The translations under genes were made by a program, and so were the position numbers. A model generated the notes under the pieces. It had not been told where the DNA came from. It saw nothing but the letters and a program-made list of their open reading frames with translations, and made no database searches. From Prauserella marina (GTDB lineage Bacteria > Actinomycetota > Actinomycetes > Mycobacteriales > Pseudonocardiaceae), in contig NZ_CP016353.1 in NCBI RefSeq assembly GCF_002240355.1, positions 5,433,001 to 5,497,000 on the forward strand: a DNA stretch of 64,000 nucleotides, read 5' to 3'. Shown piece by piece: positions 1 through 64,000 of this stretch (the stretch's first letter is position 1; each line of letters opens with the position of its first letter).

Positions 1-1
1 C

Positions 2-595
2 AAGACCATGCGGCTCATGCACGCGAGCGGCTACCTGCCGAAGCTTCCGGTCGAATTCGACGTGTACATGGCGACCGAAGGCCCCAAGGGCTTCGCCGTG
101 GCCAAGGAACACGCCGACGGTGTGCTCACCGTCAACACCGAACCCGGTGAGGGCTGGCAGAACTCGGCGCGGTGGGCGATGGGTACCGTGCTCGACGATG
201 GCGAGTCGGCGACCTCCGACAGGGTGTGGGCCGCGGCCGGTCACGCCGCCGTCGTCATCTACCACCTCTACTACGAGGCCGGTCTCGACCTGAACACGCT
301 GCCGGGCGGCAAGGAATGGGGCGAGATGATCTCGTCGCTTTCGGAGGAGGAACGGCACCTCTCCCTCCACAAGGGACACCTGATGGAGGTGTCCGAACAC
401 GACGACCGGCTCATTCCGAGGGAAACCGTCTCCGCGCTGACCTTCACCGGTACCGTCGACGAACTGCGTGCGCGCGTCGACGACATGGCCGCGAAGGGCA
501 TCACCGAGGTCGTCTACCAGCCCGCGGGTCCCGACATCCCGCGGGAACTGGAGGCGTTCGCCCGGCTCGTCCCCCAGAAGGCAACAGCGAGCTGA
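2..595 (+). CDS. LLM-class (F420/flavin-dependent) oxidoreductase, C-terminal part
   Basis: The reading frame is already open at the left edge, so the gene begins upstream and only its last 198 residues are seen. The C-terminal stretch FTGTVDELRARVDDMAAKGITEVVYQ is the usual ending of luciferase-like monooxygenase (LLM) family oxidoreductases, where a final helix-strand pair closes the TIM barrel. Family members oxidise or reduce small organic substrates with F420 or FMN; the substrate cannot be read from this part. A perfect 17-bp inverted repeat starts 10 bases after the stop. The gene precedes an acyl-CoA ligase and an acyl-CoA dehydrogenase on the same strand, so a linked catabolic role is inferred only. 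Confidence 0.75.
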   Translation, partial: KTMRLMHASGYLPKLPVEFDVYMATEGPKGFAVAKEHADGVLTVNTEPGEGWQNSARWAMGTVLDDGESATSDRVWAAAGHAAVVIYHLYYEAGLDLNTLPGGKEWGEMISSLSEEERHLSLHKGHLMEVSEHDDRLIPRETVSALTFTGTVDELRARVDDMAAKGITEVVYQPAGPDIPRELEAFARLVPQKATAS

Positions 596-604
596 TGGCG
601 AAAG

Positions 605-658
605 GCCCGGGCTGATGCGGATCGACAGCAGGCACCGCCGGTCCGCATCAGCCCGGGC
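605..658. terminator. Perfect 17-bp hairpin after the LLM gene
   Basis: GCCCGGGCTGATGCGGA at 605-621 pairs perfectly with its reverse complement at 642-658 around a 20-base loop. It lies directly downstream of the oxidoreductase stop and about 100 bases before the ligase start. There is no T-run, as is common for high-GC actinobacterial terminators. Confidence 0.6.
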
Positions 659-760
659 GCACCCACAACCTCCGGTCGGCCCGGCGGGACGTGCGGTGAT
701 CGAAGAGGACAACCGGCGCGCCGCGAGCGGCCGGTACGGACGCACACAGGAGCCGCCGTC

Positions 761-2320
<1,560 letters not shown>

Positions 2321-2342
2321 ACTGCCGGAATAGGAGGGCGCA

Positions 2343-3482
2343 GTGGCGCTGGACATCGAGGCCCGTCGCGACTTCGCGGCGGCCGTCGCGGAATTCGCAC
2401 AGCGCGAGTGCGGGACGAGGGAGAAACGGGTCGCGCTGAACGGCGGCGAAACCGAGGCACACAGCCCCGAGCTGTACGCCAAGCTGGCCGACCTCGGCTG
2501 GACCGGGGTCGCCATGCCTGCCGAGTACGGCGGGGGCGGCGGTGGCCTCGTCGAAGCCTGCCTGCTGCTCGAAGAACTCGCCTACGGACAGGTTCCGGTG
2601 TTCGCGCTTGGCATCTCGATGATCGCGGCGAAGGCCGTCGAGAAGTTCGGCACCCCTGAACAGAAGGAACACCTCATCGGGAGTTTCTGCCGGGGTGAGA
2701 TCTCCTCGGTCGCCATGAGCGAACCGGAAGCGGGATCCGATGTGGGAGCGTTGCGCTGTAAGGCGAAACGCGACGGCGACAACTTCATCCTCAATGGACA
2801 GAAGACGTGGATATCCTGCGCGCACTACGCCGATCGCATCCTGCTCGTGTGCCGAACGGACTCCTCGGGACCCAAGCACGCGGGCATCACCATGCTGACC
2901 GTGCCGTTGCCTTCCGAAGGGGTGAGCATTCACGGCATCGAGACCATGGCCGGTCGCGAGGTCAACGACGTCTACTTCACCGATACGGTCGTGCCGGCAG
3001 GCAACGTCATCGGAGCGGTCGGCGGCGCGTGGCGGCAACTCATGGCGGGACTCAACTTCGAACGACTCACGTGTGCCGCGATCTTTCTCGGCAAGGCGCG
3101 GCGAGCCTTCGACGACACGCTTCACTACGTCAGCGGGCGCACGCAGTTCGGCACCCCGGTCGGCAGTTTTCAAGCGCTGCGCCACCGGATCGCCGACCTG
3201 GCGACCGAACTGGAGTGCTCAAGGGCGTTCGTCTACGACATCGCGGAGAAGGTCGATGCCGACCCCGGAACGCAGCGGGCCAGAGAGGCGTCGATGGCGA
3301 AACTCAAGGTCACCGAAACGGCGAAGCGCATCAGCATCGAGGGAATGCAGATGTTCGGCGGAGCCGGTTACACCAAGGAGTACGACATCGAACGGCATCT
3401 TCGCGGCAACATCATCTCGACGGTGTTCGCCGGAACCAGCGAGGTGCAGCGCGAGATCATCGCGGGGTCGTACGGACTGTGA
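2343..3482 (+). CDS. Acyl-CoA dehydrogenase
   Basis: This 379-residue flavoprotein has the family signatures VAMSEPEAGSDVGAL (FAD/substrate loop) and GGAGYTKEYDIERHLRG near the C-terminus. It oxidises an acyl-CoA to the enoyl-CoA with FAD, passing electrons to ETF. GTG at 2343 is preceded by AGGAGGG at ideal spacing. The usual C-terminal catalytic motif (YEGT) reads FAGT here, with Ala363 in place of Glu. A Glu at residue 240 (NFERL) sits where isovaleryl-CoA dehydrogenase keeps its base, so activity may persist through that residue. The substrate is presumably the product of the adjacent ligase. Confidence 0.9.
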   Translation: MALDIEARRDFAAAVAEFAQRECGTREKRVALNGGETEAHSPELYAKLADLGWTGVAMPAEYGGGGGGLVEACLLLEELAYGQVPVFALGISMIAAKAVEKFGTPEQKEHLIGSFCRGEISSVAMSEPEAGSDVGALRCKAKRDGDNFILNGQKTWISCAHYADRILLVCRTDSSGPKHAGITMLTVPLPSEGVSIHGIETMAGREVNDVYFTDTVVPAGNVIGAVGGAWRQLMAGLNFERLTCAAIFLGKARRAFDDTLHYVSGRTQFGTPVGSFQALRHRIADLATELECSRAFVYDIAEKVDADPGTQRAREASMAKLKVTETAKRISIEGMQMFGGAGYTKEYDIERHLRGNIISTVFAGTSEVQREIIAGSYGL

Positions 3483-3569
3483 CCTCCCTGCGCCTGGATG
3501 GCCGTCGCTCCTCCGCTCAACCGATCGAGTAACCGGAGGGCGCGGGAGGACACACTCGGCGACGACCGG

Positions 3570-3585
3570 GCCGGGCAAGCCCGGC
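3570..3585. terminator. Short GC hairpin downstream of the acyl-CoA dehydrogenase
   Basis: GCCGGGC-AA-GCCCGGC is a perfect 7-bp inverted repeat 87 bases after the dehydrogenase stop. It has no T-run; a weak terminator candidate only. Confidence 0.3.
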
Positions 3586-3664
3586 ATTCGCCACGATCCG
3601 CTGGTGGCGACCACCTTCGGGTGAGCGTCGGATCCACGGGTGAGGGCCGGACGTCAAAGTCCGC

Positions 3665-3835
3665 ATGAATGAAGGTCATTCCCCGAGAGAAGGCGAGCAG
3701 ACCGCCGGGGAACTGGAGCGCATCGCGAACCAACTCGAACGGGCATTCGGTTCGGAAATCGCGGGCGAGCCCCCGAAGAGACCTCACTTCTGTTCACCGT
3801 GGGCCGAGGACGGTTGTCCAGACGACCTTCACTGA
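3665..3835 (+). CDS. Small ORF, 56 residues, unknown function
   Basis: ATG at 3665 opens a 56-residue frame starting MNEGHSPREGEQTAGELERI and ending WAEDGCPDDLH. It has an amphipathic helix (TAGELERIANQLERAF) and a Cys-containing acidic tail. A hairpin terminator begins 17 bases after the stop, which argues that a transcript ends here. The only ribosome-site candidate is a weak purine stretch about 15 bases upstream. I do not recognise the product; it could also be a chance frame in high-GC DNA. Confidence 0.35.
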   Translation: MNEGHSPREGEQTAGELERIANQLERAFGSEIAGEPPKRPHFCSPWAEDGCPDDLH

Positions 3836-3851
3836 GTCCGCCGAGCAAAGC

Positions 3852-3875
3852 AGGGGCGTCCCAAGGGGCGCCCCT
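3852..3875. terminator. Bidirectional hairpin between convergent genes
   Basis: AGGGGCG at 3852-3858 pairs with CGCCCCT at 3869-3875; the loop can pair further (CCC/GGG). It sits between the small plus-strand ORF and the minus-strand universal stress gene, which both end here. Confidence 0.55.
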
Positions 3876-3893
3876 TCGTCGTGTTCGGGGGCT

Positions 3894-4790
3894 TCACTCC
3901 GGAGTCTCGGTCACCTCGTCGGGAACGACGACGACGGGGCATCGCGCGTGAGTGACCATGGACTGACTCGTCGATCCGAGCAGCATGCCCGCGAATCCGC
4001 CCCTTCCCCTGCTTCCCACGACGAGCAGCCGCGCCGTCTCGCTACGCGCCAGCAGAGTGCGCACCGGCTTGCCGCGCTCGGCGACCACCTCGACGGGGAT
4101 ACCGGGAAAGCGCCGCTCGCACAGCGCCACGTCGGCTTCCAGTTCGGCTTTGACCCGCGCCGCCACGTCCTTGTCCTCGCCGGACGCCGAGTCCGGCACG
4201 TTCGGCGAGGTATGCGTCCAGGTATGAACCAGCACCAGGCTGGTTTCCCGCAATCCGGCTTCCCTCGCGGCGAAGGCCACGGCTGCCGTACTCGTCGTCG
4301 AGCCGTCGACGCCGACCACCACCGGGCCCGACTCGACCGGCCTTTCGTGCCGCTTCCTGCCCCTGACCACGGCGACCGGACAGTGTGCGTGCGAGGCCAG
4401 CGCGATGGCGACGGAGCCCGTCACCACTTCCGCGAACCCGCCGAGCCCCCGGGAGCCGACAACGAGCAGTCCGGCGGTCTCCGAGTACCTCACCAGAGTG
4501 GCGACGGTACCGCCCTCGAAGAGATCGATGATCACGTCGACGCCCTCGACAGCCGCCTTGGCCTCCTGTTCGGCCTTCTCCAGCGCTTGTCTTCCCCGTT
4601 CTCGCGCCTTGTCGCGCAGTGGCGCGGCCGCCGCGAGGAAGCCGGGAAACGCCGAAGGCGGCATCGAATAGGCATGTACCAGGCGTAATCGCCAGTCCCG
4701 ACCGCGTGCTTCCGCCGCCGCCCACACCGCCGCGTCGACCGACGACGCTGAACCGTCGACACCGGCTACGACCTCGACCGTCTCGTTCAT
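3894..4790 (-). CDS. Universal stress protein, two UspA domains
   Basis: This 298-residue protein is a tandem of two UspA domains (about residues 1-145 and 155-298), the common actinobacterial layout. Each half starts with a V-GVDGS strand-loop and ends with the ATP-binding signature: GSRGLGGFAEVVTGSVA in the first, GSRGRGGFAGMLLGSTSQS in the second. So both halves look able to bind ATP. Such proteins are cytoplasmic and are induced by hypoxia or dormancy in mycobacteria; that role is family knowledge, not shown here. ATG at 4790 starts directly at the first beta strand. It stands alone between two other minus- or convergent-strand genes. Confidence 0.92.
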   Translation of the reverse strand: MNETVEVVAGVDGSASSVDAAVWAAAEARGRDWRLRLVHAYSMPPSAFPGFLAAAAPLRDKARERGRQALEKAEQEAKAAVEGVDVIIDLFEGGTVATLVRYSETAGLLVVGSRGLGGFAEVVTGSVAIALASHAHCPVAVVRGRKRHERPVESGPVVVGVDGSTTSTAAVAFAAREAGLRETSLVLVHTWTHTSPNVPDSASGEDKDVAARVKAELEADVALCERRFPGIPVEVVAERGKPVRTLLARSETARLLVVGSRGRGGFAGMLLGSTSQSMVTHARCPVVVVPDEVTETPE

Positions 4791-4880
4791 GACTCAACCT
4801 CCCGCCTACGCATCGTGCAACTCTCGGCTCGACCTCGCGAATCGAGCGGCGACGACGCGCACCCAATGAACCGGCTGGGC

Positions 4881-5504
4881 TCACTGCCAGGGCGGCGGAG
4901 TGTCGGTGAGGAACGGGTTACGTGTGTCGAGCAGCGCGGGATCACGCAGGTTGATGCAGTGCAAACCGTTCCAGCGCCGGAACCCGATGCTTTCGAGCAG
5001 CAATTCGACCCTGAGGCTCGCGAGTTCGGCCGTGAACGGATCGAGCGGGTCCGGCCGTTCGGGGAAACCGGATGCGGCCGGCCTGCACACGGCGAGCTGC
5101 GCCGTCCTGCTCAAGGTGCGCAGAGTCGCCGCGAGCAGCGCGCCGCCGAGACCTTTTCCCCGCCACGCCGATTCGAGGTTGATGTCGCGAACGATGATCA
5201 TGCGGACGGGCTCGGCGCTCAGCCCCAGCAGTTCGCGCAGCCCGGAGACGAGCCTGCCCGTTGGGCACAGCGCCGTCTCCGCGATGGAGAGCAGAAGCGG
5301 ATCCTCGGTGGTGAGAGCGTCGAGAAGGTTGCGGTCGGGGGAAAGGTCGGCGATGTCGAGCAGGATGTCGGCGACGTGCCTGCCTGGGAGATCGACCGAA
5401 GCGCTCCAGTGCTCCGGCACATGGTCCTCGTCGTCGACCCGCCACCAGAGCCGGTTGTGATTGAGTTGTAATCGCAAGTCCAGCGGTCCGTCAGGTGTGC
5501 CCAT
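4881..5504 (-). CDS. GNAT-like N-acetyltransferase domain protein
   Basis: About 207 residues. The C-terminal half contains MIIVRDINLESAWRGKGLGGALLAATLRTL, the beta4/alpha3 acetyl-CoA loop of GNAT enzymes (R-G-x-G-x-G/A), followed by LLLESIGFRRW and a strand, as at the end of this fold. The N-terminal half (QLNHNRLWWRVDDEDHVPEHW) is not recognised. The open frame runs to 5960, but coding character begins near MGTPDG; ATG 5504 has GGAAG 8 bases upstream, whereas ATG 5510 has it only 2 bases away. Donor is probably acetyl-CoA; the acceptor is unknown. Confidence 0.7.
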   Translation of the reverse strand: MGTPDGPLDLRLQLNHNRLWWRVDDEDHVPEHWSASVDLPGRHVADILLDIADLSPDRNLLDALTTEDPLLLSIAETALCPTGRLVSGLRELLGLSAEPVRMIIVRDINLESAWRGKGLGGALLAATLRTLSRTAQLAVCRPAASGFPERPDPLDPFTAELASLRVELLLESIGFRRWNGLHCINLRDPALLDTRNPFLTDTPPPWQ

Positions 5505-5791
5505 GACCATCACTTCCGCCCAAGATCTTCGGTGTCTCCTCGCCCCCGCCCTGCGACAATCCGGATCTCCCGGCACCCGGCGCCCCGCACGGCCGCGACG
5601 GGCAAGGACCGCGGCCTTCCATGGTCCGTATCCGGCAAACTCGGCGAAAATATCCACAATGGACTGTGGATGAGCGAATGGCCACCCTCCCGATGGCGTC
5701 TTCGCCTTGACCGACAGCGTTTCAGTGTATGAAACATCGAGGCCGAGCTTGCTTTTCTCAATATAGAGTTCAGGGGGCCATCTGGCTAGGT
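5505..5791. other. Intergenic stretch upstream of the GNAT gene
   Basis: 287 bases between two minus-strand genes. It holds an open minus frame continuous with the GNAT gene but without family resemblance; I treat it as leader/promoter space. No clear hairpin or operator was found. Confidence 0.4.
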
Positions 5792-6394
5792 TCAGTTCTT
5801 GCCGGACCCGGCACGAACCATGCCGTTCACCGCGTCGATGAACAACGTGAAGGCACGGTCGACGCGGTCGTGGTCGCCGGTCGCGAGAAGTTCGAGCTGT
5901 AGTCCTCGCGCCTGCGCGACGATCATCGAAGCCACGGCGGGCACCCGCTCGGCTGGGCAACCGTCGGCCACGACGAGTTGCTCGATCACGGCGTGCGCGT
6001 CGGCGACAGCCTCCCGCAGATAGCGCTCATAGCGATCCGGCTCCCTGACCGCCTGCGTGTAGACCTCGAACAACACCCGGTAGACGGGAAGATGACGCGG
6101 CATCGTCGACCTCGCCCACCATCCGGAGAGACCGCCGATACCCGACCCGGCGGCAGCGTCCGCGGCGTCGGCAAGCCTTCCTCTCAAGCCTGCGACGACG
6201 TCGGTGACCAGCTTCTCCTTGGAGCCGAAGTGGTGCAGCAGCGTCCCATGACTGACACCGACGGCCGTCGCCAGCGGTCGCATGGACAATCCGCCGATGC
6301 CGTGTTCCAGCACGTAATCGGTGACCAGGTTCAGCAACTCTTCCCTTCGGTGCCGATAGCGGAGACTCCTGCCGTCGACGCGTTTTCCACTCAT
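5792..6394 (-). CDS. TetR family transcriptional regulator
   Basis: The N-terminal region has a TetR helix-turn-helix: GGLSMRPLATAVGVSHGTLLHHFGSKEKLV. The remaining part is the helical ligand/dimerisation domain. ATG 6394 (MSGKRVDG) gives about 200 residues. An upstream start at 6439 would run the gene through a palindrome that looks like its own operator, so the shorter start is preferred. It is divergent from a VOC-family gene 73 bases away, the classic arrangement for a TetR repressor controlling its neighbour and itself. The ligand is unknown. Confidence 0.88.
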   Translation of the reverse strand: MSGKRVDGRSLRYRHRREELLNLVTDYVLEHGIGGLSMRPLATAVGVSHGTLLHHFGSKEKLVTDVVAGLRGRLADAADAAAGSGIGGLSGWWARSTMPRHLPVYRVLFEVYTQAVREPDRYERYLREAVADAHAVIEQLVVADGCPAERVPAVASMIVAQARGLQLELLATGDHDRVDRAFTLFIDAVNGMVRAGSGKN

Positions 6395-6431
6395 CCCGCG
6401 ACGGTAGCGCTCACGGCCGAACCGAGATAGA

Positions 6432-6447
6432 TTGACCAACTGGTCGA
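6432..6447. promoter_or_regulatory. Candidate TetR operator between divergent TetR and VOC genes
   Basis: GACCA-AC-TGGTC (6434-6445) is a perfect 5-bp inverted repeat inside TTGACCAACTGGTCGA, with partial symmetry one base further out. It lies in the 73-base divergent spacer, 38 bases from the TetR start and 21 from the VOC start. Confidence 0.5.
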
Positions 6448-6467
6448 GCTACTTTAGGGTGGCCGAC

Positions 6468-7442
6468 ATGGGATCGGACCTTTCCCGGCTGCATCACGTC
6501 GGACATGTCGTCGAAGACCTGGGCTCGGCGCTCGCGCTCTACCGGCGCCTCGGGTTCACGCTGCCACCACCGTCGGTTCCCGTGATGGCCCGCGCTGCCG
6601 GCACCGAGCCGCGACCCTTCGGCGCGGCGAACACCCACGCCGATTTCGCGACCAGCTTCATCGAACTCGCGACGCGCGTACGCGAGGACAGTCCTGTTGC
6701 CGGCGCGCGGTTCGTTCCGTTACAGGCCCCCGACGACGTCCTCCAGGAGCTCGTCGACAAGATAGAAACGACGAGCGCCAACCTCGCGGCGTGCCTCGAA
6801 CGCTTCGCCGGGTTGCACATTCTCATGTTCTCCTCACCCGACGTCGAATCGGCGGCGGCGCGGCTCAGCGCGTCCGGCGTCGCCCACGGCGGGGTCAACA
6901 CCGCGAGGAGGCCAGTGGAGACCGAGCGGGGCACGGTCTCCGAAATCGTCAGTTATGTCGAGTTCGACGGCGAACCGGGAGCACGCCCCGGCGCCGTTGC
7001 CGAGGGCAGGATCGGCATCGCGGGCGAACTCGACCCGGCGATCCAGGGTTCCCGGTGCGCCGAACACGCCAACGGCGCGTTCGATCTGGTCGACGTGGTG
7101 CTGTGCGTATCGGACGACGCGCTGCCCGCTACCGTCGACCGATACCGGACCTGTCTCGGCAGGCAGCCACGCCAGGACGGCCGCTTGGCCGTGTTCGAAC
7201 TCGAAGGAAGCCGCCTGAGCGTAGTGCCCGCGTCGCGGCTCGCAACGTTGCTGCCAGGTGAGGCTCCTCCCTCACTGCCCGCGCTCGTCTCCTACACCGT
7301 CGCGGTGCGGGATCTCGGCGTCACTGCAAAACTACTGCGGGACAACGACATCCCGGTGCACGATACCGGCGAAGGGGACATTTTCGTTCCCGGCGCGGAC
7401 GCGTTCGGAGCCGCGATAGTCTTCCGGGAACCGACCCTGTGA
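6468..7442 (+). CDS. VOC (glyoxalase-like) superfamily protein, two-module
   Basis: 324 residues. The N-terminus LHHVGHVVEDLGSALALYRRLGF is a typical vicinal-oxygen-chelate opening: metal-binding His plus the beta-alpha of a paired module. A second module near the C-terminus reads YTVAVRDLGVTAKLL...IFVPGADAFGAAIVF. The layout resembles the glyoxalase-like domain family (PF13468 type), whose substrates are mostly unknown; a dioxygenase or isomerase role cannot be separated. ATG 6468 has AGGG 8 bases upstream and avoids the operator; an in-frame TTG at 6432 is rejected. It is probably repressed by the divergent TetR. Confidence 0.8.
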   Translation: MGSDLSRLHHVGHVVEDLGSALALYRRLGFTLPPPSVPVMARAAGTEPRPFGAANTHADFATSFIELATRVREDSPVAGARFVPLQAPDDVLQELVDKIETTSANLAACLERFAGLHILMFSSPDVESAAARLSASGVAHGGVNTARRPVETERGTVSEIVSYVEFDGEPGARPGAVAEGRIGIAGELDPAIQGSRCAEHANGAFDLVDVVLCVSDDALPATVDRYRTCLGRQPRQDGRLAVFELEGSRLSVVPASRLATLLPGEAPPSLPALVSYTVAVRDLGVTAKLLRDNDIPVHDTGEGDIFVPGADAFGAAIVFREPTL

Positions 7443-7529
7443 CGGGGTTCAACTGAGCACGACTGCCGGTATAGTGACCCACCCTTGGTCGAGTCGCCGG
7501 ACCACCATTCTTCATCCGTGAGGAGGGCA

Positions 7530-7955
7530 GTGACCGCGAATAGTCTTGTCGGCACCGGGTTCGCGCCGTGCTGTCCCGCGCGGCACGGCGGGACCGACCT
7601 TGTTTCCGCCTCGCTGTTCATCCGGCACTGCGCCTTGGGTACGGACCTCGCGATACTCACCGCGGTCGGCGAAGTCGATCTCGCCACGGCACCATTGCTC
7701 CGAACGGCACTCCTCAGGTGCGAACGCGACGGCACCACCCGCGTGATCATCGATCTCTCCGAGGTGGGTTTCCTCGCCGCCGCCGGAGCGGAGGTGCTGC
7801 GAGCGACGGCCACTCTCGCCGACGTCGAGGGCCGCGAGGTCGCCGTCGTCACCACGGCGCAGGTCGACCACGTACTCGAACTGACAGGACTGGCCGGTGT
7901 GATCCCGGCCAGCACCTCACTTGCCGAAGCGGTCGCCAAGCTCGGCCTCGGGTGA
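7530..7955 (+). CDS. STAS-domain protein, anti-sigma-factor-antagonist-like
   Basis: 141 residues. The STAS core is visible as AILTAVGEVDLATAPLLRTALL, VIIDLSEVGFLAAAGAEVL (about residues 72-90) and VAVVTTAQVDHVLELTGL. GTG 7530 has an AGGAGGG ribosome site; the ATG-less upstream frame is ignored. In SpoIIAA-type antagonists a phosphorylated Ser precedes the Gly of the DSSG motif; here the position is Ala85, in FLAAAG. The protein therefore cannot be switched off by the usual anti-sigma kinase at that residue. No anti-sigma or sigma gene is nearby. Confidence 0.8.
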   Translation: MTANSLVGTGFAPCCPARHGGTDLVSASLFIRHCALGTDLAILTAVGEVDLATAPLLRTALLRCERDGTTRVIIDLSEVGFLAAAGAEVLRATATLADVEGREVAVVTTAQVDHVLELTGLAGVIPASTSLAEAVAKLGLG

Positions 7956-8141
7956 GCCATCGTCCACTCACGACATACGAAATGAAATGTCCGATTCCGT
8001 ATGGTGACGACGATGGTTACTTGCCCACCGTCGCGGTGAATTATCGCAGCCCTGGTTAACTCCACCGGCCCTTCCCGCTCACCGGCGAGAATCGCACGAT
8101 GAGGTGTTCGGCACCGTCCACGCACCCGAAGGAACACCATC

Positions 8142-8921
8142 ATGCGCTACCGCCCGATCAACAATGACCCGCAAGATCCACGCCTCGGCCGATTCATTCC
8201 CGACGACTGGCGGCACGTCGAGCGCTACCCGCTCAGCGCACTTGCCGTCGAACAGCAACCGACGGCGGTTCCCGTCGTCATCGGTGTCAACTGGTACACC
8301 GAGTTCGACACTCCGGTACAGGACGGTACATCGAAGGAATGGTTCATCGCCCGAGGCGGCAGCGGCTCGCTGACGACGGTCCGCGGCGGTCACTGCGTCT
8401 GCCTCGAACCGGGAGGCGACCAGGACAGGCAGGAGTGGCGGGTCTTCTACGACCAGGGCTCGGAGGGAGCCTGCGTCGGCTTCGGCTGGTCCCGGTGCAT
8501 GACCATTCTCAACAAGGGTGAACTGTACGCGGCGCGCTGGTTGTGGGACAGGGCAAAGGAAACCGACGAATGGCCACAGACCAATCCCGGCGACGACGAG
8601 GGCACATCGGTGCGCGCCGCCGCCGAGATACTGGTGTCGGCCGGTCACGTCGACTGGGAAACCGGCTACGCGGGCGACGACTACCGCGAACGCGCCGACT
8701 ACACCCCCGACCCCGGCGACGGCCTCACGGCGTTTCGCTGGGCGGCCGACGTCGACGAGGTCCACCGGGTACTCGGCAACGCGAGAGGCGACGAACTCGG
8801 AGCCGTCACGATTCTCAACTCGTGGGGCGAGGATTACCCCGAACGCGTGTGGCTTCCCGACGATGTCCTCGACCGGTTGATTCAGGAAGACGGGGAGATC
8901 GCCATCCCCACCGACCGCTGA
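8142..8921 (+). CDS. Papain-like (C1-type) cysteine peptidase homologue
   Basis: 259 residues, cytoplasmic by lack of a signal peptide. YDQGSEGACVGFGWSR at about 103-118 has Gln105 and Cys111 six apart, as papain Gln19/Cys25. ILNSWGEDYP supplies the NSWG motif with Asn226. The His expected just before NSWG is missing there; instead RGGHCVCL (His84) precedes the Cys, as if the His strand had moved to the front. Internal pieces ARWLWDRAKETDEWP and DDEGTSVRAAAEIL match the helical left lobe of C1-like proteins. The substrate is unknown, and it may be a non-peptidase relative. It stands alone with a good distance to neighbours. Confidence 0.6.
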   Translation: MRYRPINNDPQDPRLGRFIPDDWRHVERYPLSALAVEQQPTAVPVVIGVNWYTEFDTPVQDGTSKEWFIARGGSGSLTTVRGGHCVCLEPGGDQDRQEWRVFYDQGSEGACVGFGWSRCMTILNKGELYAARWLWDRAKETDEWPQTNPGDDEGTSVRAAAEILVSAGHVDWETGYAGDDYRERADYTPDPGDGLTAFRWAADVDEVHRVLGNARGDELGAVTILNSWGEDYPERVWLPDDVLDRLIQEDGEIAIPTDR

Positions 8922-8954
8922 AAGTCCACTGTCGACACTACAGAAGGGGGGCTC

Positions 8955-9785
8955 TCACAATCCGGCGAGCAGCTTCTCGGTGTAGTCCGCGAGCCTGGCG
9001 GCATCCTTCGGGTCCAGCGTCTTCAGGCTCAAGTCGACCGGGCTTTCCTTGTCGATAGCGGAAAGCGGCGCCGAGGGCGGCCGTTCCATCCACTCGATGA
9101 CCGGCGCGACCGCGTCCGCGACCGGCCGCGCGAAAAGCCGCCCCAGTCCCGCGAGCATGGCGCGCATGACCGGGTTGGGCAGGTTCGTGACGCCGCTCCT
9201 CGTGAACCCGGGATGGTAGAGGACGTACCTCGCCTTGCTGTTCGCGCGTTCGGCGAAGGCGACACCCAGCAGGTCGTTGGCCCTGCCTGCCTGCAACTGT
9301 GCCTTGACCCTCCCGTACCGGCGGGTCAGCTGCGGGTCGTCCCACTCGATCTCGCCCGCGGTCTTCCCCACCCCCGCCACGTTGATGATCACCGGAGTGT
9401 CCGCGGCGTCGAGCAGGGTGCTCAGCCCGAAGCTGAGCACGTACCTGCTGAGGTAGTAGAGGGCGAAGGTGGATTCGAGCCCTTCGGGGGTCTCGCGCCG
9501 CTTCGGGTTGATGCGGTTGGCGAACAACCCGAGCGCGTCGACGGCGTCGTACCGCGCGGTGATCTCGTCGAGGACTCCCCGGGTCTCGGACATCGAGGAG
9601 AGATCGGCCCTGAGAAAAGTGAACCGCTCCGTCGCCGCTTGTTCGGTCAGTGCCAGCCCTTTGGCCTCACTGCTGCCGATGACGACGACGTGATCCCCCG
9701 CCGCGAGCCTGGCGAGCGCCGTCGCCTTTCCCATTCCATCGGTACCGCCGCTGATGACCACGGTTCGTGATCGCTGGTCGCCCAC
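8955..9785 (-). CDS. Short-chain dehydrogenase/reductase
   Basis: 276 residues with a Rossmann start VVISGGTDGMGKATALARLAAG and the catalytic pair in RRYGRVKAQLQ (Tyr-x3-Lys); the ALGLFANR strand replaces the usual NNAG. GTG 9785 is preceded by GGAGG; the longer open frame upstream overlaps the divergent regulator and is rejected. It is divergent from an HxlR-family regulator with a 74-base spacer. HxlR proteins commonly control an adjacent reductase in response to electrophiles or redox compounds, so that link is likely. The substrate is unknown. Confidence 0.85.
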   Translation of the reverse strand: MGDQRSRTVVISGGTDGMGKATALARLAAGDHVVVIGSSEAKGLALTEQAATERFTFLRADLSSMSETRGVLDEITARYDAVDALGLFANRINPKRRETPEGLESTFALYYLSRYVLSFGLSTLLDAADTPVIINVAGVGKTAGEIEWDDPQLTRRYGRVKAQLQAGRANDLLGVAFAERANSKARYVLYHPGFTRSGVTNLPNPVMRAMLAGLGRLFARPVADAVAPVIEWMERPPSAPLSAIDKESPVDLSLKTLDPKDAARLADYTEKLLAGL

Positions 9786-9859
9786 ACTGCCTCCGTAGAA
9801 TGGTTGCTGACAAACCCCATGGTGGGATGAGGCTCGCGAAGGCGGAAGAAGGCAGTTCG

Positions 9860-10255
9860 ATGTCGGCAACGCACACCCGTGTTCCTTCCCTGGTGGAGCA
9901 TCAATTACCGCAGCCGGTCCCACAGGCGGAGTTGGCGGCGTGCCCGGTCAACGAGGTGTTTCGCAGGGTGGGCGACAAGTGGAGCATGCTGGTCGTGATC
10001 CTGCTCGGAAAGCGGAGCTACCGGTACAACGAACTGCACCGCGCCGTCGAGGGCATCAGCCAGCGCATGCTCACTCGTACCCTGCGCGGCCTCGAAACCG
10101 ACGGCCTGGTGTCGAGGACGGTGCACCCCACCGTTCCACCGAGCGTCGAATACGACCTGACCCCACTGGGCCGCTCCCTGCTCGAACCGCTGTCGGCGCT
10201 GGCGGACTGGGCCGTGAAACACGAGCCGCACCTTGCCGCCGCGCGGGAGAGCTAG
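9860..10255 (+). CDS. HxlR family winged-helix regulator
   Basis: 131 residues. The HxlR core is clear: CPVNEVFRRVGDKWSMLVVILLGKRSYRYNELHRAVEGISQRMLTRTLRGLETDGLVSR, then a wing ending VEYDLTPLGRSLLEPL. The conserved Cys near the start of the domain is present (AACPVNE). ATG 9860 has GAAGG 9 bases upstream; the open frame to 9767 would extend into the SDR gene. The divergent SDR is the probable target. The gene ends just before a 21-bp repeat array. Confidence 0.88.
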   Translation: MSATHTRVPSLVEHQLPQPVPQAELAACPVNEVFRRVGDKWSMLVVILLGKRSYRYNELHRAVEGISQRMLTRTLRGLETDGLVSRTVHPTVPPSVEYDLTPLGRSLLEPLSALADWAVKHEPHLAAARES

Positions 10256-10271
10256 ACCGGCCGCACACCGC

Positions 10272-10428
10272 GAGTCCCCCGTCCAGGACGCCGAGATCCG
10301 CACTCAGGTGATCGAGATGCCCATCCGGGACACCGAGATCCGCATCCGGGCGGATCTCGTGAACGTGAACGCGGAAGTCACGCGCACGAATGCGGAACTC
10401 GACAGCCTGAGTGCAGAACTCGGCGCCC
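10272..10428. repeat. 21-bp repeat array A, with an inverted centre
   Basis: Four plus-oriented units (10272-10355) follow the HxlR stop: a capping unit starting GAGTCCCCCG, then units starting GAGATCCGCACTCAGG, GAGATGCCC and GAGATCCGCATCCGG. From about 10350 the orientation reverses and continues in the same 21-bp phase to about 10420. At the junction GAGATCCGC-ATCCGG-GCGGATCTC (10335-10358) forms a perfect 9-bp hairpin. The array fills the space between two convergent genes and may also serve as a terminator. Confidence 0.85.
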
Positions 10429-11307
10429 TCACCTCGCCGACAGTGTCCTGATGGCTTGCAGCGTGCGCCAGCCACGCCATTCCAGCTCGGCCATCGGTCC
10501 CGGCGGTGCCCAGCTCAACGGCCAGCCGCCGTCGTCCTGCTGCTCGGCTTCCAGTTCGGCGAGGTGAGCCTCGATCGCGTCGGAAGGAAACAAGGCGCGC
10601 AGCGGGCCTGGCGCCGGCGCGACCTCCAGTGGCGTCACGCCGTACCCCTCGCCGGGATAAAGGTGGAACAGCGACCAGTCCGCGACCGTGTCGGCGAACG
10701 CGGTGAGTTGCTGCCGCGCCCACGGCGAGGACGACTCCGACAGGAAGCACAGCACGTTGAGAGCGGTGTGGCCGTCGAGCTTTCCGTCCAACGTCTCGAT
10801 TTTCTCGCGGCAGAACGAGTCAGCCTCGTCGAGCCACGGGTCGTCGACCCCTGCCTTGCGCAGGCGGGCGACGATGCCTGCCGTGGGGTTGAGCGAAGGC
10901 GGGAAGCGGCCGTCTCCCCAATGCGCCGCATGCGGATGCGCGGCCAGGCTCGGCAACACGATGGGAAGCCCGCCGTCCACGCTGACCGAACGCAGGTAGG
11001 GCACGAGCCCGCTCGCGAACTCCGTGACCTTGGCCGCTGCCCGTGATTCCGTCGAGGGAGCGTCGAGGATCCATTCCACGACACCGAGTGCGAAATCGAC
11101 GGCGACCGGCTGACTGCCGGGATCGCGCACATCGGGTTCGAGCGCGTACCCGAGGCCGCCGTCCGCGTTGCGGTACCCCGACAAGGTGGACAGAACGGCG
11201 TCAACAGCACCGCCCACCCCGTCGAACCAGAGTTCGGCGAGCCTGCGTTCCAGCGGTCGCGCGTGGGTGCCGAGGAATTCTCGGGCCCCTGCGAAGTCGT
11301 AACTCAT
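10429..11307 (-). CDS. Alpha-toroid (prenyltransferase/terpene-cyclase-like repeat) protein
   Basis: 292 residues made of alpha-alpha repeats with Gly-Gly turns: YRNADGGLGYALEPD, SVDGGLPIVLPS, LNPTAGIVARL, GHTALNVLCFL and QQDDGGWPLSW. The last is a QW-like motif. This pattern belongs to the squalene-cyclase/prenyltransferase six-hairpin fold, and such stand-alone actinobacterial proteins have no firm function. No DxDD or metal-ligand set was recognised, so catalysis is doubtful. ATG 11307 is chosen because coding similarity starts at SYDFAGAREFL. Confidence 0.65.
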   Translation of the reverse strand: MSYDFAGAREFLGTHARPLERRLAELWFDGVGGAVDAVLSTLSGYRNADGGLGYALEPDVRDPGSQPVAVDFALGVVEWILDAPSTESRAAAKVTEFASGLVPYLRSVSVDGGLPIVLPSLAAHPHAAHWGDGRFPPSLNPTAGIVARLRKAGVDDPWLDEADSFCREKIETLDGKLDGHTALNVLCFLSESSSPWARQQLTAFADTVADWSLFHLYPGEGYGVTPLEVAPAPGPLRALFPSDAIEAHLAELEAEQQDDGGWPLSWAPPGPMAELEWRGWRTLQAIRTLSAR

Positions 11308-11448
11308 GACCGCCATCCTGCTACGGCACCGGCCCGGTTTCTTGAACGAAACGGTCATCCCTTCGCGGCCGCGGATGACGGCGTTTGGAGTACTCCGGCC
11401 ACGGGAACCACCTTCACGACGAGGCCGACAACCTGGAGTGATGACCAG

Positions 11449-11784
11449 ATGCCACAACAAGCGTGGAACGCGAAGCAGGAACGGCAGTACCAGCACATCA
11501 AGAAGCAGACGAGGCAGCGCGGTTCGAGCACGAAGCGGGCGGAGGAGATCGCGGCCCGCACGGTGAACAAGGAAAGGGCCCGCTCCGGCGAAGCCAAGCA
11601 GGCGAGCAAGACCTCGACCAACGACATTTCGGCTCAGCGGAGGGGCGGCCTTCGCTCGGGCAACAGGCAGGGGCCGGGAGGCCGCACGAAGCAGCAGCTT
11701 TACGAGGATGCTCGCCGAAAGGGCATCGCGGGTCGCTCGAAGATGACGAAGCAGCAGCTCGAGAAGGCCGTCGGCGGCAGGTAG
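11449..11784 (+). CDS. Rho-N/SAP-like small basic protein (plasmid-stabilisation-like)
   Basis: 111 residues, strongly basic. The N-terminal half is a Gln/Lys/Arg-rich helix; the C-terminus TKQQLYEDARRKGIAGRSKMTKQQLEKAV has the helix-turn-helix spacing of Rho termination factor N-terminal/SAP domains, in the form found in ChaB- or plasmid-stabilisation-like proteins of actinobacteria. It probably binds nucleic acid. ATG 11449 follows TGGAGTGATGACCAG. A perfect 18-bp hairpin starts 30 bases after the stop. Confidence 0.6.
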   Translation: MPQQAWNAKQERQYQHIKKQTRQRGSSTKRAEEIAARTVNKERARSGEAKQASKTSTNDISAQRRGGLRSGNRQGPGGRTKQQLYEDARRKGIAGRSKMTKQQLEKAVGGR

Positions 11785-11814
11785 CCGACTGGCTGTCCCA
11801 TTACCGTCAGTGAA

Positions 11815-11855
11815 AAGCGTGAGGGCCGGGCCACGTCGGCCCGGCCCTCACGCTT
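11815..11855. terminator. Perfect 18-bp bidirectional terminator hairpin
   Basis: AAGCGTGAGGGCCGGGCC (11815-11832), loop ACGTC, then its exact complement to 11855. It separates the convergent Rho-N-like gene and CsbD gene, and its second arm ends 2 bases from the CsbD stop codon. Confidence 0.85.
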
Positions 11856-11857
11856 GG

Positions 11858-12049
11858 TCACTTGTCGCGATGGGTGGCGTTCTTCACCGCGTCACCGACT
11901 TTGCTCGCGGCGTCCTTGACGGCATCCTTCGCCTTCGCCACTCCATGCTGCGTTTCGCCCTCGTTCTGCAGGTCTTTGTCGCCTGTCACCTTTCCGGCGG
12001 CTTCCTTGGCCTTACCCGCAGCCTGGTCGATCTTGTCTTCTCCAGCCAT
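11858..12049 (-). CDS. CsbD family stress protein
   Basis: 63 residues: MAGEDKIDQAAGKAKEAAGK and VTGDKDLQNEGETQHGVAKA are the standard CsbD motifs (natively flexible, Ala/Lys-rich helices). CsbD proteins are general stress proteins under sigma-B control in Bacillus; the biochemical role is not known. ATG 12049 has AAAGGAG upstream. A sigma-B/F-like promoter lies 37-61 bases upstream of the start, in agreement with stress control. Confidence 0.9.
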   Translation of the reverse strand: MAGEDKIDQAAGKAKEAAGKVTGDKDLQNEGETQHGVAKAKDAVKDAASKVGDAVKNATHRDK

Positions 12050-12085
12050 GGTCGGCGCTCCTTTCGAGTGCTTGCGATACTGCGA

Positions 12086-12110
12086 GTACCCGTGGAGCCC
12101 AGCGCTACAC
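12086..12110 (-). promoter_or_regulatory. Candidate sigma-B/F-type promoter of the CsbD gene
   Basis: On the minus strand GTGT (12107-12110), 15 bases, then GGGTAC (12086-12091). This fits the GNNT-N14-16-GGGTAC/T form described for actinobacterial sigma-B/F promoters. The predicted start site leaves a leader of roughly 30 bases. Confidence 0.45.
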
Positions 12111-12197
12111 GTCGGTAATCGGACGATGAGGCATTCCCCACACGAGCTAACCCGGTCGTCTCGAAGCGCCCATTTCGATCCATTGTGGATCACCAGG

Positions 12198-12626
12198 TCA
12201 GGAGACCGGGATGCCGGCCATCGCGTCGACGGCGGCGGCGAAGACGGCTCGTTCGCTCGCGCCGAGCAGGTCAGCGCGCCTGCCGAGTTCAGCGACGACC
12301 TCGGAGTGAGTACGCGTCGCCAGCGCACTGCCCCGCTCGGTCAGCGCGACCTGACACGCCCTCCTGTCAGAGGAATCGCGCACGCGCTCGACAAGCCCCC
12401 TTCGCTCGACCCTGTCGATGAACCCGCTGAGACTCGACTTCTCCAAGTTCAGCACCCTGCCCAGCGCCGCCATGCCTTCGGAGCCTTCGCTGAGCACGCA
12501 GAGCAGCCGGATCTGCTGAGGCGTGAGGTCGTGGCGCCTCGCCACCTCGCCGAACACGTTCTGGACCAGTTGTGAGAGCCGCACAAGCGCGTCCGCGAAC
12601 ATGGCGTCCTCGACCGTTCCGCTCAT
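12198..12626 (-). CDS. MarR family transcriptional regulator
   Basis: 142 residues. A winged-helix core reads RRHDLTPQQIRLLCVLSEGSEGMAALGRVLNLEKSSLSGFIDRVERRGLVERVRDSSDRRACQVALTERG, with the DxRxxxVxLT wing typical of MarR. ATG 12626 has GGAGG 7 bases upstream. It is divergent from an M14 carboxypeptidase gene 216 bases away and upstream of CsbD on the same strand; which gene it controls is not evident. Confidence 0.88.
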   Translation of the reverse strand: MSGTVEDAMFADALVRLSQLVQNVFGEVARRHDLTPQQIRLLCVLSEGSEGMAALGRVLNLEKSSLSGFIDRVERRGLVERVRDSSDRRACQVALTERGSALATRTHSEVVAELGRRADLLGASERAVFAAAVDAMAGIPVS

Positions 12627-12842
12627 TGTCGCCTCCAGCCACATCCAGCCGCCTGCACTGTCGAGCCTAGTTCACCCGCAACCCGCCCTCCTCGCCGTGA
12701 CCAACGGTGTGGGCATGGAGCCGGAGGAACCGAACCCTCTGGCAGACAGGTGAACTGCTGTCATCCTCTGGTCTGGCATGTGGCCAACGAAGCAGACTGC
12801 TGCGAACAAGACAGCTCAACACGGAGCAGAGGAGAGTCACCA

Positions 12843-14231
12843 GTGCTTCCCGAGTGGCTGGTCAAGGAGATCGACGAGGTACCAGGCTTCCGCGCGTTCG
12901 CGGGAGTCGACGAACTGCATCAGCAGCTCAGCACGCTGGCTAGCGAGTATCCGGAAGTGGCCGTCCTGCGCAGAGTCGGCACGTCGAGAGACGGCGAGCC
13001 GTTGCTGTGTCTTTCGATCACGGACCCGGCGACAACACCTGCTCGCCCGGAAGCGCTCGTTTTCGGGCTGCCCCACCCGAACGAACCCATCGGCGGGCTG
13101 ACCGCCATCCACCTCGCCCGCAGACTCTGTGTCGACCCGAGCCTGAGGGAAAGACTGGGACACACCTGGCACATCATCGCCTGCATCGACCCCGACGGCT
13201 TGCGGCTCAACGAAGGCTGGCTCGGCGGACCGTTCACGCGCGAGCACTACGCGCGCCATTTCTACCGGCCGGCGGGCGTCGACCAGATCGAGTGGACGTT
13301 CCCGCTCGACTACAAGGACGCCTATTTCGACGAGGCCCTTCCCGAGACACAAGCCATCATGCGGCTCATCGATCAACACCGGCCGAGCCTGGTGTGCTCG
13401 CTGCACAACGGTGAGCTGGGCGGGGTCTACTACTACCTCAGCAGACCGGAACCACCGCTGCACGACATCCTTCAGGAGGTGCCCGGCTATCTGGGGCTGC
13501 CACTCGATCGCGGCGAACCGGAGGCGCCGTACATGGTGCGGCTCGCCGACGGCATCTTCCTCAGTTCCTCCATGCGCCGCGCCTATGACTACCGCATCGG
13601 GCTCGGCGAATCGTGGGCAGGCGACTCCGGCGACAACACCGCGTCCTACGCCGCGCGCTACGGTTCACTGACGCTGGTGAGTGAGCTGCCGTACTGGACG
13701 GCGCCCGTCGCAGGCGACGACACGCCTTCCGGCACCAGCTACGCGAGCGCGCTCGCAGAGCAATCGGTGCTGCTCGACGATCTTTCCGAACTGCTCAACC
13801 AGACGCTGGGCAAGGTGGAGAACCAGCTCGCCGCGGCACAGTCGCCCTACTGGAGGGCGACCAGGTTCTTCGCCGCGTTCCTCGCCTCGGCGACAAGCAC
13901 GGCGAAACAACGCAGCCAGCTGCCGGAGTCCGAGCGCAAGGCGACCATCGCCGAGCTCGCGTCACTGACGAGCGACGTGCAGAGCTATCGTTTGCGCTAC
14001 GGGGGGATTCTGCTTCGCGCGCTCGACGGTGAACTGGCCGTCGGCAATACGCGTGCCCCGATCAGAGCAGCGCGAGCCACGGTCGCCACCCGGTACGAGG
14101 GCTGGTTGGCCGAGGACGCCGCCGACGAGGACTACGAGGTCATCCCCATCAGGTTGCTCGTGGCGACGCAGTACGCGGCGACGATCGCCGCCGCGGAACA
14201 TCTGGTGTCATCCGGCACGTCGCGGAGCTGA
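12843..14231 (+). CDS. M14 family zinc carboxypeptidase
   Basis: 462 residues. Zinc ligands are visible as HPNE in FGLPHPNEPIGG (His-x2-Glu) and the distal His in VCSLHNGE; the catalytic Glu is in LVSELPYW. A helical C-terminal region of about 130 residues follows the catalytic domain. No signal peptide is seen, so it is probably cytoplasmic and may trim peptides or cell-wall peptides inside the cell. GTG 12843 (VLPEWLVKEI) follows AGGAGAG; the open frame upstream lacks family character. An upstream MarR gene is divergent. Confidence 0.85.
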   Translation: MLPEWLVKEIDEVPGFRAFAGVDELHQQLSTLASEYPEVAVLRRVGTSRDGEPLLCLSITDPATTPARPEALVFGLPHPNEPIGGLTAIHLARRLCVDPSLRERLGHTWHIIACIDPDGLRLNEGWLGGPFTREHYARHFYRPAGVDQIEWTFPLDYKDAYFDEALPETQAIMRLIDQHRPSLVCSLHNGELGGVYYYLSRPEPPLHDILQEVPGYLGLPLDRGEPEAPYMVRLADGIFLSSSMRRAYDYRIGLGESWAGDSGDNTASYAARYGSLTLVSELPYWTAPVAGDDTPSGTSYASALAEQSVLLDDLSELLNQTLGKVENQLAAAQSPYWRATRFFAAFLASATSTAKQRSQLPESERKATIAELASLTSDVQSYRLRYGGILLRALDGELAVGNTRAPIRAARATVATRYEGWLAEDAADEDYEVIPIRLLVATQYAATIAAAEHLVSSGTSRS

Positions 14232-14241
14232 ACGCGATCGC

Positions 14242-14829
14242 TCAGCCCGCGGGGTCGAGCCAGCTTTGCAACAGCGGTGCCGTCCTCGCGATAAGGCTCT
14301 CCCTCGGTTCGGCGCCGAGCGCGCCGATCCGCAATACGAGCCTTGTCGCTCCGAGACCGATGAGCTGGGCGCACACCAGTTCGGCACGCAGTCGTGCTTC
14401 CGGGCCCTCAAGGCGATCGGCGAGCTTGGCGACGAACTGCCGTTCGAAGTTCTCCCTGAACGTGGCTCCCGCGGGCCGGGACGAGGTGAAAAGCGCACGC
14501 AGCAAGGGGTCGGCCTGCGTGCGCTCGTGATAGTCGAGCAGGGTCCGCACAAGATGATCACCGAGCCTCGGCAGCGGGCAGTCGAGCAGCACCGCGGCCT
14601 CGGCCTCGAAACTGGAAGCCTCGGCGAAGAGGTTTTCCTTGCTGCCGAAGTACTTCATCACCAGCGCGGCGCTCACCTCGGCGTCGGCCGCGACGTCACG
14701 CACCTTGACGTCCGCGTAGCCGTGCAGCGAGAACCGGCGGCGCGCGGCCTTGAGCACCACATCGCGGGTCAGCGGCGCCTCGCGCCTCTGCTCGTCACCG
14801 ACCTCGCTGACCGGCTGTGGGGAAGACAT
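14242..14829 (-). CDS. TetR family regulator, probable repressor of the MFS exporter
   Basis: 195 residues; helix-turn-helix VLKAARRRFSLHGYADVKVRDVAADAEVSAALVMKYFGSKENLFAEA, then a TetR_C-like helical domain. ATG 14829 lies 10 bases after the stop of the MFS transporter on the same strand, so the two form an operon. A large palindrome upstream of the transporter is the likely binding site, giving a drug-sensing repressor/exporter pair. Confidence 0.9.
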   Translation of the reverse strand: MSSPQPVSEVGDEQRREAPLTRDVVLKAARRRFSLHGYADVKVRDVAADAEVSAALVMKYFGSKENLFAEASSFEAEAAVLLDCPLPRLGDHLVRTLLDYHERTQADPLLRALFTSSRPAGATFRENFERQFVAKLADRLEGPEARLRAELVCAQLIGLGATRLVLRIGALGAEPRESLIARTAPLLQSWLDPAG

Positions 14830-14839
14830 GGCGACAAGG

Positions 14840-16282
14840 CTAACGGCGGCTGCCCGCGACCGGATCGACCTGTGACGTTCTGCCCTGAGAGGGGATGAAC
14901 AACGCGACGACACCTGCGAGAATCGCCGCCCCTCCGGCGATGAGGAACACCACGGTGTACCCCTCGGCCGAGGGGAACGGCGCCCCGCCCACCTCGGTGA
15001 TCATCCCCGCCGTCACGGCGGCGACGATCGCGCTGCACGTCGAGGTGCCGATGGAGCGGGCGAGCGCGTTGAGGCTATTGGCCGCTGCCGTCTCCGTCAC
15101 CGGAACCGCGCGCATGATCAGCGCGGGAACCGCACCGTAGGCGAGCGCGGCACCGATCGCGGTGACCGTGACCGCGGCGATGGCCGCGGCGAGCGGGGTG
15201 TGCAGCACCGAGCGCGTCAGGTTGCCGACGGCAAGGATCGCGACCCCGACCACCACGGTCACCCGGGGACCGCGCATTCTGGAAAGCACGGCCGACAACG
15301 GCGAGAAGGCGACCATGGCCCCGCCGACCGGCAGCAGCGCGATACCGCTGAGCATCAGCGAAAGCCCGAAGCCGTACCCCGTTCCCTCTGGTGCCTGGAA
15401 CATCTGGGCACTGACCATGAACGAGGCGAACATGGCCACACCGATGAGCACGGAGGCGATGTTCGTCAGCAGCACGGCAGGTCTGGCCGAGATCCGCAGG
15501 TTCACCAGTGGCGCCGAGGGGACCCGCAGCTCGTAGTAACCCCACGCGAGGAACAGCACGGCCGAAGCCGCGAGAAGCCCGAGCACGAGCGGGCTCGACC
15601 AGCCCCACAGCGATCCGCGCGAAACCGGAAGCAGCAGGCAGATGAGCGCCGCGGAGAGGCCGAGCGCGCCGGTGAGGTCGAAGCGTCCTCCCGTCCGCAG
15701 CGGGGACTCGGGGACGAGAAACCGGATGAGGATCATCTGGATGACGCCGTAGCAAGCCGAGCCGGCGAACAACCAGTGCCAGTCGGCGTGTTCGGCGACG
15801 AGCCCGGTGAGCGGCAGTCCGACCGCCCCTCCCGCGCCGAGCGTCGAGCTCATCAACGCGATGCCGCCGCCGACGCGTCCTGGCGGCAGCTCGTCCCTCA
15901 TGATGCTGATGCCAAGCGGGATGACCCCGATCGCGACTCCCTGTAGTGCCCTTGCCACGAGCACGACGAGGAATTCGCTGCTCAGCGCGCCCAGCAGACT
16001 GCCGACCGACATCGTGCCGAGCGCGACGAGCAACATCCTGCGCTTGCCGTACATGTCGCCGAGCCTGCCGAGCACCGGTGCGCAGATGGCACCGGCGACG
16101 AGCGTGGCCGTGATGAGCCAGGCCGCGTTGGCCGGAGTCGTGTTCAGCAGCCGCGGAAATTCGGGCAACAGCGGAACGGCAAGCGTTTGCATCAACGAAA
16201 CCGCGATACCCGAGGAGGCCAGCAAGCCGACGACGACTTTCGGTCGACGTGTGGACGTCGCGGGGGGCAACGTGGCGATCAC
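14840..16282 (-). CDS. MFS transporter, DHA2 (EmrB/QacA-like) exporter
   Basis: 480 residues with about 14 membrane segments. Signature pieces are GRLGDMYGKRRMLLVALGTMSVGSLLGAL (motif A) and ARALQGVAIGVIPLGISIMRDELPP (motif C region). Family members pump hydrophobic or cationic drugs out using the proton gradient. ATG 16282 opens the frame shortly before the first membrane span. The TetR gene follows 10 bases downstream and the palindromic operator lies 19-44 bases upstream of the start. Confidence 0.92.
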   Translation of the reverse strand: MIATLPPATSTRRPKVVVGLLASSGIAVSLMQTLAVPLLPEFPRLLNTTPANAAWLITATLVAGAICAPVLGRLGDMYGKRRMLLVALGTMSVGSLLGALSSEFLVVLVARALQGVAIGVIPLGISIMRDELPPGRVGGGIALMSSTLGAGGAVGLPLTGLVAEHADWHWLFAGSACYGVIQMILIRFLVPESPLRTGGRFDLTGALGLSAALICLLLPVSRGSLWGWSSPLVLGLLAASAVLFLAWGYYELRVPSAPLVNLRISARPAVLLTNIASVLIGVAMFASFMVSAQMFQAPEGTGYGFGLSLMLSGIALLPVGGAMVAFSPLSAVLSRMRGPRVTVVVGVAILAVGNLTRSVLHTPLAAAIAAVTVTAIGAALAYGAVPALIMRAVPVTETAAANSLNALARSIGTSTCSAIVAAVTAGMITEVGGAPFPSAEGYTVVFLIAGGAAILAGVVALFIPSQGRTSQVDPVAGSRR

Positions 16283-16300
16283 AGGTCAAGCTCCCAGTTT

Positions 16301-16326
16301 CTCTGGTGAACTTCTGTTCACCAGAG
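16301..16326. promoter_or_regulatory. TetR operator of the MFS/TetR operon
   Basis: CTCTGGTGAAC (16301-16311), TTCT, GTTCACCAGAG (16316-16326): a perfect 11-bp inverted repeat just upstream of the MFS start. A further half-site TGTTCACC lies at 16341-16348. This is the size and place of a TetR-family operator. Confidence 0.75.
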
Positions 16327-16534
16327 GTCGAGTAAACCCCTGTTCACCCCGAAGAGCAATCCACCGTCCAGTCCATCCGCCTATGATCCCGGTCTCAACG
16401 CCGGACCGAGGCCGCGACGAACTTCTGTCCACATCGGACATCAGTGGAGTAACGCGCCATCCGAACCTGGGCGATCACACCGGCGAACTGCCATGCTGAA
16501 CGGCACCGTTGCGCTCCAGCGAACAGGAGTCGAG

Positions 16535-18460
16535 ATGACGATCGCCGAGCACAGAACCGACACCACTCACCCACTCGACCCCATGACCACGGCAGAGGTC
16601 GACGCCGTTCGAGAAGTCCTGACCAGGGATGGCCTTCTCGGCGAACACGTCCGCTTCGCCTACCTCGGGTTGCGAGAACCCGGCAAGAGGGCCGTCGAAA
16701 CGTTCACCGGCAGAGCCGACCTCGACCGCCGGTTCCTGGCGATCCTGCTCGATCTCGGCACCGGAGCATCGCGCTCCGTCATCGTCTCGACGACCAGGAA
16801 CACCATTGACTCCACTGTGGACATAGATCCGGCGACCGAGGGGCAGCCACCGATCATCGACACCGAGTTCGAACTGATCGAGGACATCCTCAACGCCGAC
16901 GAGCGATGGACAGCAGCACTGGCCAAACGTGGCCTCGACCCGGCAACCGTGCGAGCCGTCCCGCTGTCGGCAGGCCACTACGACGAACCGGGCGAAAGCG
17001 GAAAACGCATCGTGCGGTCACTCGGCTTCCAGCAGTTCCACGAGAAGGACCTGCCGTGGGCACATCCCGTCGACGGTCTCGTTGCCTACGTCGACCTCAC
17101 CGGCCGCCGCGTCACCAGGATCATCGACCACCACGAGTACCCGGTTCCGCAGGAACAGGGCAACTTCGACGACCCCGCCTTCACCGGCCCTGCGAGAACA
17201 ACGCTGAAACCGATCGAGATCAGCCAGCCCGAGGGACCCAGCTTCACCGTAGAGGGCTCCGTGGTCCGGTGGGAGAACTGGCGACTGCGGCTCGGGTTCA
17301 ACGAACGCGAGGGACTGACGCTGCACCAGTTGTCCTTCCACGACCGCCCCCTGCTGTACCGGGCTTCGATCGCCGAAATGGTCGTCCCCTACGCCGATCC
17401 CTCACCGGTGCGGTTCTGGCAGAACTACTTCGACTGTGGCGAGTACATGTTCGCCCGCTACGCCAACTCGCTCGAACTCGGTTGTGACTGCCTCGGCGAG
17501 ATCCACTACCTCGACGCGACCGTCGCCGACGACCTCGGGCAACCTCGCACCATCCGCAACGCGATCTGCATGCACGAGGAAGACTACGGCGTGCTGTGGA
17601 AGCACACCGACCTGTTCTCGGGTACGCGGGAGACCAGGAGGCAGCGCAGGCTCGTCATCTCCTTCTTCACCACGATCGGCAACTACGACTACGGGTTCTA
17701 CTGGTACCTCTACCTCGACGGCACCATCCAACTGGAAACGAAGGCAACCGGCGTCACGTTCACCAGCGCCTACCCGGGCGCTGACGGTGCCGGTTTCGAT
17801 TACGCCACGGAGGTCGCTCCCGGCCTCGGCGCCCCGCTCCACCAGCACCTCTTCTGCGCACGACTTGACATGACCGTCGACGGCGACCGCAACGCCGTCG
17901 ACGAGGTGGAACCGGAGCGGGTACCGGTCGGTCCAGGCAATCCACACGGCAATGCCTTCCGGTCCCGGCGCATACGGCTGACGTCGGAATCGGTCGCGGG
18001 ACGGCTCGCCGACAATCGCGCGGGCAGGACCTGGCACATCCTCAACCCGGACAAGCACAACCGGTTCGGGCAACCGGTGAGTTACGTGCTGTCACCGGAG
18101 GGGCAGCCCCCGCTACTCGCCGACGAGTCGTCCTCCATTCACGCCAGAGCGACGTTCGCGACGAAGCACCTCTGGGTGACCAGGTACGCGGAGGAGGAGC
18201 GCTATCCGGCCGGCGACCTCGTCAACCAGAATCCCGGCGGCGCTGGACTGCCTGCCTGGATCGCCGCCGACAGGGACATCGACGGCGAGGACATCGTGCT
18301 GTGGCACTCGTTCGGGCTCACTCACGTTCCGCGCCCCGAGGACTGGCCGGTCATGCCGGTCGACAGGGCAGGGTTCACGCTGCGCCCGTTCGGCTTCTTC
18401 GACCGCAACCCCACCCTCGACGTCCCCTCGGGCGGCAACGGCGGGCACTGCGCGGACTGA
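16535..18460 (+). CDS. Copper-containing primary amine oxidase
   Basis: 641 residues. The TPQ-forming tyrosine is Tyr384 in TTIGNYDYGFYWYLYLDG (N-Y-D). The catalytic-base region reads NYFDCGEYMF. Copper ligands are in LHQHLFCARLDM (His-x-His) and in FGLTHVPRPEDWPVMP. All are in the usual order, so the enzyme should be active, oxidising primary amines to aldehyde, ammonia and hydrogen peroxide. ATG 16535 has AGGAG 6 bases upstream. No signal peptide is seen. It is a single gene; an amine such as phenethylamine or tyramine is possible but not shown. Confidence 0.93.
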   Translation: MTIAEHRTDTTHPLDPMTTAEVDAVREVLTRDGLLGEHVRFAYLGLREPGKRAVETFTGRADLDRRFLAILLDLGTGASRSVIVSTTRNTIDSTVDIDPATEGQPPIIDTEFELIEDILNADERWTAALAKRGLDPATVRAVPLSAGHYDEPGESGKRIVRSLGFQQFHEKDLPWAHPVDGLVAYVDLTGRRVTRIIDHHEYPVPQEQGNFDDPAFTGPARTTLKPIEISQPEGPSFTVEGSVVRWENWRLRLGFNEREGLTLHQLSFHDRPLLYRASIAEMVVPYADPSPVRFWQNYFDCGEYMFARYANSLELGCDCLGEIHYLDATVADDLGQPRTIRNAICMHEEDYGVLWKHTDLFSGTRETRRQRRLVISFFTTIGNYDYGFYWYLYLDGTIQLETKATGVTFTSAYPGADGAGFDYATEVAPGLGAPLHQHLFCARLDMTVDGDRNAVDEVEPERVPVGPGNPHGNAFRSRRIRLTSESVAGRLADNRAGRTWHILNPDKHNRFGQPVSYVLSPEGQPPLLADESSSIHARATFATKHLWVTRYAEEERYPAGDLVNQNPGGAGLPAWIAADRDIDGEDIVLWHSFGLTHVPRPEDWPVMPVDRAGFTLRPFGFFDRNPTLDVPSGGNGGHCAD

Positions 18461-18489
18461 ACGGCTCCCTCCGACGGGACGCGCACGGG

Positions 18490-18533
18490 CCTCCTCGCCT
18501 CCGTACTACATGTGTAGTATCGAGGCGAGGAGG
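18490..18533. promoter_or_regulatory. 44-base inverted repeat overlapping the glycosyltransferase ribosome site
   Basis: CCTCCTCGCCTC (18490-18501) pairs with GAGGCGAGGAGG (18522-18533). Inside, TACTACA-TG-TGTAGTA (18504-18519) is a second perfect palindrome; two bases mismatch between the two. The outer right arm contains the GAGGAGG ribosome site of the gene starting at 18539. The inner part resembles TACA/TGTA operators of BlaI/MecI-type repressors. Confidence 0.8.
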
Positions 18534-18538
18534 TTCCC

Positions 18539-19636
18539 ATGCGACTGCTCTTCGTCTCGGCACCGCTGCTCGGGCACGCTTTTCCCATGGTTCCGCTCGC
18601 GAGGGCGATGCGGGATTCCGGTCACGACGTGCTCTTCGCGACCGGTGGCGCCGCGCTGTCGGTCGCCGACGCCGGGCTCACCACCGCCGACGTCGGTGCC
18701 CGCGTCCGGCTCGGCAGGGCTGGACTCGGTGTCGCGCTGCGACACCCGCTGTTGGCACGGGTCGAGGCGGCGGGCGCCGCTGACCTCGGGTTCGTCTCCC
18801 GGCTCTTCGGCTCCGTCAACACCAGCATGCTCGCCGACGTACTCGCCGTGGCCGACCGGTGGAAGCCCGACCTGATCGTCCACGAACCCCTCGCGGCCTC
18901 CGCCGCGATCGCCGCCGACCGGTACGGCATTCCCGCGGTCGTGCATGACACGTCACTCTTCGACGGTGCTGCCCTCACCGAGGCGACCGCACGGCGCATG
19001 GGCAGCAAGGTCGCGGCACCCTCGACGGTGCTGCGTACCGCGCCACGCAGCGTGCTCGCCACGGAAGGCGGCTGGCCGCTGCGCTACGTGCCCTACAGCG
19101 GCTCGGGGCCGGTACCAGGATGGCTCACCACCCCCGGCCCACCGAGGGTGCTCGTGAGCCGGAGCACCGTGCAAGGCCCTGGCGGCGGTGCGCTGATGGC
19201 CGCCGTCGCGGCCGCCGCCTCCGAGGTTCCCGCCGAGTTCGTCCTGGTCCGCCCGCCGAAAGCGCTCGCGAGAAAACCCATGCCCGGCAACGTCCGGTTC
19301 GTCGATTGGATACCCATCCCGACGGTGCTGGGTTCGTGTGCCGCGATAGTGCACCACGGCGGGGCGGGAACCCTGCTGACCGCGCTCGCGGCGGGTGTTC
19401 CCCAGCTCGTCGAGCCGGGAGCGGGCGACAGGGCGCGGCACGCCCGGCTGATCAGCGCGCGGGGAGCAGGTCTGGCCGCGAAGTCGGCTGAGGTGACCCC
19501 CGGCCTGCTCGGCGAACTGGTCGCCGACGAGGCCATCGCCTCGGCGGCAGCCGAGGTGCGAGCCGAGATCGCGGCCATGCCCTCTCCGGAGGAAGTGGCC
19601 GACCGGCTCGCCGGTCTCGTCGCCGACCCCGCCTGA
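18539..19636 (+). CDS. GT1-family (UDP/TDP-sugar, macrolide-type) glycosyltransferase
   Basis: 365 residues. The N-terminal domain begins MRLLFVSAPLLGHAFPMVPLARAM, the acceptor-side start of GT-B enzymes. The C-terminal donor signature is VHHGGAGTLLTALAAGVPQLVEPG, as in macrolide and antibiotic glycosyltransferases. The chain is a little shorter than the usual 390-420, with a short linker. The acceptor is unknown and no biosynthetic cluster surrounds it, so a detoxifying role is possible. ATG 18539 has GAGGAGG at good spacing, but that site lies within a strong inverted repeat. Confidence 0.85.
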   Translation: MRLLFVSAPLLGHAFPMVPLARAMRDSGHDVLFATGGAALSVADAGLTTADVGARVRLGRAGLGVALRHPLLARVEAAGAADLGFVSRLFGSVNTSMLADVLAVADRWKPDLIVHEPLAASAAIAADRYGIPAVVHDTSLFDGAALTEATARRMGSKVAAPSTVLRTAPRSVLATEGGWPLRYVPYSGSGPVPGWLTTPGPPRVLVSRSTVQGPGGGALMAAVAAAASEVPAEFVLVRPPKALARKPMPGNVRFVDWIPIPTVLGSCAAIVHHGGAGTLLTALAAGVPQLVEPGAGDRARHARLISARGAGLAAKSAEVTPGLLGELVADEAIASAAAEVRAEIAAMPSPEEVADRLAGLVADPA

Positions 19637-19693
19637 GCATCCCGGAACCCGGAACTCGGCGGGGAGGCAGCTGGGCCGACGTGCCAACCTCGC

Positions 19694-19839
19694 GAGCCCC
19701 CACCCAGCCCGCCGAGATCCGCACTCAGGTCGTCGAGATCCGCACTCAGGATGACGAGATCAGCGCCCAGGCCATCGAGATCCGCGCTCATGTACCCGAG
19801 ATCCGCACCCAGGCACGCGAGAGCCGCATTCGGGCAAGC
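19694..19839 (+). repeat. 21-bp repeat array B
   Basis: After a capping unit starting GAGCCCCC (19694-19713) come six units of exactly 21 bases, at 19714, 19735, 19756, 19777, 19798 and 19819. Four begin GAGATCCGC; the 16-base core is GAGATCCGCACTCAGG followed by five variable bases. It lies between the convergent glycosyltransferase and hybrid kinase genes. Confidence 0.9.
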
Positions 19840-19917
19840 AAGCCACGCCGGACGCTCCACCCGACCAGAAGACCAGAGCCCGTCACCCGCGAGCCGATTC
19901 GAACACGAGCGGAACCC

Positions 19918-22900
19918 TCACGCCGCGGCGATCCACCGCCGAATACAGGTCAGCAATTCTTTGGCGTCAACCGGTTTCGTGACATAGTCGCTTGCCCCGG
20001 CCGCCAGGCTCTTTTCCCTGTCACCCGCCATCGCCTTCGCGGTCACCATGATGATCGGCAAGCTACCGAACCGGGGCATCCTGCGGATCGCGGCGGTCGT
20101 GGCATAGCCGTCCATCTCCGGCATCATCACATCCATCAATATCAGGTCGATGTCCGGGCTGTCCCGCAAAGCCTCGATACCTTTCCTCCCGTTCGGCGCG
20201 TGCTCCACCGACAACCCGTGCAGCTTCAACATCTCCGCGATGGCAAGAACATTGCGCGCGTCATCGTCGATGAGCAGCACCCTTCGTCCGAGCAAACCCG
20301 ACGCAACGGGTTCGACGACCTCCGGCTCCGGCTCCGGTGTCACGGGAAGCAACCCGAGGAAGCGCTCGCGAAGTTCGTCCAAAGAGGACAACAACAGCAC
20401 ACCATGGTCGCGGACATGGGCTTCGATCAGCCTCTCCTGCGCCGCACTCAATCTGCGGGTCGGATGGGCAAGTACCGGAACCCGGTAGTCGCCGTCCGCG
20501 AGCCGTTGCAGGAACGTCAGTGCGGCCGCTCCGGGAAGGCTCGCGTCGAGCACGACACACTGCACCGGCCCCGCCGCCAATCGCTCCATCGCCTCGTCTG
20601 GCATGGCGACGGACTCGACATCGACCGCCTCCCTCGCGTCGGCGAGATCCGTCGCGAAACCTCGCACGAGCAACGTCAGCAACTGATCCTCACCCGCTTC
20701 GACAACGAGCACCCTGCGAGCGAGCACGGGTTCCGGCCGGGCCCCCATATCGATGACCGCGGTGTCGAAATCAGGGGTCACCGGTACATAGAGCGTGAAC
20801 GTGCTACCCGCACCCAGTCGGCTCTGCGCCCTCAGCTCCCCGCCAAGCAGATTCGCCACCTGCCTGCTGATCGACAGCCCTAGCCCCGTGCCACCGTATC
20901 GGCGGCTCGTGGTGCCGTCCGCCTGCTGGAAAGCACCGAAGATCGTGCTCAGGTTTTCCTCCGCGATCCCGATTCCGGTGTCGATGACGGAGAAAGCCAG
21001 CCACGGATCGTCGGCACCACCCCCGGGAACCTGGTCGGCAGGCACAAGACGCACCCGCAGCTTGACCTTCCCCTTCTCGGTGAACTTCACGGCGTTGGAG
21101 AGCATGTTGCGCAGCACCTGCCTCAGTCGCTGCTCATCGGTGCTGAGCTGCTCGGGGACATCGGGGTCGACGACGGCTTCGAACTCAAGCCCCTTTTCCG
21201 CGGTGAGCGGCTGGAACGTGGTACGCACGTATTCGACCTGCTGCCGCAACTCGACCAGCTCGGGGTGGATGTCCATCTTGCCCGCCTCGACCTTCGAAAG
21301 ATCGAGGATGTCATTGATGAGTTGCAGCAGATCCGTGCCCGCCGATTCGATGACCTTCGCGAACTCGACCTGCTTGGGAGTCAGGTTCTGAGTCGAGTTC
21401 TGCGAGAGCACCCCGGCGAGGATCAGCAAGCTTGTCAACGGGGTGCGCAATTCATGCGACATGTTGGCAAGGAACTCCGACTTGTACTTCGAGGTGAGAG
21501 CGAGTTGTTGCGCCCTCTCCTCGATCTCCTGCCTCGCCTGTTCGATCTCGAAGTTCTTCACCTCGATATCGCGGTTCTGCCTGGCAAGCAGTTCTGCCTT
21601 CTCCTCCAGTTCCGCATTGGACTGTTGCAGTTTCGCCTGCTGTGCCTGCAACTCCTCGGTCCGCACACTCAGCTCAGCCGCGAGTCGCTGCGATTCCTCA
21701 AGCAGGACATCCGTCCTGGCATTGGCCACGATCGTGTTGACGTTGACGCCGATGCTCTCCATGAGCTGCTCAAGGAAATCCCGTTGCACCAAGGAGAATC
21801 TGGTGAAGGAGGCCAGTTCGATGACGCCGACGACCTGCTCCTCGAACACGATGGGCAAAACGATCAGGTTCACCGGTGGCGCGGAACCGAGACTGGACGA
21901 GATCCGGACGTAGTCGGGTGGGGTCTGCTCGACCAGGATCGCCTTCCTGGTACTGGCGACCTGCCCCAGCAATGATTGCCCCAACTCGTATTCGGTGGCC
22001 CCCTGGCCACTCTCGGCACCGCCATAGCTGGCGAGCAGACGCAGCCGCTCACCCTGTTCCTTGAGGAAGAACGTTCCGTACTGTGCTCCGACGAGCGGGG
22101 TCAGCTCGTTCATGATCAGTTGGGTGACCGCACGCAGATCGCGGTGCCCCTGCAACAATCCCGATATCCGCGCGAGGTTGGTGTTGAGCCAATCCTGATC
22201 CTGGTTGGCCAACGTCGTCTCGCGCAGCGACCGCACCATCGCGTTGATGTTGTCCTTGAGCTCGGATACCTCACCCTTCGCCTCGACGGTGATAGACCTG
22301 GTCAGGTCTCCCGTCGCGACGGCACTGGTGACCTCCGCGATCGCCCGCACCTGCCGCGTGAGATTCCCGGCCAGCTCGTTGACATTCTCGGTCAACCGTT
22401 TCCAGGTTCCCGAAACTCCCTCGACCTCAGCCTGACCTCCGAGTTGCCCCTCCTTGCCAACCTCACGAGCAACTCGCGTCACCTCCGCCGCGAACGAGGA
22501 AAGCGTGTCCACCATCGTGTTGATCGTCGTCTTTAGTTCGAGAATCTCACCCCTGGCATCGACATCGATCTTCTGCGAGAGGTTCCCCCTCGCCACCGCG
22601 GTCGTGACCTGCGCGATCGACCGCACCTGGCCGGTGAGGTTGTTCGCCATCGAGTTGACGTTGTCGGTGAGGTCTTTCCAAGTCCCGGCGACATTGGCCA
22701 CCCTGGCTTGCCCGCCGAGGATGCCCTCGGTACCTACCTCACGCGCGACCCTCGTGACCTCGTCGGCGAACGCGGACAACGTGTCGACCATCGTGTTGAT
22801 CGTCTGCGCCAGCCCCGCGACCTCACCTTTGGCCTCGACGGTGATGCGCTGGGAAAGATCGCCGCGCGCGACCGCGGCCGAGACCTGCGCGATGGAGCGG

Positions 22901-24048
22901 ACCTGATCGGTCAAATTGTCCGCCATCACGTTCACGGACTCGGTCAAACCCTTCCACGTCCCCGAAACACCCTTCACATCAGCCTGACCACCCAACCGCC
23001 CCTCAGTACCCACCTCACGCGCAACCCGCGTCACCTCATCAGCAAACGACGACAACTGATCCACCATCGTGTTGATCGTCGACTTCAACTCAAAAATCTC
23101 ACCACGCGCATCCACCGTAATCTTCTGCGAAAGATCTCCCCTGGCGACGGCGGTGGCGACCTGCGCGATGGAACGCACCTGCGCCGTCAAATTCCCAGCC
23201 ATGAAATTCACCGACGTCGTCAGATCCCGCCACGTACCGGCGACACCGGGAACCTGGGCCTGCCCGCCCAGGATGCCCTCGGTGCCCACCTCACGGGCAA
23301 CACGCGTCACCTCGTCGGCGAACGACGACAACTGATCCACCATCGTGTTGATCGTCGACTTCAGTTCCAGAATCTCACCACGCGCGTCGACGGTGATCTT
23401 CTGCGAAAGATCTCCCTTGGCCACCGCAGTGGTGACCTCCGCGATCGAGCGCACCTGCGCCGTCAAATTCCCAGCCATGAAATTCACCGACGTCGTCAAG
23501 TCCCGCCACGTACCGGCGACACCGGGAACTTCGGCCTGCCCGCCGAGGCGTCCCTCGCTACCGACCTCACGCGCGACCCGGGTCACCTCGTCGGCGAACG
23601 ACGACAGTTGGTCGACCATCGTGTTGATCGTGTTCTTGAGTTCGAGCAACTCTCCCCTGACCTGCACGGTGATCTTCTGCGAAAGATCACCCCTCGCGAC
23701 CGCGGTGGCGACACCCGCGATGTCCCGCACTTGCGCGGTCAGGTTCCCTGCCATCGCGTTGACCGATTCGGTCAAGTCCTTCCACGTGCCCGACACCCCG
23801 GGTACCGTCGCCTGGCCACCGAGTTTGCCATCGGTGCCCACCTCTCTCGCCACCCTCGTGACCTCGGAGGTGAACACCGACAGTTGGTCGACCATGCCGT
23901 TGAAAACGGTCGAAATCTCATCGAGCAACGGATCGTCGACGCCGGGGAGCCGCGTGCTGAAGTCCCCGTCACGCACCGATTTGAGCCCGTCCAGCAACAG
24001 CAGGAGACGCTCATTGTTCCGCGTCGATGTGGACGGTCGCTCATTCAT
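19918..24048 (-). CDS. Soluble hybrid sensor histidine kinase with tandem HAMP repeats
   Basis: 1376 residues without membrane segments. Order: an N-terminal HAMP-like helix; six tandem 92-residue HAMP units, each with AREVG..G.LGGQA.V.GV.GTW..LT..VN; a GAF-like domain (about 665-820); a long coiled coil; HisKA with His865 in [10 protein letters not shown]; HATPase_c with SNAVKF, DTGIGI and GGTGLGL; a degenerate receiver (Asp1168 present, acidic pair altered to EAGED); and a full receiver with Asp1306 in [13 protein letters not shown]. The layout matches Streptomyces OsaA-type osmoadaptation kinases, but function is inferred. ATG 24048 has GGAG upstream; a TTG at 24078 would overlap the upstream regulator's stop. 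Confidence 0.92.
22500..23630 (-). repeat. Internal 276-bp DNA repeats coding the HAMP units
   Basis: The same word (ATCGTGTTGATCG on the plus strand) recurs near 22513, 22790, 23066, 23342 and 23618, each 276 bases apart, equal to 92 residues. Copies around 22950-23530 are nearly identical at DNA level, showing recent duplication or gene conversion. Confidence 0.85.
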
Positions 24049-24074
24049 CGGCGCACTCCCTTTGCGTAGCGGGG

Positions 24075-24533
24075 TCAACGGCCGGTTGGCCGACCTGGCA
24101 CCTCGACGTCGAAAAACACCTCACCGGCCGCGACGCGCCGGATAGTATCCAACAAATCCTCAAGCCTGCCTGCTTTCAACAACAGACCGGCGCCACCGGC
24201 CTCGGCGACACGTTCGGCGACTTCTCTGTCGGCGACTCCGGTGAATACGAGCACCTTGCTTTCCGGTGACACCCGGTGCAGTTCCGCTATCGCGTCGATA
24301 CCGTCCCCGTCGGGTAACCGGCGGTCGAGCAGTACGACACCGGGCCTGATTCCTTCGATGACCTCGACGGCCTCACCGATGGAGGTGGCCTGCCCCGCGA
24401 GTTCGATGTCATCGACCGACTCGAAGGCTGAGACAAGAGCCATCGTCACCATCGAGTGGTCCTCGACAAGCATCAGCCTGACGGTTGCCACGTCTTCGGC
24501 TTCAGCCGAGTCGTCAGACGAGAACGCAGGCAC
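24075..24533 (-). CDS. Single-domain response regulator
   Basis: About 152 residues: a receiver domain only, without a DNA-binding domain. [21 protein letters not shown] carries the acidic pair, [13 protein letters not shown] the phospho-acceptor Asp70, VLVFTG the Thr switch, and LLLKAG the conserved Lys. It resembles NarL-type receivers cut off before the output. GTG 24533 has GGAGGTGAT upstream at the best spacing; ATG 24539 is only 2 bases from it. The stop is 26 bases before the hybrid kinase start, so the two form an operon and it is the likely phosphotransfer partner. Confidence 0.85.
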
Positions 24534-24859
24534 ACGCATCACCTCCGGCTGCACGGGTGCCCTGCAGCGCAGCCGGTCGTCGACCACGCGCAAGCAAAAG
24601 TCTAAGGCAGTGTCCATCGGTTAGGCGACACTTTCCACGCCAGCAGCTCACCTGATCCATACAATGGCCCCTTGGTTCGGAATCCCTTGCTCATCGTCCT
24701 TTTGAGACGTAATTCCACTTCGCGGCATTCGATTTCGAATGGCTTGCCCCCAACGGCACGGCTATCGTGCCTAACGCCGAGACGCATCGGCTTCTACACC
24801 ACAACACCAAGAACACAGGCTCGGGTAGAACTCCGAGCACGCTCGAACGGAGGGGTTCC
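24534..24859. other. Divergent promoter region
   Basis: 326 bases between the response-regulator/kinase operon (minus) and an SDR gene (plus). Comparatively AT-rich around 24660-24730. No convincing hairpin or palindrome was found. Confidence 0.4.
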
Positions 24860-25615
24860 GTGGCGCTTTACGATGTCTCGAACCGGTCTGCAATCGTGTC
24901 CGGAGGCGGCTCCGGCATCGGTAGGGCCATCGCACTGGAACTCGCGAAAAGTGGCGCGGCCGTACTGGTATTCGACCTTCGCGAAGACGACGCGAAGAAA
25001 GTCGCCGACGAAATCACCTCAACTGGCGGGCTGGCCACCGCGTTCACCGGCGACGTGACGGACATCGACGTCGTCAACCGCAGTATCACCGCTGCCGGTG
25101 AAATGGGCCCCCTTCGCATAGCCGTCAACAACGCCGGAATCGGAGGCACCGCGGCACCGATCGCCGAAGTCACGACAGAAGATTGGCGGAAGGTACTCGC
25201 CGTCAACCTCGACGCTGTGTTCTACGCGGCGAGAGCTCAGGTTCCGGCAATCGCCGCCGCCGGGGGCGGCGCCATCATCAACATGTCCTCGGTGCTGGGA
25301 AGTGTTGGTTTCGCGACGTCAAGCGCTTATGTCACGGCCAAGCACGGATTGCTGGGATTGACCAAGAACATCGCCCTCGAATACGCCGGACAGGGTGTGC
25401 GCTCCGTAGCCGTCGGACCGGGTTTCATCAAAACTCCGCTCGTAGACGCTCATCTCGACGACGAGACCAAGGAGTTCCTCGAAAGCAAGCACGCCCTCGG
25501 GCGCCTCGGCAAGCCCGAGGAAGTCGCCGGACTCGTCGCCTTCCTCGCCAGCGATGCGGCTTCGTTCATCACCGGCAGTTACCACCTGGTCGATGGCGGC
25601 TACGCCGCGCAGTGA
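24860..25615 (+). CDS. SDR-family NAD(P)-dependent oxidoreductase (classical)
   Basis: 251 residues, a complete classical SDR: GGGSGIG at 15-21 (cofactor), NNAG at 90-93, Ser144, Tyr157 and Lys161 in SSAYVTAKHG, and the C-terminal SFITGSYHLVDGGYAAQ typical of glucose/3-oxoacyl-ACP-reductase-like members. Asp39 after the second strand (VLVFDLRE) suggests NAD+ preference. GTG 24860 has GGAGGGG upstream; the earlier in-frame ATG 24767 is in non-coding-like sequence. The substrate is unknown. Confidence 0.9.
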   Translation: MALYDVSNRSAIVSGGGSGIGRAIALELAKSGAAVLVFDLREDDAKKVADEITSTGGLATAFTGDVTDIDVVNRSITAAGEMGPLRIAVNNAGIGGTAAPIAEVTTEDWRKVLAVNLDAVFYAARAQVPAIAAAGGGAIINMSSVLGSVGFATSSAYVTAKHGLLGLTKNIALEYAGQGVRSVAVGPGFIKTPLVDAHLDDETKEFLESKHALGRLGKPEEVAGLVAFLASDAASFITGSYHLVDGGYAAQ

Positions 25616-25854
25616 AACTCCAGCGGGGAAGTTGTCGCCACAGCCTCAGCTCACCACAAGTGCCATGGCCTCAGCCGAGCCCCCTCGCTCCTTCAATGAT
25701 CGTAACCAGCACAGCCGCTACAGCCACACCACACCGTCATCCTTCGTAACCGTACGCAAACCCCAGTGATCGCAGGCGTCATGGGCCCCTGCCCGACGCC
25801 CTCACCAGGCCGCCGGACCGGAGTGGCCCCGACCCGCTCTGGCTCGGCTGCGGA

Positions 25855-25890
25855 AACCGGGTGGCCGGTCGTCCAGCCGGCCACCCGGTT
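25855..25890. terminator. Perfect 14-bp hairpin between convergent genes
   Basis: AACCGGGTGGCCGG (25855-25868), loop TCGTCCAG, CCGGCCACCCGGTT (25877-25890). It lies between the SDR end and the methyltransferase end, so it can stop transcription from both sides. The rest of 25616-25925 shows no gene. Confidence 0.75.
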
Positions 25891-25925
25891 CCGGCGCGAC
25901 CACTGCCGCAAGCAGAGTCAGTGCC

Positions 25926-26774
25926 TCACACCTTCTGGCCCAGTGCGGCGAACGCACTGCTGGCAGCCGGTTGGTCGAGATACTCCTCATTCGCAGGCGA
26001 AGGGTACTCATCCGGTCGCCAATGCGGGATCCACACAACTCCGGGGTCTACAAGTTCGAAGCCGGTGAAGAACCTCGCGAACTCCTCCTTGCTGCGCACG
26101 AACAACCGGGAACTGGAACGCTCGTACTGTCGGCGCACTTCTTCCCGCTTGTCCTCACCTTCCAGCGGAACTCCATCGATGGTCATGTGCGAGGACATGA
26201 AGTACGAACCAGCCGGTAGCAAGTCTCGATACCGCGTGATCACGCCATGCGGATCGTCATCAGGGCCGAAGAAGTACAGAACCCCGACCGCGATCAACCC
26301 AATCGGCTTGTGCGGGTTCAGCACGCCGGTGTCCATGGCGCGCTCCCAGATGTCTTCTACGTTCCTGAGATCACCATGCAGCACCGCGTGCCTGTTGAGA
26401 TCACCCTGCTTCTCAAGCAGCACTCGCGAGTGCGCGACCGCCACTGGTTCATTGTCGACGTAGACCGTCCGACTGTCCGGGTTGACCGCGTCGGCGATCT
26501 CATGCACGTTGCCGACCGTCGGAACACCGGACCCCAAGTCGAGGAACTGCGTAATACCCTGCTGTGCAAGGTAGTGGACACCACGGCCGAGGTATTCCCT
26601 CCCGACCCTGGCAAGCGTCCTCACCATCGGGAACGTCTCAACGGCCTTGGCCCCGAACTCCCGGTCGATGGCCCAGTTGGTCGTTCCCCCGAGGTACCAG
26701 TCGTAGATCCGAGCGGGATTGGGCCGCTCCAGATCCACACCTTCCGGGACGGGCTGGGGATCATTTTGGGACAT
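25926..26774 (-). CDS. SAM-dependent methyltransferase, DUF574/PF04672 type
   Basis: 282 residues. Family marks are RPNPARIYDWYLGGTTNWAIDREF at the start, FLDLGSGVPTVGNVHEIADAV (SAM loop), YVDNEPVAVAHSRVLL and LIAVGVLYFFGPDDDP. The family is abundant in Streptomyces and Pseudonocardiaceae, often beside XRE/DUF397 pairs, with substrates unknown. No such pair is seen here. ATG 26774 is preceded by GGAG. It borders a lower-GC, decayed zone on its upstream side. Confidence 0.9.
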   Translation of the reverse strand: MSQNDPQPVPEGVDLERPNPARIYDWYLGGTTNWAIDREFGAKAVETFPMVRTLARVGREYLGRGVHYLAQQGITQFLDLGSGVPTVGNVHEIADAVNPDSRTVYVDNEPVAVAHSRVLLEKQGDLNRHAVLHGDLRNVEDIWERAMDTGVLNPHKPIGLIAVGVLYFFGPDDDPHGVITRYRDLLPAGSYFMSSHMTIDGVPLEGEDKREEVRRQYERSSSRLFVRSKEEFARFFTGFELVDPGVVWIPHWRPDEYPSPANEEYLDQPAASSAFAALGQKV

Positions 26775-26928
26775 GCGTTCTCCTCTGGCGTATTCCGGGC
26801 CCTCCCCGCACCTTAGCGGTCACTGTCCGGTTTCCCCACGTAGTGGTCACTACTCCAAATGCCAACCTCCGACACAAGACGAGTTCAGCGGCTCACCCAA
26901 TGCAGCACCGCTCATCAACCCAGACAGC

Positions 26929-27501
26929 TCAGTCGCACACACCAAGGTAGGCACCGTGACGCCTCGACACATGTGTGTCGACACGCAGAGAGCCACCACA
27001 GCCTTCACACGCCACCCTCTGCCCTGTCACACAGACCGCTTCGGTGACCGTTCGGCATTGCGGGCAGTAGACCCGCTTCCGGTCGGTTGAGGTCACATAG
27101 ATCCGAATCTCCGCCTCGACCGCCCCGTACGCGACCACCTCGGACCTCGCAACCAGAACATCGACCTCCGATCCTGCAAGCATCAACCGCCAACCGACCC
27201 GGGCTTCTGCCAGCCAGCAATGAAGCACCGCCAAAGCTGACTCATCCGCTCTCCTGGCACGAAGAGTCCTTAGTGGACATCTCGAAGAAACACTTTCAGT
27301 CCACAGCTTCAATACCGGAACCGCGGCATCACCGAAAGCCACCATTCCGAATGACACCCCAGCCGGATCAACACCGGGCGGCTCTGTCATCCACCGAGGT
27401 ACATTGCTCCCGTTCTGGCTCACGCCGTCGACGATACCCACCCAAAAGGCCACCGACACATCGATGCAGCTCGACAGAAAATCTGGGTCCTGCATCGGCA
27501 C
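26929..27501 (-). CDS. DmmA-like (dimethylamine monooxygenase subunit) protein, probably truncated
   Basis: 190 residues. GWRLMLAGSEVDVLVARS followed by RKRVYCPQCRTVTEAVC, RVACEGCGGSLRV and SRRHGAYLG gives the C-terminal zinc-ribbon pattern of dimethylamine monooxygenase subunit DmmA-like proteins (CPxC...CxGC). The frame ends abruptly at YLGVCD, a few residues short of the usual tail. No DmmB, DmmC or DmmD gene adjoins, and the flanks are decayed. It therefore looks like an orphan or dying copy. GTG 27501 is the earliest start, without a clear ribosome site. Confidence 0.5.
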   Translation of the reverse strand: MPMQDPDFLSSCIDVSVAFWVGIVDGVSQNGSNVPRWMTEPPGVDPAGVSFGMVAFGDAAVPVLKLWTESVSSRCPLRTLRARRADESALAVLHCWLAEARVGWRLMLAGSEVDVLVARSEVVAYGAVEAEIRIYVTSTDRKRVYCPQCRTVTEAVCVTGQRVACEGCGGSLRVDTHVSRRHGAYLGVCD

Positions 27502-27644
27502 TGATCAAGGCCCGAAAACCAACAGGCCAGTCAACAGGTAAGACAGCACTCGAATCATTTGGATAACACCTCCACAACTTACAATAGAGACAATCGCTCA
27601 GATAACAACGAGAACAGGGACCCTCGACTTACCTTTTTCGATGG

Positions 27645-28019
27645 ATGGTTACTTTTCGGCGTGCTGTGACATTTTATGAACACGATTCAGCTGGAGAGGA
27701 CATCCTCGCTGACGACTTCGCGTTTCGCGGCCCACTTGGCGCCGAGACGAGAACACTTGACGACTGGCGAACCTACCGGGACATGATCCGCAACCACTCC
27801 TCAGACTTTTCACAACAAGCTCATCGAAGGACCCGAGCGGCGGCGCGGCTTCTCTGCAGTGGCCACCACGATGGCACGCTCGTCGACATGCCAGCCACGG
27901 TAAGAGTTCGAGTACGCAGGGGCAGCATTCTTCACAGCACCGGAAAACAAGCTCACCTCAGCTTGGATCCTCGGAACCTGCCGGAACTACGACGCCAACT
28001 CGACGACCAGAAACACTGA
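27645..28019 (+). pseudogene. SnoaL-like (NTF2-fold) gene remnant with frameshifts
   Basis: The frame shows ILADDFAFRGPLGAETRTLDDWRTYRDMIRNHSSDF and later TRAAARLLCSGHHDGTLVDMPAT and LPELRRQLDDQ, which fit SnoaL-like polyketide-cyclase-family proteins in order. Between them the text is unlike the family, but dropping one T from the TTTT at 27807-27810 gives SSDFHNKLIEG, as the family expects. A second shift restores the first frame. The N-terminus is also short. This reads as a decayed gene, not a working one. Confidence 0.45.
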
Positions 28020-28930
28020 CGTCCACCTCAAGTCAGGGTGGATGATGATCGCGCGCTGACATGATCACTCTGGTGGCGGACAAGTAATGACCCCCTCGGC
28101 ACCGCGGTCGCATGAGCGTCGCGAGTATGCCTTTTTCTTGTGCGTCGGCCCCGAGGGCCGACCTGATGGCTTCGTTGGTCATACACTCACTGTAGCAAGA
28201 TACTCGAACAAGTGTTCTACACATTTGAGTGATGATCTCGCGTCACGATGATGGAAACATGGTCTCCACACCACCCACCCGAACCGCCCAAGGAACGGTT
28301 GCTCAAGAACACAACTTTTGGCTGCACACAACAAAAGTCAGCCACTCTCCTCACGTAACTCCAGTACGATTCGGCTCCCTCGAAGGAATGTGGTGGATCA
28401 GCAGTGAAAGAAGACGCGACAGCATCTCGCTGGCATACCTCAAACACGGTCTTAGCAACCCGGATGAACAAGCACATCAACAAGGATGGTTTCGTGAAAT
28501 CCCAGTACTTCATTGAGAAATTCAGCGGCCAAGACAGGCCCGGCGACGTCGCCGTCAGGTCCGATGGTGAGGGCATGTTGCCGTGCATCGCGACGCAACA
28601 AAGAGAATCACGGGAAGAATCAGCGAGCCGAACAAGCCGTGGTCAACCTGACAACAAGCAGAAGATCGGACGGAGTCCACACGCACCACGCGCTCGATCA
28701 CCGGGCTAGACGAGGTGACGTACAGCTCGGAACGTCAGACCCATAGGAACGGGGCCAAGACACAACGGGACGACGTCGCCGGACCCAGCGGGACGGGCGT
28801 GGGCAAGCCATAGCGACGCAACGGGCGGGGGCTGCGACGGGCAAGAATCCGGCGGTACGGCGGGTACGGCGGAACGGCGAGGCGAGCCGCCGCACGGAGC
28901 CCGGAAAATCAGGGCGGGACAGCGGCCAAC

Positions 28931-29026
28931 GAGGCAACGAGGCAACGAGGCAACGAGGCAACGAGGCAACGAGGCAACGAGGCAACGAGGCAACGAGGCA
29001 ACGAGGCAACGAGGCAACGAGGCAAG
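28931..29026 (+). repeat. Octamer satellite (GAGGCAAC), 12 copies
   Basis: Eleven exact head-to-tail copies of GAGGCAAC from 28931 to 29018, then a twelfth with one change (GAGGCAAG). A worn copy (CGGCCAAC) precedes it. Eight is not a multiple of three, so copy-number change would shift any frame crossing it. Confidence 0.95.
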
Positions 29027-29243
29027 CGTGCTTCACATGGGAACTCCAATCGGTTGCCGGGCAGTCACCAAACAGCATCGACGTGCCGGGGCGGGCGAAT
29101 CCGGTGTCGGTACCCGCGAGGCATGCGTCCGGGACGACGAATTCGACGCAAGGAGCGCGAGGGGCGCATCCAGGCGACTGAGATGCACTCTCACCAACAA
29201 CATGGGCGACCTATTGACGCACTGCTAGAAACGGAGGTGGTTC

Positions 29244-29351
29244 ATGGCACGACCCATCGACGCGGATCAGCACGCGATGACTCGGCGATCCGGCCCCGCG
29301 CTGTCACAGGCTCCAAACGAGACAGTCCGCACCGGTTTCATCGGGACATAA
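29244..29351 (+). CDS. Small ORF, 35 residues, unknown
   Basis: ATG 29244 has GGAGG 6 bases upstream and opens a 35-residue frame (MARPIDADQHAMTRRSG ... TGFIGT). The ribosome site is the best in this decayed zone, but nothing in the peptide is recognised. It may be the start of a truncated gene. Confidence 0.3.
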   Translation: MARPIDADQHAMTRRSGPALSQAPNETVRTGFIGT

Positions 29352-29749
29352 CGCGCGACCCGCATCCGGACTGGAGCGAGCGTACGATCAGTTCGCCGAC
29401 TCGGCAGGTGGACGACTCGGCCAGTATGGGAACCCGGTCCATGGCCACACCGGGGCCGCCGGGGCAAGATTGTGCACACGAAACTGCTGGCACCGTCGCG
29501 TGTTTACACACCTCGCGCACGGGGCGCCCACCCACTGAGGCCGCCGGGAATCCGCCAAGGCCAGTTCGTCGACCTGCCATCCCCGCCCGGCCACCCCGCC
29601 CGACCGGCCCCGGCCGAACAGGCCAGGGCGTCCGGCACCTCCGGGACCGGGCACTCGCGAATCCCAGACCCCCGACGCGAAATGTCCGAACGCTGACTTG
29701 ACTCCGTCCAACCCACCCCCATCGCCCCTAACGCGGCCCCCCGCCGACC

Positions 29750-29843
29750 CCCAATGCTGACGTCGACAAACCCCGACGCTGAAGTCGCCAGCCCGGGTGC
29801 GGAATCCGGCGTCCTGAAGGCGGACCTCGCGGGTACGGACTCG
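29750..29843 (-). repeat. 21-bp repeat array G, degenerate
   Basis: On the minus strand, units starting near 29842 (GAGTCCGT cap), then GAGGTCCGCC, GGATTCCGCA, GACTTCAGCG and GACGTCAGCA keep a spacing of 21-22 bases. They carry the CCGCxxxCxGG skeleton of arrays A-F with many substitutions. An old member of the family, 110 bases upstream of the MarR gene. Confidence 0.6.
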
Positions 29844-29952
29844 AACTAGCAGGCACGGGGCGCAAAATTTGGTGGCATGAGGTCAGGTCCTGCGCAGCAG
29901 AGGACGAGACTTGCGAAAAGCACTCCAGTTACGCGATATGTCATGAGACGCT

Positions 29953-30429
29953 ATGACGCACACTTTCTTTTGCCCGCCAAGGCTTTTCGCCCAGTACGCT
30001 TGCGCGGTGGACGAAGTGCTGGAGTTCGTACTCGCGGTCAAAGCGGCCCACCGGGAGATCAACCGGCGGTTCGCCATGGCGCTGCGCCCCCTCGACATCA
30101 CCGTGGCTCAGGCCGAGGCCATATTGGTGCTCGCGGAGTCGCAACCCCTTTCCGTCAAGGAACTCGGGGCGCACGTCGTGGCGGAAGCCGGAAACCCGAG
30201 CCGACTCGTCGACCGGCTGGTCACCGCGGGTCTCGTCCGACGAAGGGCCGCGCTTGACGATCGCCGCAACGTCCAGCTCACGCTCACTACACAGGGCCGC
30301 AAACTCGCACAGCGCATCCATCAGGCACGGCAACCACTACGCGACTGGGGCGACCGCCAGTTGAACGGCCATGGCCTCGACACCATGACCGCATCACTAC
30401 AGCAACTTGTCGACAACAACCGGAGCTAG
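29953..30429 (+). CDS. MarR family transcriptional regulator
   Basis: 158 residues from ATG 29953, or 140 from GTG 30007 (VDEVLEFVL); neither has a strong ribosome site. The winged helix is clear: LDITVAQAEAILVLAESQPLSVKELGAHVVAEAGNPSRLVDRLVTAGLVRRRAALDDRRNVQLTLTTQG. TGTCAT-N8-ATGACG overlaps the ATG and could be an autoregulatory site. The stop codon TAG (30427-30429) is made of the TA target of an IS630 element plus the element's first G. The same stop existed before insertion, so the protein is unchanged. Confidence 0.85.
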   Translation: MTHTFFCPPRLFAQYACAVDEVLEFVLAVKAAHREINRRFAMALRPLDITVAQAEAILVLAESQPLSVKELGAHVVAEAGNPSRLVDRLVTAGLVRRRAALDDRRNVQLTLTTQGRKLAQRIHQARQPLRDWGDRQLNGHGLDTMTASLQQLVDNNRS

Positions 30430-31567
30430 TGTTGTGGGTCGGAAGTTCGTTGTCTAAGTGGTAGGTTGGGCCTGTGGCGAGGGCGATGGGGCGGCCGAAG
30501 GCCGAGTTGGTGTTGTCCGAGGACGAGCGGGCCACGCTGGAGCGGTGGGCGCGGCGGCGGAAGAGTGCACAGGCGTTGGCGTTGCGGTGTCGGATCGTGC
30601 TGGCCTGCGCCGAGGGTTTGTCCAATGTGGAGGTTGCGGTGCGGTTGGGGGTGTCGCGGCCGACGGTGGGCAAGTGGCGGTCGCGGTTCGTGGCCGACCG
30701 GCTGGACGGCCTGGAGGACGAGCCGCGGCCGGGAGCGCCCCGCGCGATCGGCGATGAGCGGGTCGAGGAGGTGATCGTGGCGACGCTGGAGGAAACACCG
30801 GCCAACGCCACGCACTGGTCGCGCCGGTCGATGGCGGATCGGGCGGGTCTGTCGCCGTCTACGATCGGGCGGATCTGGAATGCCTTCGGCGTGCAGCCCC
30901 ACCGCACCGAGACGTTCAAGCTGTCGACCGACCCGCAGTTCCTCGACAAGGTCCGCGACGTGGTGGGCTTGTACCTCGACCCACCGGAGCGGGCCATCGT
31001 GCTCTGCACCGACGAAAAGAGTCAGAGCCAGGCACTGAACCGGTCAGCGCCGGTGCTGCCGATGATGCCTGGCATGCCCGAACGCCGCAGCCACGACTAT
31101 GTTCGCCACGGCACCAGCAGCCTGTTCGCCGCCCTCGATGTGGCTACCGGCCAGGTCATCTCCTCCGTGCACCGACGGCACCGCTCGATCGAGTTCCGCA
31201 AATTCCTCAACAAGATCGACAAACAGGTACCAGCCGAGTTGGACATACACCTGGTCTGCGACAACTACGCCACCCACAAGACCGGCACCATCCAACGCTG
31301 GCTGGCCGCCCATCCACGCTTCCACGTGCACTTCGTGCCCGCCTACTCGTCCTGGCTCAACATCGTTGAACGCTGGTTCGCCGAACTGACCACCAAACTC
31401 CTCCAGCGCGGCGTACACACCAGCGTGCAGGCCCTCGAAGCCGATATCCGCACCTCGATCAAGCACTGGAACGACAACCCCAAGCCCTTCGTCTGGACCA
31501 AGACCACCGACGAGATCCTCGACAGCCTCAATCGCTTCTGCCAACGAACTTCAGGCGCACAACACTA
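30427..31567 (+). mobile_element. IS630-family insertion sequence
   Basis: A complete element of about 1.14 kb, flanked by the TA dinucleotide (30427-30428 and 31566-31567) that this family duplicates. The 26-base ends, TA included (30427-30452 and 31542-31567), match at 23 positions: TAGTGTTGTG and AAGTTCGTTG are identical, separated by six variable bases. It holds one intact transposase. The insertion is inside the stop codon of the MarR gene. Confidence 0.93.
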
Positions 31568-31568
31568 G
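30474..31568 (+). CDS. IS630-family transposase
   Basis: 364 residues. The N-terminus has two helix-turn-helix regions ([38 protein letters not shown] and [18 protein letters not shown]). The DDE catalytic core is complete: Asp in [10 protein letters not shown], Asp in [11 protein letters not shown], Glu in [15 protein letters not shown]. The frame is uninterrupted, so the element may still move. GTG 30474 or ATG 30486 could be the start. The stop TAG lies in the right end plus the flanking base, so termination depends on the target site. Upstream the element abuts MarR; downstream begins the CtpE gene end. Confidence 0.95.
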
Positions 31569-31741
31569 GGCGTGGCTGACAAACCCGTAGCCTGCCGCGC
31601 GGGCCAGCGACCAGCACGACCCCTCGCAGCGTTACCGGAAAGCCCGAGTGCAACCCGGTACGAGGACTTCCCAGTCCTACACGACCTCGCGAAGAACCAG
31701 GCTGGTCCCCGCTCGCACGGCGGAGGATCAGCAGATACAAC

Positions 31742-34147
31742 CTAGCTCGCACCGGAGAGTGCGAAGACCCGCCTTCGCTCACCCCGCCGTCGTCCGTCGA
31801 TCCACCACGCCAGCTCGACCAGCACGATCCCCACCGCGGCACACACGAACGCGATCGCCGTGTCAGCTCCGTTGCTGGGGTCCAACAAGAACAGCTCTTG
31901 CGTCAACGGCACGACGAACATGAGCGCCGACAGCACAACCATGATCGCGATGAGCCCGACCTTCCACCACGCGAACGGCCTCGCGACGATACTCAGCACC
32001 CACAGCGCGATCGTGATGAGCGTGATCAGAGCGGTCGTACTGGCCTGAATCGTCTCTGTCTCGGTCGCCCCCTGTCCCTTGTAGACCAGCACGTACGAGA
32101 CGAAGCATGCGACACCGGTGACGACACCCGCCGGGACGGCCATCCGCATGACCCTGCTGACAAAGCCGGGTCTCGCCCTTTCGGCGTTGGGGGCGAGCGA
32201 CAGGACGAAAGCGGGGACGCCGATCGTGAACCAGCCGGTGATGGTCACATGCCTCGGCAGGAACGGATACGGCAGTACGTCGAGCCCGATGAGCCCTGGA
32301 ACACCCACCATGATCGCCAACAACACGGAGTATACGGTCTTGGTCAGGAACAGCGTGGAGACCCGCTCGATGTTGCCGATGACCCGCCTACCCTCGGCTA
32401 CGACATGGGGCAGGGTCGCGAACTTGTTGTCGAGCAATACGATCTGGGCGACCGACCTCGTGGCGGGGCTGCCCGCCCCCATGGCCACCCCGATGTCGGC
32501 ATCCTTGAGCGCGAGGACGTCGTTGACACCGTCGCCCGTCATGGCGACCGTGTGCCCGTGCTCCTGTAGCGCGCCGACCATGGTGCGCTTCTGCGCGGGC
32601 GTCACCCTACCGAACACGCTCGCCGTTTCGACTTCCTCGCCGAGGCGTTTGTCATCGCCGAGTGTCCTCGCGTCGACGGGCTGTTCCGCGTGCGGCAGGT
32701 CGAGTGAGGCGGCGACCGCGCCCACCGACTTCGCGTTGTCGCCGGAAATCACCTTGACGGCGACCTTCTGCGTGGCGAAGTAGTCCACTGTGTCCTTGGC
32801 GTCAGGACGCACCTTCTGTTCGAGCACCACGAGGGCGGCAGGGGTGACCACTCCCGGCGCCCCCTGCGCGTCGACGGCCTGTTCAGCTCTGCCGAGGAGC
32901 AGCACACGCAGGCCCTGCTCGCCGATCCGTTCGGCTTCGGCTCTTACTTCACTGTCCGAGGAAAGGAGCACATCGGGAGCGCCGAGTACCCAGTCACCCT
33001 CCTCACCGAAGCTCGCTCCGCTCCACTTGCGGGCCGAGGAGAACGGCGCGACAGCCGTCGCGGTCCATCCGGGATCATCGGCAAACGCCTCCGCTATCGC
33101 CGCGAGGCTGGCGTTCGGCCGAGGATCGGCTACGGCCAGCGCGGCGAGCACCCTCGCGGCGTGCTCCCCATTGGCACCGAACGGCCGCAGTTCGCCGAGC
33201 TTCATAGCGTTTTCGGTGAGTGTGCCCGTCTTGTCCGCGCACACGACATCGACTCTGGCCAAGCCCTCGATGGCGGGCAGTTCGTTGACGAGACACTGCC
33301 TGCGGCCGAGGCGGACAACGCCGACGGCGAAGGCGATCGACGTCATCAGCACAAGCCCTTCCGGCACCATCGGCACGAGCGCGGCGACCATGCCGCGCAG
33401 GGCCTCGGGCAAGTCCTGATTGCCGGAAAGCTGGTTGTAAATGGACAGTGCGCCCGCCGGAATCAACAGGTAGGTGATGACCTTGAGAATGCGATCGATT
33501 CCGCCGCGCAGTTCGGACTTGACGAGCGTGAACTTGCTGGCCTCGTCTGCCAGTTTCGCGGCATAGGCTTCTTTACCGACCTTGGTCGCCCGGTAGGCGC
33601 CCGAACCCGCGACGACGAAGCTGCCGGAAAGAACCGCGTCGCCGGGTTCCTTCACAACCGGGTCGGACTCCCCCGTGAGGAGTGATTCGTCCACTTCGAG
33701 CGCCTCGGCGGCGACGACCTCGCCGTCCACGACGATCTGGTCGCCAGGCCCCATCTCGATGATGTCGTCGGCGACGACCTGGTTGGGAGGGAGCTCCGAA
33801 CTGACACCGTCGCGCCGCACCGTCGGCTTCGCCTGTCCGACAATGGAGAGCCGGTCGAGTGTCCTTTTCGCACGCAGTTCCTGAACCATGCCGACGACGC
33901 TGTTGGCGATGATCAGCCCGCCGAACATGCCGTCGATCCAGTACCCGGTCGACATGACGATGACGAACAGCACACCGAAGATCGCGTTGATCCTGGTAAA
34001 GACGTTCGCCCTGACGATGTCCCACACACCACGGCTCGCCCTGACGGGGACGTCGTTGGTCCGGCCATCGGCGATCCGCTCCGCGACCTGCGCCGCGCTG
34101 AGGCCGCGCACGATGTCACCCGCGGTACCCCGGTCTTCGACTGCCAT
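31742..34147 (-). CDS. ctpE: P-type cation-transporting ATPase, CtpE-like
   Basis: 801 residues. All P-ATPase marks are present: LLTGES (actuator), [10 protein letters not shown] (phosphorylation Asp), [21 protein letters not shown] (hinge). The fourth membrane segment reads [17 protein letters not shown], characteristic of the mycobacterial CtpE group, which has been linked to calcium uptake. Ten membrane segments fit, with six at the C-terminus. ATG 34147 (MAVEDRG) is preferred to 34192. It is last in a minus-strand run after CHAD and Ser/Thr kinase genes with an 81-base gap; phosphorylation control by the kinase is possible. Confidence 0.88.
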
Positions 34148-34228
34148 AGGCCTGAGCGTATTAGCCGGGCTCTCGCGCACCGAGCCAGCCACGCTGGTGA
34201 GCGACCGGACGCGCCTGAAAGGTGTCGG

Positions 34229-34891
34229 CTACGCCGAGGAGCACGACACCGATGGCGGCGTGACGATGCCGGTGGAACCGGTCCCGGCGGTACTCCCGGT
34301 GAACCCGAAGCTCGCGGTCGAACCCGCTTCGATGGTGATGTTCCAGTCGGCGTTGCTGACCTCGACCTCGGCACCCGATCGAGAAATCGTCCCGTTCCAC
34401 AGGTTGTCCACCGACTGCCCTTCCGGCGGTAGCCAGCCGACCTTCCAGCCGGTGAGCGGCTCGGTGCCGGTGTTGCGAACCGTCACCTCGGCCTCGTAGC
34501 CGCCAGGCCACGTATTCGTGACCCGGTAGCTGGCAACACACCGCTGCTCGGGCGGCTCCGGAGCGCTGGAGGTCGGTCCGGCGATAGCGGGGCCGGGGTC
34601 GCCGTCACCTTCGTCGCCCGCCGCGATGATCACACCGATCGCGACACCGGCGGCGAGTAACGCCGCGCCGCCTGCCGCGCCCAGAAGGGCGCGCCTGCTC
34701 GGTCGTCGTGCCGAAGGCAACACCAAGGTCGGCGTACGAGGCGGCGGCAGAGAGACCGCCTCGCCTTCGGCGACGGCGGAGAGCGCGTCACGCACTTCGC
34801 CCATGCTCGGCCTTGCCGCCCGCTCGTGCCGGAGCATCCGCAGCAGTACGTCGGTGAGTGGCCCTTGTGTCACGGGCGGCGTGAGTTTCCC
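34229..34891 (-). CDS. C-terminal part of Ser/Thr kinase: kinase end, membrane span, CBM2-like domain (-1 frame)
   Basis: This frame continues the kinase after a -1 shift at 34885-34891. LTDVLLRMLRHERAARPSMGEVRDAL is the end of the kinase C-lobe (subdomain XI with its Arg). A Pro-rich linker, one membrane span (ALLGAAGGAALLAAGVAIGVIIAAG), and an outside domain of about 105 residues follow. That domain has the carbohydrate-binding module family 2 pattern: Cys near each end and YRVTNTWPGGYEAEVTVRNTG, GWKVGW, NLWNGTISRSG, VSNADWN, IEAGSTASFGF. A GTG at 34873 would be the only start if made alone, leaving a useless fragment, so it is read as part of one split gene. Confidence 0.75.
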   Translation of the reverse strand, partial: GKLTPPVTQGPLTDVLLRMLRHERAARPSMGEVRDALSAVAEGEAVSLPPPRTPTLVLPSARRPSRRALLGAAGGAALLAAGVAIGVIIAAGDEGDGDPGPAIAGPTSSAPEPPEQRCVASYRVTNTWPGGYEAEVTVRNTGTEPLTGWKVGWLPPEGQSVDNLWNGTISRSGAEVEVSNADWNITIEAGSTASFGFTGSTAGTGSTGIVTPPSVSCSSA

Positions 34892-35574
34892 GCCGATATC
34901 CTGCGCAGCAAAACCATGGGATTGTCGTTGTCCCCGAAAGGAAGCCGCCCTTCGAGCGCGGCGTAAAGCGTCGCGCCGAGCGAGAATACGTCCGAGGCGA
35001 AATCCGCGGCTTCGCCGTCCGCCACCTCGGGCGCGAAGTAAGCGGGTGTGCCCGCGACGAGGCCGTCTCCGGTTACCGTCGCCTCCCCCACCGCCCTGGA
35101 AATACCGAAGTCCGCGATCTTGGCGACGCCCTCGCCGGTGAGAAGTACGTTGCCTGGCTTGACATCCCTGTGCACGATGCCTTCACCGTGAGCCTCGGCA
35201 AGCGCGGCCGCGATCTGGGCACCGATGGTCGCGACCTCCCGCTCCGGCAGCCGCTGCCGTTCGGCGAGCACCTCGGAAAGGCTGCGAGCAGGAAGAAATT
35301 CCATGACCAGGCATGGCTTTCCGTCGTGTACCACGACATCGTGGACACCGATGGCGTTCGGGTGCCTCAGCCTGGCGGCAACCCTGCCCTCCCTGACCGC
35401 GCGACGAACCGCCTCGCCGGTGGCGACTTCGCCGGAACCCGTTTCGAGCCGCTTGACGGCCACGACGCGATCGAGCCGCTCGTCGCGCGCCTTCCAGACG
35501 GTCCCCATACCGCCCCTGCCGACGAGGGCGAGCAAGCGGTAACGCTCGGCGACCAGTTCGCCATCGTCGGTCAC
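34870..35574 (-). CDS. Serine/threonine protein kinase, N-terminal part (zero frame)
   Basis: 234 residues with all catalytic marks: GRGGMGTVWKARD (P-loop), VAVKRL, HRDVKPGNVLL, IADFG, GTPAYFAPE and SDVFSLGATLYAAL. It stops at RRISAGNSRRP before the last helices of the C-lobe. The missing part lies in the -1 frame. The switch point carries GGGAAAC (34885-34891) in the G-GGA-AAC phase, a classical slippery heptamer; equally, a single G may have been lost. GTG 35574 overlaps the upstream CHAD stop (GTGA), so translation is coupled. Confidence 0.85.
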   Translation of the reverse strand: MTDDGELVAERYRLLALVGRGGMGTVWKARDERLDRVVAVKRLETGSGEVATGEAVRRAVREGRVAARLRHPNAIGVHDVVVHDGKPCLVMEFLPARSLSEVLAERQRLPEREVATIGAQIAAALAEAHGEGIVHRDVKPGNVLLTGEGVAKIADFGISRAVGEATVTGDGLVAGTPAYFAPEVADGEAADFASDVFSLGATLYAALEGRLPFGDNDNPMVLLRRISAGNSRRP

Positions 35575-37328
35575 GACAACATGGCCTCGATCCGTTCCCT
35601 TGGCAGTTTGCCGGAAAACCGAGTGAGCGCGTCGGTGAGATCAGCCCGTGCCGCGCGTTGCTGCTCGACCATGCGTGCCGAGACTTCGCCGAGTGCCAGC
35701 AGCGTCGCCGCGGGCGGGTTTCCCACGTCTTGCATCCTCATTCCGAAAGCCTGCAAGGCCGCGCTCTGCACCTCACCATCCTGAAAGGAACCGAGAATGT
35801 CTTGCAAACGCTTGAGTTCCTTGAGGACCGTCCGGTAACCAGCCGGTTCGCTGACCGGCTTCGCGAACTCCAGCAGATAACGCAGTTCCTTACATCGCTT
35901 GCGAAGGTCGTGAACTTGGTCCGAGGAGGACTCCGGGGTGATCGCGCCCGCCTTGCGGAGAACCTTGGCCGTGAAGCGGGGAACCCGTTGAGCCACGAAG
36001 CTCTCCATGTCTTCGACCGAGCGGGGCTCGTTGACGACGCCAGTGAGCACCGAAGACCAATTCTTGAGCAGCGTGGTGAACCGCTTCGTGCCCAGCGTCC
36101 TGGTCAGCGCCCGCTGTGCCCTCGCGCGCTCGGAGCGCAGATGGTCCGCGAACGGGGCGAGGTCGTCCGGTGTTCCCGCGACGAGTCCCGCCGCCAGTTC
36201 GTCCAGTTCAAGCAGGTAGACGTCGAGGTCTCTCGTCGGCGTCGTGACATCGCCGAGCCATTTGAATTCCTGCCGGTATCGCTCACCGACGGACCTCGGC
36301 AGCACGTCCCCGGTGAGTTTGAGCAGCGACCTCGTCCGCCGCACCGCCACCCTCAGGTCGTGGAGGAATTCGGTGTCGACATCGGCACGAACACCGTCGA
36401 CGTTGTCCGCGATGGCGTCGGCGTGACTGAGCAGAGAGGTCGCGACCGCGACGTCGGCTGGTAGCTCAGCCGACACCGCAAGGCGGTACCTGGTGGGCTC
36501 GGTGCGCTGGGCGCGCCGCAACTGCTCGTACAGCGTCTCCTCTGCCTGGCCGAACCCGGTCGCCTTGCGCAGTGCCTTCGCGACCCGCTTGGCGTCGCGG
36601 CGATGCCCCGGCTCGGGTCGTACCACGACCCTGACCAGGGGCGGGGTGGCGACCGGCTCCTTGCCGGTGAACTCCAACCAGGCGATTCGCGCGACGAGCG
36701 CACCCTCTTTGTCACGCACGGCGACATCGCGAGTGGTGAGCCGCCCTTCCGCGACTGGAGCGACGGCCCTGACCCACATCGCTTCCGCGACGGCGTCGTG
36801 GACCTCACCGTCGGGGAACTGGTCGGTTCTCGCGGGCCAGCGTGGCGGTTCGGTCAGGCGAGTGGTCGGGTGCGTCGGCTGGGCCGGTTGCTCGGCGGTG
36901 GCGGGTGTCGCGTCGTTGTGGTCTGACGTGGCCTGCGCTGGAGCACGCTGCTCCGAGTCCGGCTGGGGCGACGCGGCTTGTGTCATGGTGGCTTGTGTCG
37001 CGCTGGTGTGCGGCATTGCATGCCGACTGGTGGCTTGTGTCGCTTCGCCCGATTGTGCCGGTGTGGTGGCCAGTCGCTCCGCTATCAGAATTCCGGCGCC
37101 AGATGCCCGCTCATGCCGCAGTTCGAGCCCGTGTTTGCGAAGCCGGCCGTCGACGGTGTCGAGGTAGGTGATCGTCTGGCGGTGCCGACGTCCGGCCTCG
37201 AACGAGTACCGCTTCGCCGTGGCGGGTTCGAGCGCGGCCAGCACGGAATCCTCGTCACCGCGAGTCGGTTCTCCCTGCCAGCGCAGGGTCGGTGGTGGCG
37301 ATTCTTGAGGCACGGCAACAAATCCCAC
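35571..37328 (-). CDS. CYTH/CHAD domain protein
   Basis: 585 residues. The second half is a CHAD domain: EFLHDLRVAVRRTRSLLKLTGDVLP, LGDVTTPTRDLDVYLLEL, and the C-terminal repeat SDQVHDLRKRCKELRYLLEFAKPV with conserved His/Arg/Lys surfaces that bind polyphosphate in this family. The first half resembles a CYTH triphosphate tunnel (TYLDTVDGRLRKHGLELRHER, VRDKEGALVARIAWLEF), broken by an Ala/Thr/Pro/Gln-rich insert at about residues 92-165. GTG 37328 is the first start; no good ribosome site is visible. It is first in the operon with the Ser/Thr kinase and CtpE-like pump. Confidence 0.85.
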   Translation of the reverse strand: MGFVAVPQESPPPTLRWQGEPTRGDEDSVLAALEPATAKRYSFEAGRRHRQTITYLDTVDGRLRKHGLELRHERASGAGILIAERLATTPAQSGEATQATSRHAMPHTSATQATMTQAASPQPDSEQRAPAQATSDHNDATPATAEQPAQPTHPTTRLTEPPRWPARTDQFPDGEVHDAVAEAMWVRAVAPVAEGRLTTRDVAVRDKEGALVARIAWLEFTGKEPVATPPLVRVVVRPEPGHRRDAKRVAKALRKATGFGQAEETLYEQLRRAQRTEPTRYRLAVSAELPADVAVATSLLSHADAIADNVDGVRADVDTEFLHDLRVAVRRTRSLLKLTGDVLPRSVGERYRQEFKWLGDVTTPTRDLDVYLLELDELAAGLVAGTPDDLAPFADHLRSERARAQRALTRTLGTKRFTTLLKNWSSVLTGVVNEPRSVEDMESFVAQRVPRFTAKVLRKAGAITPESSSDQVHDLRKRCKELRYLLEFAKPVSEPAGYRTVLKELKRLQDILGSFQDGEVQSAALQAFGMRMQDVGNPPAATLLALGEVSARMVEQQRAARADLTDALTRFSGKLPRERIEAMLS

Positions 37329-37447
37329 AGTAGTCGTTCAAGGCCCAGCCAAACCGAGTATAACCAGGCCACGCCACCGGGAACCCCGGTTTCGGCTTCC
37401 GAAAGCCAAGCCCACGTCCGATGAGTCCGGCAAGCCAGCGACCTGGC

Positions 37448-37530
37448 GAGTCCGCCCTCGGGTGCGCGAGTCCCCCGCCCAGGTCGGCGAGATCCGCATT
37501 CGGGTCGGCGAGATCCGCGCTCGATCTCGA
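37448..37530 (+). repeat. 21-bp repeat array C
   Basis: Four units: GAGTCCGCCC (37448), GAGTCCCCCGCCCAGG (37468), GAGATCCGCATTCGGG (37489) and GAGATCCGCGCTCGAT (37510). The last ends in CGAGATC-N7-GATCTCG, a 7-bp hairpin. Plus orientation, pointing toward array D. Confidence 0.85.
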
Positions 37531-37813
37531 AACCCTCAGCCGGACCCGTTGACCCCGCCAGCCGCTCGGACACATGGCCGGAACGGTTACCGGCAATGAC
37601 CCACGGTCATATGTGGGTGACAACGCATGGCCACGCGCGGTGACCGTTCGATCCGCGGGCAGGCCGATCCACTCGCGCCTGATTCGCGGGGCTTCACCAG
37701 GTCACGGTCACCCGGCCGAAAGCGGATCAGCACCGGCTTCCGCAGGCAGGCCCAGCGGGTGCGAGCCGGGCGCGAATCGCGCGAGCGAGGTGAACTGGTG
37801 GCGGTGGAGACCC

Positions 37814-37981
37814 GGCCGGGCCGACGCGGAAATCACCGACATCAGCGCCGAACTCACAGGTCCGGATGCGGATCTCGACGACCTGGATGCAGATCTCGAC
37901 GGCCAGGACGCGGATCTCGGCGACCTGGGTGGGGATCTCGGCATCCTGAGTGCAGAACTCGGCGACCTGGGCGGGGGACTC
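37814..37981 (-). repeat. 21-bp repeat array D, eight units
   Basis: On the minus strand, eight contiguous units of exactly 21 bases run from the cap GAGTCCCCCGCCCAGG at 37981 down to 37814; unit starts include GAGTTCTGCACTCAGG, GAGATCCCCACCCAGG, GAGATCTGCATCCAGG and GAGATCCGCATCCGGA. It is the longest array of the window. It ends about 100 bases before the aldo/keto reductase start. Confidence 0.9.
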
Positions 37982-38084
37982 GCGCACGGCACACCGGCAC
38001 ACGGCTCACCGCACTCGCACTGCCACAATCACCGTCGTCATGGACACTCGGCCTGAGGTGACGAAGCGGAAAGGACCTCACACC

Positions 38085-38918
38085 ATGACCGACATCCCCA
38101 CGATCACGTTGAACAACGGCGTCGAGATGCCGCAGGTCGGCTTCGGTGTATTCCAGGTACCGCCCGGCGAAACGGCGGCGGCCGTCTCGTCGGCGCTCGA
38201 AGCCGGCTACCGCAGCATCGACACCGCCGCCGCATACGGCAACGAAGCAGGCGTGCACGACGCTGTCGCCCGGTCGGGTATCGCGCGTGGTGACCTCTTC
38301 CTGACGACCAAACTCTGGAACAGCGACCACGGCTACGACGCGACGCTGCGGGCATTCGACGCGAGCCTCGGCGCCCTCGGCACCGACTACCTCGATCTCT
38401 ACCTGATCCACTGGCCGGTTCCCGAGCTCGACAAGTATCCGGAGACGTGGCGGGCATTCGAACGCATCTACGCCGACGGCGGGGCGCGGGCCATCGGGGT
38501 GTCCAACTTCCAGCCGCACCATCTCGAACGGCTCGCCACCGACGCCGAGGTCGCTCCGGCGGTGAACCAGATCGAGCTGCATCCTTACCTGCGGCAAGAC
38601 GAGGCCCGCCGGTACGACGCCGATCACGGCATCCTCACCGAGGCGTGGAGCCCACTCGCCAAGGGCGGCGACCTGCTGTCGGATCCGACGGTGCGCACGC
38701 TCGCCGAGAAACACGATCACACGCCCGCGCAGGTCGTGCTGCGCTGGCACCTCGAACTCGGCAACATCATCATCCCGAAGTCCGTCACCCCGTCGCGGAT
38801 GCGCGAGAACCTCGTGATCTTCGATTTCTCACTCGACGACGAGGACATGGCAGCGATGGCGACACTGGAAAGGGGCGAGCGCACCGGCCCCGACCCCAAT
38901 ACGTTCAACGTGCGTTGA
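38085..38918 (+). CDS. Aldo/keto reductase (2,5-diketo-D-gluconate reductase type)
   Basis: 277 residues with the complete tetrad: Asp46 and Tyr51 (DTAAAYGNE), Lys76 (LTTKLWN), His109 (YLIHWP). The phosphate-binding loop IIPKSVTPSRMRENL near the end fits NADPH. Such enzymes reduce aldehydes and ketones, including keto-sugars. ATG 38085 has AAGGA 9 bases upstream. It faces the end of the DeoR gene; a link to the sugar-acid operon is possible but unproven. Confidence 0.92.
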   Translation: MTDIPTITLNNGVEMPQVGFGVFQVPPGETAAAVSSALEAGYRSIDTAAAYGNEAGVHDAVARSGIARGDLFLTTKLWNSDHGYDATLRAFDASLGALGTDYLDLYLIHWPVPELDKYPETWRAFERIYADGGARAIGVSNFQPHHLERLATDAEVAPAVNQIELHPYLRQDEARRYDADHGILTEAWSPLAKGGDLLSDPTVRTLAEKHDHTPAQVVLRWHLELGNIIIPKSVTPSRMRENLVIFDFSLDDEDMAAMATLERGERTGPDPNTFNVR

Positions 38919-38925
38919 CACCAGC

Positions 38926-39702
38926 TCAGTACGGTACGGCAAGAACCTCACAGCCGTCGACGGCTGCAAACGCGTCGAGCGCCTTCCCAGCCCCTTCGTC
39001 GACGACGATCGTGTGCTCGCGATCGAGGGGAGCCCAGTACGCGAACGGCCCTGTGTCCAATTTGGAATGATCGACAAGCACGTAGGCTCCGCGGCCGACG
39101 TGCAACATGGCGTGCTTGAGCTGAGCCTGTTCGAGCGTCGGACAGGAAAGTCCCCGCCCCGCCGTGATGCCGTCGGCGCCAAGAAAGACCTTGTCTGGCG
39201 TGATGTGCCTGAGCTGGCTCTCCACCGAAGGGCCGAGAATCGCCTCGTTGGGATGTCTCAACCTGCCGCCGAGCACGATGACGTCGACGTCGGTGCTGTC
39301 GGCGAGCGCCAGCAACACGGTGAGCCCGTTGGTGACCACCGTCAGGCCCTGCCTTCCGGCGAGATACCTGGCGAGCCTTCCCGTGGTGGTTCCGGCGTCG
39401 AGGAGCACGACCTCACCGTCGTCGACGAGGTCGGCGGCCGCCTTCGCCACCGCGTCCTTCTCCTCGGAGTTGCTGGCGTCCTTCTCCCGCAACGTCCGCT
39501 CGACCGTGGTCCCCGCGTCGAGCGCGCCACCGTAGGTCCGCACCACGTGTCCTTCGCGCGCCAGCTCGGTGAGATCGCGCCGGATCGTCGATGGCGAGAC
39601 GTCGAACTGGTCGGCGAGCTGGGCAATGCTGCGATCGCCACCGCGCACGGCGGCGAGCAGCATCGCCCGCCGCTGTGTCGTCGGCTGCCGGGGAACGGTC
39701 AC
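38926..39702 (-). CDS. DeoR/GlpR family transcriptional regulator
   Basis: 258 residues. The helix-turn-helix is RSIAQLADQFDVSPSTIRRDLTELAREGHVVRTYGGAL, the DeoR signature. The sensor half follows with VVLLDAGTTTGRLARYLAG and VVTNGLTVLLALA, as in phosphosugar-binding DeoR proteins. GTG 39702 starts 9 bases after the PdxA2 stop, so it is the last gene of the sugar-acid operon and probably its regulator, sensing a phosphorylated intermediate. Possible sites lie upstream of the permease. Confidence 0.9.
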   Translation of the reverse strand: MTVPRQPTTQRRAMLLAAVRGGDRSIAQLADQFDVSPSTIRRDLTELAREGHVVRTYGGALDAGTTVERTLREKDASNSEEKDAVAKAAADLVDDGEVVLLDAGTTTGRLARYLAGRQGLTVVTNGLTVLLALADSTDVDVIVLGGRLRHPNEAILGPSVESQLRHITPDKVFLGADGITAGRGLSCPTLEQAQLKHAMLHVGRGAYVLVDHSKLDTGPFAYWAPLDREHTIVVDEGAGKALDAFAAVDGCEVLAVPY

Positions 39703-39711
39703 GACAGGACT

Positions 39712-40737
39712 CTACGACCCTGGCCGGTAGACCTCGCGCAGCTTCCCCGCGAACGGGGCCAGCTCGACGGCGGCCTGGTAAGCAGCCCGCATGGTGCCCG
39801 CGTCGGCCTTGCCGGTACCCGCGATGTCGAAAGCGGTGCCGTGATCGACGGAGGTACGCAGGATCGGAAGCCCGACCGTCACCGAGACTGTTCCGTGGAA
39901 GTCGACCGTCTTCGAGGCAATGTGCCCCTGGTCGTGGTAGAGCGAGAGCACGCCGTCGAACCGGCCTTCGAGGCCCTGGTGGAAAACCGAGTCGGCGGGT
40001 ATGGGGCCGGTGACCGCGAGTCCTTCTGCTCGCGCGGCCTCGACGGCGGGGGCGATGGCCACGATCTCCTCGTCGCCGAACTTGCCGCCTTCGCCCCCAT
40101 GCGGGTTGAGCGCCGCGACGGCGAGTGTGGGTTCGTGCGTGCCGAACACCTGCAGCGCCGTGTACGCCTCCCTGATCGAATGCCCGATGTTCTCCTTGGT
40201 GATCCGGTCGAGCGCCTGGCGCAATGAAAGATGCCGGGTCGCGAAGAAGATCTTCAGCCCCCGCACCCAGAACATCGTGTTGAACCTGGTCGACCCGGTC
40301 AGTTCGCCGAGCATTTCGGTGTGCCCGAGATGCTTGGATCCCGCTGCCCAGATCGCCTCCTTGTTGATGGGCGAGGTGACGACGGCAGCGACCTCCCCCG
40401 CGAGCGCGGCCTTTGTCGCGGCCTCGATCGCCGCGACGGCTGACCGGCCTGCCGTCGCGTCGACCGTGCCCCACGGGAGGTCGGCGCCCGCGATGCCGAG
40501 ATCGAGGATGTCGATGACGCCTGGCTCGAATCGCGCCTGATCGACCGATTCGACCGCGTTGACCCCCGCGTCCAGCCTGCAAACCTTGATCGCCCTGCGC
40601 AGCACCGCCGCGTCGCCGACGGCCAGCGGCCGTGCCGCCTCCGACGCCGAGGGCTCCGCGAGTGTGCGCGCGGTGATCTCAGGGCCGATTCCCACGGGGT
40701 CGCCGAGTGTGACGGCAAGGATGGGGCGTTCGGTCAC
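39712..40737 (-). CDS. pdxA2: PdxA2-type 4-phosphothreonate dehydrogenase
   Basis: 341 residues in the PdxA family: VTLGDPVGIGPEI at the start, VTSPINKEAI, GHTEML, ALNPHGGEGGKFGDEE and YHDQGHIASK with metal-binding His/Asp. In bacteria where PdxA lies beside a DUF1537 kinase, it acts as 4-phospho-D-threonate (or erythronate) dehydrogenase, oxidising and decarboxylating to dihydroxyacetone phosphate; that is published family knowledge. The setting here, permease-kinase-pdxA-deoR, fits that role rather than vitamin B6 synthesis. GTG 40737 overlaps the kinase stop (GTGA) and has GAGAGAGGA upstream. Confidence 0.88.
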   Translation of the reverse strand: MTERPILAVTLGDPVGIGPEITARTLAEPSASEAARPLAVGDAAVLRRAIKVCRLDAGVNAVESVDQARFEPGVIDILDLGIAGADLPWGTVDATAGRSAVAAIEAATKAALAGEVAAVVTSPINKEAIWAAGSKHLGHTEMLGELTGSTRFNTMFWVRGLKIFFATRHLSLRQALDRITKENIGHSIREAYTALQVFGTHEPTLAVAALNPHGGEGGKFGDEEIVAIAPAVEAARAEGLAVTGPIPADSVFHQGLEGRFDGVLSLYHDQGHIASKTVDFHGTVSVTVGLPILRTSVDHGTAFDIAGTGKADAGTMRAAYQAAVELAPFAGKLREVYRPGS

Positions 40738-41990
40738 CGGTTCATTCCTCTCTCTCGTTGGGCAATCACGCTGGTGAGATGTTCGACGCAGGCGAGCGCG
40801 GCATCCCTCCCGCCGATCAGTCCGCCCTTCGTCGCGAACGGCAGCCCGTCGTGGGGACCACCGACCAGCCTGCCCGCGACGGCGAGCGGAAGCACCTCGG
40901 CTTCGATCCGGAAACCGTCGCTGCCGAGCGCGGCGGTGGTCGCCTCCGCGATGTCGCCTCCCGTCGCGTAGAGCGCGCCGAACTCGTGCCTGGCGAGCAG
41001 AATCGCGGCGGTTTCGGCGAGCAGCACGGGAATCGCGGCGGCCACGGCGGGATCTGCGCTCTCGCCGGGACCGGGAGGGCGGGTACGCACGCCGACCACT
41101 CTTTTCCCTTTCGCCAGCAACTCGCTCGCCTTGGCCGCGATGGTTTCCGGTTCGTCGACGGAAGGGCGCACCTCGACGAACGCCGCTCCGGCCACCTGTT
41201 CCAGCTCGGCGATTTGCTCGTCGGTCACCGTGGTGATGCTGCCGACCACCGCGAGCACCGGAGGAAGCGGCTCCGCGTGAACCCCGATGCCGAGCGCGCT
41301 CGCGAGGGCGACGGCGAACGGTCCACTGTCGACGGAAAGCCACTGGAATCCGTCCCGCAGACTCACTCTCGCCGCGGCTTCGGCGATGACGGCGAGCTGG
41401 GCTCCCGTTGTCGCGTCACAGACCACGACGGGAGCGCTCGATTCCGCGAGCCGTTCGGCTACACCGTCCACACCGGATTCGACGACGTCGAGCGGGACCT
41501 CGGCGATGTCCCTTTCGGTGCCGGCGCGCAAGATCGTCGCGACCCTTGAGAAGTGGACCGGGGTCAGCGGATCGCGGGCAGCCGGTGTCCGCGCGAGCGG
41601 AACACCGTCCACAAGGTGCAGTCCGCCGACCGTCGTGCGGCCCGCGTCGGGAAACGCGGGAACGACGAGCGCCCTCGTGCCGGAGGGAAGGACGTCGAGC
41701 AGTGCGTCGAGCTCGGCGCCGACGTTGCCCCTGAGCGTGGTGTCCACCCGCTTGGCGAGCAGCCCGACCGGCTCCACCGCGCGCGCCGCCCTTTGCACCA
41801 GGTCGCGGGCGACGTGCTCCGGCGCCTGCCTCGTTCCGATGTTGACCACGACGACGTCGGCGCCTTCGGTGCAGGCGATGCGCTCGATCCCGCTGACCGA
41901 GATGGTGTGCAGCCCCGCCCGCGCGAACCTCGCTCCGGTCGCGTTGCTACCCGTCAGGTCGTCACCGATCACGAGCACCCTTGCCCTCAC
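40734..41990 (-). CDS. dtnK: Four-carbon sugar-acid kinase (DUF1537; D-threonate kinase-like)
   Basis: 418 residues. RVLVIGDDLTGSNATGARFARAG is the N-terminal substrate loop (DDxTG) of the four-carbon acid sugar kinase family; KRVDTTLRGNVGAEL follows. The C-terminal nucleotide domain has GSDGFRIEAEVLPLAVAGRLVGGPHDGLPFATKGGLIGG, the glycine-rich ATP motif. It should phosphorylate D-threonate or a similar C4/C5 acid at the terminal hydroxyl for PdxA2. GTG 41990 overlaps the permease stop (GTGA) and its own stop overlaps the pdxA2 start, so three genes are translationally coupled. Exact substrate is inferred. Confidence 0.85.
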   Translation of the reverse strand: MRARVLVIGDDLTGSNATGARFARAGLHTISVSGIERIACTEGADVVVVNIGTRQAPEHVARDLVQRAARAVEPVGLLAKRVDTTLRGNVGAELDALLDVLPSGTRALVVPAFPDAGRTTVGGLHLVDGVPLARTPAARDPLTPVHFSRVATILRAGTERDIAEVPLDVVESGVDGVAERLAESSAPVVVCDATTGAQLAVIAEAAARVSLRDGFQWLSVDSGPFAVALASALGIGVHAEPLPPVLAVVGSITTVTDEQIAELEQVAGAAFVEVRPSVDEPETIAAKASELLAKGKRVVGVRTRPPGPGESADPAVAAAIPVLLAETAAILLARHEFGALYATGGDIAEATTAALGSDGFRIEAEVLPLAVAGRLVGGPHDGLPFATKGGLIGGRDAALACVEHLTSVIAQRERGMNR

Positions 41991-43423
41991 AGGACCGCCC
42001 CCGCGAGCAGCACCATCGGCAGCGAACCGAGCCACACCGCCGTCGTGATGCCCGACCAGCCGCGGATCGCGGCGACACCGTCGAGTCCGGTGAATCGGGT
42101 GACCACCCAGAAATAGGAGTCGTTGAAGTAGCTGAACACCATCGAGCCCGCACAGCAGGCGATGGCGGCGGCCAGCGGTGAGATTCCCAGTCCCGCCACC
42201 AACGGCGCGGTCACCGAGGCCGCGGTGATCATGGCGACGGTTCCGGAGCCCTGCGCGAGCCGAACCAGCGTCGCGATGAGGAACGGAACCAGCACGCCGG
42301 GAATGTGCCACGATGCGATCGTCGTGGCCAGCGCGTCTCCGACCCCGGTGTCCCTGAGCACCTGACCGAACGCACCACCGGCACCGGTGATCAGGATGAT
42401 CAGGCCGGCCGAGGCCGCCGCCTGGGACAGCCATTCCGAGACCTGTCCGCGCGTGGTCCTCCTGGGCAGCAGTACGTAGACGGCGAGCACGATGCCGATC
42501 AACAGCGCGACGACGGGGTCACCGACGAAGGCGAGCACGCCCACCAGCGCGGTCGGTTCGTACTCGTCGCCGCTGAGCACGCCCTGCGCGTTGCGGTCGA
42601 CGGCTGTCGCGACGGTGTTCACGACGATCAGCAACAACGGCACGAGCAGCGGCAGGAAGGCGACCCACGCCTTCATCCGCCGCGGTGGCTCCTCTGGTGT
42701 TTCCTCGACCGGGGAGTCGGCGGAGCCGGAAGAACCGGCCGGGACGGTTTCCCCGGTGCGGGTCGCCGCGGTGCCGTAGACCTCCTCGCGCACGGCCGGC
42801 GCGAGTTGTCCTTCGAGTTTCGGGCCTATCCACTTCGCGTAGATCACCACGACGGGAATGAGTGGAAGAACGACGACGAGACCGGCCAGGATCATCCCGC
42901 CCACGTTGGTTTCCAGGATTCCGGCGACGCCGAGCGGTCCGGGAGTCGGCGGAACAAGGTGGTGGGTGAGCGTCATGCCGCAACCGAGCGCGAGCGCGAG
43001 CGTCACGTAACCGGAGCCCTTGCGCCTGGCGATCGACCTCGCGAGCGGGTTCATGATCACGTAGCCGGAGTCGCAGAAGACGGGAATCGAGACGAGCGCT
43101 CCGGTGCCCGTCATGGCCCACGGTTCCTTGCCCTTGCCGAGCGCTCTGACGAACGCCCGCGCGAGTGCGTCGGCCGCGCCCGAGACTTCGAGGATCTTGC
43201 CGATCCCGACCCCGAGTCCGATGACGATGCCGATGGCTCCCATCGTCGAGCCGAAGCCCTCGATGATGGAGTCGAGAACGCCGGTAACCGGTGCTCCCGC
43301 GACGAAACCGGTCAGCAGCGCGGCGATGAGCAACGCGATGAACGCGTCGAGCCGGGTGCGCAGCACGACGAAGACAATCGCGCCGATTCCGAGGACGAGC
43401 GCAGCCAGCAACTGAAGATCCAC
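41987..43423 (-). CDS. GntP-family gluconate/sugar-acid permease
   Basis: 478 residues with 12-14 membrane segments. GntP marks are GKILEVSGAADALAR, SIPVFCDSGYVIMNPLA, LTHHLVPPTPGPLGVA and the C-terminal VFSYFNDSYFWVVTRFTGL. Members import gluconate and related acids with protons; here the likely load is the C4 acid used by the next two genes. GTG 43423 has GGGAGG 6 bases upstream; the longer frame to 43522 runs through probable operator sequence. Confidence 0.92.
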   Translation of the reverse strand: MDLQLLAALVLGIGAIVFVVLRTRLDAFIALLIAALLTGFVAGAPVTGVLDSIIEGFGSTMGAIGIVIGLGVGIGKILEVSGAADALARAFVRALGKGKEPWAMTGTGALVSIPVFCDSGYVIMNPLARSIARRKGSGYVTLALALGCGMTLTHHLVPPTPGPLGVAGILETNVGGMILAGLVVVLPLIPVVVIYAKWIGPKLEGQLAPAVREEVYGTAATRTGETVPAGSSGSADSPVEETPEEPPRRMKAWVAFLPLLVPLLLIVVNTVATAVDRNAQGVLSGDEYEPTALVGVLAFVGDPVVALLIGIVLAVYVLLPRRTTRGQVSEWLSQAAASAGLIILITGAGGAFGQVLRDTGVGDALATTIASWHIPGVLVPFLIATLVRLAQGSGTVAMITAASVTAPLVAGLGISPLAAAIACCAGSMVFSYFNDSYFWVVTRFTGLDGVAAIRGWSGITTAVWLGSLPMVLLAGAVL

Positions 43424-43475
43424 AGTGATCCTCCCTGTCCTGGTGAGCGAAGTGGCCATCATGCCTCGCCCAACA

Positions 43476-43521
43476 TGCTCACAACAAGCACTTTTGAGGA
43501 AAAAGTTGAGCAGTTTGAGCA
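43476..43521. promoter_or_regulatory. Candidate DeoR-type operator region
   Basis: TTGAGCA occurs at 43506-43512 and 43515-43521, a close variant TTGAGGA at 43494-43500, and an inverted TGCTCA at 43476-43481. DeoR-family repressors often bind such short repeated half-sites. It lies 53-98 bases upstream of the permease start. The rest of 43424-43784 shows no gene. Confidence 0.45.
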
Positions 43522-43784
43522 ACTAGACGACGCGAGTGCATCGCCGAGAGTGACGCACACCAGCGTGGTGGCGAGTTCAGTCGGATTGCCACCCGCGCGG
43601 ACGCCGCGGTCGTAGCGGCTTTCGCGAGCGGAATTCTCACCGTGCGTTCGCGGTCGTCACCCATGGTTTCCGACATACTCCCGGCCGATCACGGCAAGAC
43701 TTTTCCAATATCCGAATATCTTTTCGGAGTGACCCTGAACACATATGGTGGTGCCCTGTTCCGGCGAGGCGAGGGAGGACCGCG

Positions 43785-45620
43785 TTGTCGTTCACCCAAG
43801 AATCCGTTCTGCGCGAGACCGAGGGCCTGACGATTCCCGTTCTGTTGCGGCGCAACGCGACGGAGTTCGGCGATCTCCCCGCGCTCAGCTCGCTCGACTC
43901 GGAGAGCACACCGACACTTACGTGGAGTCAGTTGCGTTCGGAGGTCGCGGCGGTGTCGAGGGGCCTCGCCGAACTCGGGCTGCGCGCGGGCCAGCGAATG
44001 ATCATCATGGCGACGAGCAGGCCAGAACATTTCATCGCCGATCTCGCCGCCACGAATCTCGCCGCGATTCCGTGCACCGCGTATTCGACGCTGTCCAGCG
44101 ACCAGATCGCCTTCGTCGTCAACCACAGCGCGGCACCGATCGCCGTACTCGGCGGCGAAGAGGAGTTGCGGCGCTGGGCTCCCATTCTCGACGAGCTGCC
44201 CAACCTCGAACACGTCGTCGTGCTCGACGCCGCCGCGGTGCCTTCCGGCGACCCGCGCTTCATCAGCCTCGCCGATCTGCGTGACCGCGGCGCGGCGCTG
44301 CACGCGGAAAAACCGGAGACGTTCGAGCAGGCGACCGACGAGATCAAGCCGGAAGACCCGCTTTCCATGATCTACACCTCCGGCACCACGGGAGTGCCGA
44401 AGGGAGTCGTGCTCTCCCACCGCAACGCCATCCACGAGGCGATCGCCGTGCATTCCCGGCATGGCACGCCGATGCATTCCACGAACGTCGCCTATCTCCC
44501 GCTCGCGCACATCGCCGAGCGGGAGATCTCGATCTACATGCCCATCGTGTACGCCGGACACGTGCACACGCTGGCCGATCCGTCCGGCATCGTCGGCGCG
44601 CTCGGCAAGGTGCGGCCGGACGGGCTGTTCGGGGTTCCCCGGGTGTGGGAGAAAATGGCCGCAGGCTTGAAGAACATGGCGCAGGGCCTTCCAGAAGAAC
44701 GAAGGGAAGCGCTGCTCGGCGCCAACGAGCTGCTGCGGAAGGGCTACCAGCTTCGCTCCGAGGGCAAGGAGGTTCCTGCCGAACTCGCGGAACGGATAGC
44801 CGAGACCGACAAGACCGTGATGGCACCCGTCAGACAGCTGCTCGGGCTCGACAACCTGGCCCTCGCGTCGAGCGGCGCCGCGGCGCTCCCGCTTGAGGTG
44901 CTCCAGTTCATCGCGGGGCTCGGCATCGAGATCCAGGAAGTGTGGGGGCTTTCGGAGACCACCGGCGCCGCCACGATCAACACCGCGGAGGCGTTCAAAG
45001 CAGGCACGGTGGGAAGGCCGGTCGCCGACGTCGAGGTGAAGGTCGGCGAGGACGGGGAACTGTTCGTCAGAGGCCCGATCGTCTTCCTCGGCTACCTCAA
45101 CGACGACGGCGCGATCGAACCGGCCACCGACTCGGAGGGCTGGTTCGCGACGGGCGACATCGGCACGATCGACGACGACGGCTTCGTCAGTATCACCGAC
45201 CGCAAGAAGGAACTGATCATCACCGCCGGTGGCAAGAACATCGCGCCGACCAGAGTGGAGGGCCTGCTCAAGGAAAATCAGCTGATCGGGCAAGCGGTGG
45301 CGATCGGCGACGACCGCCCCTACCTCACGGCATTGATCGTGCTGGACGACGAGATCGCGCCCGCCTGGGCCGCGGCGCGGGGCATCGAGGCGAGTGACGT
45401 CGCGGAGCTGGCCCGGCACCCCGGAGTTCTCGCGGAACTCGAAGGAGCCGTCCAGGCCGCGAACGAACGGCTCGGCAAAGTCGAGCAGATCAAGCGATAC
45501 CACGTACTGGCGACGCCGTGGAGCCCGGAAAGCGGTGAACTGACCCCGACGCTGAAACTCAAACGCAGGGTGATCACCGAGAGGTATGCCCCGGACATCG
45601 AGCGCCTTTACGACGCCTGA
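43785..45620 (+). CDS. Long-chain acyl-CoA synthetase (FadD15-like)
   Basis: 611 residues. MIYTSGTTGVPKGVVLSHRN is the P-loop; VAYLPLAHIAEREISIYMPIVYAGHV, WGLSETTGAATI, EGWFATGDIGTIDDDGFVSITDRKKELIITAGGKNIAPTRVE and the final TPTLKLKRRVI are as in bacterial long-chain fatty acid-CoA ligases of about 600 residues. It makes acyl-CoA at the membrane for degradation or lipid synthesis. The start is TTG 43785 with GGGAGGA 6 bases upstream. It converges with an SDR gene, 13 bases apart. Confidence 0.92.
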   Translation: MSFTQESVLRETEGLTIPVLLRRNATEFGDLPALSSLDSESTPTLTWSQLRSEVAAVSRGLAELGLRAGQRMIIMATSRPEHFIADLAATNLAAIPCTAYSTLSSDQIAFVVNHSAAPIAVLGGEEELRRWAPILDELPNLEHVVVLDAAAVPSGDPRFISLADLRDRGAALHAEKPETFEQATDEIKPEDPLSMIYTSGTTGVPKGVVLSHRNAIHEAIAVHSRHGTPMHSTNVAYLPLAHIAEREISIYMPIVYAGHVHTLADPSGIVGALGKVRPDGLFGVPRVWEKMAAGLKNMAQGLPEERREALLGANELLRKGYQLRSEGKEVPAELAERIAETDKTVMAPVRQLLGLDNLALASSGAAALPLEVLQFIAGLGIEIQEVWGLSETTGAATINTAEAFKAGTVGRPVADVEVKVGEDGELFVRGPIVFLGYLNDDGAIEPATDSEGWFATGDIGTIDDDGFVSITDRKKELIITAGGKNIAPTRVEGLLKENQLIGQAVAIGDDRPYLTALIVLDDEIAPAWAAARGIEASDVAELARHPGVLAELEGAVQAANERLGKVEQIKRYHVLATPWSPESGELTPTLKLKRRVITERYAPDIERLYDA

Positions 45621-45633
45621 CCTCGCCGAGTCG

Positions 45634-46539
45634 CTACGCGCTGCGCAAGGGCGTGGACGCTCCTTCCGTCCACTTGCGCAGTCGTGGCGGCACGCGCTTC
45701 TCCAGTCCGTACGGTTCGAGGTGAGCGCCGAACACCTCGTCGAATGCCCTCTGCACGCTGTCGGAATCCCACACTTGTCGTTCGAGGATCGGCGACTTGA
45801 GGTAGGGCTGGCCGACGATGTGCAACTGCGGCCCGTTGCACCGGATCAACTGCCCCGTTATGCCGTGAGCCCCGTCGCCGAGCAGGAACAGCACCAGCGG
45901 GGCGATACGGGAAGGGGTCCGGTCGGGCGGGCAGTTGCGCAGGGACCGCTCCGACTTCCACACCATCCTGGTGTGCGCGAGCGGGCACACCGCGTTGACC
46001 CTGATCCCCACCTCCTCCATGTCGAGCGCCCAGGAATAGGTGAGTGAGGCGACGGCTCCCTTGCTCGCGGCATAGCTGGCCAGCTTGCGCTGCCCCAGCG
46101 AGGCGCCGGAGGAGATGTTGACGATCGAGCCGCCCTTTCCGTGCTCGATCATGGCCTGTGCCGCGGCCATGCCGGTGTAGATGGTGCCGAGCACATTGGT
46201 TTCGATCAGCTCGCGAACGCGACCGGGATCGTCCTGCCACGACACCGTCTCGTAGTTCAGCCCCGCGTTGTTGACGAGCCCTTCGATGGAGCCGAACTCC
46301 GCCACACACAGGTCGACGATCGCCTTCGCCTGCTCTGGATCGGCGACGCTGTGCCCGCTGGCGACCGCCCTTCCGCCGTGCGCTCTGATGTTGCGCGCGG
46401 TCCGTTCCGCGAGATCGGCATCGACGTCGTTCACCACGACCGCGGCACCCGCTTGCGCCGCGTGTACGGCGAACGCCTCGCCAAGCCCCCTCGCCGCGCC
46501 TGTCACCACCACGGCTTTCCCGTCGAGGAACTCGTTCAT
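45634..46539 (-). CDS. SDR-family oxidoreductase (hydroxyacyl-CoA dehydrogenase-like)
   Basis: 301 residues: TGAARGLGEAFAVHAAQAGAAVVVNDVD at the start, LVNNAG, and the catalytic ISSGASLGQRKLASYAASKGAV (Ser, Tyr-x3-Lys). The VVVNDVDAD stretch with Asp favours NAD+. The long tail (SPILERQVWDSDSVQRAFDEVFGAHLEPYG) is seen in SDRs near fatty-acid or steroid genes. ATG 46539 has GGAGAAG upstream; the open frame to 46719 is not coding-like. Confidence 0.88.
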   Translation of the reverse strand: MNEFLDGKAVVVTGAARGLGEAFAVHAAQAGAAVVVNDVDADLAERTARNIRAHGGRAVASGHSVADPEQAKAIVDLCVAEFGSIEGLVNNAGLNYETVSWQDDPGRVRELIETNVLGTIYTGMAAAQAMIEHGKGGSIVNISSGASLGQRKLASYAASKGAVASLTYSWALDMEEVGIRVNAVCPLAHTRMVWKSERSLRNCPPDRTPSRIAPLVLFLLGDGAHGITGQLIRCNGPQLHIVGQPYLKSPILERQVWDSDSVQRAFDEVFGAHLEPYGLEKRVPPRLRKWTEGASTPLRSA

Positions 46540-46917
46540 CTGTCTTCTCCCACCGCCGACTCCGACATCTACGCGGTTCGCCCCGCTCAAGCCAGCCTTG
46601 AGTTCAGTGTTCGGCACATGCGACTTCCCGGCTGTGCAAGCTCGCCGAACGGCGGTTTCACTGCGCCGAACGAGTGAGCGGTGATCGGTCCCGGCAAACT
46701 CTCCGACGTATGTGAACATGTCTCACGAAACGCCCCGGCAAAGGCAACCACTCTCCGTGGCCCCGTACTTTGGTCTGCGGACAGATGGACGAAGGGACAC
46801 GGCCGTTAGTCCGATCCGGGCAACGTTGTCTGTTCGCCTCCGTGTAATCGAGGGCATACTTAACGTCGTCATGAACCATGGCAGGCAGTAATCGAATCAT
46901 TACAGGGTGACCAAGAG
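46540..46917. other. Divergent promoter region of SDR and MFS genes
   Basis: 378 bases without a gene. TAATCGA appears at 46844-46850 and again at 46889-46895, the second within the palindrome listed separately. Nothing else is recognised. Confidence 0.45.
46888..46903. promoter_or_regulatory. Candidate operator before the MFS gene
   Basis: GTAAT-CGAATC-ATTAC is a perfect 5-bp inverted repeat in AT-rich DNA, 14 bases before the start codon. A further TAATCGA half-site lies 45 bases upstream. Confidence 0.4.
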
Positions 46918-48138
46918 GTGGGTACTACGACAGCGCCGCGGATGAGCGCCGCGATCCGCAATCCCGAGTTCCGGGCGCTGTGGGTTGCCGAAGCGCAGTC
47001 CGTCCTCGGCGACCACCTCACGACGGTGGCACTCGCGATCATGGTCTACGACCGCACCGGCTCCGCGCTGTGGGCGGCCATCGTCTACGCCCTCACCTTT
47101 CTCCCCGCGCTGGCCGGTGGGCTGGGGCTGTCACAGATCGCCGACCGCTACCCGAGGCGCACGGTGCTCGTCGTCGCGGCGACGATTCAGGCAGGGCTCG
47201 TCGCGCTCATGGCGATTCCGGGAACACCGCTCGCACTGCTGTGTGTGCTCGTCGTGTTCGTCAGACTCGTCGGCGCGCCCGTCAACGCCGCGCAGAACGC
47301 ACTGACCCGAGAAGTCTTCACCGACGACGAGCTCTACCTGCGCAGCCAGGATCTGCGAGGGATCACGTCCAACATCGCGATCCTCGTCGGGCTCGGTGGT
47401 GGCGGCCTGCTCGTCACGGCCGTAGGCCCCTCGTGGGCACTCGCGCTCGACGCGGTCAGCTTCCTCGTCGCCGCGCTCGTCGTCAGATTGCTCGTCCGCA
47501 GGCGCCCCGCGGCGGGCGCTCCCGACGACGCGTGGTTCGGCGCCGTCCAATGGGTCTTCGGTCAGCGCAGGCTCAGAGTGCTGCTCGCGTTCTCGTGGCT
47601 CGTCGGGCTCGCCGTCATCCCGGAAGGACTCGCGGCACCGCTCGCCCACCAGATCGGCGCCGCCGATCAGGCCGTCGGCTGGTTGCTCGCGGCAGACCCC
47701 GTCGGCTTCATCATCGGCACCTTCATCCTCTCCCGCTTCGTCTCGGCGGAAAACCGGCGCAGGGTCATGGGCGCGCTCGCGACGGCCGCCTCGGCGTTCC
47801 TCATCGCGTTCGCGATAGAGCCGAGTCTGCCGGTCGCACTGGTGCTGTTGGCACTCGCCGGTGCGGCGGGTGCATACATCATCACCGTGGGCGCAACGTT
47901 CATCACCTGGGTGCCCAACGAGTTACGCGGCGGAGCGGGCGGTGTCTACCGCACCGGATTGCGGGTGGCGCAGGGCATCGGCGTCGCGCTGGGCGGAGTC
48001 CTCGCGGATCTGGTCGGGTCGGCGACCACCGCGATCGCGATAGCCGGTATCGCGGGCGTCGTGTGCACGATCCCGGTCGCATTGTCGTGGACCAAGGTTC
48101 GCACCGCACAGGAAACTGCCACTCCGGGGCTCGCATGA
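46918..48138 (+). CDS. MFS transporter (12-segment, enterobactin-exporter-like)
   Basis: 406 residues, about 12 membrane segments. NPEFRALWVAEAQSVLGDHLTTVALAIMVYDRTGSALWAAIVYALTFLPALAGGLGLSQIADRYPRR is the first third with motif A (IADRYPRR). The family exports siderophores, drugs or peptides. GTG 46918 has AGGGTGA and GAG upstream. It is convergent with the hexapeptide array that begins 40 bases after its stop, so it might export that peptide; this is speculation by position only. Confidence 0.85.
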   Translation: MGTTTAPRMSAAIRNPEFRALWVAEAQSVLGDHLTTVALAIMVYDRTGSALWAAIVYALTFLPALAGGLGLSQIADRYPRRTVLVVAATIQAGLVALMAIPGTPLALLCVLVVFVRLVGAPVNAAQNALTREVFTDDELYLRSQDLRGITSNIAILVGLGGGGLLVTAVGPSWALALDAVSFLVAALVVRLLVRRRPAAGAPDDAWFGAVQWVFGQRRLRVLLAFSWLVGLAVIPEGLAAPLAHQIGAADQAVGWLLAADPVGFIIGTFILSRFVSAENRRRVMGALATAASAFLIAFAIEPSLPVALVLLALAGAAGAYIITVGATFITWVPNELRGGAGGVYRTGLRVAQGIGVALGGVLADLVGSATTAIAIAGIAGVVCTIPVALSWTKVRTAQETATPGLA

Positions 48139-48178
48139 ACGGGCGCGGCGGGAACGAAAGAAGAATATTCCGCTTAAA

Positions 48179-48199
48179 TCAGAAGTCACGGTCGGACAC
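48179..48199 (-). CDS. Mini-ORF 5: hexapeptide MSDRDF
   Basis: GTG start, five sense codons, TGA. AGGAGG (48208-48213) lies 8 bases upstream, the best of the five ribosome sites. The peptide equals mini-ORF 3, although the two lie 158 bases apart in otherwise unrelated spacer. It is the last of the array; the convergent MFS gene ends 40 bases further on, so no downstream gene could use it as a leader. Confidence 0.65.
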   Translation of the reverse strand: MSDRDF

Positions 48200-48264
48200 T
48201 GCCGACACCTCCTGGTCGCGATTAATCAGAAATGACTGGGTGTATACAGAATGACAGCGCGTAC

Positions 48265-48285
48265 TCAGAAATCGCGGTCGGTCAC
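48265..48285 (-). CDS. Mini-ORF 4: hexapeptide MTDRDF
   Basis: GTG start and TGA stop; GAGGAG (48293-48298) upstream. The Arg codon is CGC and the second Asp GAT, while mini-ORFs 3 and 5 use CGT and GAC: synonymous change with the peptide kept. A worn copy ending in HF-stop (about 48227-48245) separates it from mini-ORF 5. Confidence 0.65.
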   Translation of the reverse strand: MTDRDF

Positions 48286-48336
48286 TTTACTACTCCTCTG
48301 GCATCAGGGGGACAGTGGTCTCAGGGAGCGACTGAC

Positions 48337-48357
48337 TCAGAAGTCACGGTCCGACAC
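48337..48357 (-). CDS. Mini-ORF 3: hexapeptide MSDRDF
   Basis: GTG start and TGA stop; AAGGAGG (48364-48370) 6 bases upstream. The Ser codon is TCG here and TCC in mini-ORF 5. Start-to-start distance to mini-ORF 4 is 72 bases. Confidence 0.65.
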   Translation of the reverse strand: MSDRDF

Positions 48358-48404
48358 GGGAAACCTCCTTCGGTGGCGCTGATGAATAGGACTGTGACAA
48401 CGGC

Positions 48405-48425
48405 TCAGAAATCACGGTCAGCCAC
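48405..48425 (-). CDS. Mini-ORF 2: hexapeptide MADRDF
   Basis: GTG start and TGA stop; GGAGG (48432-48436) 6 bases upstream. Second Asp codon is GAT. Start-to-start distance to mini-ORF 3 is 68 bases. Confidence 0.65.
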   Translation of the reverse strand: MADRDF

Positions 48426-48474
48426 GAGGCACCTCCACGACGAACGCAATCAACCAACACTTGTTTGTTCTAGA

Positions 48475-48495
48475 TCAGAAGTTACGGCCAGACAA
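48475..48495 (-). CDS. Mini-ORF 1: hexapeptide MSGRNF
   Basis: TTG start and TGA stop; GGAGG (48506-48510) 10 bases upstream. It is the most divergent member (Asp to Gly and Asp to Asn) and the first in transcription order. Start-to-start distance to mini-ORF 2 is 70 bases. Confidence 0.55.
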   Translation of the reverse strand: MSGRNF

Positions 48496-48602
48496 GAGGT
48501 GAACACCTCCGATCGCTTTCCGGCCGATGTGTCGGGCAACCTTACACACCGGGCCCGGCGTCCTCGCCTACACGAAAGTTCTGGCGCGGTGAGATGATAC
48601 CC

Positions 48603-48627
48603 CGTGCGAGAGGAAAGACCTCTCGCA
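48603..48627 (+). other. Perfect 10-bp hairpin upstream of the GGDEF gene
   Basis: GTGCGAGAGG-AAAGA-CCTCTCGCAC. It lies in the 329-base divergent space between the mini-ORF array (minus) and the GGDEF gene (plus, start 48825). It may be a leader structure or an attenuator; no riboswitch pattern was recognised. Confidence 0.5.
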
Positions 48628-48824
48628 CGCGAACGGCCGGTGGCCGGCTTGGCAAGGGAACTACAGAGCTGCTGGAGGTTCGGCGAGTGCCGCTGACGCC
48701 ACACGGCCGACCGCCACCGTCGTCTCCCGCCCCTGGTGGGACGGCACATCACGGCGCCGAAGCCCCCGAGGAACGCCCCGAGAATTCGCGGCGGGACGAC
48801 AGCACGACAGCAGGGGGTGAGCCC

Positions 48825-50102
48825 GTGAACGCGACGAGACGTCACCCGAGACACCCCCGCGACTGGGCGTTGTGGCGCAGGCCGAAAAGTTTCATCGCCT
48901 TCCTGCTCACCATGGAAGCGTTGTCGCTCATCGGGTTTACCCTTGCCTTCGCGAGGTCGTCGACACCCACCGCGACCGACTGGATGCGATTTGCCATCCT
49001 CGCCGCCGGCGCGACAGTCCATATCCAACTAACCCGGCGCCAGGAAGAACGAAGGCGTAACCGCACCAAGACCGTTCTCATCGACCTCATCGCGGTATGG
49101 GTCTTCCCCGCGATTCTCGTTCTACCAGCGCCACTGGTCGTCTTGCTCGTGCTGCTCACCCGCGTTCAACGGTGGTTCACCGCGCGCAGGCCAGCACACA
49201 ACTTCGTGTTTTCAGCGATTTCCCACAGTCTGGCCGCCGCACTCGCGCAAATGACGTATGTCTCACTGGGACCGCACGACTGGCTTTCGTTGAGTGGCTG
49301 GGGATCGCTCCGCGAATTCGGCTTCATTCTGCTCGCCGCGATTGTCTATGAAGGCGTACAGGTCGTGTACGTCGGCGGGATTCTCACGCTGTCCTCGCCC
49401 GACCCGACCGTGCGGACCGTTCTGGGAAGCAAGGCGGACAACCTGCTTGAGGCGATCACGACGGGCCTCGGCGCGATCACCGCCGTCCTGCTTGTCACGA
49501 TGCCGCCGACCGTGGCGATCATGGCCGTCGTCACCGTCGTGTTCAACCGGCTCGCCGAACTCGACCAATTGCAGGACGACGTCGTCACCGATTCGAAAAC
49601 CGGTCTGCTCAACATGCGGGGCTGGTCCGAATCCGCGGAGCGGGCACTGAGCAGGGTGGGCAGAGCCGACGGCAATCTCGCCATGCTGATGATCGACCTC
49701 GACCACTTCAAGTGGATCAACGACACCTTCGGCCATCCGGCTGGCGACGACGTGCTCATCTCGGTCGCCAAGGTGCTCGGTGAGGTCACGCGGCCCGCGG
49801 ACATCGTCGGCAGATTCGGCGGCGAGGAATTCCTCGTACTGCTGCCCGACGCCGACGCGGCGGCAGCGGAGATGGCCGCGGAACGCATGCGCGACACCAT
49901 CGCGAAACTGCACATCGACACCACCGACAAGCGCGGAGAGGAAACCACCATCACCGAAAGGACGACCTCGATCGGCGTCGCCGTCTATCCGCGACACGCC
50001 AGCACCCTCCAGGGCCTTGTCCAGGCCGCCGACGCCGCCGTCTACGAAGCGAAAGAACACGGACGCAACCAAGTGCGCTTCGCGCCGTCTTTGAACCAGT
50101 AG
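48825..50102 (+). CDS. Membrane GGDEF diguanylate cyclase
   Basis: 425 residues. About six membrane segments in the first 230 residues (FIAFLLTMEALSLIGFTLAFA, LIAVWVFPAILVLPAPLVVLLVLL and others) are followed by a GGDEF domain: TDSKTGLLNMRGW, LMIDLDHFKWINDTFGHPAGDDVL, VGRFGGEEFLVLLPDA and TTSIGVAVYP. The active-site motif is intact (GGEEF), so it should make cyclic di-GMP from two GTP. No EAL domain follows. GTG 48825 has AGGGGGTGA upstream. Divergent from the hexapeptide array. Confidence 0.9.
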   Translation: MNATRRHPRHPRDWALWRRPKSFIAFLLTMEALSLIGFTLAFARSSTPTATDWMRFAILAAGATVHIQLTRRQEERRRNRTKTVLIDLIAVWVFPAILVLPAPLVVLLVLLTRVQRWFTARRPAHNFVFSAISHSLAAALAQMTYVSLGPHDWLSLSGWGSLREFGFILLAAIVYEGVQVVYVGGILTLSSPDPTVRTVLGSKADNLLEAITTGLGAITAVLLVTMPPTVAIMAVVTVVFNRLAELDQLQDDVVTDSKTGLLNMRGWSESAERALSRVGRADGNLAMLMIDLDHFKWINDTFGHPAGDDVLISVAKVLGEVTRPADIVGRFGGEEFLVLLPDADAAAAEMAAERMRDTIAKLHIDTTDKRGEETTITERTTSIGVAVYPRHASTLQGLVQAADAAVYEAKEHGRNQVRFAPSLNQ

Positions 50103-50173
50103 CCTTGGCACGAACCCGAACATCGGGGGTTACCCCGATGTTCCTTCCCCCGCACGCTGACACCCTGGAGACC

Positions 50174-52354
50174 ATGACCGCGGCGACCGAGGAGAATGCC
50201 GCGCCCGCGGCCAGACGTGGGCGCGGCATTCTCGGCACATCGGGATGGGTCGCGCTACTCGTGCTCGTGGTGACCGCGTTCGGTTTCGTGGCTTCCCGTT
50301 CGGAGCCCGCGGCCTACACCGGCCCGCGCGACGACGACGTCGTCGCGGCACAGCGCGCCGTCGACGCCCTGCTCACCCCTGGGCCTCGTCCAGAGGCGCT
50401 CTCCTTGCTTCCCTCCGACTTCACCTCGGTCACCGGCGTTGAACCAGGCCAGTCCGCCGCGATGGACGGCACGGTAAGGGCTGTCCACGTCGACGGCGGG
50501 TGCTCGACCCCATGGGGCGACGACGACACCCGATGGGATTTCGGCACTCCGTGCCGCGCGCACGACCTCGGTTACGACCTGCTGCGGTACGCGGAAAAGA
50601 AAGGACAGCCGCTCCCCCCGGAGACGAGGCGAGCGCTTGACGACCGGCTCTCCGCCGACATGCATGCCACGTGCGCGATCAACCCCCGGGATTCCGAGGG
50701 CATGTGCGAGACGGTCGCCGACCTCTACTCGGCTGGGATCGTCGTGAACTCGTGGCACCAGCGATGGGGTCCTCCGGTCGGCGAACCGATCGTGCCGATA
50801 CTCGCAGGCGTCGCGGTCATCGGTTTCCTGCTGTCGTTCCGGCTGCGCGGCTGGCTGTTGCTGCGAAGGAGCAGACCACGTCCCGCACCGGCGCCGAAGG
50901 CCGCGCCGGTGCCAGGCCGCAGGTGGACGTTGCTCGGGGTCGCCAGTATCTCGCTGCTCGTACTCGGCGAATCCGCCGTGGCGCTCGCGAAGTGGGCCGG
51001 TGCGAGTGAAAGCTGGCTCTGGCCGTTCACCTGGCTGGCGCAACTCGCCTTCGTCTTCTTCTTCGCGGGCGGGCACGCCAACTCGGCGGGCTGGCTCGCC
51101 GTCGTGCGCTCCGGCGGTGGCTATCGCGAATACCTCGTGCACAGGGCGAGCTGGTTACTGCGGCTCACCATGGTGTTCGCCGTCGTGGCCTTCGCGGTGC
51201 CGACGGCTCTCGAACTGCTCAAGATCCCCTCGGGCACAACGGAAACCGTCATCAGGATCGCGCTCCATCCACTGTGGCTACTCGGCGTCTACGTACTCGC
51301 CACGGCCGCGACTCCCGCATTGCTCGCCGTGCACAGGAAAGCGCCGGTATCCGGACTTTTCGGCTTGTTCGGTCTGCTGGTCGTCGCCGAGATCGGTGCG
51401 ATCCGCACCGGCTCGCACGTGCTCGGCGCCGTCGCGGGCCTCGGCCTCGCGCTACTGGCGCAACAGTTGGCCTTCGCCAACGCCGACCGGGTCCGCATGC
51501 GCAGGTGGGCGTTGGCCGCCGTCGCGGCGATGGGCACCGCGGGTCTCGTCACCGGAGTCGCGCTCGGCGCCTTCCCACTGACCATGCTCGGCGCGCCGGA
51601 CGCCTCACCAACGCTGGCAGGTCCGACGCTCCCCGTCCTTTTGCTCGGCATCGTCCAGCTCAGCCTGCTCGGTCTCGTGCGAGAACCACTGTCCGCGCTG
51701 GCGAGAACACCCTTCATGCTGCGGGTCGCGGCTTTCGCCTCACGGGCTCCGATGACCCTGTACCTGATCTTCCTCGCGGCCATGCTGCTGCTGGTCGCAC
51801 TGGTCTACCTGCCGGCCCGGCTCGGTGACGGCGCGGCCTGGTTGCTGCGCCCGCAGCCGTTGCTCGCGCTGGCGTTGCTCGCGGTTCCGGCCGCCGCGGT
51901 CTTCTGGTGGTTCGAACGACACCTCGGTCACCACCCGCCCTCGCCGCCGACCGGGCCCGGGCACTCGGGAAGGTTCGACAAGACGCTCGCCTACGCGGCG
52001 ACGGCCGCGGGCATCGGGTTCGCCACCATCGGCGTTTTCGGATTCGCCCTCACCACATTCGGTGGCTCCCAGGACTCGATCCTCACCGGCGTCGCGCTCG
52101 ATCCCATTCAGAGCCTGGTGCATCTGCTGCTGGGGATGTCCCTGTTGCACACGGTACGAACGGGTGCGAGCAACGCTCCCAGCACCTGGCTACTCACCGC
52201 TGTCGCTTCCGTACCGCCGTTACTTTCCGCAACCAGCGGGTCCTCGGTGGACGCGATCGGCCTGAGCGTTCACGGCGTCACGGCGGTCCTGGCCATTGGC
52301 TTGGTGCTGGCTACGGCCTGGACGACGCGCATGACTACCCGCTACGCCACGTGA
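50174..52354 (+). CDS. Prokaryotic phospholipase A2 domain fused to a polytopic membrane protein
   Basis: 726 residues. After one membrane anchor comes an outside domain with DGGCSTPWGDDDTRWDFGTPCRAHDLGYDLLRYA and DRLSADMHATCAIN, the CxxHDxxY active-site helix and paired Cys of bacterial PLA2. A further 10-12 membrane segments follow: a middle block like DUF418/acyltransferase-type proteins and a last part (LDPIQSLVHLLLGMSLLHTV) like DUF4383. The set suggests lipid cleavage or remodelling at the outer face of the membrane. ATG 50174 has GGAG close by; ATG 50138 is an alternative. Confidence 0.7.
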   Translation: MTAATEENAAPAARRGRGILGTSGWVALLVLVVTAFGFVASRSEPAAYTGPRDDDVVAAQRAVDALLTPGPRPEALSLLPSDFTSVTGVEPGQSAAMDGTVRAVHVDGGCSTPWGDDDTRWDFGTPCRAHDLGYDLLRYAEKKGQPLPPETRRALDDRLSADMHATCAINPRDSEGMCETVADLYSAGIVVNSWHQRWGPPVGEPIVPILAGVAVIGFLLSFRLRGWLLLRRSRPRPAPAPKAAPVPGRRWTLLGVASISLLVLGESAVALAKWAGASESWLWPFTWLAQLAFVFFFAGGHANSAGWLAVVRSGGGYREYLVHRASWLLRLTMVFAVVAFAVPTALELLKIPSGTTETVIRIALHPLWLLGVYVLATAATPALLAVHRKAPVSGLFGLFGLLVVAEIGAIRTGSHVLGAVAGLGLALLAQQLAFANADRVRMRRWALAAVAAMGTAGLVTGVALGAFPLTMLGAPDASPTLAGPTLPVLLLGIVQLSLLGLVREPLSALARTPFMLRVAAFASRAPMTLYLIFLAAMLLLVALVYLPARLGDGAAWLLRPQPLLALALLAVPAAAVFWWFERHLGHHPPSPPTGPGHSGRFDKTLAYAATAAGIGFATIGVFGFALTTFGGSQDSILTGVALDPIQSLVHLLLGMSLLHTVRTGASNAPSTWLLTAVASVPPLLSATSGSSVDAIGLSVHGVTAVLAIGLVLATAWTTRMTTRYAT

Positions 52355-52484
52355 TCGCCATTCCACTGCCGGGTGGTACCCACCATTGCCACCAAACTGT
52401 GTGGCACCCTACGACAACCTGGGTCCCCATCAGGACGTCACAGTAAAAGGACCTGATAACTCGTCTGCGAAAGGAGCCGTTGGC

Positions 52485-54206
52485 GTGGACTACCCGCCGC
52501 GGAATTCTCCGCGTGGCCGTGGTCCCGAGAGGCCGTGGCAGGACCCAGCCAACGCAGGCAGACCCGGTCCACCACCTCCCGGAAGGCAGGGGCAGCCACC
52601 CCGCAGGGCCAATCCGTCCGGCGGCCCTCCCTCAGGGAACCGGCGGCCACCGCCGCAGCGCCCCGGCGGAAGCAGCGGCGGCGGACCCCCTCGTCCTCCG
52701 GCACGCAAGCGCCCACCTCCCCCTCCGCCACCACGCAAACGCAGGATGCGCGGAGCGAAGATCGCGCTGGCACTGGTCTCAGCGCTGGTGATGAGCCTTA
52801 CCGGTTACGCCTGGGCCGCGATGCAGGGACTCGTCAGCGGGCTGACGGTCGCCGACGTCATCGGCGAACACGGCGGCGGCGAGAAGCCGGCGGACGGCGC
52901 CCGCGACATCCTGCTCGTCGGCATGGACAGCAGGACCGACGCGCAGGGCAACCCGCTGTCGGAAGAGATGCTGGCCAAGCTCAAAGCGGGCGTCTCGGAC
53001 GGCGAACTCAACACCGACACGCTGATCTTCGTGCACATTCCCAACGACGGCAGCAAGGCGGTGGCCATCTCACTGCCGCGAGACTCCTACGTCGAGATTC
53101 CGGGATACGGCGAGCACAAGATCAACTCCGCGTACGCGCGCGCCAAGTTCGCCGCGATGGACCGGCTCAAGCAAGAGGGCCTCACCGACCAGAGGGAGCT
53201 CGAAGTCCAGAGCAACCAGGAAGGCGCCAAGACCCTCATCGCGACGGTCGAGAAGCTCACCGGGTCCACAATCGACAACTACGCCTCGATCAACCTGCTC
53301 GGTTTCTACGACATCACCAGGGCGATCGGCGGTGTCGACGTCTGCCTCAACGAGGCGGTCGACGATCATTACTCCGGCGCGGATTTCCAGGCAGGCCAAC
53401 AAACCATCAGCGGATTCGACGCGCTCGCGTTCGTCCGCCAGCGGCACGGTCTGCTTCGCGGCGACCTAGACCGCGTTGTGCGGCAACAGGTCTTCATGGC
53501 CGGTCTCGCCCGCAAGGTCCTTTCCGCCGGAACGCTCACCGATCCGGCGAAGCTCAACAGCCTTGTCGACGCCATCCAGAAGTCCGTCGTCGTCAACAAG
53601 GGCTGGGACCTGCTCGGATTCGCCCAGCAGATGCGGGGACTCAGCGGCGGTCAGATCGAGTTCCGCACCATCCCCGTCGTCGACCCCGAGTACGACACGC
53701 CCGAGGACGGTCAGGCCATCCAGGTCGACCCCGCCGAGGTACGCGAGTTCGTGCAAGGGCTCTCCGGCGCACCGGAGAAGGAGACGCCTTCGGCTCCGGC
53801 CGCCGAGCCGGGTGAGGTGACGGTGGACGTGCTCAACGGCTCCAACATCACCGGTCTGGCAGGCACGATCTCTGAGAAGGCCGCCACGGCGGGATACTTG
53901 CAGGGCGAGGTGGACAACGCCTCGGCGAGGTCGACGAGCGTCATCGAGGTTCCTGAGGGGCAACGGGCGACCGGCGACGAGGTGGCCAAGGCCGTCGGCG
54001 GCGACATCTCGGTGCAGGAGAACGCCGAGGTACCCACAGGGCACGTGCGGGTCCTGCTCGGCCCCGACTATTCGGACACGTCTGGGCAAGGTGAGGCGGA
54101 GCCCGCGATGCAGCCGGACAACCTCGCCGGAGCCCAGCAGCCCCGGCAGCCTGCCGAGGACGAGGCACCCGCGATCACCGCCGACGGAGTCACCTGCGTC
54201 AACTGA
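52485..54206 (+). CDS. LCP (LytR-CpsA-Psr) family cell-wall glycopolymer ligase with LytR_C domain
   Basis: 573 residues. A Pro/Gly/Arg-rich cytoplasmic tail of about 85 residues leads to one membrane span (IALALVSALVMSLTGYAWAAM). The LCP domain has DILLVGMDSRTD, TDTLIFVHIPNDGSKAVAISLPRDSYVEIPGYG, KINSAYA, and DALAFVRQRHGLLRGDLDRVVRQQ (catalytic Arg/Asp set). A LytR_C domain (TVDVLNGSNITGLAGTISEKAATAGY) follows. It attaches arabinogalactan or similar polymers to peptidoglycan in relatives. GTG 52485 has AAAGGAG upstream. Confidence 0.93.
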   Translation: MDYPPRNSPRGRGPERPWQDPANAGRPGPPPPGRQGQPPRRANPSGGPPSGNRRPPPQRPGGSSGGGPPRPPARKRPPPPPPPRKRRMRGAKIALALVSALVMSLTGYAWAAMQGLVSGLTVADVIGEHGGGEKPADGARDILLVGMDSRTDAQGNPLSEEMLAKLKAGVSDGELNTDTLIFVHIPNDGSKAVAISLPRDSYVEIPGYGEHKINSAYARAKFAAMDRLKQEGLTDQRELEVQSNQEGAKTLIATVEKLTGSTIDNYASINLLGFYDITRAIGGVDVCLNEAVDDHYSGADFQAGQQTISGFDALAFVRQRHGLLRGDLDRVVRQQVFMAGLARKVLSAGTLTDPAKLNSLVDAIQKSVVVNKGWDLLGFAQQMRGLSGGQIEFRTIPVVDPEYDTPEDGQAIQVDPAEVREFVQGLSGAPEKETPSAPAAEPGEVTVDVLNGSNITGLAGTISEKAATAGYLQGEVDNASARSTSVIEVPEGQRATGDEVAKAVGGDISVQENAEVPTGHVRVLLGPDYSDTSGQGEAEPAMQPDNLAGAQQPRQPAEDEAPAITADGVTCVN

Positions 54207-54259
54207 GCCCCAAGGTGGCCGGGTGAGCCCATCCAGCCCCTTTTGCTACTCCATTCGGG

Positions 54260-54326
54260 GTACTTCGGGACTTTCGGAGGAGTTTTCTTCCCAACCCGCG
54301 TAAGCGGAGGGCACTTCGGGCCTTTC
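54260..54326. promoter_or_regulatory. Two 16-base direct repeats upstream of the XRE gene
   Basis: GTACTTCGGGACTTTC (54260-54275) and GCACTTCGGGCCTTTC (54311-54326) agree at 14 of 16 positions and are 51 bases apart, close to five helical turns. They may bind the XRE regulator itself or another dimeric protein. Confidence 0.4.
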
Positions 54327-54404
54327 ACTGCCGTGAAGAACGTATGCACTGTGCCGGCGCAGCCGGTGCACGGCATCCCACGCGGTGCGAGCAGGGGACC
54401 TGGA

Positions 54405-54872
54405 GTGCTGATCGACGCGGACGCATACCAGCGCGTACTCGGAGAAGAACTACGCAAGCTCCGCAAGAAACGAGGATGGACGCGCAAAGAACTCAACCAG
54501 CGGTTGCAGAGCGACATCTCGCTGCAAACACTCGCCACCTACGAGCTGGGCACGCGGCAATGCTCGGTGGTGCGGCTCGTCGAGTTGTGCGTCGCGATGG
54601 ACGAGCTCCCGCAGAATCTGCTGGCCAGGGTCCACAGGAGAGTGTTCTCCGAAGAGCCGGGCAGGGTCAGGTTGAATCTGGCGAAGATAGTCGCCGATGA
54701 GCAGCCCGAATTGCTGCCACTGCGCCGATGGGCGACGGGGAGGCTGGCGCAGTCTCCCGGCCAGGAGGTGCAGCTCGACGTCTCGGCTTTGGACTGGATG
54801 GCGCAGTTGTGCGGATTGCGGACCCAGGACCTCATGGACCGGTTGCGAAGACTCTCCAGCCTCGGCGTATGA
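54405..54872 (+). CDS. XRE-family DNA-binding regulator
   Basis: 155 residues. YQRVLGEELRKLRKKRGWTRKELNQRLQSDISLQTLATYELGTRQCSVVRLVELCVAMDELPQNLLARV is a helix-turn-helix of XRE type. The C-terminal half (VRLNLAKIVADEQPELLPLRRWATGRL) is a conserved extension seen in single-copy actinobacterial regulators. The gene's target is not known. GTG 54405 opens directly at the conserved part. Direct repeats lie upstream; a 21-bp array follows the stop. Confidence 0.8.
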   Translation: MLIDADAYQRVLGEELRKLRKKRGWTRKELNQRLQSDISLQTLATYELGTRQCSVVRLVELCVAMDELPQNLLARVHRRVFSEEPGRVRLNLAKIVADEQPELLPLRRWATGRLAQSPGQEVQLDVSALDWMAQLCGLRTQDLMDRLRRLSSLGV

Positions 54873-54895
54873 CGGGCCGTGGTGGCCCGGACCGC

Positions 54896-54979
54896 GAGTC
54901 CCGCACCCAGGACGGCGAGATCCGCGCTCGGCCGCGCGAGATCCCCATCCGTGCCGTCGAGATCCGCGCTCGGCGGGAT
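54896..54979 (+). repeat. 21-bp repeat array E
   Basis: Four contiguous 21-base units starting 54896 (cap GAGTCCCGCACCCAGG), 54917 (GAGATCCGCGCTCGG), 54938 (GAGATCCCCATCCG) and 54959 (GAGATCCGCGCTCGG). Located between the convergent XRE regulator and the monooxygenase gene. Confidence 0.88.
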
Positions 54980-55084
54980 TCGCGGCTCCGGGCACCCTGA
55001 CGGCCACGGCCGTTGTCACGCCAGTTCACACCGACTCCACAATGGCCGGTGACAGCCGCGCCGCGACCGATACCGCTTTCGCGG

Positions 55085-56554
55085 CTACCGCGTGAGTTGG
55101 AAGTCGCTGCCGCGCAGCTTCCTCGTCCGCATCCAGTACCGCCAGGTGAAGCCGGGCCAGATCGTGCGGTTGACCCCTTTGGCGTCGAGGTACCAACTCG
55201 TGCAGCCGCCCTTCGTCCAGATGCCGTCGGCCAGCTTGCGCTGGATGTCGGCGTTGAACCGGTCCTGCACCTCGGCTCTGACGTCGATGGCCTCGGCATC
55301 GCGCGAATCGGCGAACCTGATCGCCTCGACGATGTAGCGGATCTGCTGCTCGATCATGAATACGACGGAGTTGTGCCCCAGTCCCGTGTTGGGCCCCAGC
55401 AGGAAGAAGAGGTTGGGAAACCCGTTGACGGTGATTCCGAGATGGGTCTGCATTCCTTCGGCGGCCCACAGCTTTCCCAGGTTCACGCCGTCGACACCGG
55501 TGATGTCGAGGTGCTCGAAGGCGTCGGTGACGTGAAATCCGGTACCGAAAATGATCGCATCGACCTCGCGCTCGACACCGTCCGAATCGACGACGCTGTG
55601 TTCTTTCACCTCCGAGATCCCTTCGCTGATCACGGAAACGTTGTCCCGATTCAGCGCCGGGTAGTAGTCGTTGGAGATCAGGACACGCTTGCACCCGAGT
55701 ACGTAGTCGGGAGTGACCTTCCTGCGAAGTTGCCGGTCCTTGACGTTCTTGTCGATGTTGCGTTTGGCGATCTTCTGCGCCAGCCGCATGAGCCCCGGTT
55801 TACCGTTGAACCCGACGGCCCGCACCTCAAGTATCCAGTAAAGCAGGTGGCGATAAGCCCGTTGCGCCAAGGGAATCCTGGCGAAAACCCGTCGTGCCCA
55901 TTCGGGCATCGAGTAGTCCGGTTTGGGCATGATCCATGGCGGCGTTCGCTGGAAGATGTTCAGTTCGGTGACGTCGTCCGCGATCTTCGGCACGAATTGA
56001 ACCGCACTGGCACCGGTACCGACGACGGCGACCTTCTTGCCGGCGAGTTCGAAGTCGTGATCCCACTGCGCCGAGTGGAACGTCGCACCCTGAAACCGTT
56101 CTATGCCGGGAAGTTCGGGAACGTGCGGGATGTGCAGCGCCCCGATTCCCGACATCAGGAACCGGCACACGAACTCGTCCCCCGCCGCCGTCGTGATGAA
56201 CCAGCGGTTGACATCGGCGTCCCATCGCGCCGCGGTCACATTTTGTCCGAAGTGGACAGACCGATAGAGGTCGTACTTCCTCGCGACACCACGCATGTAC
56301 TCGTAGATCTCAGGCTGCGGCGAGAACGAACGTGACCAACCGGGATTCTGCTCGAACGAGAACGAGTACATGTGCGACTGGATGTCGCAGGCACAGCCAG
56401 GATAGGTGTTGTCCCGCCAGGTGCCGCCGACGTCATCCGCCTTCTCCAGAATGACGAAGTCGTCGCGCCCTTCCTTGCGGAGTTGGATCGCCATGCCGAG
56501 CCCGGAGAACCCGGTACCGACAATCACGACCTCCGCTTCGGTGCGGTTGCCCAT
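55085..56554 (-). CDS. Flavin-containing (Baeyer-Villiger-type) monooxygenase
   Basis: 489 residues. FAD loop GTGFSG at 13-18, NADPH loop GTGASA near 179-184, and between them FQGATFHSAQW at 154-164, the Baeyer-Villiger fingerprint F-x-G-x3-H-x3-W with Ser after the His. It should insert oxygen into a ketone or oxidise N/S atoms with NADPH. ATG 56554 has GGAGG 7 bases upstream. A TetR gene is divergent 72 bases away and probably represses it; the inducer, presumably a ketone-like compound, is unknown. Confidence 0.9.
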   Translation of the reverse strand: MGNRTEAEVVIVGTGFSGLGMAIQLRKEGRDDFVILEKADDVGGTWRDNTYPGCACDIQSHMYSFSFEQNPGWSRSFSPQPEIYEYMRGVARKYDLYRSVHFGQNVTAARWDADVNRWFITTAAGDEFVCRFLMSGIGALHIPHVPELPGIERFQGATFHSAQWDHDFELAGKKVAVVGTGASAVQFVPKIADDVTELNIFQRTPPWIMPKPDYSMPEWARRVFARIPLAQRAYRHLLYWILEVRAVGFNGKPGLMRLAQKIAKRNIDKNVKDRQLRRKVTPDYVLGCKRVLISNDYYPALNRDNVSVISEGISEVKEHSVVDSDGVEREVDAIIFGTGFHVTDAFEHLDITGVDGVNLGKLWAAEGMQTHLGITVNGFPNLFFLLGPNTGLGHNSVVFMIEQQIRYIVEAIRFADSRDAEAIDVRAEVQDRFNADIQRKLADGIWTKGGCTSWYLDAKGVNRTIWPGFTWRYWMRTRKLRGSDFQLTR

Positions 56555-56598
56555 GTGGAAGCCTCCATGCCGCCAGTTCCTGTTACCCGAAGTCCATC

Positions 56599-56625
56599 TT
56601 ACTGGGAGTAGGTTACTTCCGGTAG
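56599..56625. promoter_or_regulatory. Tandem operator in the monooxygenase/TetR divergent spacer
   Basis: TTACTGGGAGTAG (56599-56611) and TTACTTCCGGTAG (56613-56625) are 14-base direct repeats of the form TTACT-N4-GTAG. The first also contains the palindrome TACT-GGG-AGTA. Place and size suit binding by the TetR protein. Confidence 0.5.
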
Positions 56626-56626
56626 A

Positions 56627-57253
56627 GTGGATTTCGTGGATACGACCGCCGAGTCTCGACCTCGCCGCAAGCGCATGCCCAGGGCACAGCGAGAGCGACA
56701 GATGATCGAGGTCGCGGAGACCGTCTTTTCGGAGCGCGGATACACGGCGGCCTCGATGGACGAAATCGCCGAACGGGTCGGCGTATCGAAGCCGATGCTC
56801 TACGAGTACTTCCATTCAAAGGAAGGGCTCCTGCTCGCGTGCATCAGAGACGCGAGAGCCGCCCTGCGCGACACCACGAAACGCAGCGTCGCCGACGCGA
56901 GCACGGCGGAAGATGCGATGCGCAGGGGCCTGCACGCCTTTTTCGTCTTCATCAGGGAGCGCAGGCAGGCGTGGTCGCTGTTGCGGCACGAGATGACGCT
57001 GATCGGCACGTCGGCGGCCGAGGAGATCGAGGCGACCCGCCAGCAGCAAACCGACCTCATCGCGACACTGATGAGCGGATACTTCGACGACTCGGACCCC
57101 ATGCGGATCGCCGCGGCGGCGGAGTTCGTCGTCGGCGGATGTGAGCGACTCGCCATCCTGTGCGAACGTCACGAAGGACTGACACCCGATACGGTCACCG
57201 AGTACGCAATGGGCTTGCTTTGGGGCGGACTGAAACACAGCGCAAGCCAGTAA
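56627..57253 (+). CDS. TetR family transcriptional regulator
   Basis: 208 residues: MIEVAETVFSERGYTAASMDEIAERVGVSKPMLYEYFHSKEGLLLAC is the DNA-binding region; the rest is a TetR_C-like domain. GTG 56627 is at the right edge of the operator and has no ribosome site, so the message may be leaderless or start at GTG 56636. It is divergent from the monooxygenase and probably represses both. Confidence 0.88.
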   Translation: MDFVDTTAESRPRRKRMPRAQRERQMIEVAETVFSERGYTAASMDEIAERVGVSKPMLYEYFHSKEGLLLACIRDARAALRDTTKRSVADASTAEDAMRRGLHAFFVFIRERRQAWSLLRHEMTLIGTSAAEEIEATRQQQTDLIATLMSGYFDDSDPMRIAAAAEFVVGGCERLAILCERHEGLTPDTVTEYAMGLLWGGLKHSASQ

Positions 57254-57483
57254 TTGACAGCCCGAGATCGGGCGGTAACTCAATGTGGTGACACACTGAG
57301 AGTGTTATCACGCTCAGTAGTACATGACGCATTGTCGTATTGCTGGATAGATCATGGGGTTACAGAATTTAAACAAGGCGCTCCGCGAGTCTGCCCGAAA
57401 GGTTGACGCGCGAACTGGCGTCACAGGTCGGCGGCCGCGTGGTCTCATGCCTTGGGGGCGCCGCCGAGAGAGGGGTGGGACTG

Positions 57484-58107
57484 ATGGTGCAAGCGATCAC
57501 GGCGACATACGTCCAGGAAGAAGACGACTGGACGATCACGGTCGCAGGACTCGGCAAGGAGCTCAAGGGGAGAGCACCGGGCATCATCGCGGCACGCGAC
57601 CGCGCTGACCAGCTCGTGGAGAAACTCGTTCCGGACGGAAATAGTCCGACCGTCGTGCACTTACTCAGAGGGAGTGCCCTTGAGTTCACGACGGCCTACA
57701 TGACGGCGCGGCTGGCGCGACCCGAACCGGTGGCGGAACAGCCCGCCGCCGAGGAGGACACGCCCGCGACCGACGCGCAGGCCACCGCGAACTCCACGGA
57801 CTCGGCGGATGTCGTGGACACCGTGGACGCGGACGGCGACGAGAACCCGGCCACGGTCAGCGAGGAGACCGAGCAGCCACAAAGCACGACCCCGGCGGAA
57901 GCGCGGCAGGTCAGCACCGAACCGGAAACTCCGGAGCAATCGGGCAAGCGTGCGGTGCCGCGCAAGGAACTGAGCAAGAGCCCAGGCAACGCCACCGCAA
58001 ACCCGAGGACCTCGAACGACGAGGGACGGCAGGCCGGAGGGGCATACGTGAGCAGCGCCGCGGGCAGCCTTCCTCGCGCGGCTGGTTCGGCAAGCGCCGC
58101 CGGCTGA
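57484..58107 (+). CDS. Conserved hypothetical protein, HicB-like start and acidic tail
   Basis: 207 residues. The first 80 (ITATYVQEEDDWTITVAGLGKELKGRAPGIIAARDRADQLVEKLVPDG) resemble the beta-beta-alpha start of HicB-like antitoxin folds. The remainder is an acidic, Thr/Glu/Pro/Ala-rich tail with no predicted fold, ending in Gly/Ala/Ser. No toxin gene is adjacent. ATG 57484 is chosen because similarity starts there; the open frame reaches back to 57403. Function unknown. Confidence 0.55.
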   Translation: MVQAITATYVQEEDDWTITVAGLGKELKGRAPGIIAARDRADQLVEKLVPDGNSPTVVHLLRGSALEFTTAYMTARLARPEPVAEQPAAEEDTPATDAQATANSTDSADVVDTVDADGDENPATVSEETEQPQSTTPAEARQVSTEPETPEQSGKRAVPRKELSKSPGNATANPRTSNDEGRQAGGAYVSSAAGSLPRAAGSASAAG

Positions 58108-58137
58108 CGGGTTCTCGTCAGCCGGCGGCGAATCCGC

Positions 58138-58359
58138 TCAGCGGAACAGCTTGCGCACCAACAACACGCCGACCAGCACACCGGCACCGATCAACGGAAA
58201 CTTGACCTTGGGCTCGGCGAACTTCGCCCTCAAGCTGGTTTTCGCGGTGTCGGCGAGCCGCTTGGGGTTTGCCTTTGTGCCGATCTCGTCCAGGGTGTGC
58301 GCAAGCGCTTCCCTGGCCTTCTCGATGTCGCGCTCGATGGTTTCCGGATCGCGAGCCAC
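58138..58359 (-). CDS. DUF3618 family small membrane protein
   Basis: 73 residues: RDPETIERDIEKAREALAHTLDEIGTKANPKRLADTAK is the DUF3618 pattern, followed by one membrane span (LIGAGVLVGVLLVRKLFR) at the end. Members are common in actinobacteria near phage-holin-like and stress genes; function unknown. GTG 58359 has GGGAGG at good spacing. Confidence 0.88.
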   Translation of the reverse strand: MARDPETIERDIEKAREALAHTLDEIGTKANPKRLADTAKTSLRAKFAEPKVKFPLIGAGVLVGVLLVRKLFR

Positions 58360-58480
58360 GTATCCTCCCTCGCAGAGCATGCTTGCCGCAGGCTGTCACG
58401 TTAGATCACCCGTGAAGGCCCCGGCGCACAGGCCACGCCGATCAAGCACCGAACACCGAGACGATAGGCTCTCGACGCGA

Positions 58481-58554
58481 GGGCCCGTAGCCCAATTGGC
58501 AGAGGCACACGGTTTAGGTCCGTGCCAGTGTCGGTTCGAGTCCGACCGGGCCCA
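58481..58554 (+). tRNA. tRNA with anticodon TAG (decodes CUA, Leu) but short variable loop
   Basis: Cloverleaf by eye: acceptor GGGCCCG/CGGGCCC with A73 (58554); D arm GCC...GGC with AATTGGCAGA; anticodon arm CACGG-TTTAGGT-CCGTG, anticodon TAG at 58515-58517; T arm GTCGG-TTCGAGT-CCGAC. The variable loop is only CCAGT, class I, whereas leucine tRNAs normally have a long variable arm. CCA is not encoded. The D arm is of the 3-bp leucine type. A hairpin terminator lies 66 bases downstream. Confidence 0.85.
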
Positions 58555-58575
58555 CTCGATCTTGGTGTCCGCCTG

Positions 58576-58750
58576 TTCGGCGGGCACGCCTTCCCCATCC
58601 GGCGATCATCGTCATCTCCCCTGGGGGCGCAGCCCCCAGACCCCACCCGGGAAGTCCCCCGGACCCCCATCACGGTCACCCGCCCGGCGCTCATGACGAC
58701 ACCGCAGACCAACCCACCCCCACCCACCCGTCCGGCGGGCACGCCTTCCC
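58576..58750 (+). repeat. 20-base direct repeat pair downstream of the tRNA
   Basis: TTCGGCGGGCACGCCTTCCC (58576-58595) and TCCGGCGGGCACGCCTTCCC (58731-58750) differ by one base and enclose 135 bases that include the terminator hairpin. The origin is unclear; no mobile-element gene is present between them. Confidence 0.5.
58621..58639. terminator. Perfect 8-bp hairpin after the tRNA
   Basis: CTGGGGGC-GCA-GCCCCCAG. This short GC hairpin with a CTCC/GACCCC surround is a form common in high-GC actinobacteria at gene ends. Confidence 0.6.
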
Positions 58751-59775
58751 ACATATAGGTACTGACCGATTCCGGATCAGGCACACACTCGGGACAACGA
58801 TGGTCGAACGCCGATTCCGACCAGCAGCGCTCGCATCCGGAACCTCGCCAGACGAAGCCACCGCGGTTAACCGGATACCTGCCGCACAATACGAGGTCGC
58901 CCGATCACGTTTCGATTAACCCGCAGTTTTCGCCGACTCCTGAATGCCACGCGAAGTGCGGCGTCCGATCGCCGAAAACAAGGCCACGGTCGCCCCCTCC
59001 TCGTCGACACCTCGCGACCAACCACGGACAGGCGACGGGCGACCAGCTCCCCTCACAGGCGGCGACGTTCTACTCCGGTTCGTGATCGAGTCACACCTGC
59101 CTGTTACCCGATCCAGCTACATGTCGCGCCTCGATGATTACCGATTGTCGACTACGTAACCTTACTCAACGAAGTGTGATGTCCGCCATGTCAACCAAAA
59201 CGAATTTCGCCGCCACGGCCCAGGTGGCAAAGCCATGACCTGCGTACTTCTACTCTTGGACCGACGAAAACCCACTGACTGGAGTCTTCGCCGATTCAGC
59301 ACCGGACTGAATCCTTCCAGGCGCCGCCGAGCAGCAGAAATCGCACCGTTGAGAGAAACCGAACAGTACGCAAGCCCCTCTCGATGTGACCTAGTTCAAG
59401 GTTCAACCGAATCCGGCTTTTGCTGTTGACAACCATTCCTGCTCAACAGGCTTTTTGATATTGGTCAGCGAATACCCACCTGATTTGAATTGGTCAAAAG
59501 AGCGTTCGCGCCGCCTTTGACCATGATTAGTCTCGTTCCGAGGGCCAGCGACAAGGCCCCCGGCTCCGATTAAGCAACCGAGTTCCTCCCGGACTCCCGT
59601 TTACCGGTGCCGACCCCGATGAGCACAGGCATCCACGAATCCATCGTTTTGCCTTGGGGCACGACTGCGCCCCTTTTCCGGCTCGCCCCACGTGTCGGGA
59701 CAACAGTGCTCACACCCGTTGCAATGATGCCGCGGCCCGATCACCCAACCCCGAAAGAAAAGGCCAAGCACCAGC
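58751..59775. other. Long intergenic region before the lysozyme-like gene
   Basis: About 1 kb without an accepted gene. A minus frame from 58889 begins with GFVWRGSGCERCWSESAFDH and RCPECVPDPESV, with a Cys-x2-Cys ... Cys-x2-Cys pattern, but then runs through the direct-repeat/terminator sequence; it could be a small zinc-ribbon gene or chance. A plus frame at 59235-59429 is Arg-rich and unrecognised. A T-run terminator lies at 59423-59456. No c-di-AMP riboswitch pattern was recognised before the lysozyme-like gene. Confidence 0.4.
59423..59456 (+). terminator. Hairpin with T-run
   Basis: CTGTTGA (59423-59429), 13-base loop, TCAACAG (59443-59449), then GCTTTTT. An intrinsic terminator form, unusual in this high-GC window, which suggests that an unrecognised small transcript ends here. 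Confidence 0.5.
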
Positions 59776-60495
59776 ATGTCCAAATTCACCAGCGAGTCGG
59801 TCAAGAGTACGGCCGGCACAGTCGCCGCCGCCCTCGCGATCCCCGTCCTCATCGGAGGCAGCCTCACCGGAATGATCGCCGGTGCCACCGCGGGCGGAGA
59901 CGAGCAGAACCAGTCCCAGCCAGCCGCGAGCGCCCACCTCAACAGCGCTCACACCGAAGACGCTCCCGCCCAGGAAAAGCAGGACAAGCAGCCCGAGCCC
60001 GCCGAGAACGGCAAGGCCGAGCCCGCTCCAGCCGAGAACCACGCCGTGGAAGCCGCTCCCGTCGCGGAGCAAGCGCCACCACCACCGCCGCCCGCTCTTC
60101 CGGAGATTCCCGGCTACGGGCCGCACGAAACACAAAACGCCGCGACAATCGTCGCGGTCGGAAAACAACTCAACGTGTCCGAGCGTGGCCAGGTCGTAGC
60201 GATCGCCACCGCCATGCAGGAGTCGGGTCTTCGCAACCTCGACTGGGGTGACCGCGACAGCCTCGGTCTCTTCCAGCAGCGTCCGAGCATGGGCTGGGGC
60301 ACCCCGGAAGAGGTCACCGACCCCGCGTACTCGGCGACCAAGTTCTACCAGGGCCTGATGCAGGTTCCCGGGTGGGAGAACATGGCGTTGACCGACGCCG
60401 CCCAGGTCGTCCAGAAGTCCGGATTCCCCTACGCCTACGCGAAGCACGAGCCGACGGCACGCATCATCGTCGACGCCGTCAAGGGCTTGAGCTGA
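59776..60495 (+). CDS. Secreted lysozyme/transglycosylase-like protein
   Basis: 239 residues. A signal-like hydrophobic stretch (VAAALAIPVLIGGSLTGMIAGATAG) is followed by a Pro/Glu/Ala linker (residues 45-110) and a domain with VVAIATAMQESGLRNLDWGDRDSLGLFQQRPSMGWGTPEEVTDPAYSATKFYQGL. The Glu in AMQESGL and the LGLFQQRP loop match lytic-transglycosylase/Rpf-related lysozyme folds found widely in secreted actinobacterial proteins. It may cut peptidoglycan. ATG 59776 follows AGAAAAGG. Alone on its transcript. Confidence 0.75.
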   Translation: MSKFTSESVKSTAGTVAAALAIPVLIGGSLTGMIAGATAGGDEQNQSQPAASAHLNSAHTEDAPAQEKQDKQPEPAENGKAEPAPAENHAVEAAPVAEQAPPPPPPALPEIPGYGPHETQNAATIVAVGKQLNVSERGQVVAIATAMQESGLRNLDWGDRDSLGLFQQRPSMGWGTPEEVTDPAYSATKFYQGLMQVPGWENMALTDAAQVVQKSGFPYAYAKHEPTARIIVDAVKGLS

Positions 60496-60817
60496 CCACT
60501 CGGCCGTCGCGACACGGCCGAGATTGATCCACAGTGGACTGTCGGCGAGGCGTGAGCCGGAGCGATAGTCCACTGTCGGGAGCGACCCAGGGTTTCAAGG
60601 CGCGGTCCTGGGTCGTGACCATCCTTCCGAAAAGAGCACCGCCGCCGAGGGCATTCCGCTCCCGATGCGCGCGAGGGGCAACTCGCACGTATCCGACGTC
60701 GACTACGGCTCCGCTTTCGCGGGTTGTCGTCGACCGAATGCGGATCTCGACGTCCCGAATGCGGATCTCGCGCTCCTGAGTGCGGATCTCGCGGTTCTGG
60801 GCGGGGGACTCGCCGGG
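60496..60817. other. Convergent intergenic region holding array F
   Basis: 322 bases between the lysozyme-like gene and the SnoaL gene. It contains TCCACAGTGGACTGTCGG near 60530-60545 and a second GTCCACTGTCGG near 60567-60578 with partial symmetry, then array F. No gene is seen. Confidence 0.5.
60728..60811 (-). repeat. 21-bp repeat array F
   Basis: Four contiguous minus-strand units from 60811: cap GAGTCCCCCGCCCAG, then GAGATCCGCACTCAGG, GAGATCCGCATTCGGG and GAGATCCGCATTCGG. The array ends 6 bases before the SnoaL stop codon, between two convergent genes. Confidence 0.9.
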
Positions 60818-61282
60818 TCAGCCGGTCAGCAACGGCGTGGTCTGGGCGGACGCGATTCGCCAGCCATCGCCGGTCTTGACGACCACATACGTCAGGCTGG
60901 CCCTCGTCGGCATGGCTCCGGCCTTTCCGGCACCAGCCACCTCCGGGCCTTCTCCGGTGGCCTCGATGTCTTCGACGTCCCGTTCGTCCGACACATACTT
61001 CCGGCAACTGACCAATGCCACGTCAGCGGAGACCAACCTGACGTCCACGATCTCGGCCCTCGTGAACACCTTCGCCAGCGGCGAAGCCAGCGCGGCACCC
61101 ATCGCATCCCGGATTGCCTGCTTGCCGAGCACCCTGCGACCGGCGAGGTTGACGATCGCCGCGTCGTCCGTATGCAGCGCGAGGAACGGTTCCAGTTCGT
61201 TCTGCTCACGTTGCGCGGCGACGACCAACTCGCGAATGGCGGCAAGGTCCTCGTCCCGAACGGCTTCCATCGACTGCACCAT
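60818..61282 (-). CDS. SgcJ/EcaC-type SnoaL-like (NTF2-fold) protein
   Basis: 154 residues: DEDLAAIRELVVAAQREQNELEPFLALHTDDAAIVNLAGRRVLGKQAIRDAM and the end YVVVKTGDGWRIASAQTTP give the NTF2-fold pattern of the SgcJ/EcaC/DUF4440 group. Activities vary (isomerase, hydrolase, unknown). ATG 61282 is preceded by GGGGA; ATG 61297 is possible. It is divergent from a TetR gene with two operators in between, so it is most likely repressed by it. Confidence 0.8.
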   Translation of the reverse strand: MVQSMEAVRDEDLAAIRELVVAAQREQNELEPFLALHTDDAAIVNLAGRRVLGKQAIRDAMGAALASPLAKVFTRAEIVDVRLVSADVALVSCRKYVSDERDVEDIEATGEGPEVAGAGKAGAMPTRASLTYVVVKTGDGWRIASAQTTPLLTG

Positions 61283-61297
61283 GATTCCCCATTTCAT

Positions 61298-61354
61298 TGC
61301 GGAGCGATTCACTCCGATTGAGCACAAAGGTAGTGCGGAGCGAATCGCTCCGCA
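61298..61354. promoter_or_regulatory. Two TetR operators between SnoaL and TetR genes
   Basis: TGCGGAGCGA-A-TCGCTCCGCA (61334-61354) is a perfect 10-bp palindrome. TGCGGAGCGA-T-TCACTCCG (61298-61316) is a second copy with an imperfect right arm. One lies near each start codon in the divergent spacer. Confidence 0.8.
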
Positions 61355-61375
61355 AGAAGCGCTACAGTGACCTCG

Positions 61376-62056
61376 ATGACAGCAGAGCAATCGAAACCGG
61401 ACACCGGCCGCAGAGCGGCGAGGCGAGCAGAAGCGGAGCGCAACGACAAGGCCCTGCTCGCGGCGGCCCGCGACGTGATCGCGACCGATGGCGCGCACGC
61501 CTCGGTCGCCGCCATCGCCGCGAGGGCAGGCGTCGGCGTCGGCAGCCTCTACCGCCGCTACCGCACCAAGGACGAGCTGTTCCAGAAGCTGTGCGAACTG
61601 GCGCTCGCCGCCTACCTCACCGCGGCTGAGGAAGGACTCGCGATGGCCGACCCGTGGGATGGCCTCGTGCACTACCTGCGCGCGGCAACCGAACACGGCA
61701 CCGGTTCCCTCGCACCCATCGCGGGCACCATCGATGTCACCCCGGCGATGGCCGACAAGAACGAGCGAGGCGAAGAGGCGGTGCGCCGGCTCATCGATCG
61801 CGCACAGGCGGCGGGGGTGCTGCGACCGGACATCACGGTCGTGGACATCGACCTGCTCACTGAGCAGCTGAGCAAGTCGCCGCTACTGGAACACCTCGCG
61901 GCTCAAGGAAGAACCGACCTGACCGAAGCCGCGCTCAACGCGAGGTCCCGGCTGCACGCCATCGTGTTCGACGGACTTCGCGCGGGAGCGGCACCGCTTC
62001 CCGGCCACCCGCCTTCCTCCGCGCTTTTCACCGAGCGCTGGTCACCCACTGGCTGA
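61376..62056 (+). CDS. TetR family transcriptional regulator
   Basis: 226 residues. LLAAARDVIATDGAHASVAAIAARAGVGVGSLYRRYRTKDELFQKLCELAL is the DNA-binding region, preceded by a basic arm (RRAARRAEAERND). ATG 61376 (MTAEQ) is taken; an in-frame GTG 61367 is possible. It lies 22 bases beyond the perfect palindrome and is most likely autoregulated. Confidence 0.9.
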   Translation: MTAEQSKPDTGRRAARRAEAERNDKALLAAARDVIATDGAHASVAAIAARAGVGVGSLYRRYRTKDELFQKLCELALAAYLTAAEEGLAMADPWDGLVHYLRAATEHGTGSLAPIAGTIDVTPAMADKNERGEEAVRRLIDRAQAAGVLRPDITVVDIDLLTEQLSKSPLLEHLAAQGRTDLTEAALNARSRLHAIVFDGLRAGAAPLPGHPPSSALFTERWSPTG

Positions 62057-62084
62057 GCATCGGATACGACCTAGCATCGACGGC

Positions 62085-62990
62085 ATGAGATTCGGCTTCG
62101 CGATTCCCCAGTTCTTCGCCGACGGTGAGTTCGACCCTGACGGATTCGCGCGATCCGTTCGCAGGATCGAGGAACTCGGATTTCACAGCGCGTGGACGCT
62201 TGAGCAACCGCTCGGCTCGATGCCCTGCCTCAGCCCGCTGGACACGATGACCTTCGCGGCAGCGCACACCAGCACGCTCCGGCTCGGGTGCGCGGTCTTC
62301 GTGACCACCCTGCACAACCCCGTTCACCTCGCCAAGAGCCTGAGCACGGTCGATCAGCTCAGCAAAGGCAGGCTGGACGTCGGCGTCGGAACCGGCGGCA
62401 AGGGCCGCATGTTCTCCGCTTTCGGCGTCGACGGCGACCGGTACGCTTCCCGATTCGCCGAGGGCATCGACCTGATGAAAGCGCTCTGGACGGAAGACCG
62501 GACCGACTTCGACGGCGAGTTCTGGCAATTGGCCGAAGCGGGGATGGAGCCGAAACCGCTCCAGAAACCCCATCCGCCGCTGTGGTTCGGCGGCGCGAGC
62601 CCTTCGGCTCTCCGGCGCGCGGTCCGGATGGGCGACGGCTTCATCGGCGCGGGCTCGACACCGACCGCGACGTTCGCGGAGCAGGTCGGCATCATCAGAG
62701 CCGCACCTGGCGGCGAGTCCGGATTTCCCATCGCGAAGCGGGTCTACCTCGCCGTGGACGACCAGCCCGCTCGGGCGAGACAGCGCATGAACGAGCGGCT
62801 GGCCGACGTGTACGGCAGGCGCGTGGCCACCATTGAATCCGCCGCGATCACCGGAACCGCCGACGAGTGCGCGGAGGCACTGCGCGACGTCGGCGAAGCC
62901 GGAGCCGAGCTCATCATCATCACGCCGCTGTTCGACCATGAATTCCACCTCGAAAAGCTGGTGGCCGACGTACTTCCTTCGCTCACCTGA
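62085..62990 (+). CDS. LLM-class flavin/F420-dependent oxidoreductase
   Basis: 301 residues with a full luciferase-like barrel: MRFGFAIPQFFADGEFDPDGFARSVRRIEELGFHSAWTLEQ, LRLGCAVFVTTLHNPVHLAKSLSTVDQLSKGRLDVGVGTGG (cofactor strand) and RAVRMGDGFIGAGSTP. Actinobacterial members of this type mostly use F420. The substrate is unknown. It follows the TetR gene by 28 bases on the same strand and could be in its operon. Confidence 0.9.
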   Translation: MRFGFAIPQFFADGEFDPDGFARSVRRIEELGFHSAWTLEQPLGSMPCLSPLDTMTFAAAHTSTLRLGCAVFVTTLHNPVHLAKSLSTVDQLSKGRLDVGVGTGGKGRMFSAFGVDGDRYASRFAEGIDLMKALWTEDRTDFDGEFWQLAEAGMEPKPLQKPHPPLWFGGASPSALRRAVRMGDGFIGAGSTPTATFAEQVGIIRAAPGGESGFPIAKRVYLAVDDQPARARQRMNERLADVYGRRVATIESAAITGTADECAEALRDVGEAGAELIIITPLFDHEFHLEKLVADVLPSLT

Positions 62991-62997
62991 GCGCGCC

Positions 62998-63756
62998 TCA
63001 CGCGGGGAACAGCGCGCTGTCCAACTCCGCCAGCACGTGCCTCCCCGCGTCGAGATCGGTGGCGTGATCGAATTCGTGCCATGGACCGGTCACCGCGAAC
63101 CCCGTCACGTCGGGGAAACCGTTGCCGATCAACCAGCCGAGCAGTCCCGTCATGTCCCTGCGAGTGCCTCGCGCGTCGGCGAAGGCGAGCGCATCGACGA
63201 TCGCCGCCCAGCCATCCGGCTCGAAGCGGACCATGCCGAGATACTGGCCCCGCACCTCGGACACCGAAGCCGGTTGTCCTCCGATCTCGGTGATGCGCCC
63301 GTCGTCGCCGATGCGGAATGTCTCGGCGTCGGCGAGCGGGTCGACGAAGCGGTCAGCCCACTGGCCGAGCCAGCAAGGGTCGTAGGCCACGGTGATGGGA
63401 CCGGACTCGCCCGCGATGGCAGCAACGTCGGCCGGCGCGAACACGATGTCGCCGTAGCAGGCGAGAACAGGTCCCTCGGTCAGCCATGGCCACGCGCACG
63501 CCAGTGAGTCCACCATGGACGATCGAGCCCAGGATGCGTTGTGGAAGCGAGGAAGGGGCACGGTGGCGAACTGTTCGGCGTGCCAGCCCGTGACGACGGC
63601 GACCTCGGCGATTCCACCGGCCCGCAAGGCCGCGAGTTGACGGTCCAGCAGGGTGCGCCCTCCGGCCTCCAGCAGGCATTTCGGCCGGTCGCTCGTCAAC
63701 GAGCCCATCCTCGATCCTCGGCCTGCCGCGAGCACGACGGCGCGTGTCCCGGTCAC
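62998..63756 (-). CDS. MobA-like nucleotidyltransferase (sugar/choline-phosphate NTP transferase)
   Basis: 252 residues. VVLAAGRGSRMGSLTSDRPKCLLEAGGRTLLDRQLAAL is the NTP-binding start of sugar-phosphate nucleotidyltransferases; VLACYGDIVFAPADVAAI carries the metal-binding Asp, and the ending WHEFDHATDLDAGRHVL resembles LicC-type cytidylyltransferases (E-[FI]D...DL). It would activate a phospho-alcohol or sugar with CTP or another NTP. GTG 63756 overlaps the stop of the upstream amidotransferase (GTGA), so the two act together. Confidence 0.85.
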   Translation of the reverse strand: MTGTRAVVLAAGRGSRMGSLTSDRPKCLLEAGGRTLLDRQLAALRAGGIAEVAVVTGWHAEQFATVPLPRFHNASWARSSMVDSLACAWPWLTEGPVLACYGDIVFAPADVAAIAGESGPITVAYDPCWLGQWADRFVDPLADAETFRIGDDGRITEIGGQPASVSEVRGQYLGMVRFEPDGWAAIVDALAFADARGTRRDMTGLLGWLIGNGFPDVTGFAVTGPWHEFDHATDLDAGRHVLAELDSALFPA

Positions 63757-64000
63757 GGCGTGGCCGCCGTGACCCGAAAGGCACTGTTGAACAGCGCGAT
63801 GTCCTCGGCGACAACGGGTTCGGCGCGTTCCGGGTGCCACATGATTCCGGTCAGCGCCAGCGTCTCGTGCGCGACGGCCTCGACGACCTCACCACACCGT
63901 GCCGTGACGCGGAATCCCTCCGGCACGCCGAGCGCGGCCCACCGGTGGAAACTGTTCACCGCGCGCGGGCCGAACTCGCCGGTGAGCGCGTGCGTGCTGC
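63753..64000 (-). CDS. Class I glutamine amidotransferase / gamma-Glu-GABA hydrolase-like, C-terminal part
   Basis: The gene begins beyond the right edge; about 82 codons are seen. AVNSFHRWAALGVPEGFRV and ALTGIMWHPERAEPV carry the catalytic His and Glu (WHPE) of class I glutamine amidotransferases of the peptidase C26 type. The nucleophile Cys lies outside the window. It is translationally coupled to the nucleotidyltransferase, so both probably build or modify one nucleotide-activated intermediate. Confidence 0.8.
   Translation of the reverse strand, partial: STHALTGEFGPRAVNSFHRWAALGVPEGFRVTARCGEVVEAVAHETLALTGIMWHPERAEPVVAEDIALFNSAFRVTAATP

Follow-up and report, generated by a model that had tools for sequence, protein, structure and literature searches.

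What is the role of genes only six codons long, repeated in tandem between a transporter gene and a cyclase gene? The question is raised by a locus of Prauserella marina, within a stretch of 64,000 nucleotides that we call the window. Each unit of the array (48179-48495, minus strand; Table 1) consists of a start, five codons and a TGA and is preceded by a GGAG or GGAGG ribosome site, and the units follow one another at intervals of 70, 68, 72 and 86 bases. A sequence-only reading had described these five hexapeptide mini-ORFs with their own ribosome sites. We found the same coordinates and sites again, as well as the 40 bases that separate the last unit from the stop (48138) of the convergent MFS gene. 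As that reading argued, the array is not a leader of a downstream gene in the window, since the next gene is convergent. Its "worn sixth copy" near 48230 did not hold up: the place is just an ATTTCTGA stretch, and in same-genus relatives no unit was seen by eye in that spacer. Elsewhere in its own genome, neither of the patterns applied has a match: one gave four exact matches and the other five, all inside the array.

Table 1. Positions of the array units and associated features in the window.
Feature	Positions	Strand	Description
Unit 1	48475..48495	-	TTG start, MSGRNF, TGA
Unit 2	48405..48425	-	GTG start, MADRDF, TGA
Unit 3	48337..48357	-	GTG start, MSDRDF, TGA
Unit 4	48265..48285	-	GTG start, MTDRDF, TGA
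Unit 5	48179..48199	-	GTG start, MSDRDF, TGA
Promoter-like element TATCATCTCA	48590..48599	-	TATCAT type, ~100 bases before unit 1; putative role
Membrane diguanylate cyclase	48825..50102	+	GGEEF site, probable receptor; Pfam GGDEF 1.5e-43
N-terminal sensor domain	48834..49583	+	~8 membrane helices; cyclase part co-diversifying with the peptide
MFS transporter	46918..48138	+	EntS/H+ antiporter-like, candidate exporter; Pfam MFS_1 2.6e-28

Six neighbours in the window were scanned with Pfam (AMP-binding, SDR, MFS, GGDEF, PLA2-like and LCP). The array is directed away from the divergent GGDEF gene, whose translation contains both GGEEF and the upstream RxxD. This cyclase probably starts near the GTG at 48825, whereas the listed ORF opens at 48594. 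The MFS protein matches the NCBIfam models TIGR00900 (1.5e-33) and EntS (3.3e-20), in both cases under the cut-offs of those models. The nearest named relatives are Prauserella, with P. muralis 83% identical in the cyclase sensor domain. The sequence-only reading had pointed to the MFS and GGDEF genes as neighbours of interest, and both are indeed linked to the array in relatives, but it missed the membrane domain of the GGDEF protein as the likely partner. Beyond the cyclase, positions 50105-52354 encode a protein of 749 residues in which a phospholipase-A2-like region (Pfam, 5e-08) precedes a long, membrane-rich part, and this PLA2-like gene adjoins the cyclase in many relatives. A tRNA gene (Rfam RF00005) lies at 58481-58554.

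The array is widely conserved. Typed units occupy the corresponding place in 71 of 72 named relatives, with 1-11 per locus, divergent from a membrane GGDEF cyclase; in the 72nd (L259), the assembly is interrupted by a gap of 100 N, 32 bases ahead of the sensor match, and beyond the gap there is no unit. In 54/72 loci, the region upstream of the GGDEF gene has at least two matching mini-ORFs on the array strand. The opposite strand of this region has such repeated mini-ORFs in 0/72 loci, the remaining locus sequence in no case (both strands, 1.13 Mb of strand in total), and mononucleotide-shuffled regions in 0/720. Of 390 genomes of the family, 45 have units by our first pattern and none by the reversed pattern. 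A wider pattern matched 140 of the 390 genomes, in 22 of 46 genera, with single control matches in 15 genomes, so some of the single matches among the 140 are due to chance. Nearly all of the 40 loci that were compared have the array next to the same neighbours, and a lone match without these neighbours (L064) is probably a chance one. Thus, the repeated units that the sequence-only reading proposed to look for in related genomes do recur, with frame and peptide kept.

Is it the peptide that is conserved? Within arrays, residues 3-6 differ 385 times synonymously (834 sites) and 5 times non-synonymously (3474 sites), a pN/pS of 0.003. This comparison drew on 220 units of the window and the 72 named loci, restricted to those with R at residue 4 and D/E/A at residue 5, which excludes unit 1 of the window, unit 1 of P. 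muralis and five-residue units. Residues 3 and 6, which are not subject to the filter, show 119 synonymous and 4 non-synonymous codon differences in 718 comparisons. Starts (ATG, GTG, TTG) and stops (TGA, TAG, TAA) interchange between units as well. The earlier suspicion of selection on the peptide, based on synonymous variation, is borne out by these counts (385 vs 5), which demonstrate at the level of sequence that selection acts on the translated product.

A likely partner for the peptide emerges from a comparison of 13 closely related Amycolatopsis loci, typed by the last peptide residue as F, G/A or L. Type F comprises A. rifamycinica, A. pretoriensis and three others (one carries an F and a W unit), type G/A comprises A. 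vancoresmycina, A. bullii, A. iheyensis and two others (one with a C unit), and type L comprises A. vastitatis, A. eburnea and A. sp. MtRt-6. In this clade, which is our main basis and was picked after its distances had been seen, not beforehand, sensors of one type lie 0.02-0.13 apart (23 pairs) and those of different types 0.18-0.27 (55 pairs). Neither the catalytic domain of the same protein (0.00-0.05 within and 0.02-0.05 between types) nor the MFS protein (0.02-0.08 within and 0.01-0.08 between) follows type, and the distances of the SDR (0.01-0.06), AMP-binding (0.03-0.09) and PLA2-like (0.04-0.14) proteins are independent of it; overall, flanking proteins are 0-14% different whatever the type. 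The trees agree with the distances. The sensor tree requires two type changes, the minimum (only the L branch is starred; the F and G/A branches, with support of 89/98 and 89/90, are not), and the tree of flanking proteins requires five, with each type as a clade rejected (AU p 0.0003, 0.0008 and 0.0012).

The same boundary can be seen in the DNA. Measured in windows of 250 bases, loci of different type are 60-89% identical over array and sensor and mostly 87-98% on either side, and loci of one type are 74-99% identical over array and sensor; a stretch ~1-2 kb beyond the sensor, between the cyclase and the PLA2-like gene, is variable in all pairs regardless of type. These profiles delimit the exchanged block as array plus sensor, and the distances establish, as far as sequence can, that peptide and cyclase sensor co-diversify. 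Because array and sensor diverge by type while the flanks do not, the pattern is that of a signal-receptor block under diversifying exchange. Since the two form one DNA block, peptide changes could ride along with a sensor swap. Type-specific residues fall at 51 of the 250 sensor positions and, in the predicted topology, are densest in outer loop 1 (4/6), with 4/12 in outer loop 2, 7/24 in each of helices 1 and 6, and 6/18 in one inner loop.

Other comparisons vary in what they add. A second genus, from another order, has the sensor in 12/12 genomes and repeats the Amycolatopsis trend with one exception. In five pairs that set MRDNNWN against MRDNTWT, the sensor distance is 0.30-0.35 at a catalytic distance of 0.15-0.21, and in pairs sharing MRDNTWT or MRDTTWS the sensor is at most 0.05 above the catalytic part, and often below it. 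A second paralogue of this genus has MRGNSWD in all six loci, with sensors at 0.01-0.14 and catalytic parts at 0.04-0.17. The exception (L385, MRDNTWS) shows little or no excess (sensor 0.29-0.34, catalytic 0.26-0.34). Likewise, Prauserella loci with D and with G at residue 3 show no sensor excess (0.14-0.20 between them, 0.03-0.21 among G loci), and neither, over MFS or catalytic part, do MSSRDW and MSSRDF in three Amycolatopsis loci. Some loci mix last residues (A and G in two, G and C in one, F and W in one), and their sensors are near those of their own type. A permutation over all 71 typed loci gave a sensor excess of 0.09 after catalytic distance (0/500), a value confounded by phylogeny, as are the wider Amycolatopsis, clade-2 and REA comparisons. 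We also considered that an N-terminal RDW motif in the cyclase itself might mimic the peptide, and dropped the idea when no co-variation was seen by eye.

The sensor has no Pfam family at threshold and no solved relative by sequence (best E 0.1). It is modeled with about eight helices (pLDDT 79.8). A Foldseek search with the model gave ECF S-components, ThiT and RibU, at a non-significant E of 0.43-0.66 (probability 0.84-0.93 for ThiT chains). These components, which have a substrate-binding fold of six helices, bind small ligands in the membrane, and the sensor model resembles them only weakly and non-significantly.

Given these observations, we consider it likely that the peptides are the cognate ligands of the divergent membrane cyclase, probably exported pheromones exchanged as pherotype blocks. 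Each mini-ORF, with its own ribosome site, would yield a leaderless hexapeptide, and several copies would raise the peptide dose. The multi-helix sensor domain would recognize the peptide, and recognition would alter c-di-GMP synthesis by the attached GGDEF domain. Most likely, the peptide acts between cells, in which case the linked MFS protein would be the exporter, and the peptide types would be signaling types ("pherotypes") swapped between species as blocks of array and sensor. Expression, export, binding, the sign of the c-di-GMP effect and the cellular output are the parts of this scheme that we infer. Among the roles that the sequence-only reading had listed, a secreted signal is thus kept as the likeliest, with export presumed and with a co-diversifying receptor partner that the reading had missed; translation tuning, formyl-peptide release and a RiPP found no positive support in this analysis.

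Export by the MFS protein is suggested by linkage and by rearranged loci in which the MFS gene is still close to the array. An MFS gene lies beside the array, convergent to it, in 66/72 named loci, and in a few other lineages (g5, g27) it is co-directional. With a loose mini-ORF pattern, an MFS gene was present in the stretch for 120/148 sensor genes with mini-ORFs and for 7/35 without, a count in which loci are related and overlapping rather than independent, some flagged mini-ORFs are clearly spurious, and an MFS gene could be missed since stretches are short. In the 13 Amycolatopsis loci, the MFS protein does not co-diversify with the peptide. The array and the cyclase may also be apart. 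Three arrays lack an adjoining cyclase (L073, L080, L092); one of these genomes has a close sensor on another contig, and the other two (82-83% complete) have no match. In two loci of lineage g27 (L186, L208), a single MRNRDF unit lies upstream of a co-directional MFS gene with no adjoining cyclase detected, in genomes that hold 9 and 7 sensor genes elsewhere. In Saccharomonospora sp. CUA-673 (L067/L309), the array is kept and the cyclase match is split over two frames, by decay or sequencing error.

Could the peptide instead stay inside the cell? It might serve as an intracellular ligand or subunit of the cyclase that is never exported, and either report translation capacity or set basal activity. 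A six-residue peptide without a secretion signal, complete once it is translated, would suit such a role, as would the several arrays that have no MFS gene nearby. However, a private ligand would have no obvious reason to diversify, whereas repeated type switching in close species fits communication systems under diversifying selection, and type-specific residues occur in the predicted outer loops (4/6 and 4/12), though the inner loop varies too (6/18). We therefore regard an intracellular ligand as unlikely.

It is less probable still that the mini-ORFs encode the core peptides of a minimal natural product, for which the MFS protein would be the exporter and the cyclase a linked regulator or a component of self-protection. 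A tiny leaderless ORF with an MFS gene does recall microcin C, and in part the biarylitides, but the six scanned neighbours include no P450 or other tailoring enzyme of such systems, many arrays in other lineages had no SDR or AMP-binding gene detected next to them, and co-diversification is with the sensor. A function at the level of RNA or ribosome (a ribosome-site decoy, an attenuator or an antisense RNA) would make sense of strong ribosome sites in series and of transcription directed at the 3' end of the MFS gene. Yet codons vary synonymously while the peptide is constant, arrays lie on the strand opposite GGDEF, the array is retained where the MFS gene is absent or co-directional, and Rfam has no match at the array at gathering threshold, which together make this reading very improbable. 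Finally, the 24-base direct repeats, regularly spaced across the array, could be imagined as operator or iteron-like sites in DNA, but conservation falls on ribosome site, start, stop and the codons, whose third bases are free, and units of different peptide sequence share one anatomy, which leaves this explanation almost no credence.

The preferred reading, peptides as pheromones of the adjoining cyclase, recalls several known systems. In the ComQXPA and Agr pherotype systems, the signal gene lies beside the receptor gene, and the signal diversifies in step with the receptor's sensor domain and is exchanged with it as one block. Similarly, a dedicated peptide gene, here for a putative signal, is linked to a receptor-candidate gene in 71/72 named loci, and peptide type and sensor co-diversify, except for D/G in Prauserella and L385. 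Unlike in those systems, there is no precursor leader, the signal genes are often many and in tandem, no ComQ- or AgrB-like gene is among the six scanned window neighbours, and the receptor candidate is a diguanylate cyclase (GGDEF) rather than a histidine kinase with response regulator. The locus is therefore pherotype-like and not a member of either system, since leader, processing enzyme (among the scanned neighbours) and histidine kinase are all missing. Membrane-sensor diguanylate cyclases are known, and here too a membrane sensor precedes a GGDEF domain with GGEEF and RxxD; what differs is that the sensor falls into no Pfam family at threshold and that a genetically encoded peptide goes with it. 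Unlike a translation attenuator or leader peptide, the array has no co-directional regulated gene directly downstream in the window.

Among systems with very short peptide genes, microcin C has the heptapeptide MccA, the MFS exporter MccC and the peptide-adenylating MccB, and biarylitides are another group that occurs in actinomycetes. The array shares with microcin C a leaderless, very short peptide ORF with a linked MFS gene, here a presumptive peptide transporter, but no ThiF-type peptide-adenylating enzyme is among the six scanned neighbours, the AMP-binding neighbour is acyl-CoA-ligase-like and of a different family from MccB, and the last residue is not constrained to Asn. Biarylitides are described as minimal RiPPs with five-residue precursors (PMC13417212). 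As with biarylitides, the gene has about 18-21 bases and is of a sort missed by automatic annotation; unlike in biarylitides, the cross-linking P450 is absent among the six scanned neighbours, and the peptides are often tandem and receptor-linked. With the enzymes of both systems absent from those neighbours, the array belongs to neither. The earlier statement that no such system has been described agrees with the open-licence papers, as far as their accessible parts go, in which we found no description of such a peptide-cyclase system.

How widespread is the peptide family? The motif x-[DG]-R-[DN]-F, proposed from the window alone, fits the window units and fails as a definition of the family, which is far more varied. 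In relatives, the last residue is F, W, L, A, G, C, S, N or H, with Y, Q and M in few or single cases, and other orders have MRxxxW(x) peptides. Upstream of cyclase orthologues without a pattern match we found MSSRDF (10 units, L183), MSDRAW, MSDRDW and MVERDW. A reading of the family as x-[DG]-R-D-F, confined to Pseudonocardiaceae, was accordingly rejected as an artefact of the pattern, given the peptides upstream of cyclase orthologues and paralogues. The largest arrays have 23 units (L171, mostly MRSRDW) and 16 units (L173, of which 15 are MSRDW), and eight loci of lineage g5 have MRNRAW arrays of 6 to 15 units. Across the family, ORFs encode 5-9 residues without a leader. A phylum scan with an early pattern gave one single match among 395 other genomes, a negative that is uninformative on MRxxxW-type peptides because the pattern itself was too narrow.

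Paralogous cyclases can have peptides of their own. In one genome (G006), these are MSDRAW (x4), MANRDS/MRNRDS (x3) and MCSRDN/MRSRDN/MGSRDN (x6), and in another (G011) MVERDW/MRVERDW, MRDRGN (x3), MRTREH (x3) and perhaps MRDREL. Such genomes show at the level of sequence that peptide and cyclase are linked and that a single genome can hold several different pairs of them. A recognizable mini-ORF is missing from many paralogous cyclases: among 36 sensor genes placed, 8 have at least two like mini-ORFs, 11 are without any short ORF, and the remainder are single or doubtful, single-copy assignments being less secure than repeated ones. A sensor-domain profile had matches in 22 of 118 genomes sampled across the class, the window's own included, and 11 of the 29 loci from these matches have at least two like mini-ORFs (e.g., MRDNTWT x8, MRDNNWN x8, MRHTSWS x2). 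Seven loci of family f103 (L220-L223, L225, L228, L231) have the same sensor family with no repeated mini-ORF upstream, and the ligand of their cyclase may be encoded elsewhere or be of another kind. On a plasmid of Pseudonocardia sp. DSM 110487, MRNHNW (x3) lies beside a cyclase, with no gene listed there in an incomplete gene table. It is tempting to generalize to a system that spans the actinomycete class, in which leaderless, often tandem peptides of 5-9 residues would be exported as pheromones and sensed directly by membrane diguanylate cyclases. One genome would have several private channels (three pairs in G006), and species would trade pherotype blocks; we lean slightly toward this wider proposition.

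If the preferred reading is true, these would be a family of the smallest signal genes known to us, overlooked by gene finders, and peptide signals would feed straight into c-di-GMP. In streptomycetes, c-di-GMP is tied to development and natural-product control, according to BldD work (PMC4151990, PMC7026642). The system could give access to the silent biosynthetic clusters of Amycolatopsis and its relatives. It would also supply a small peptide-receptor pair whose specificity seems to depend on one or two residues, and a new case in which to ask why many signal types are maintained in bacteria.

Some features around the array may bear on its regulation. The motif TATCATC[CTA][CT][AG] occurs within 260 nt upstream of the first unit in 43/71 named loci, at a distance of 70-133 nt in the 30 loci displayed, and a BldD-like box upstream of the first unit was found in only 2/71. 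Directly upstream of the TATCAT element of the window lies a perfect 10-base inverted repeat (GTGCGAGAGG/CCTCTCGCAC, 48604-48613 and 48619-48628), which is possibly an operator or terminator. Judged by eye, the ribosome site of unit 1 (48496-48509, minus strand) might form a stem with a CACCTC close to it (GAGGTG..CACCTC in the window, GGAG..CTCC in relatives), which suggests that the first ORF may be regulated by a hairpin. The first units are also odd in sequence. In the window (MSGRNF) and in P. muralis (MSGCDF), they retain the G type of other Prauserella, minus one core residue, and the remaining units of both arrays are of type D. Unit 1 of the window, like that of P. muralis, is probably a decayed older copy of the G type, left behind by a type switch.
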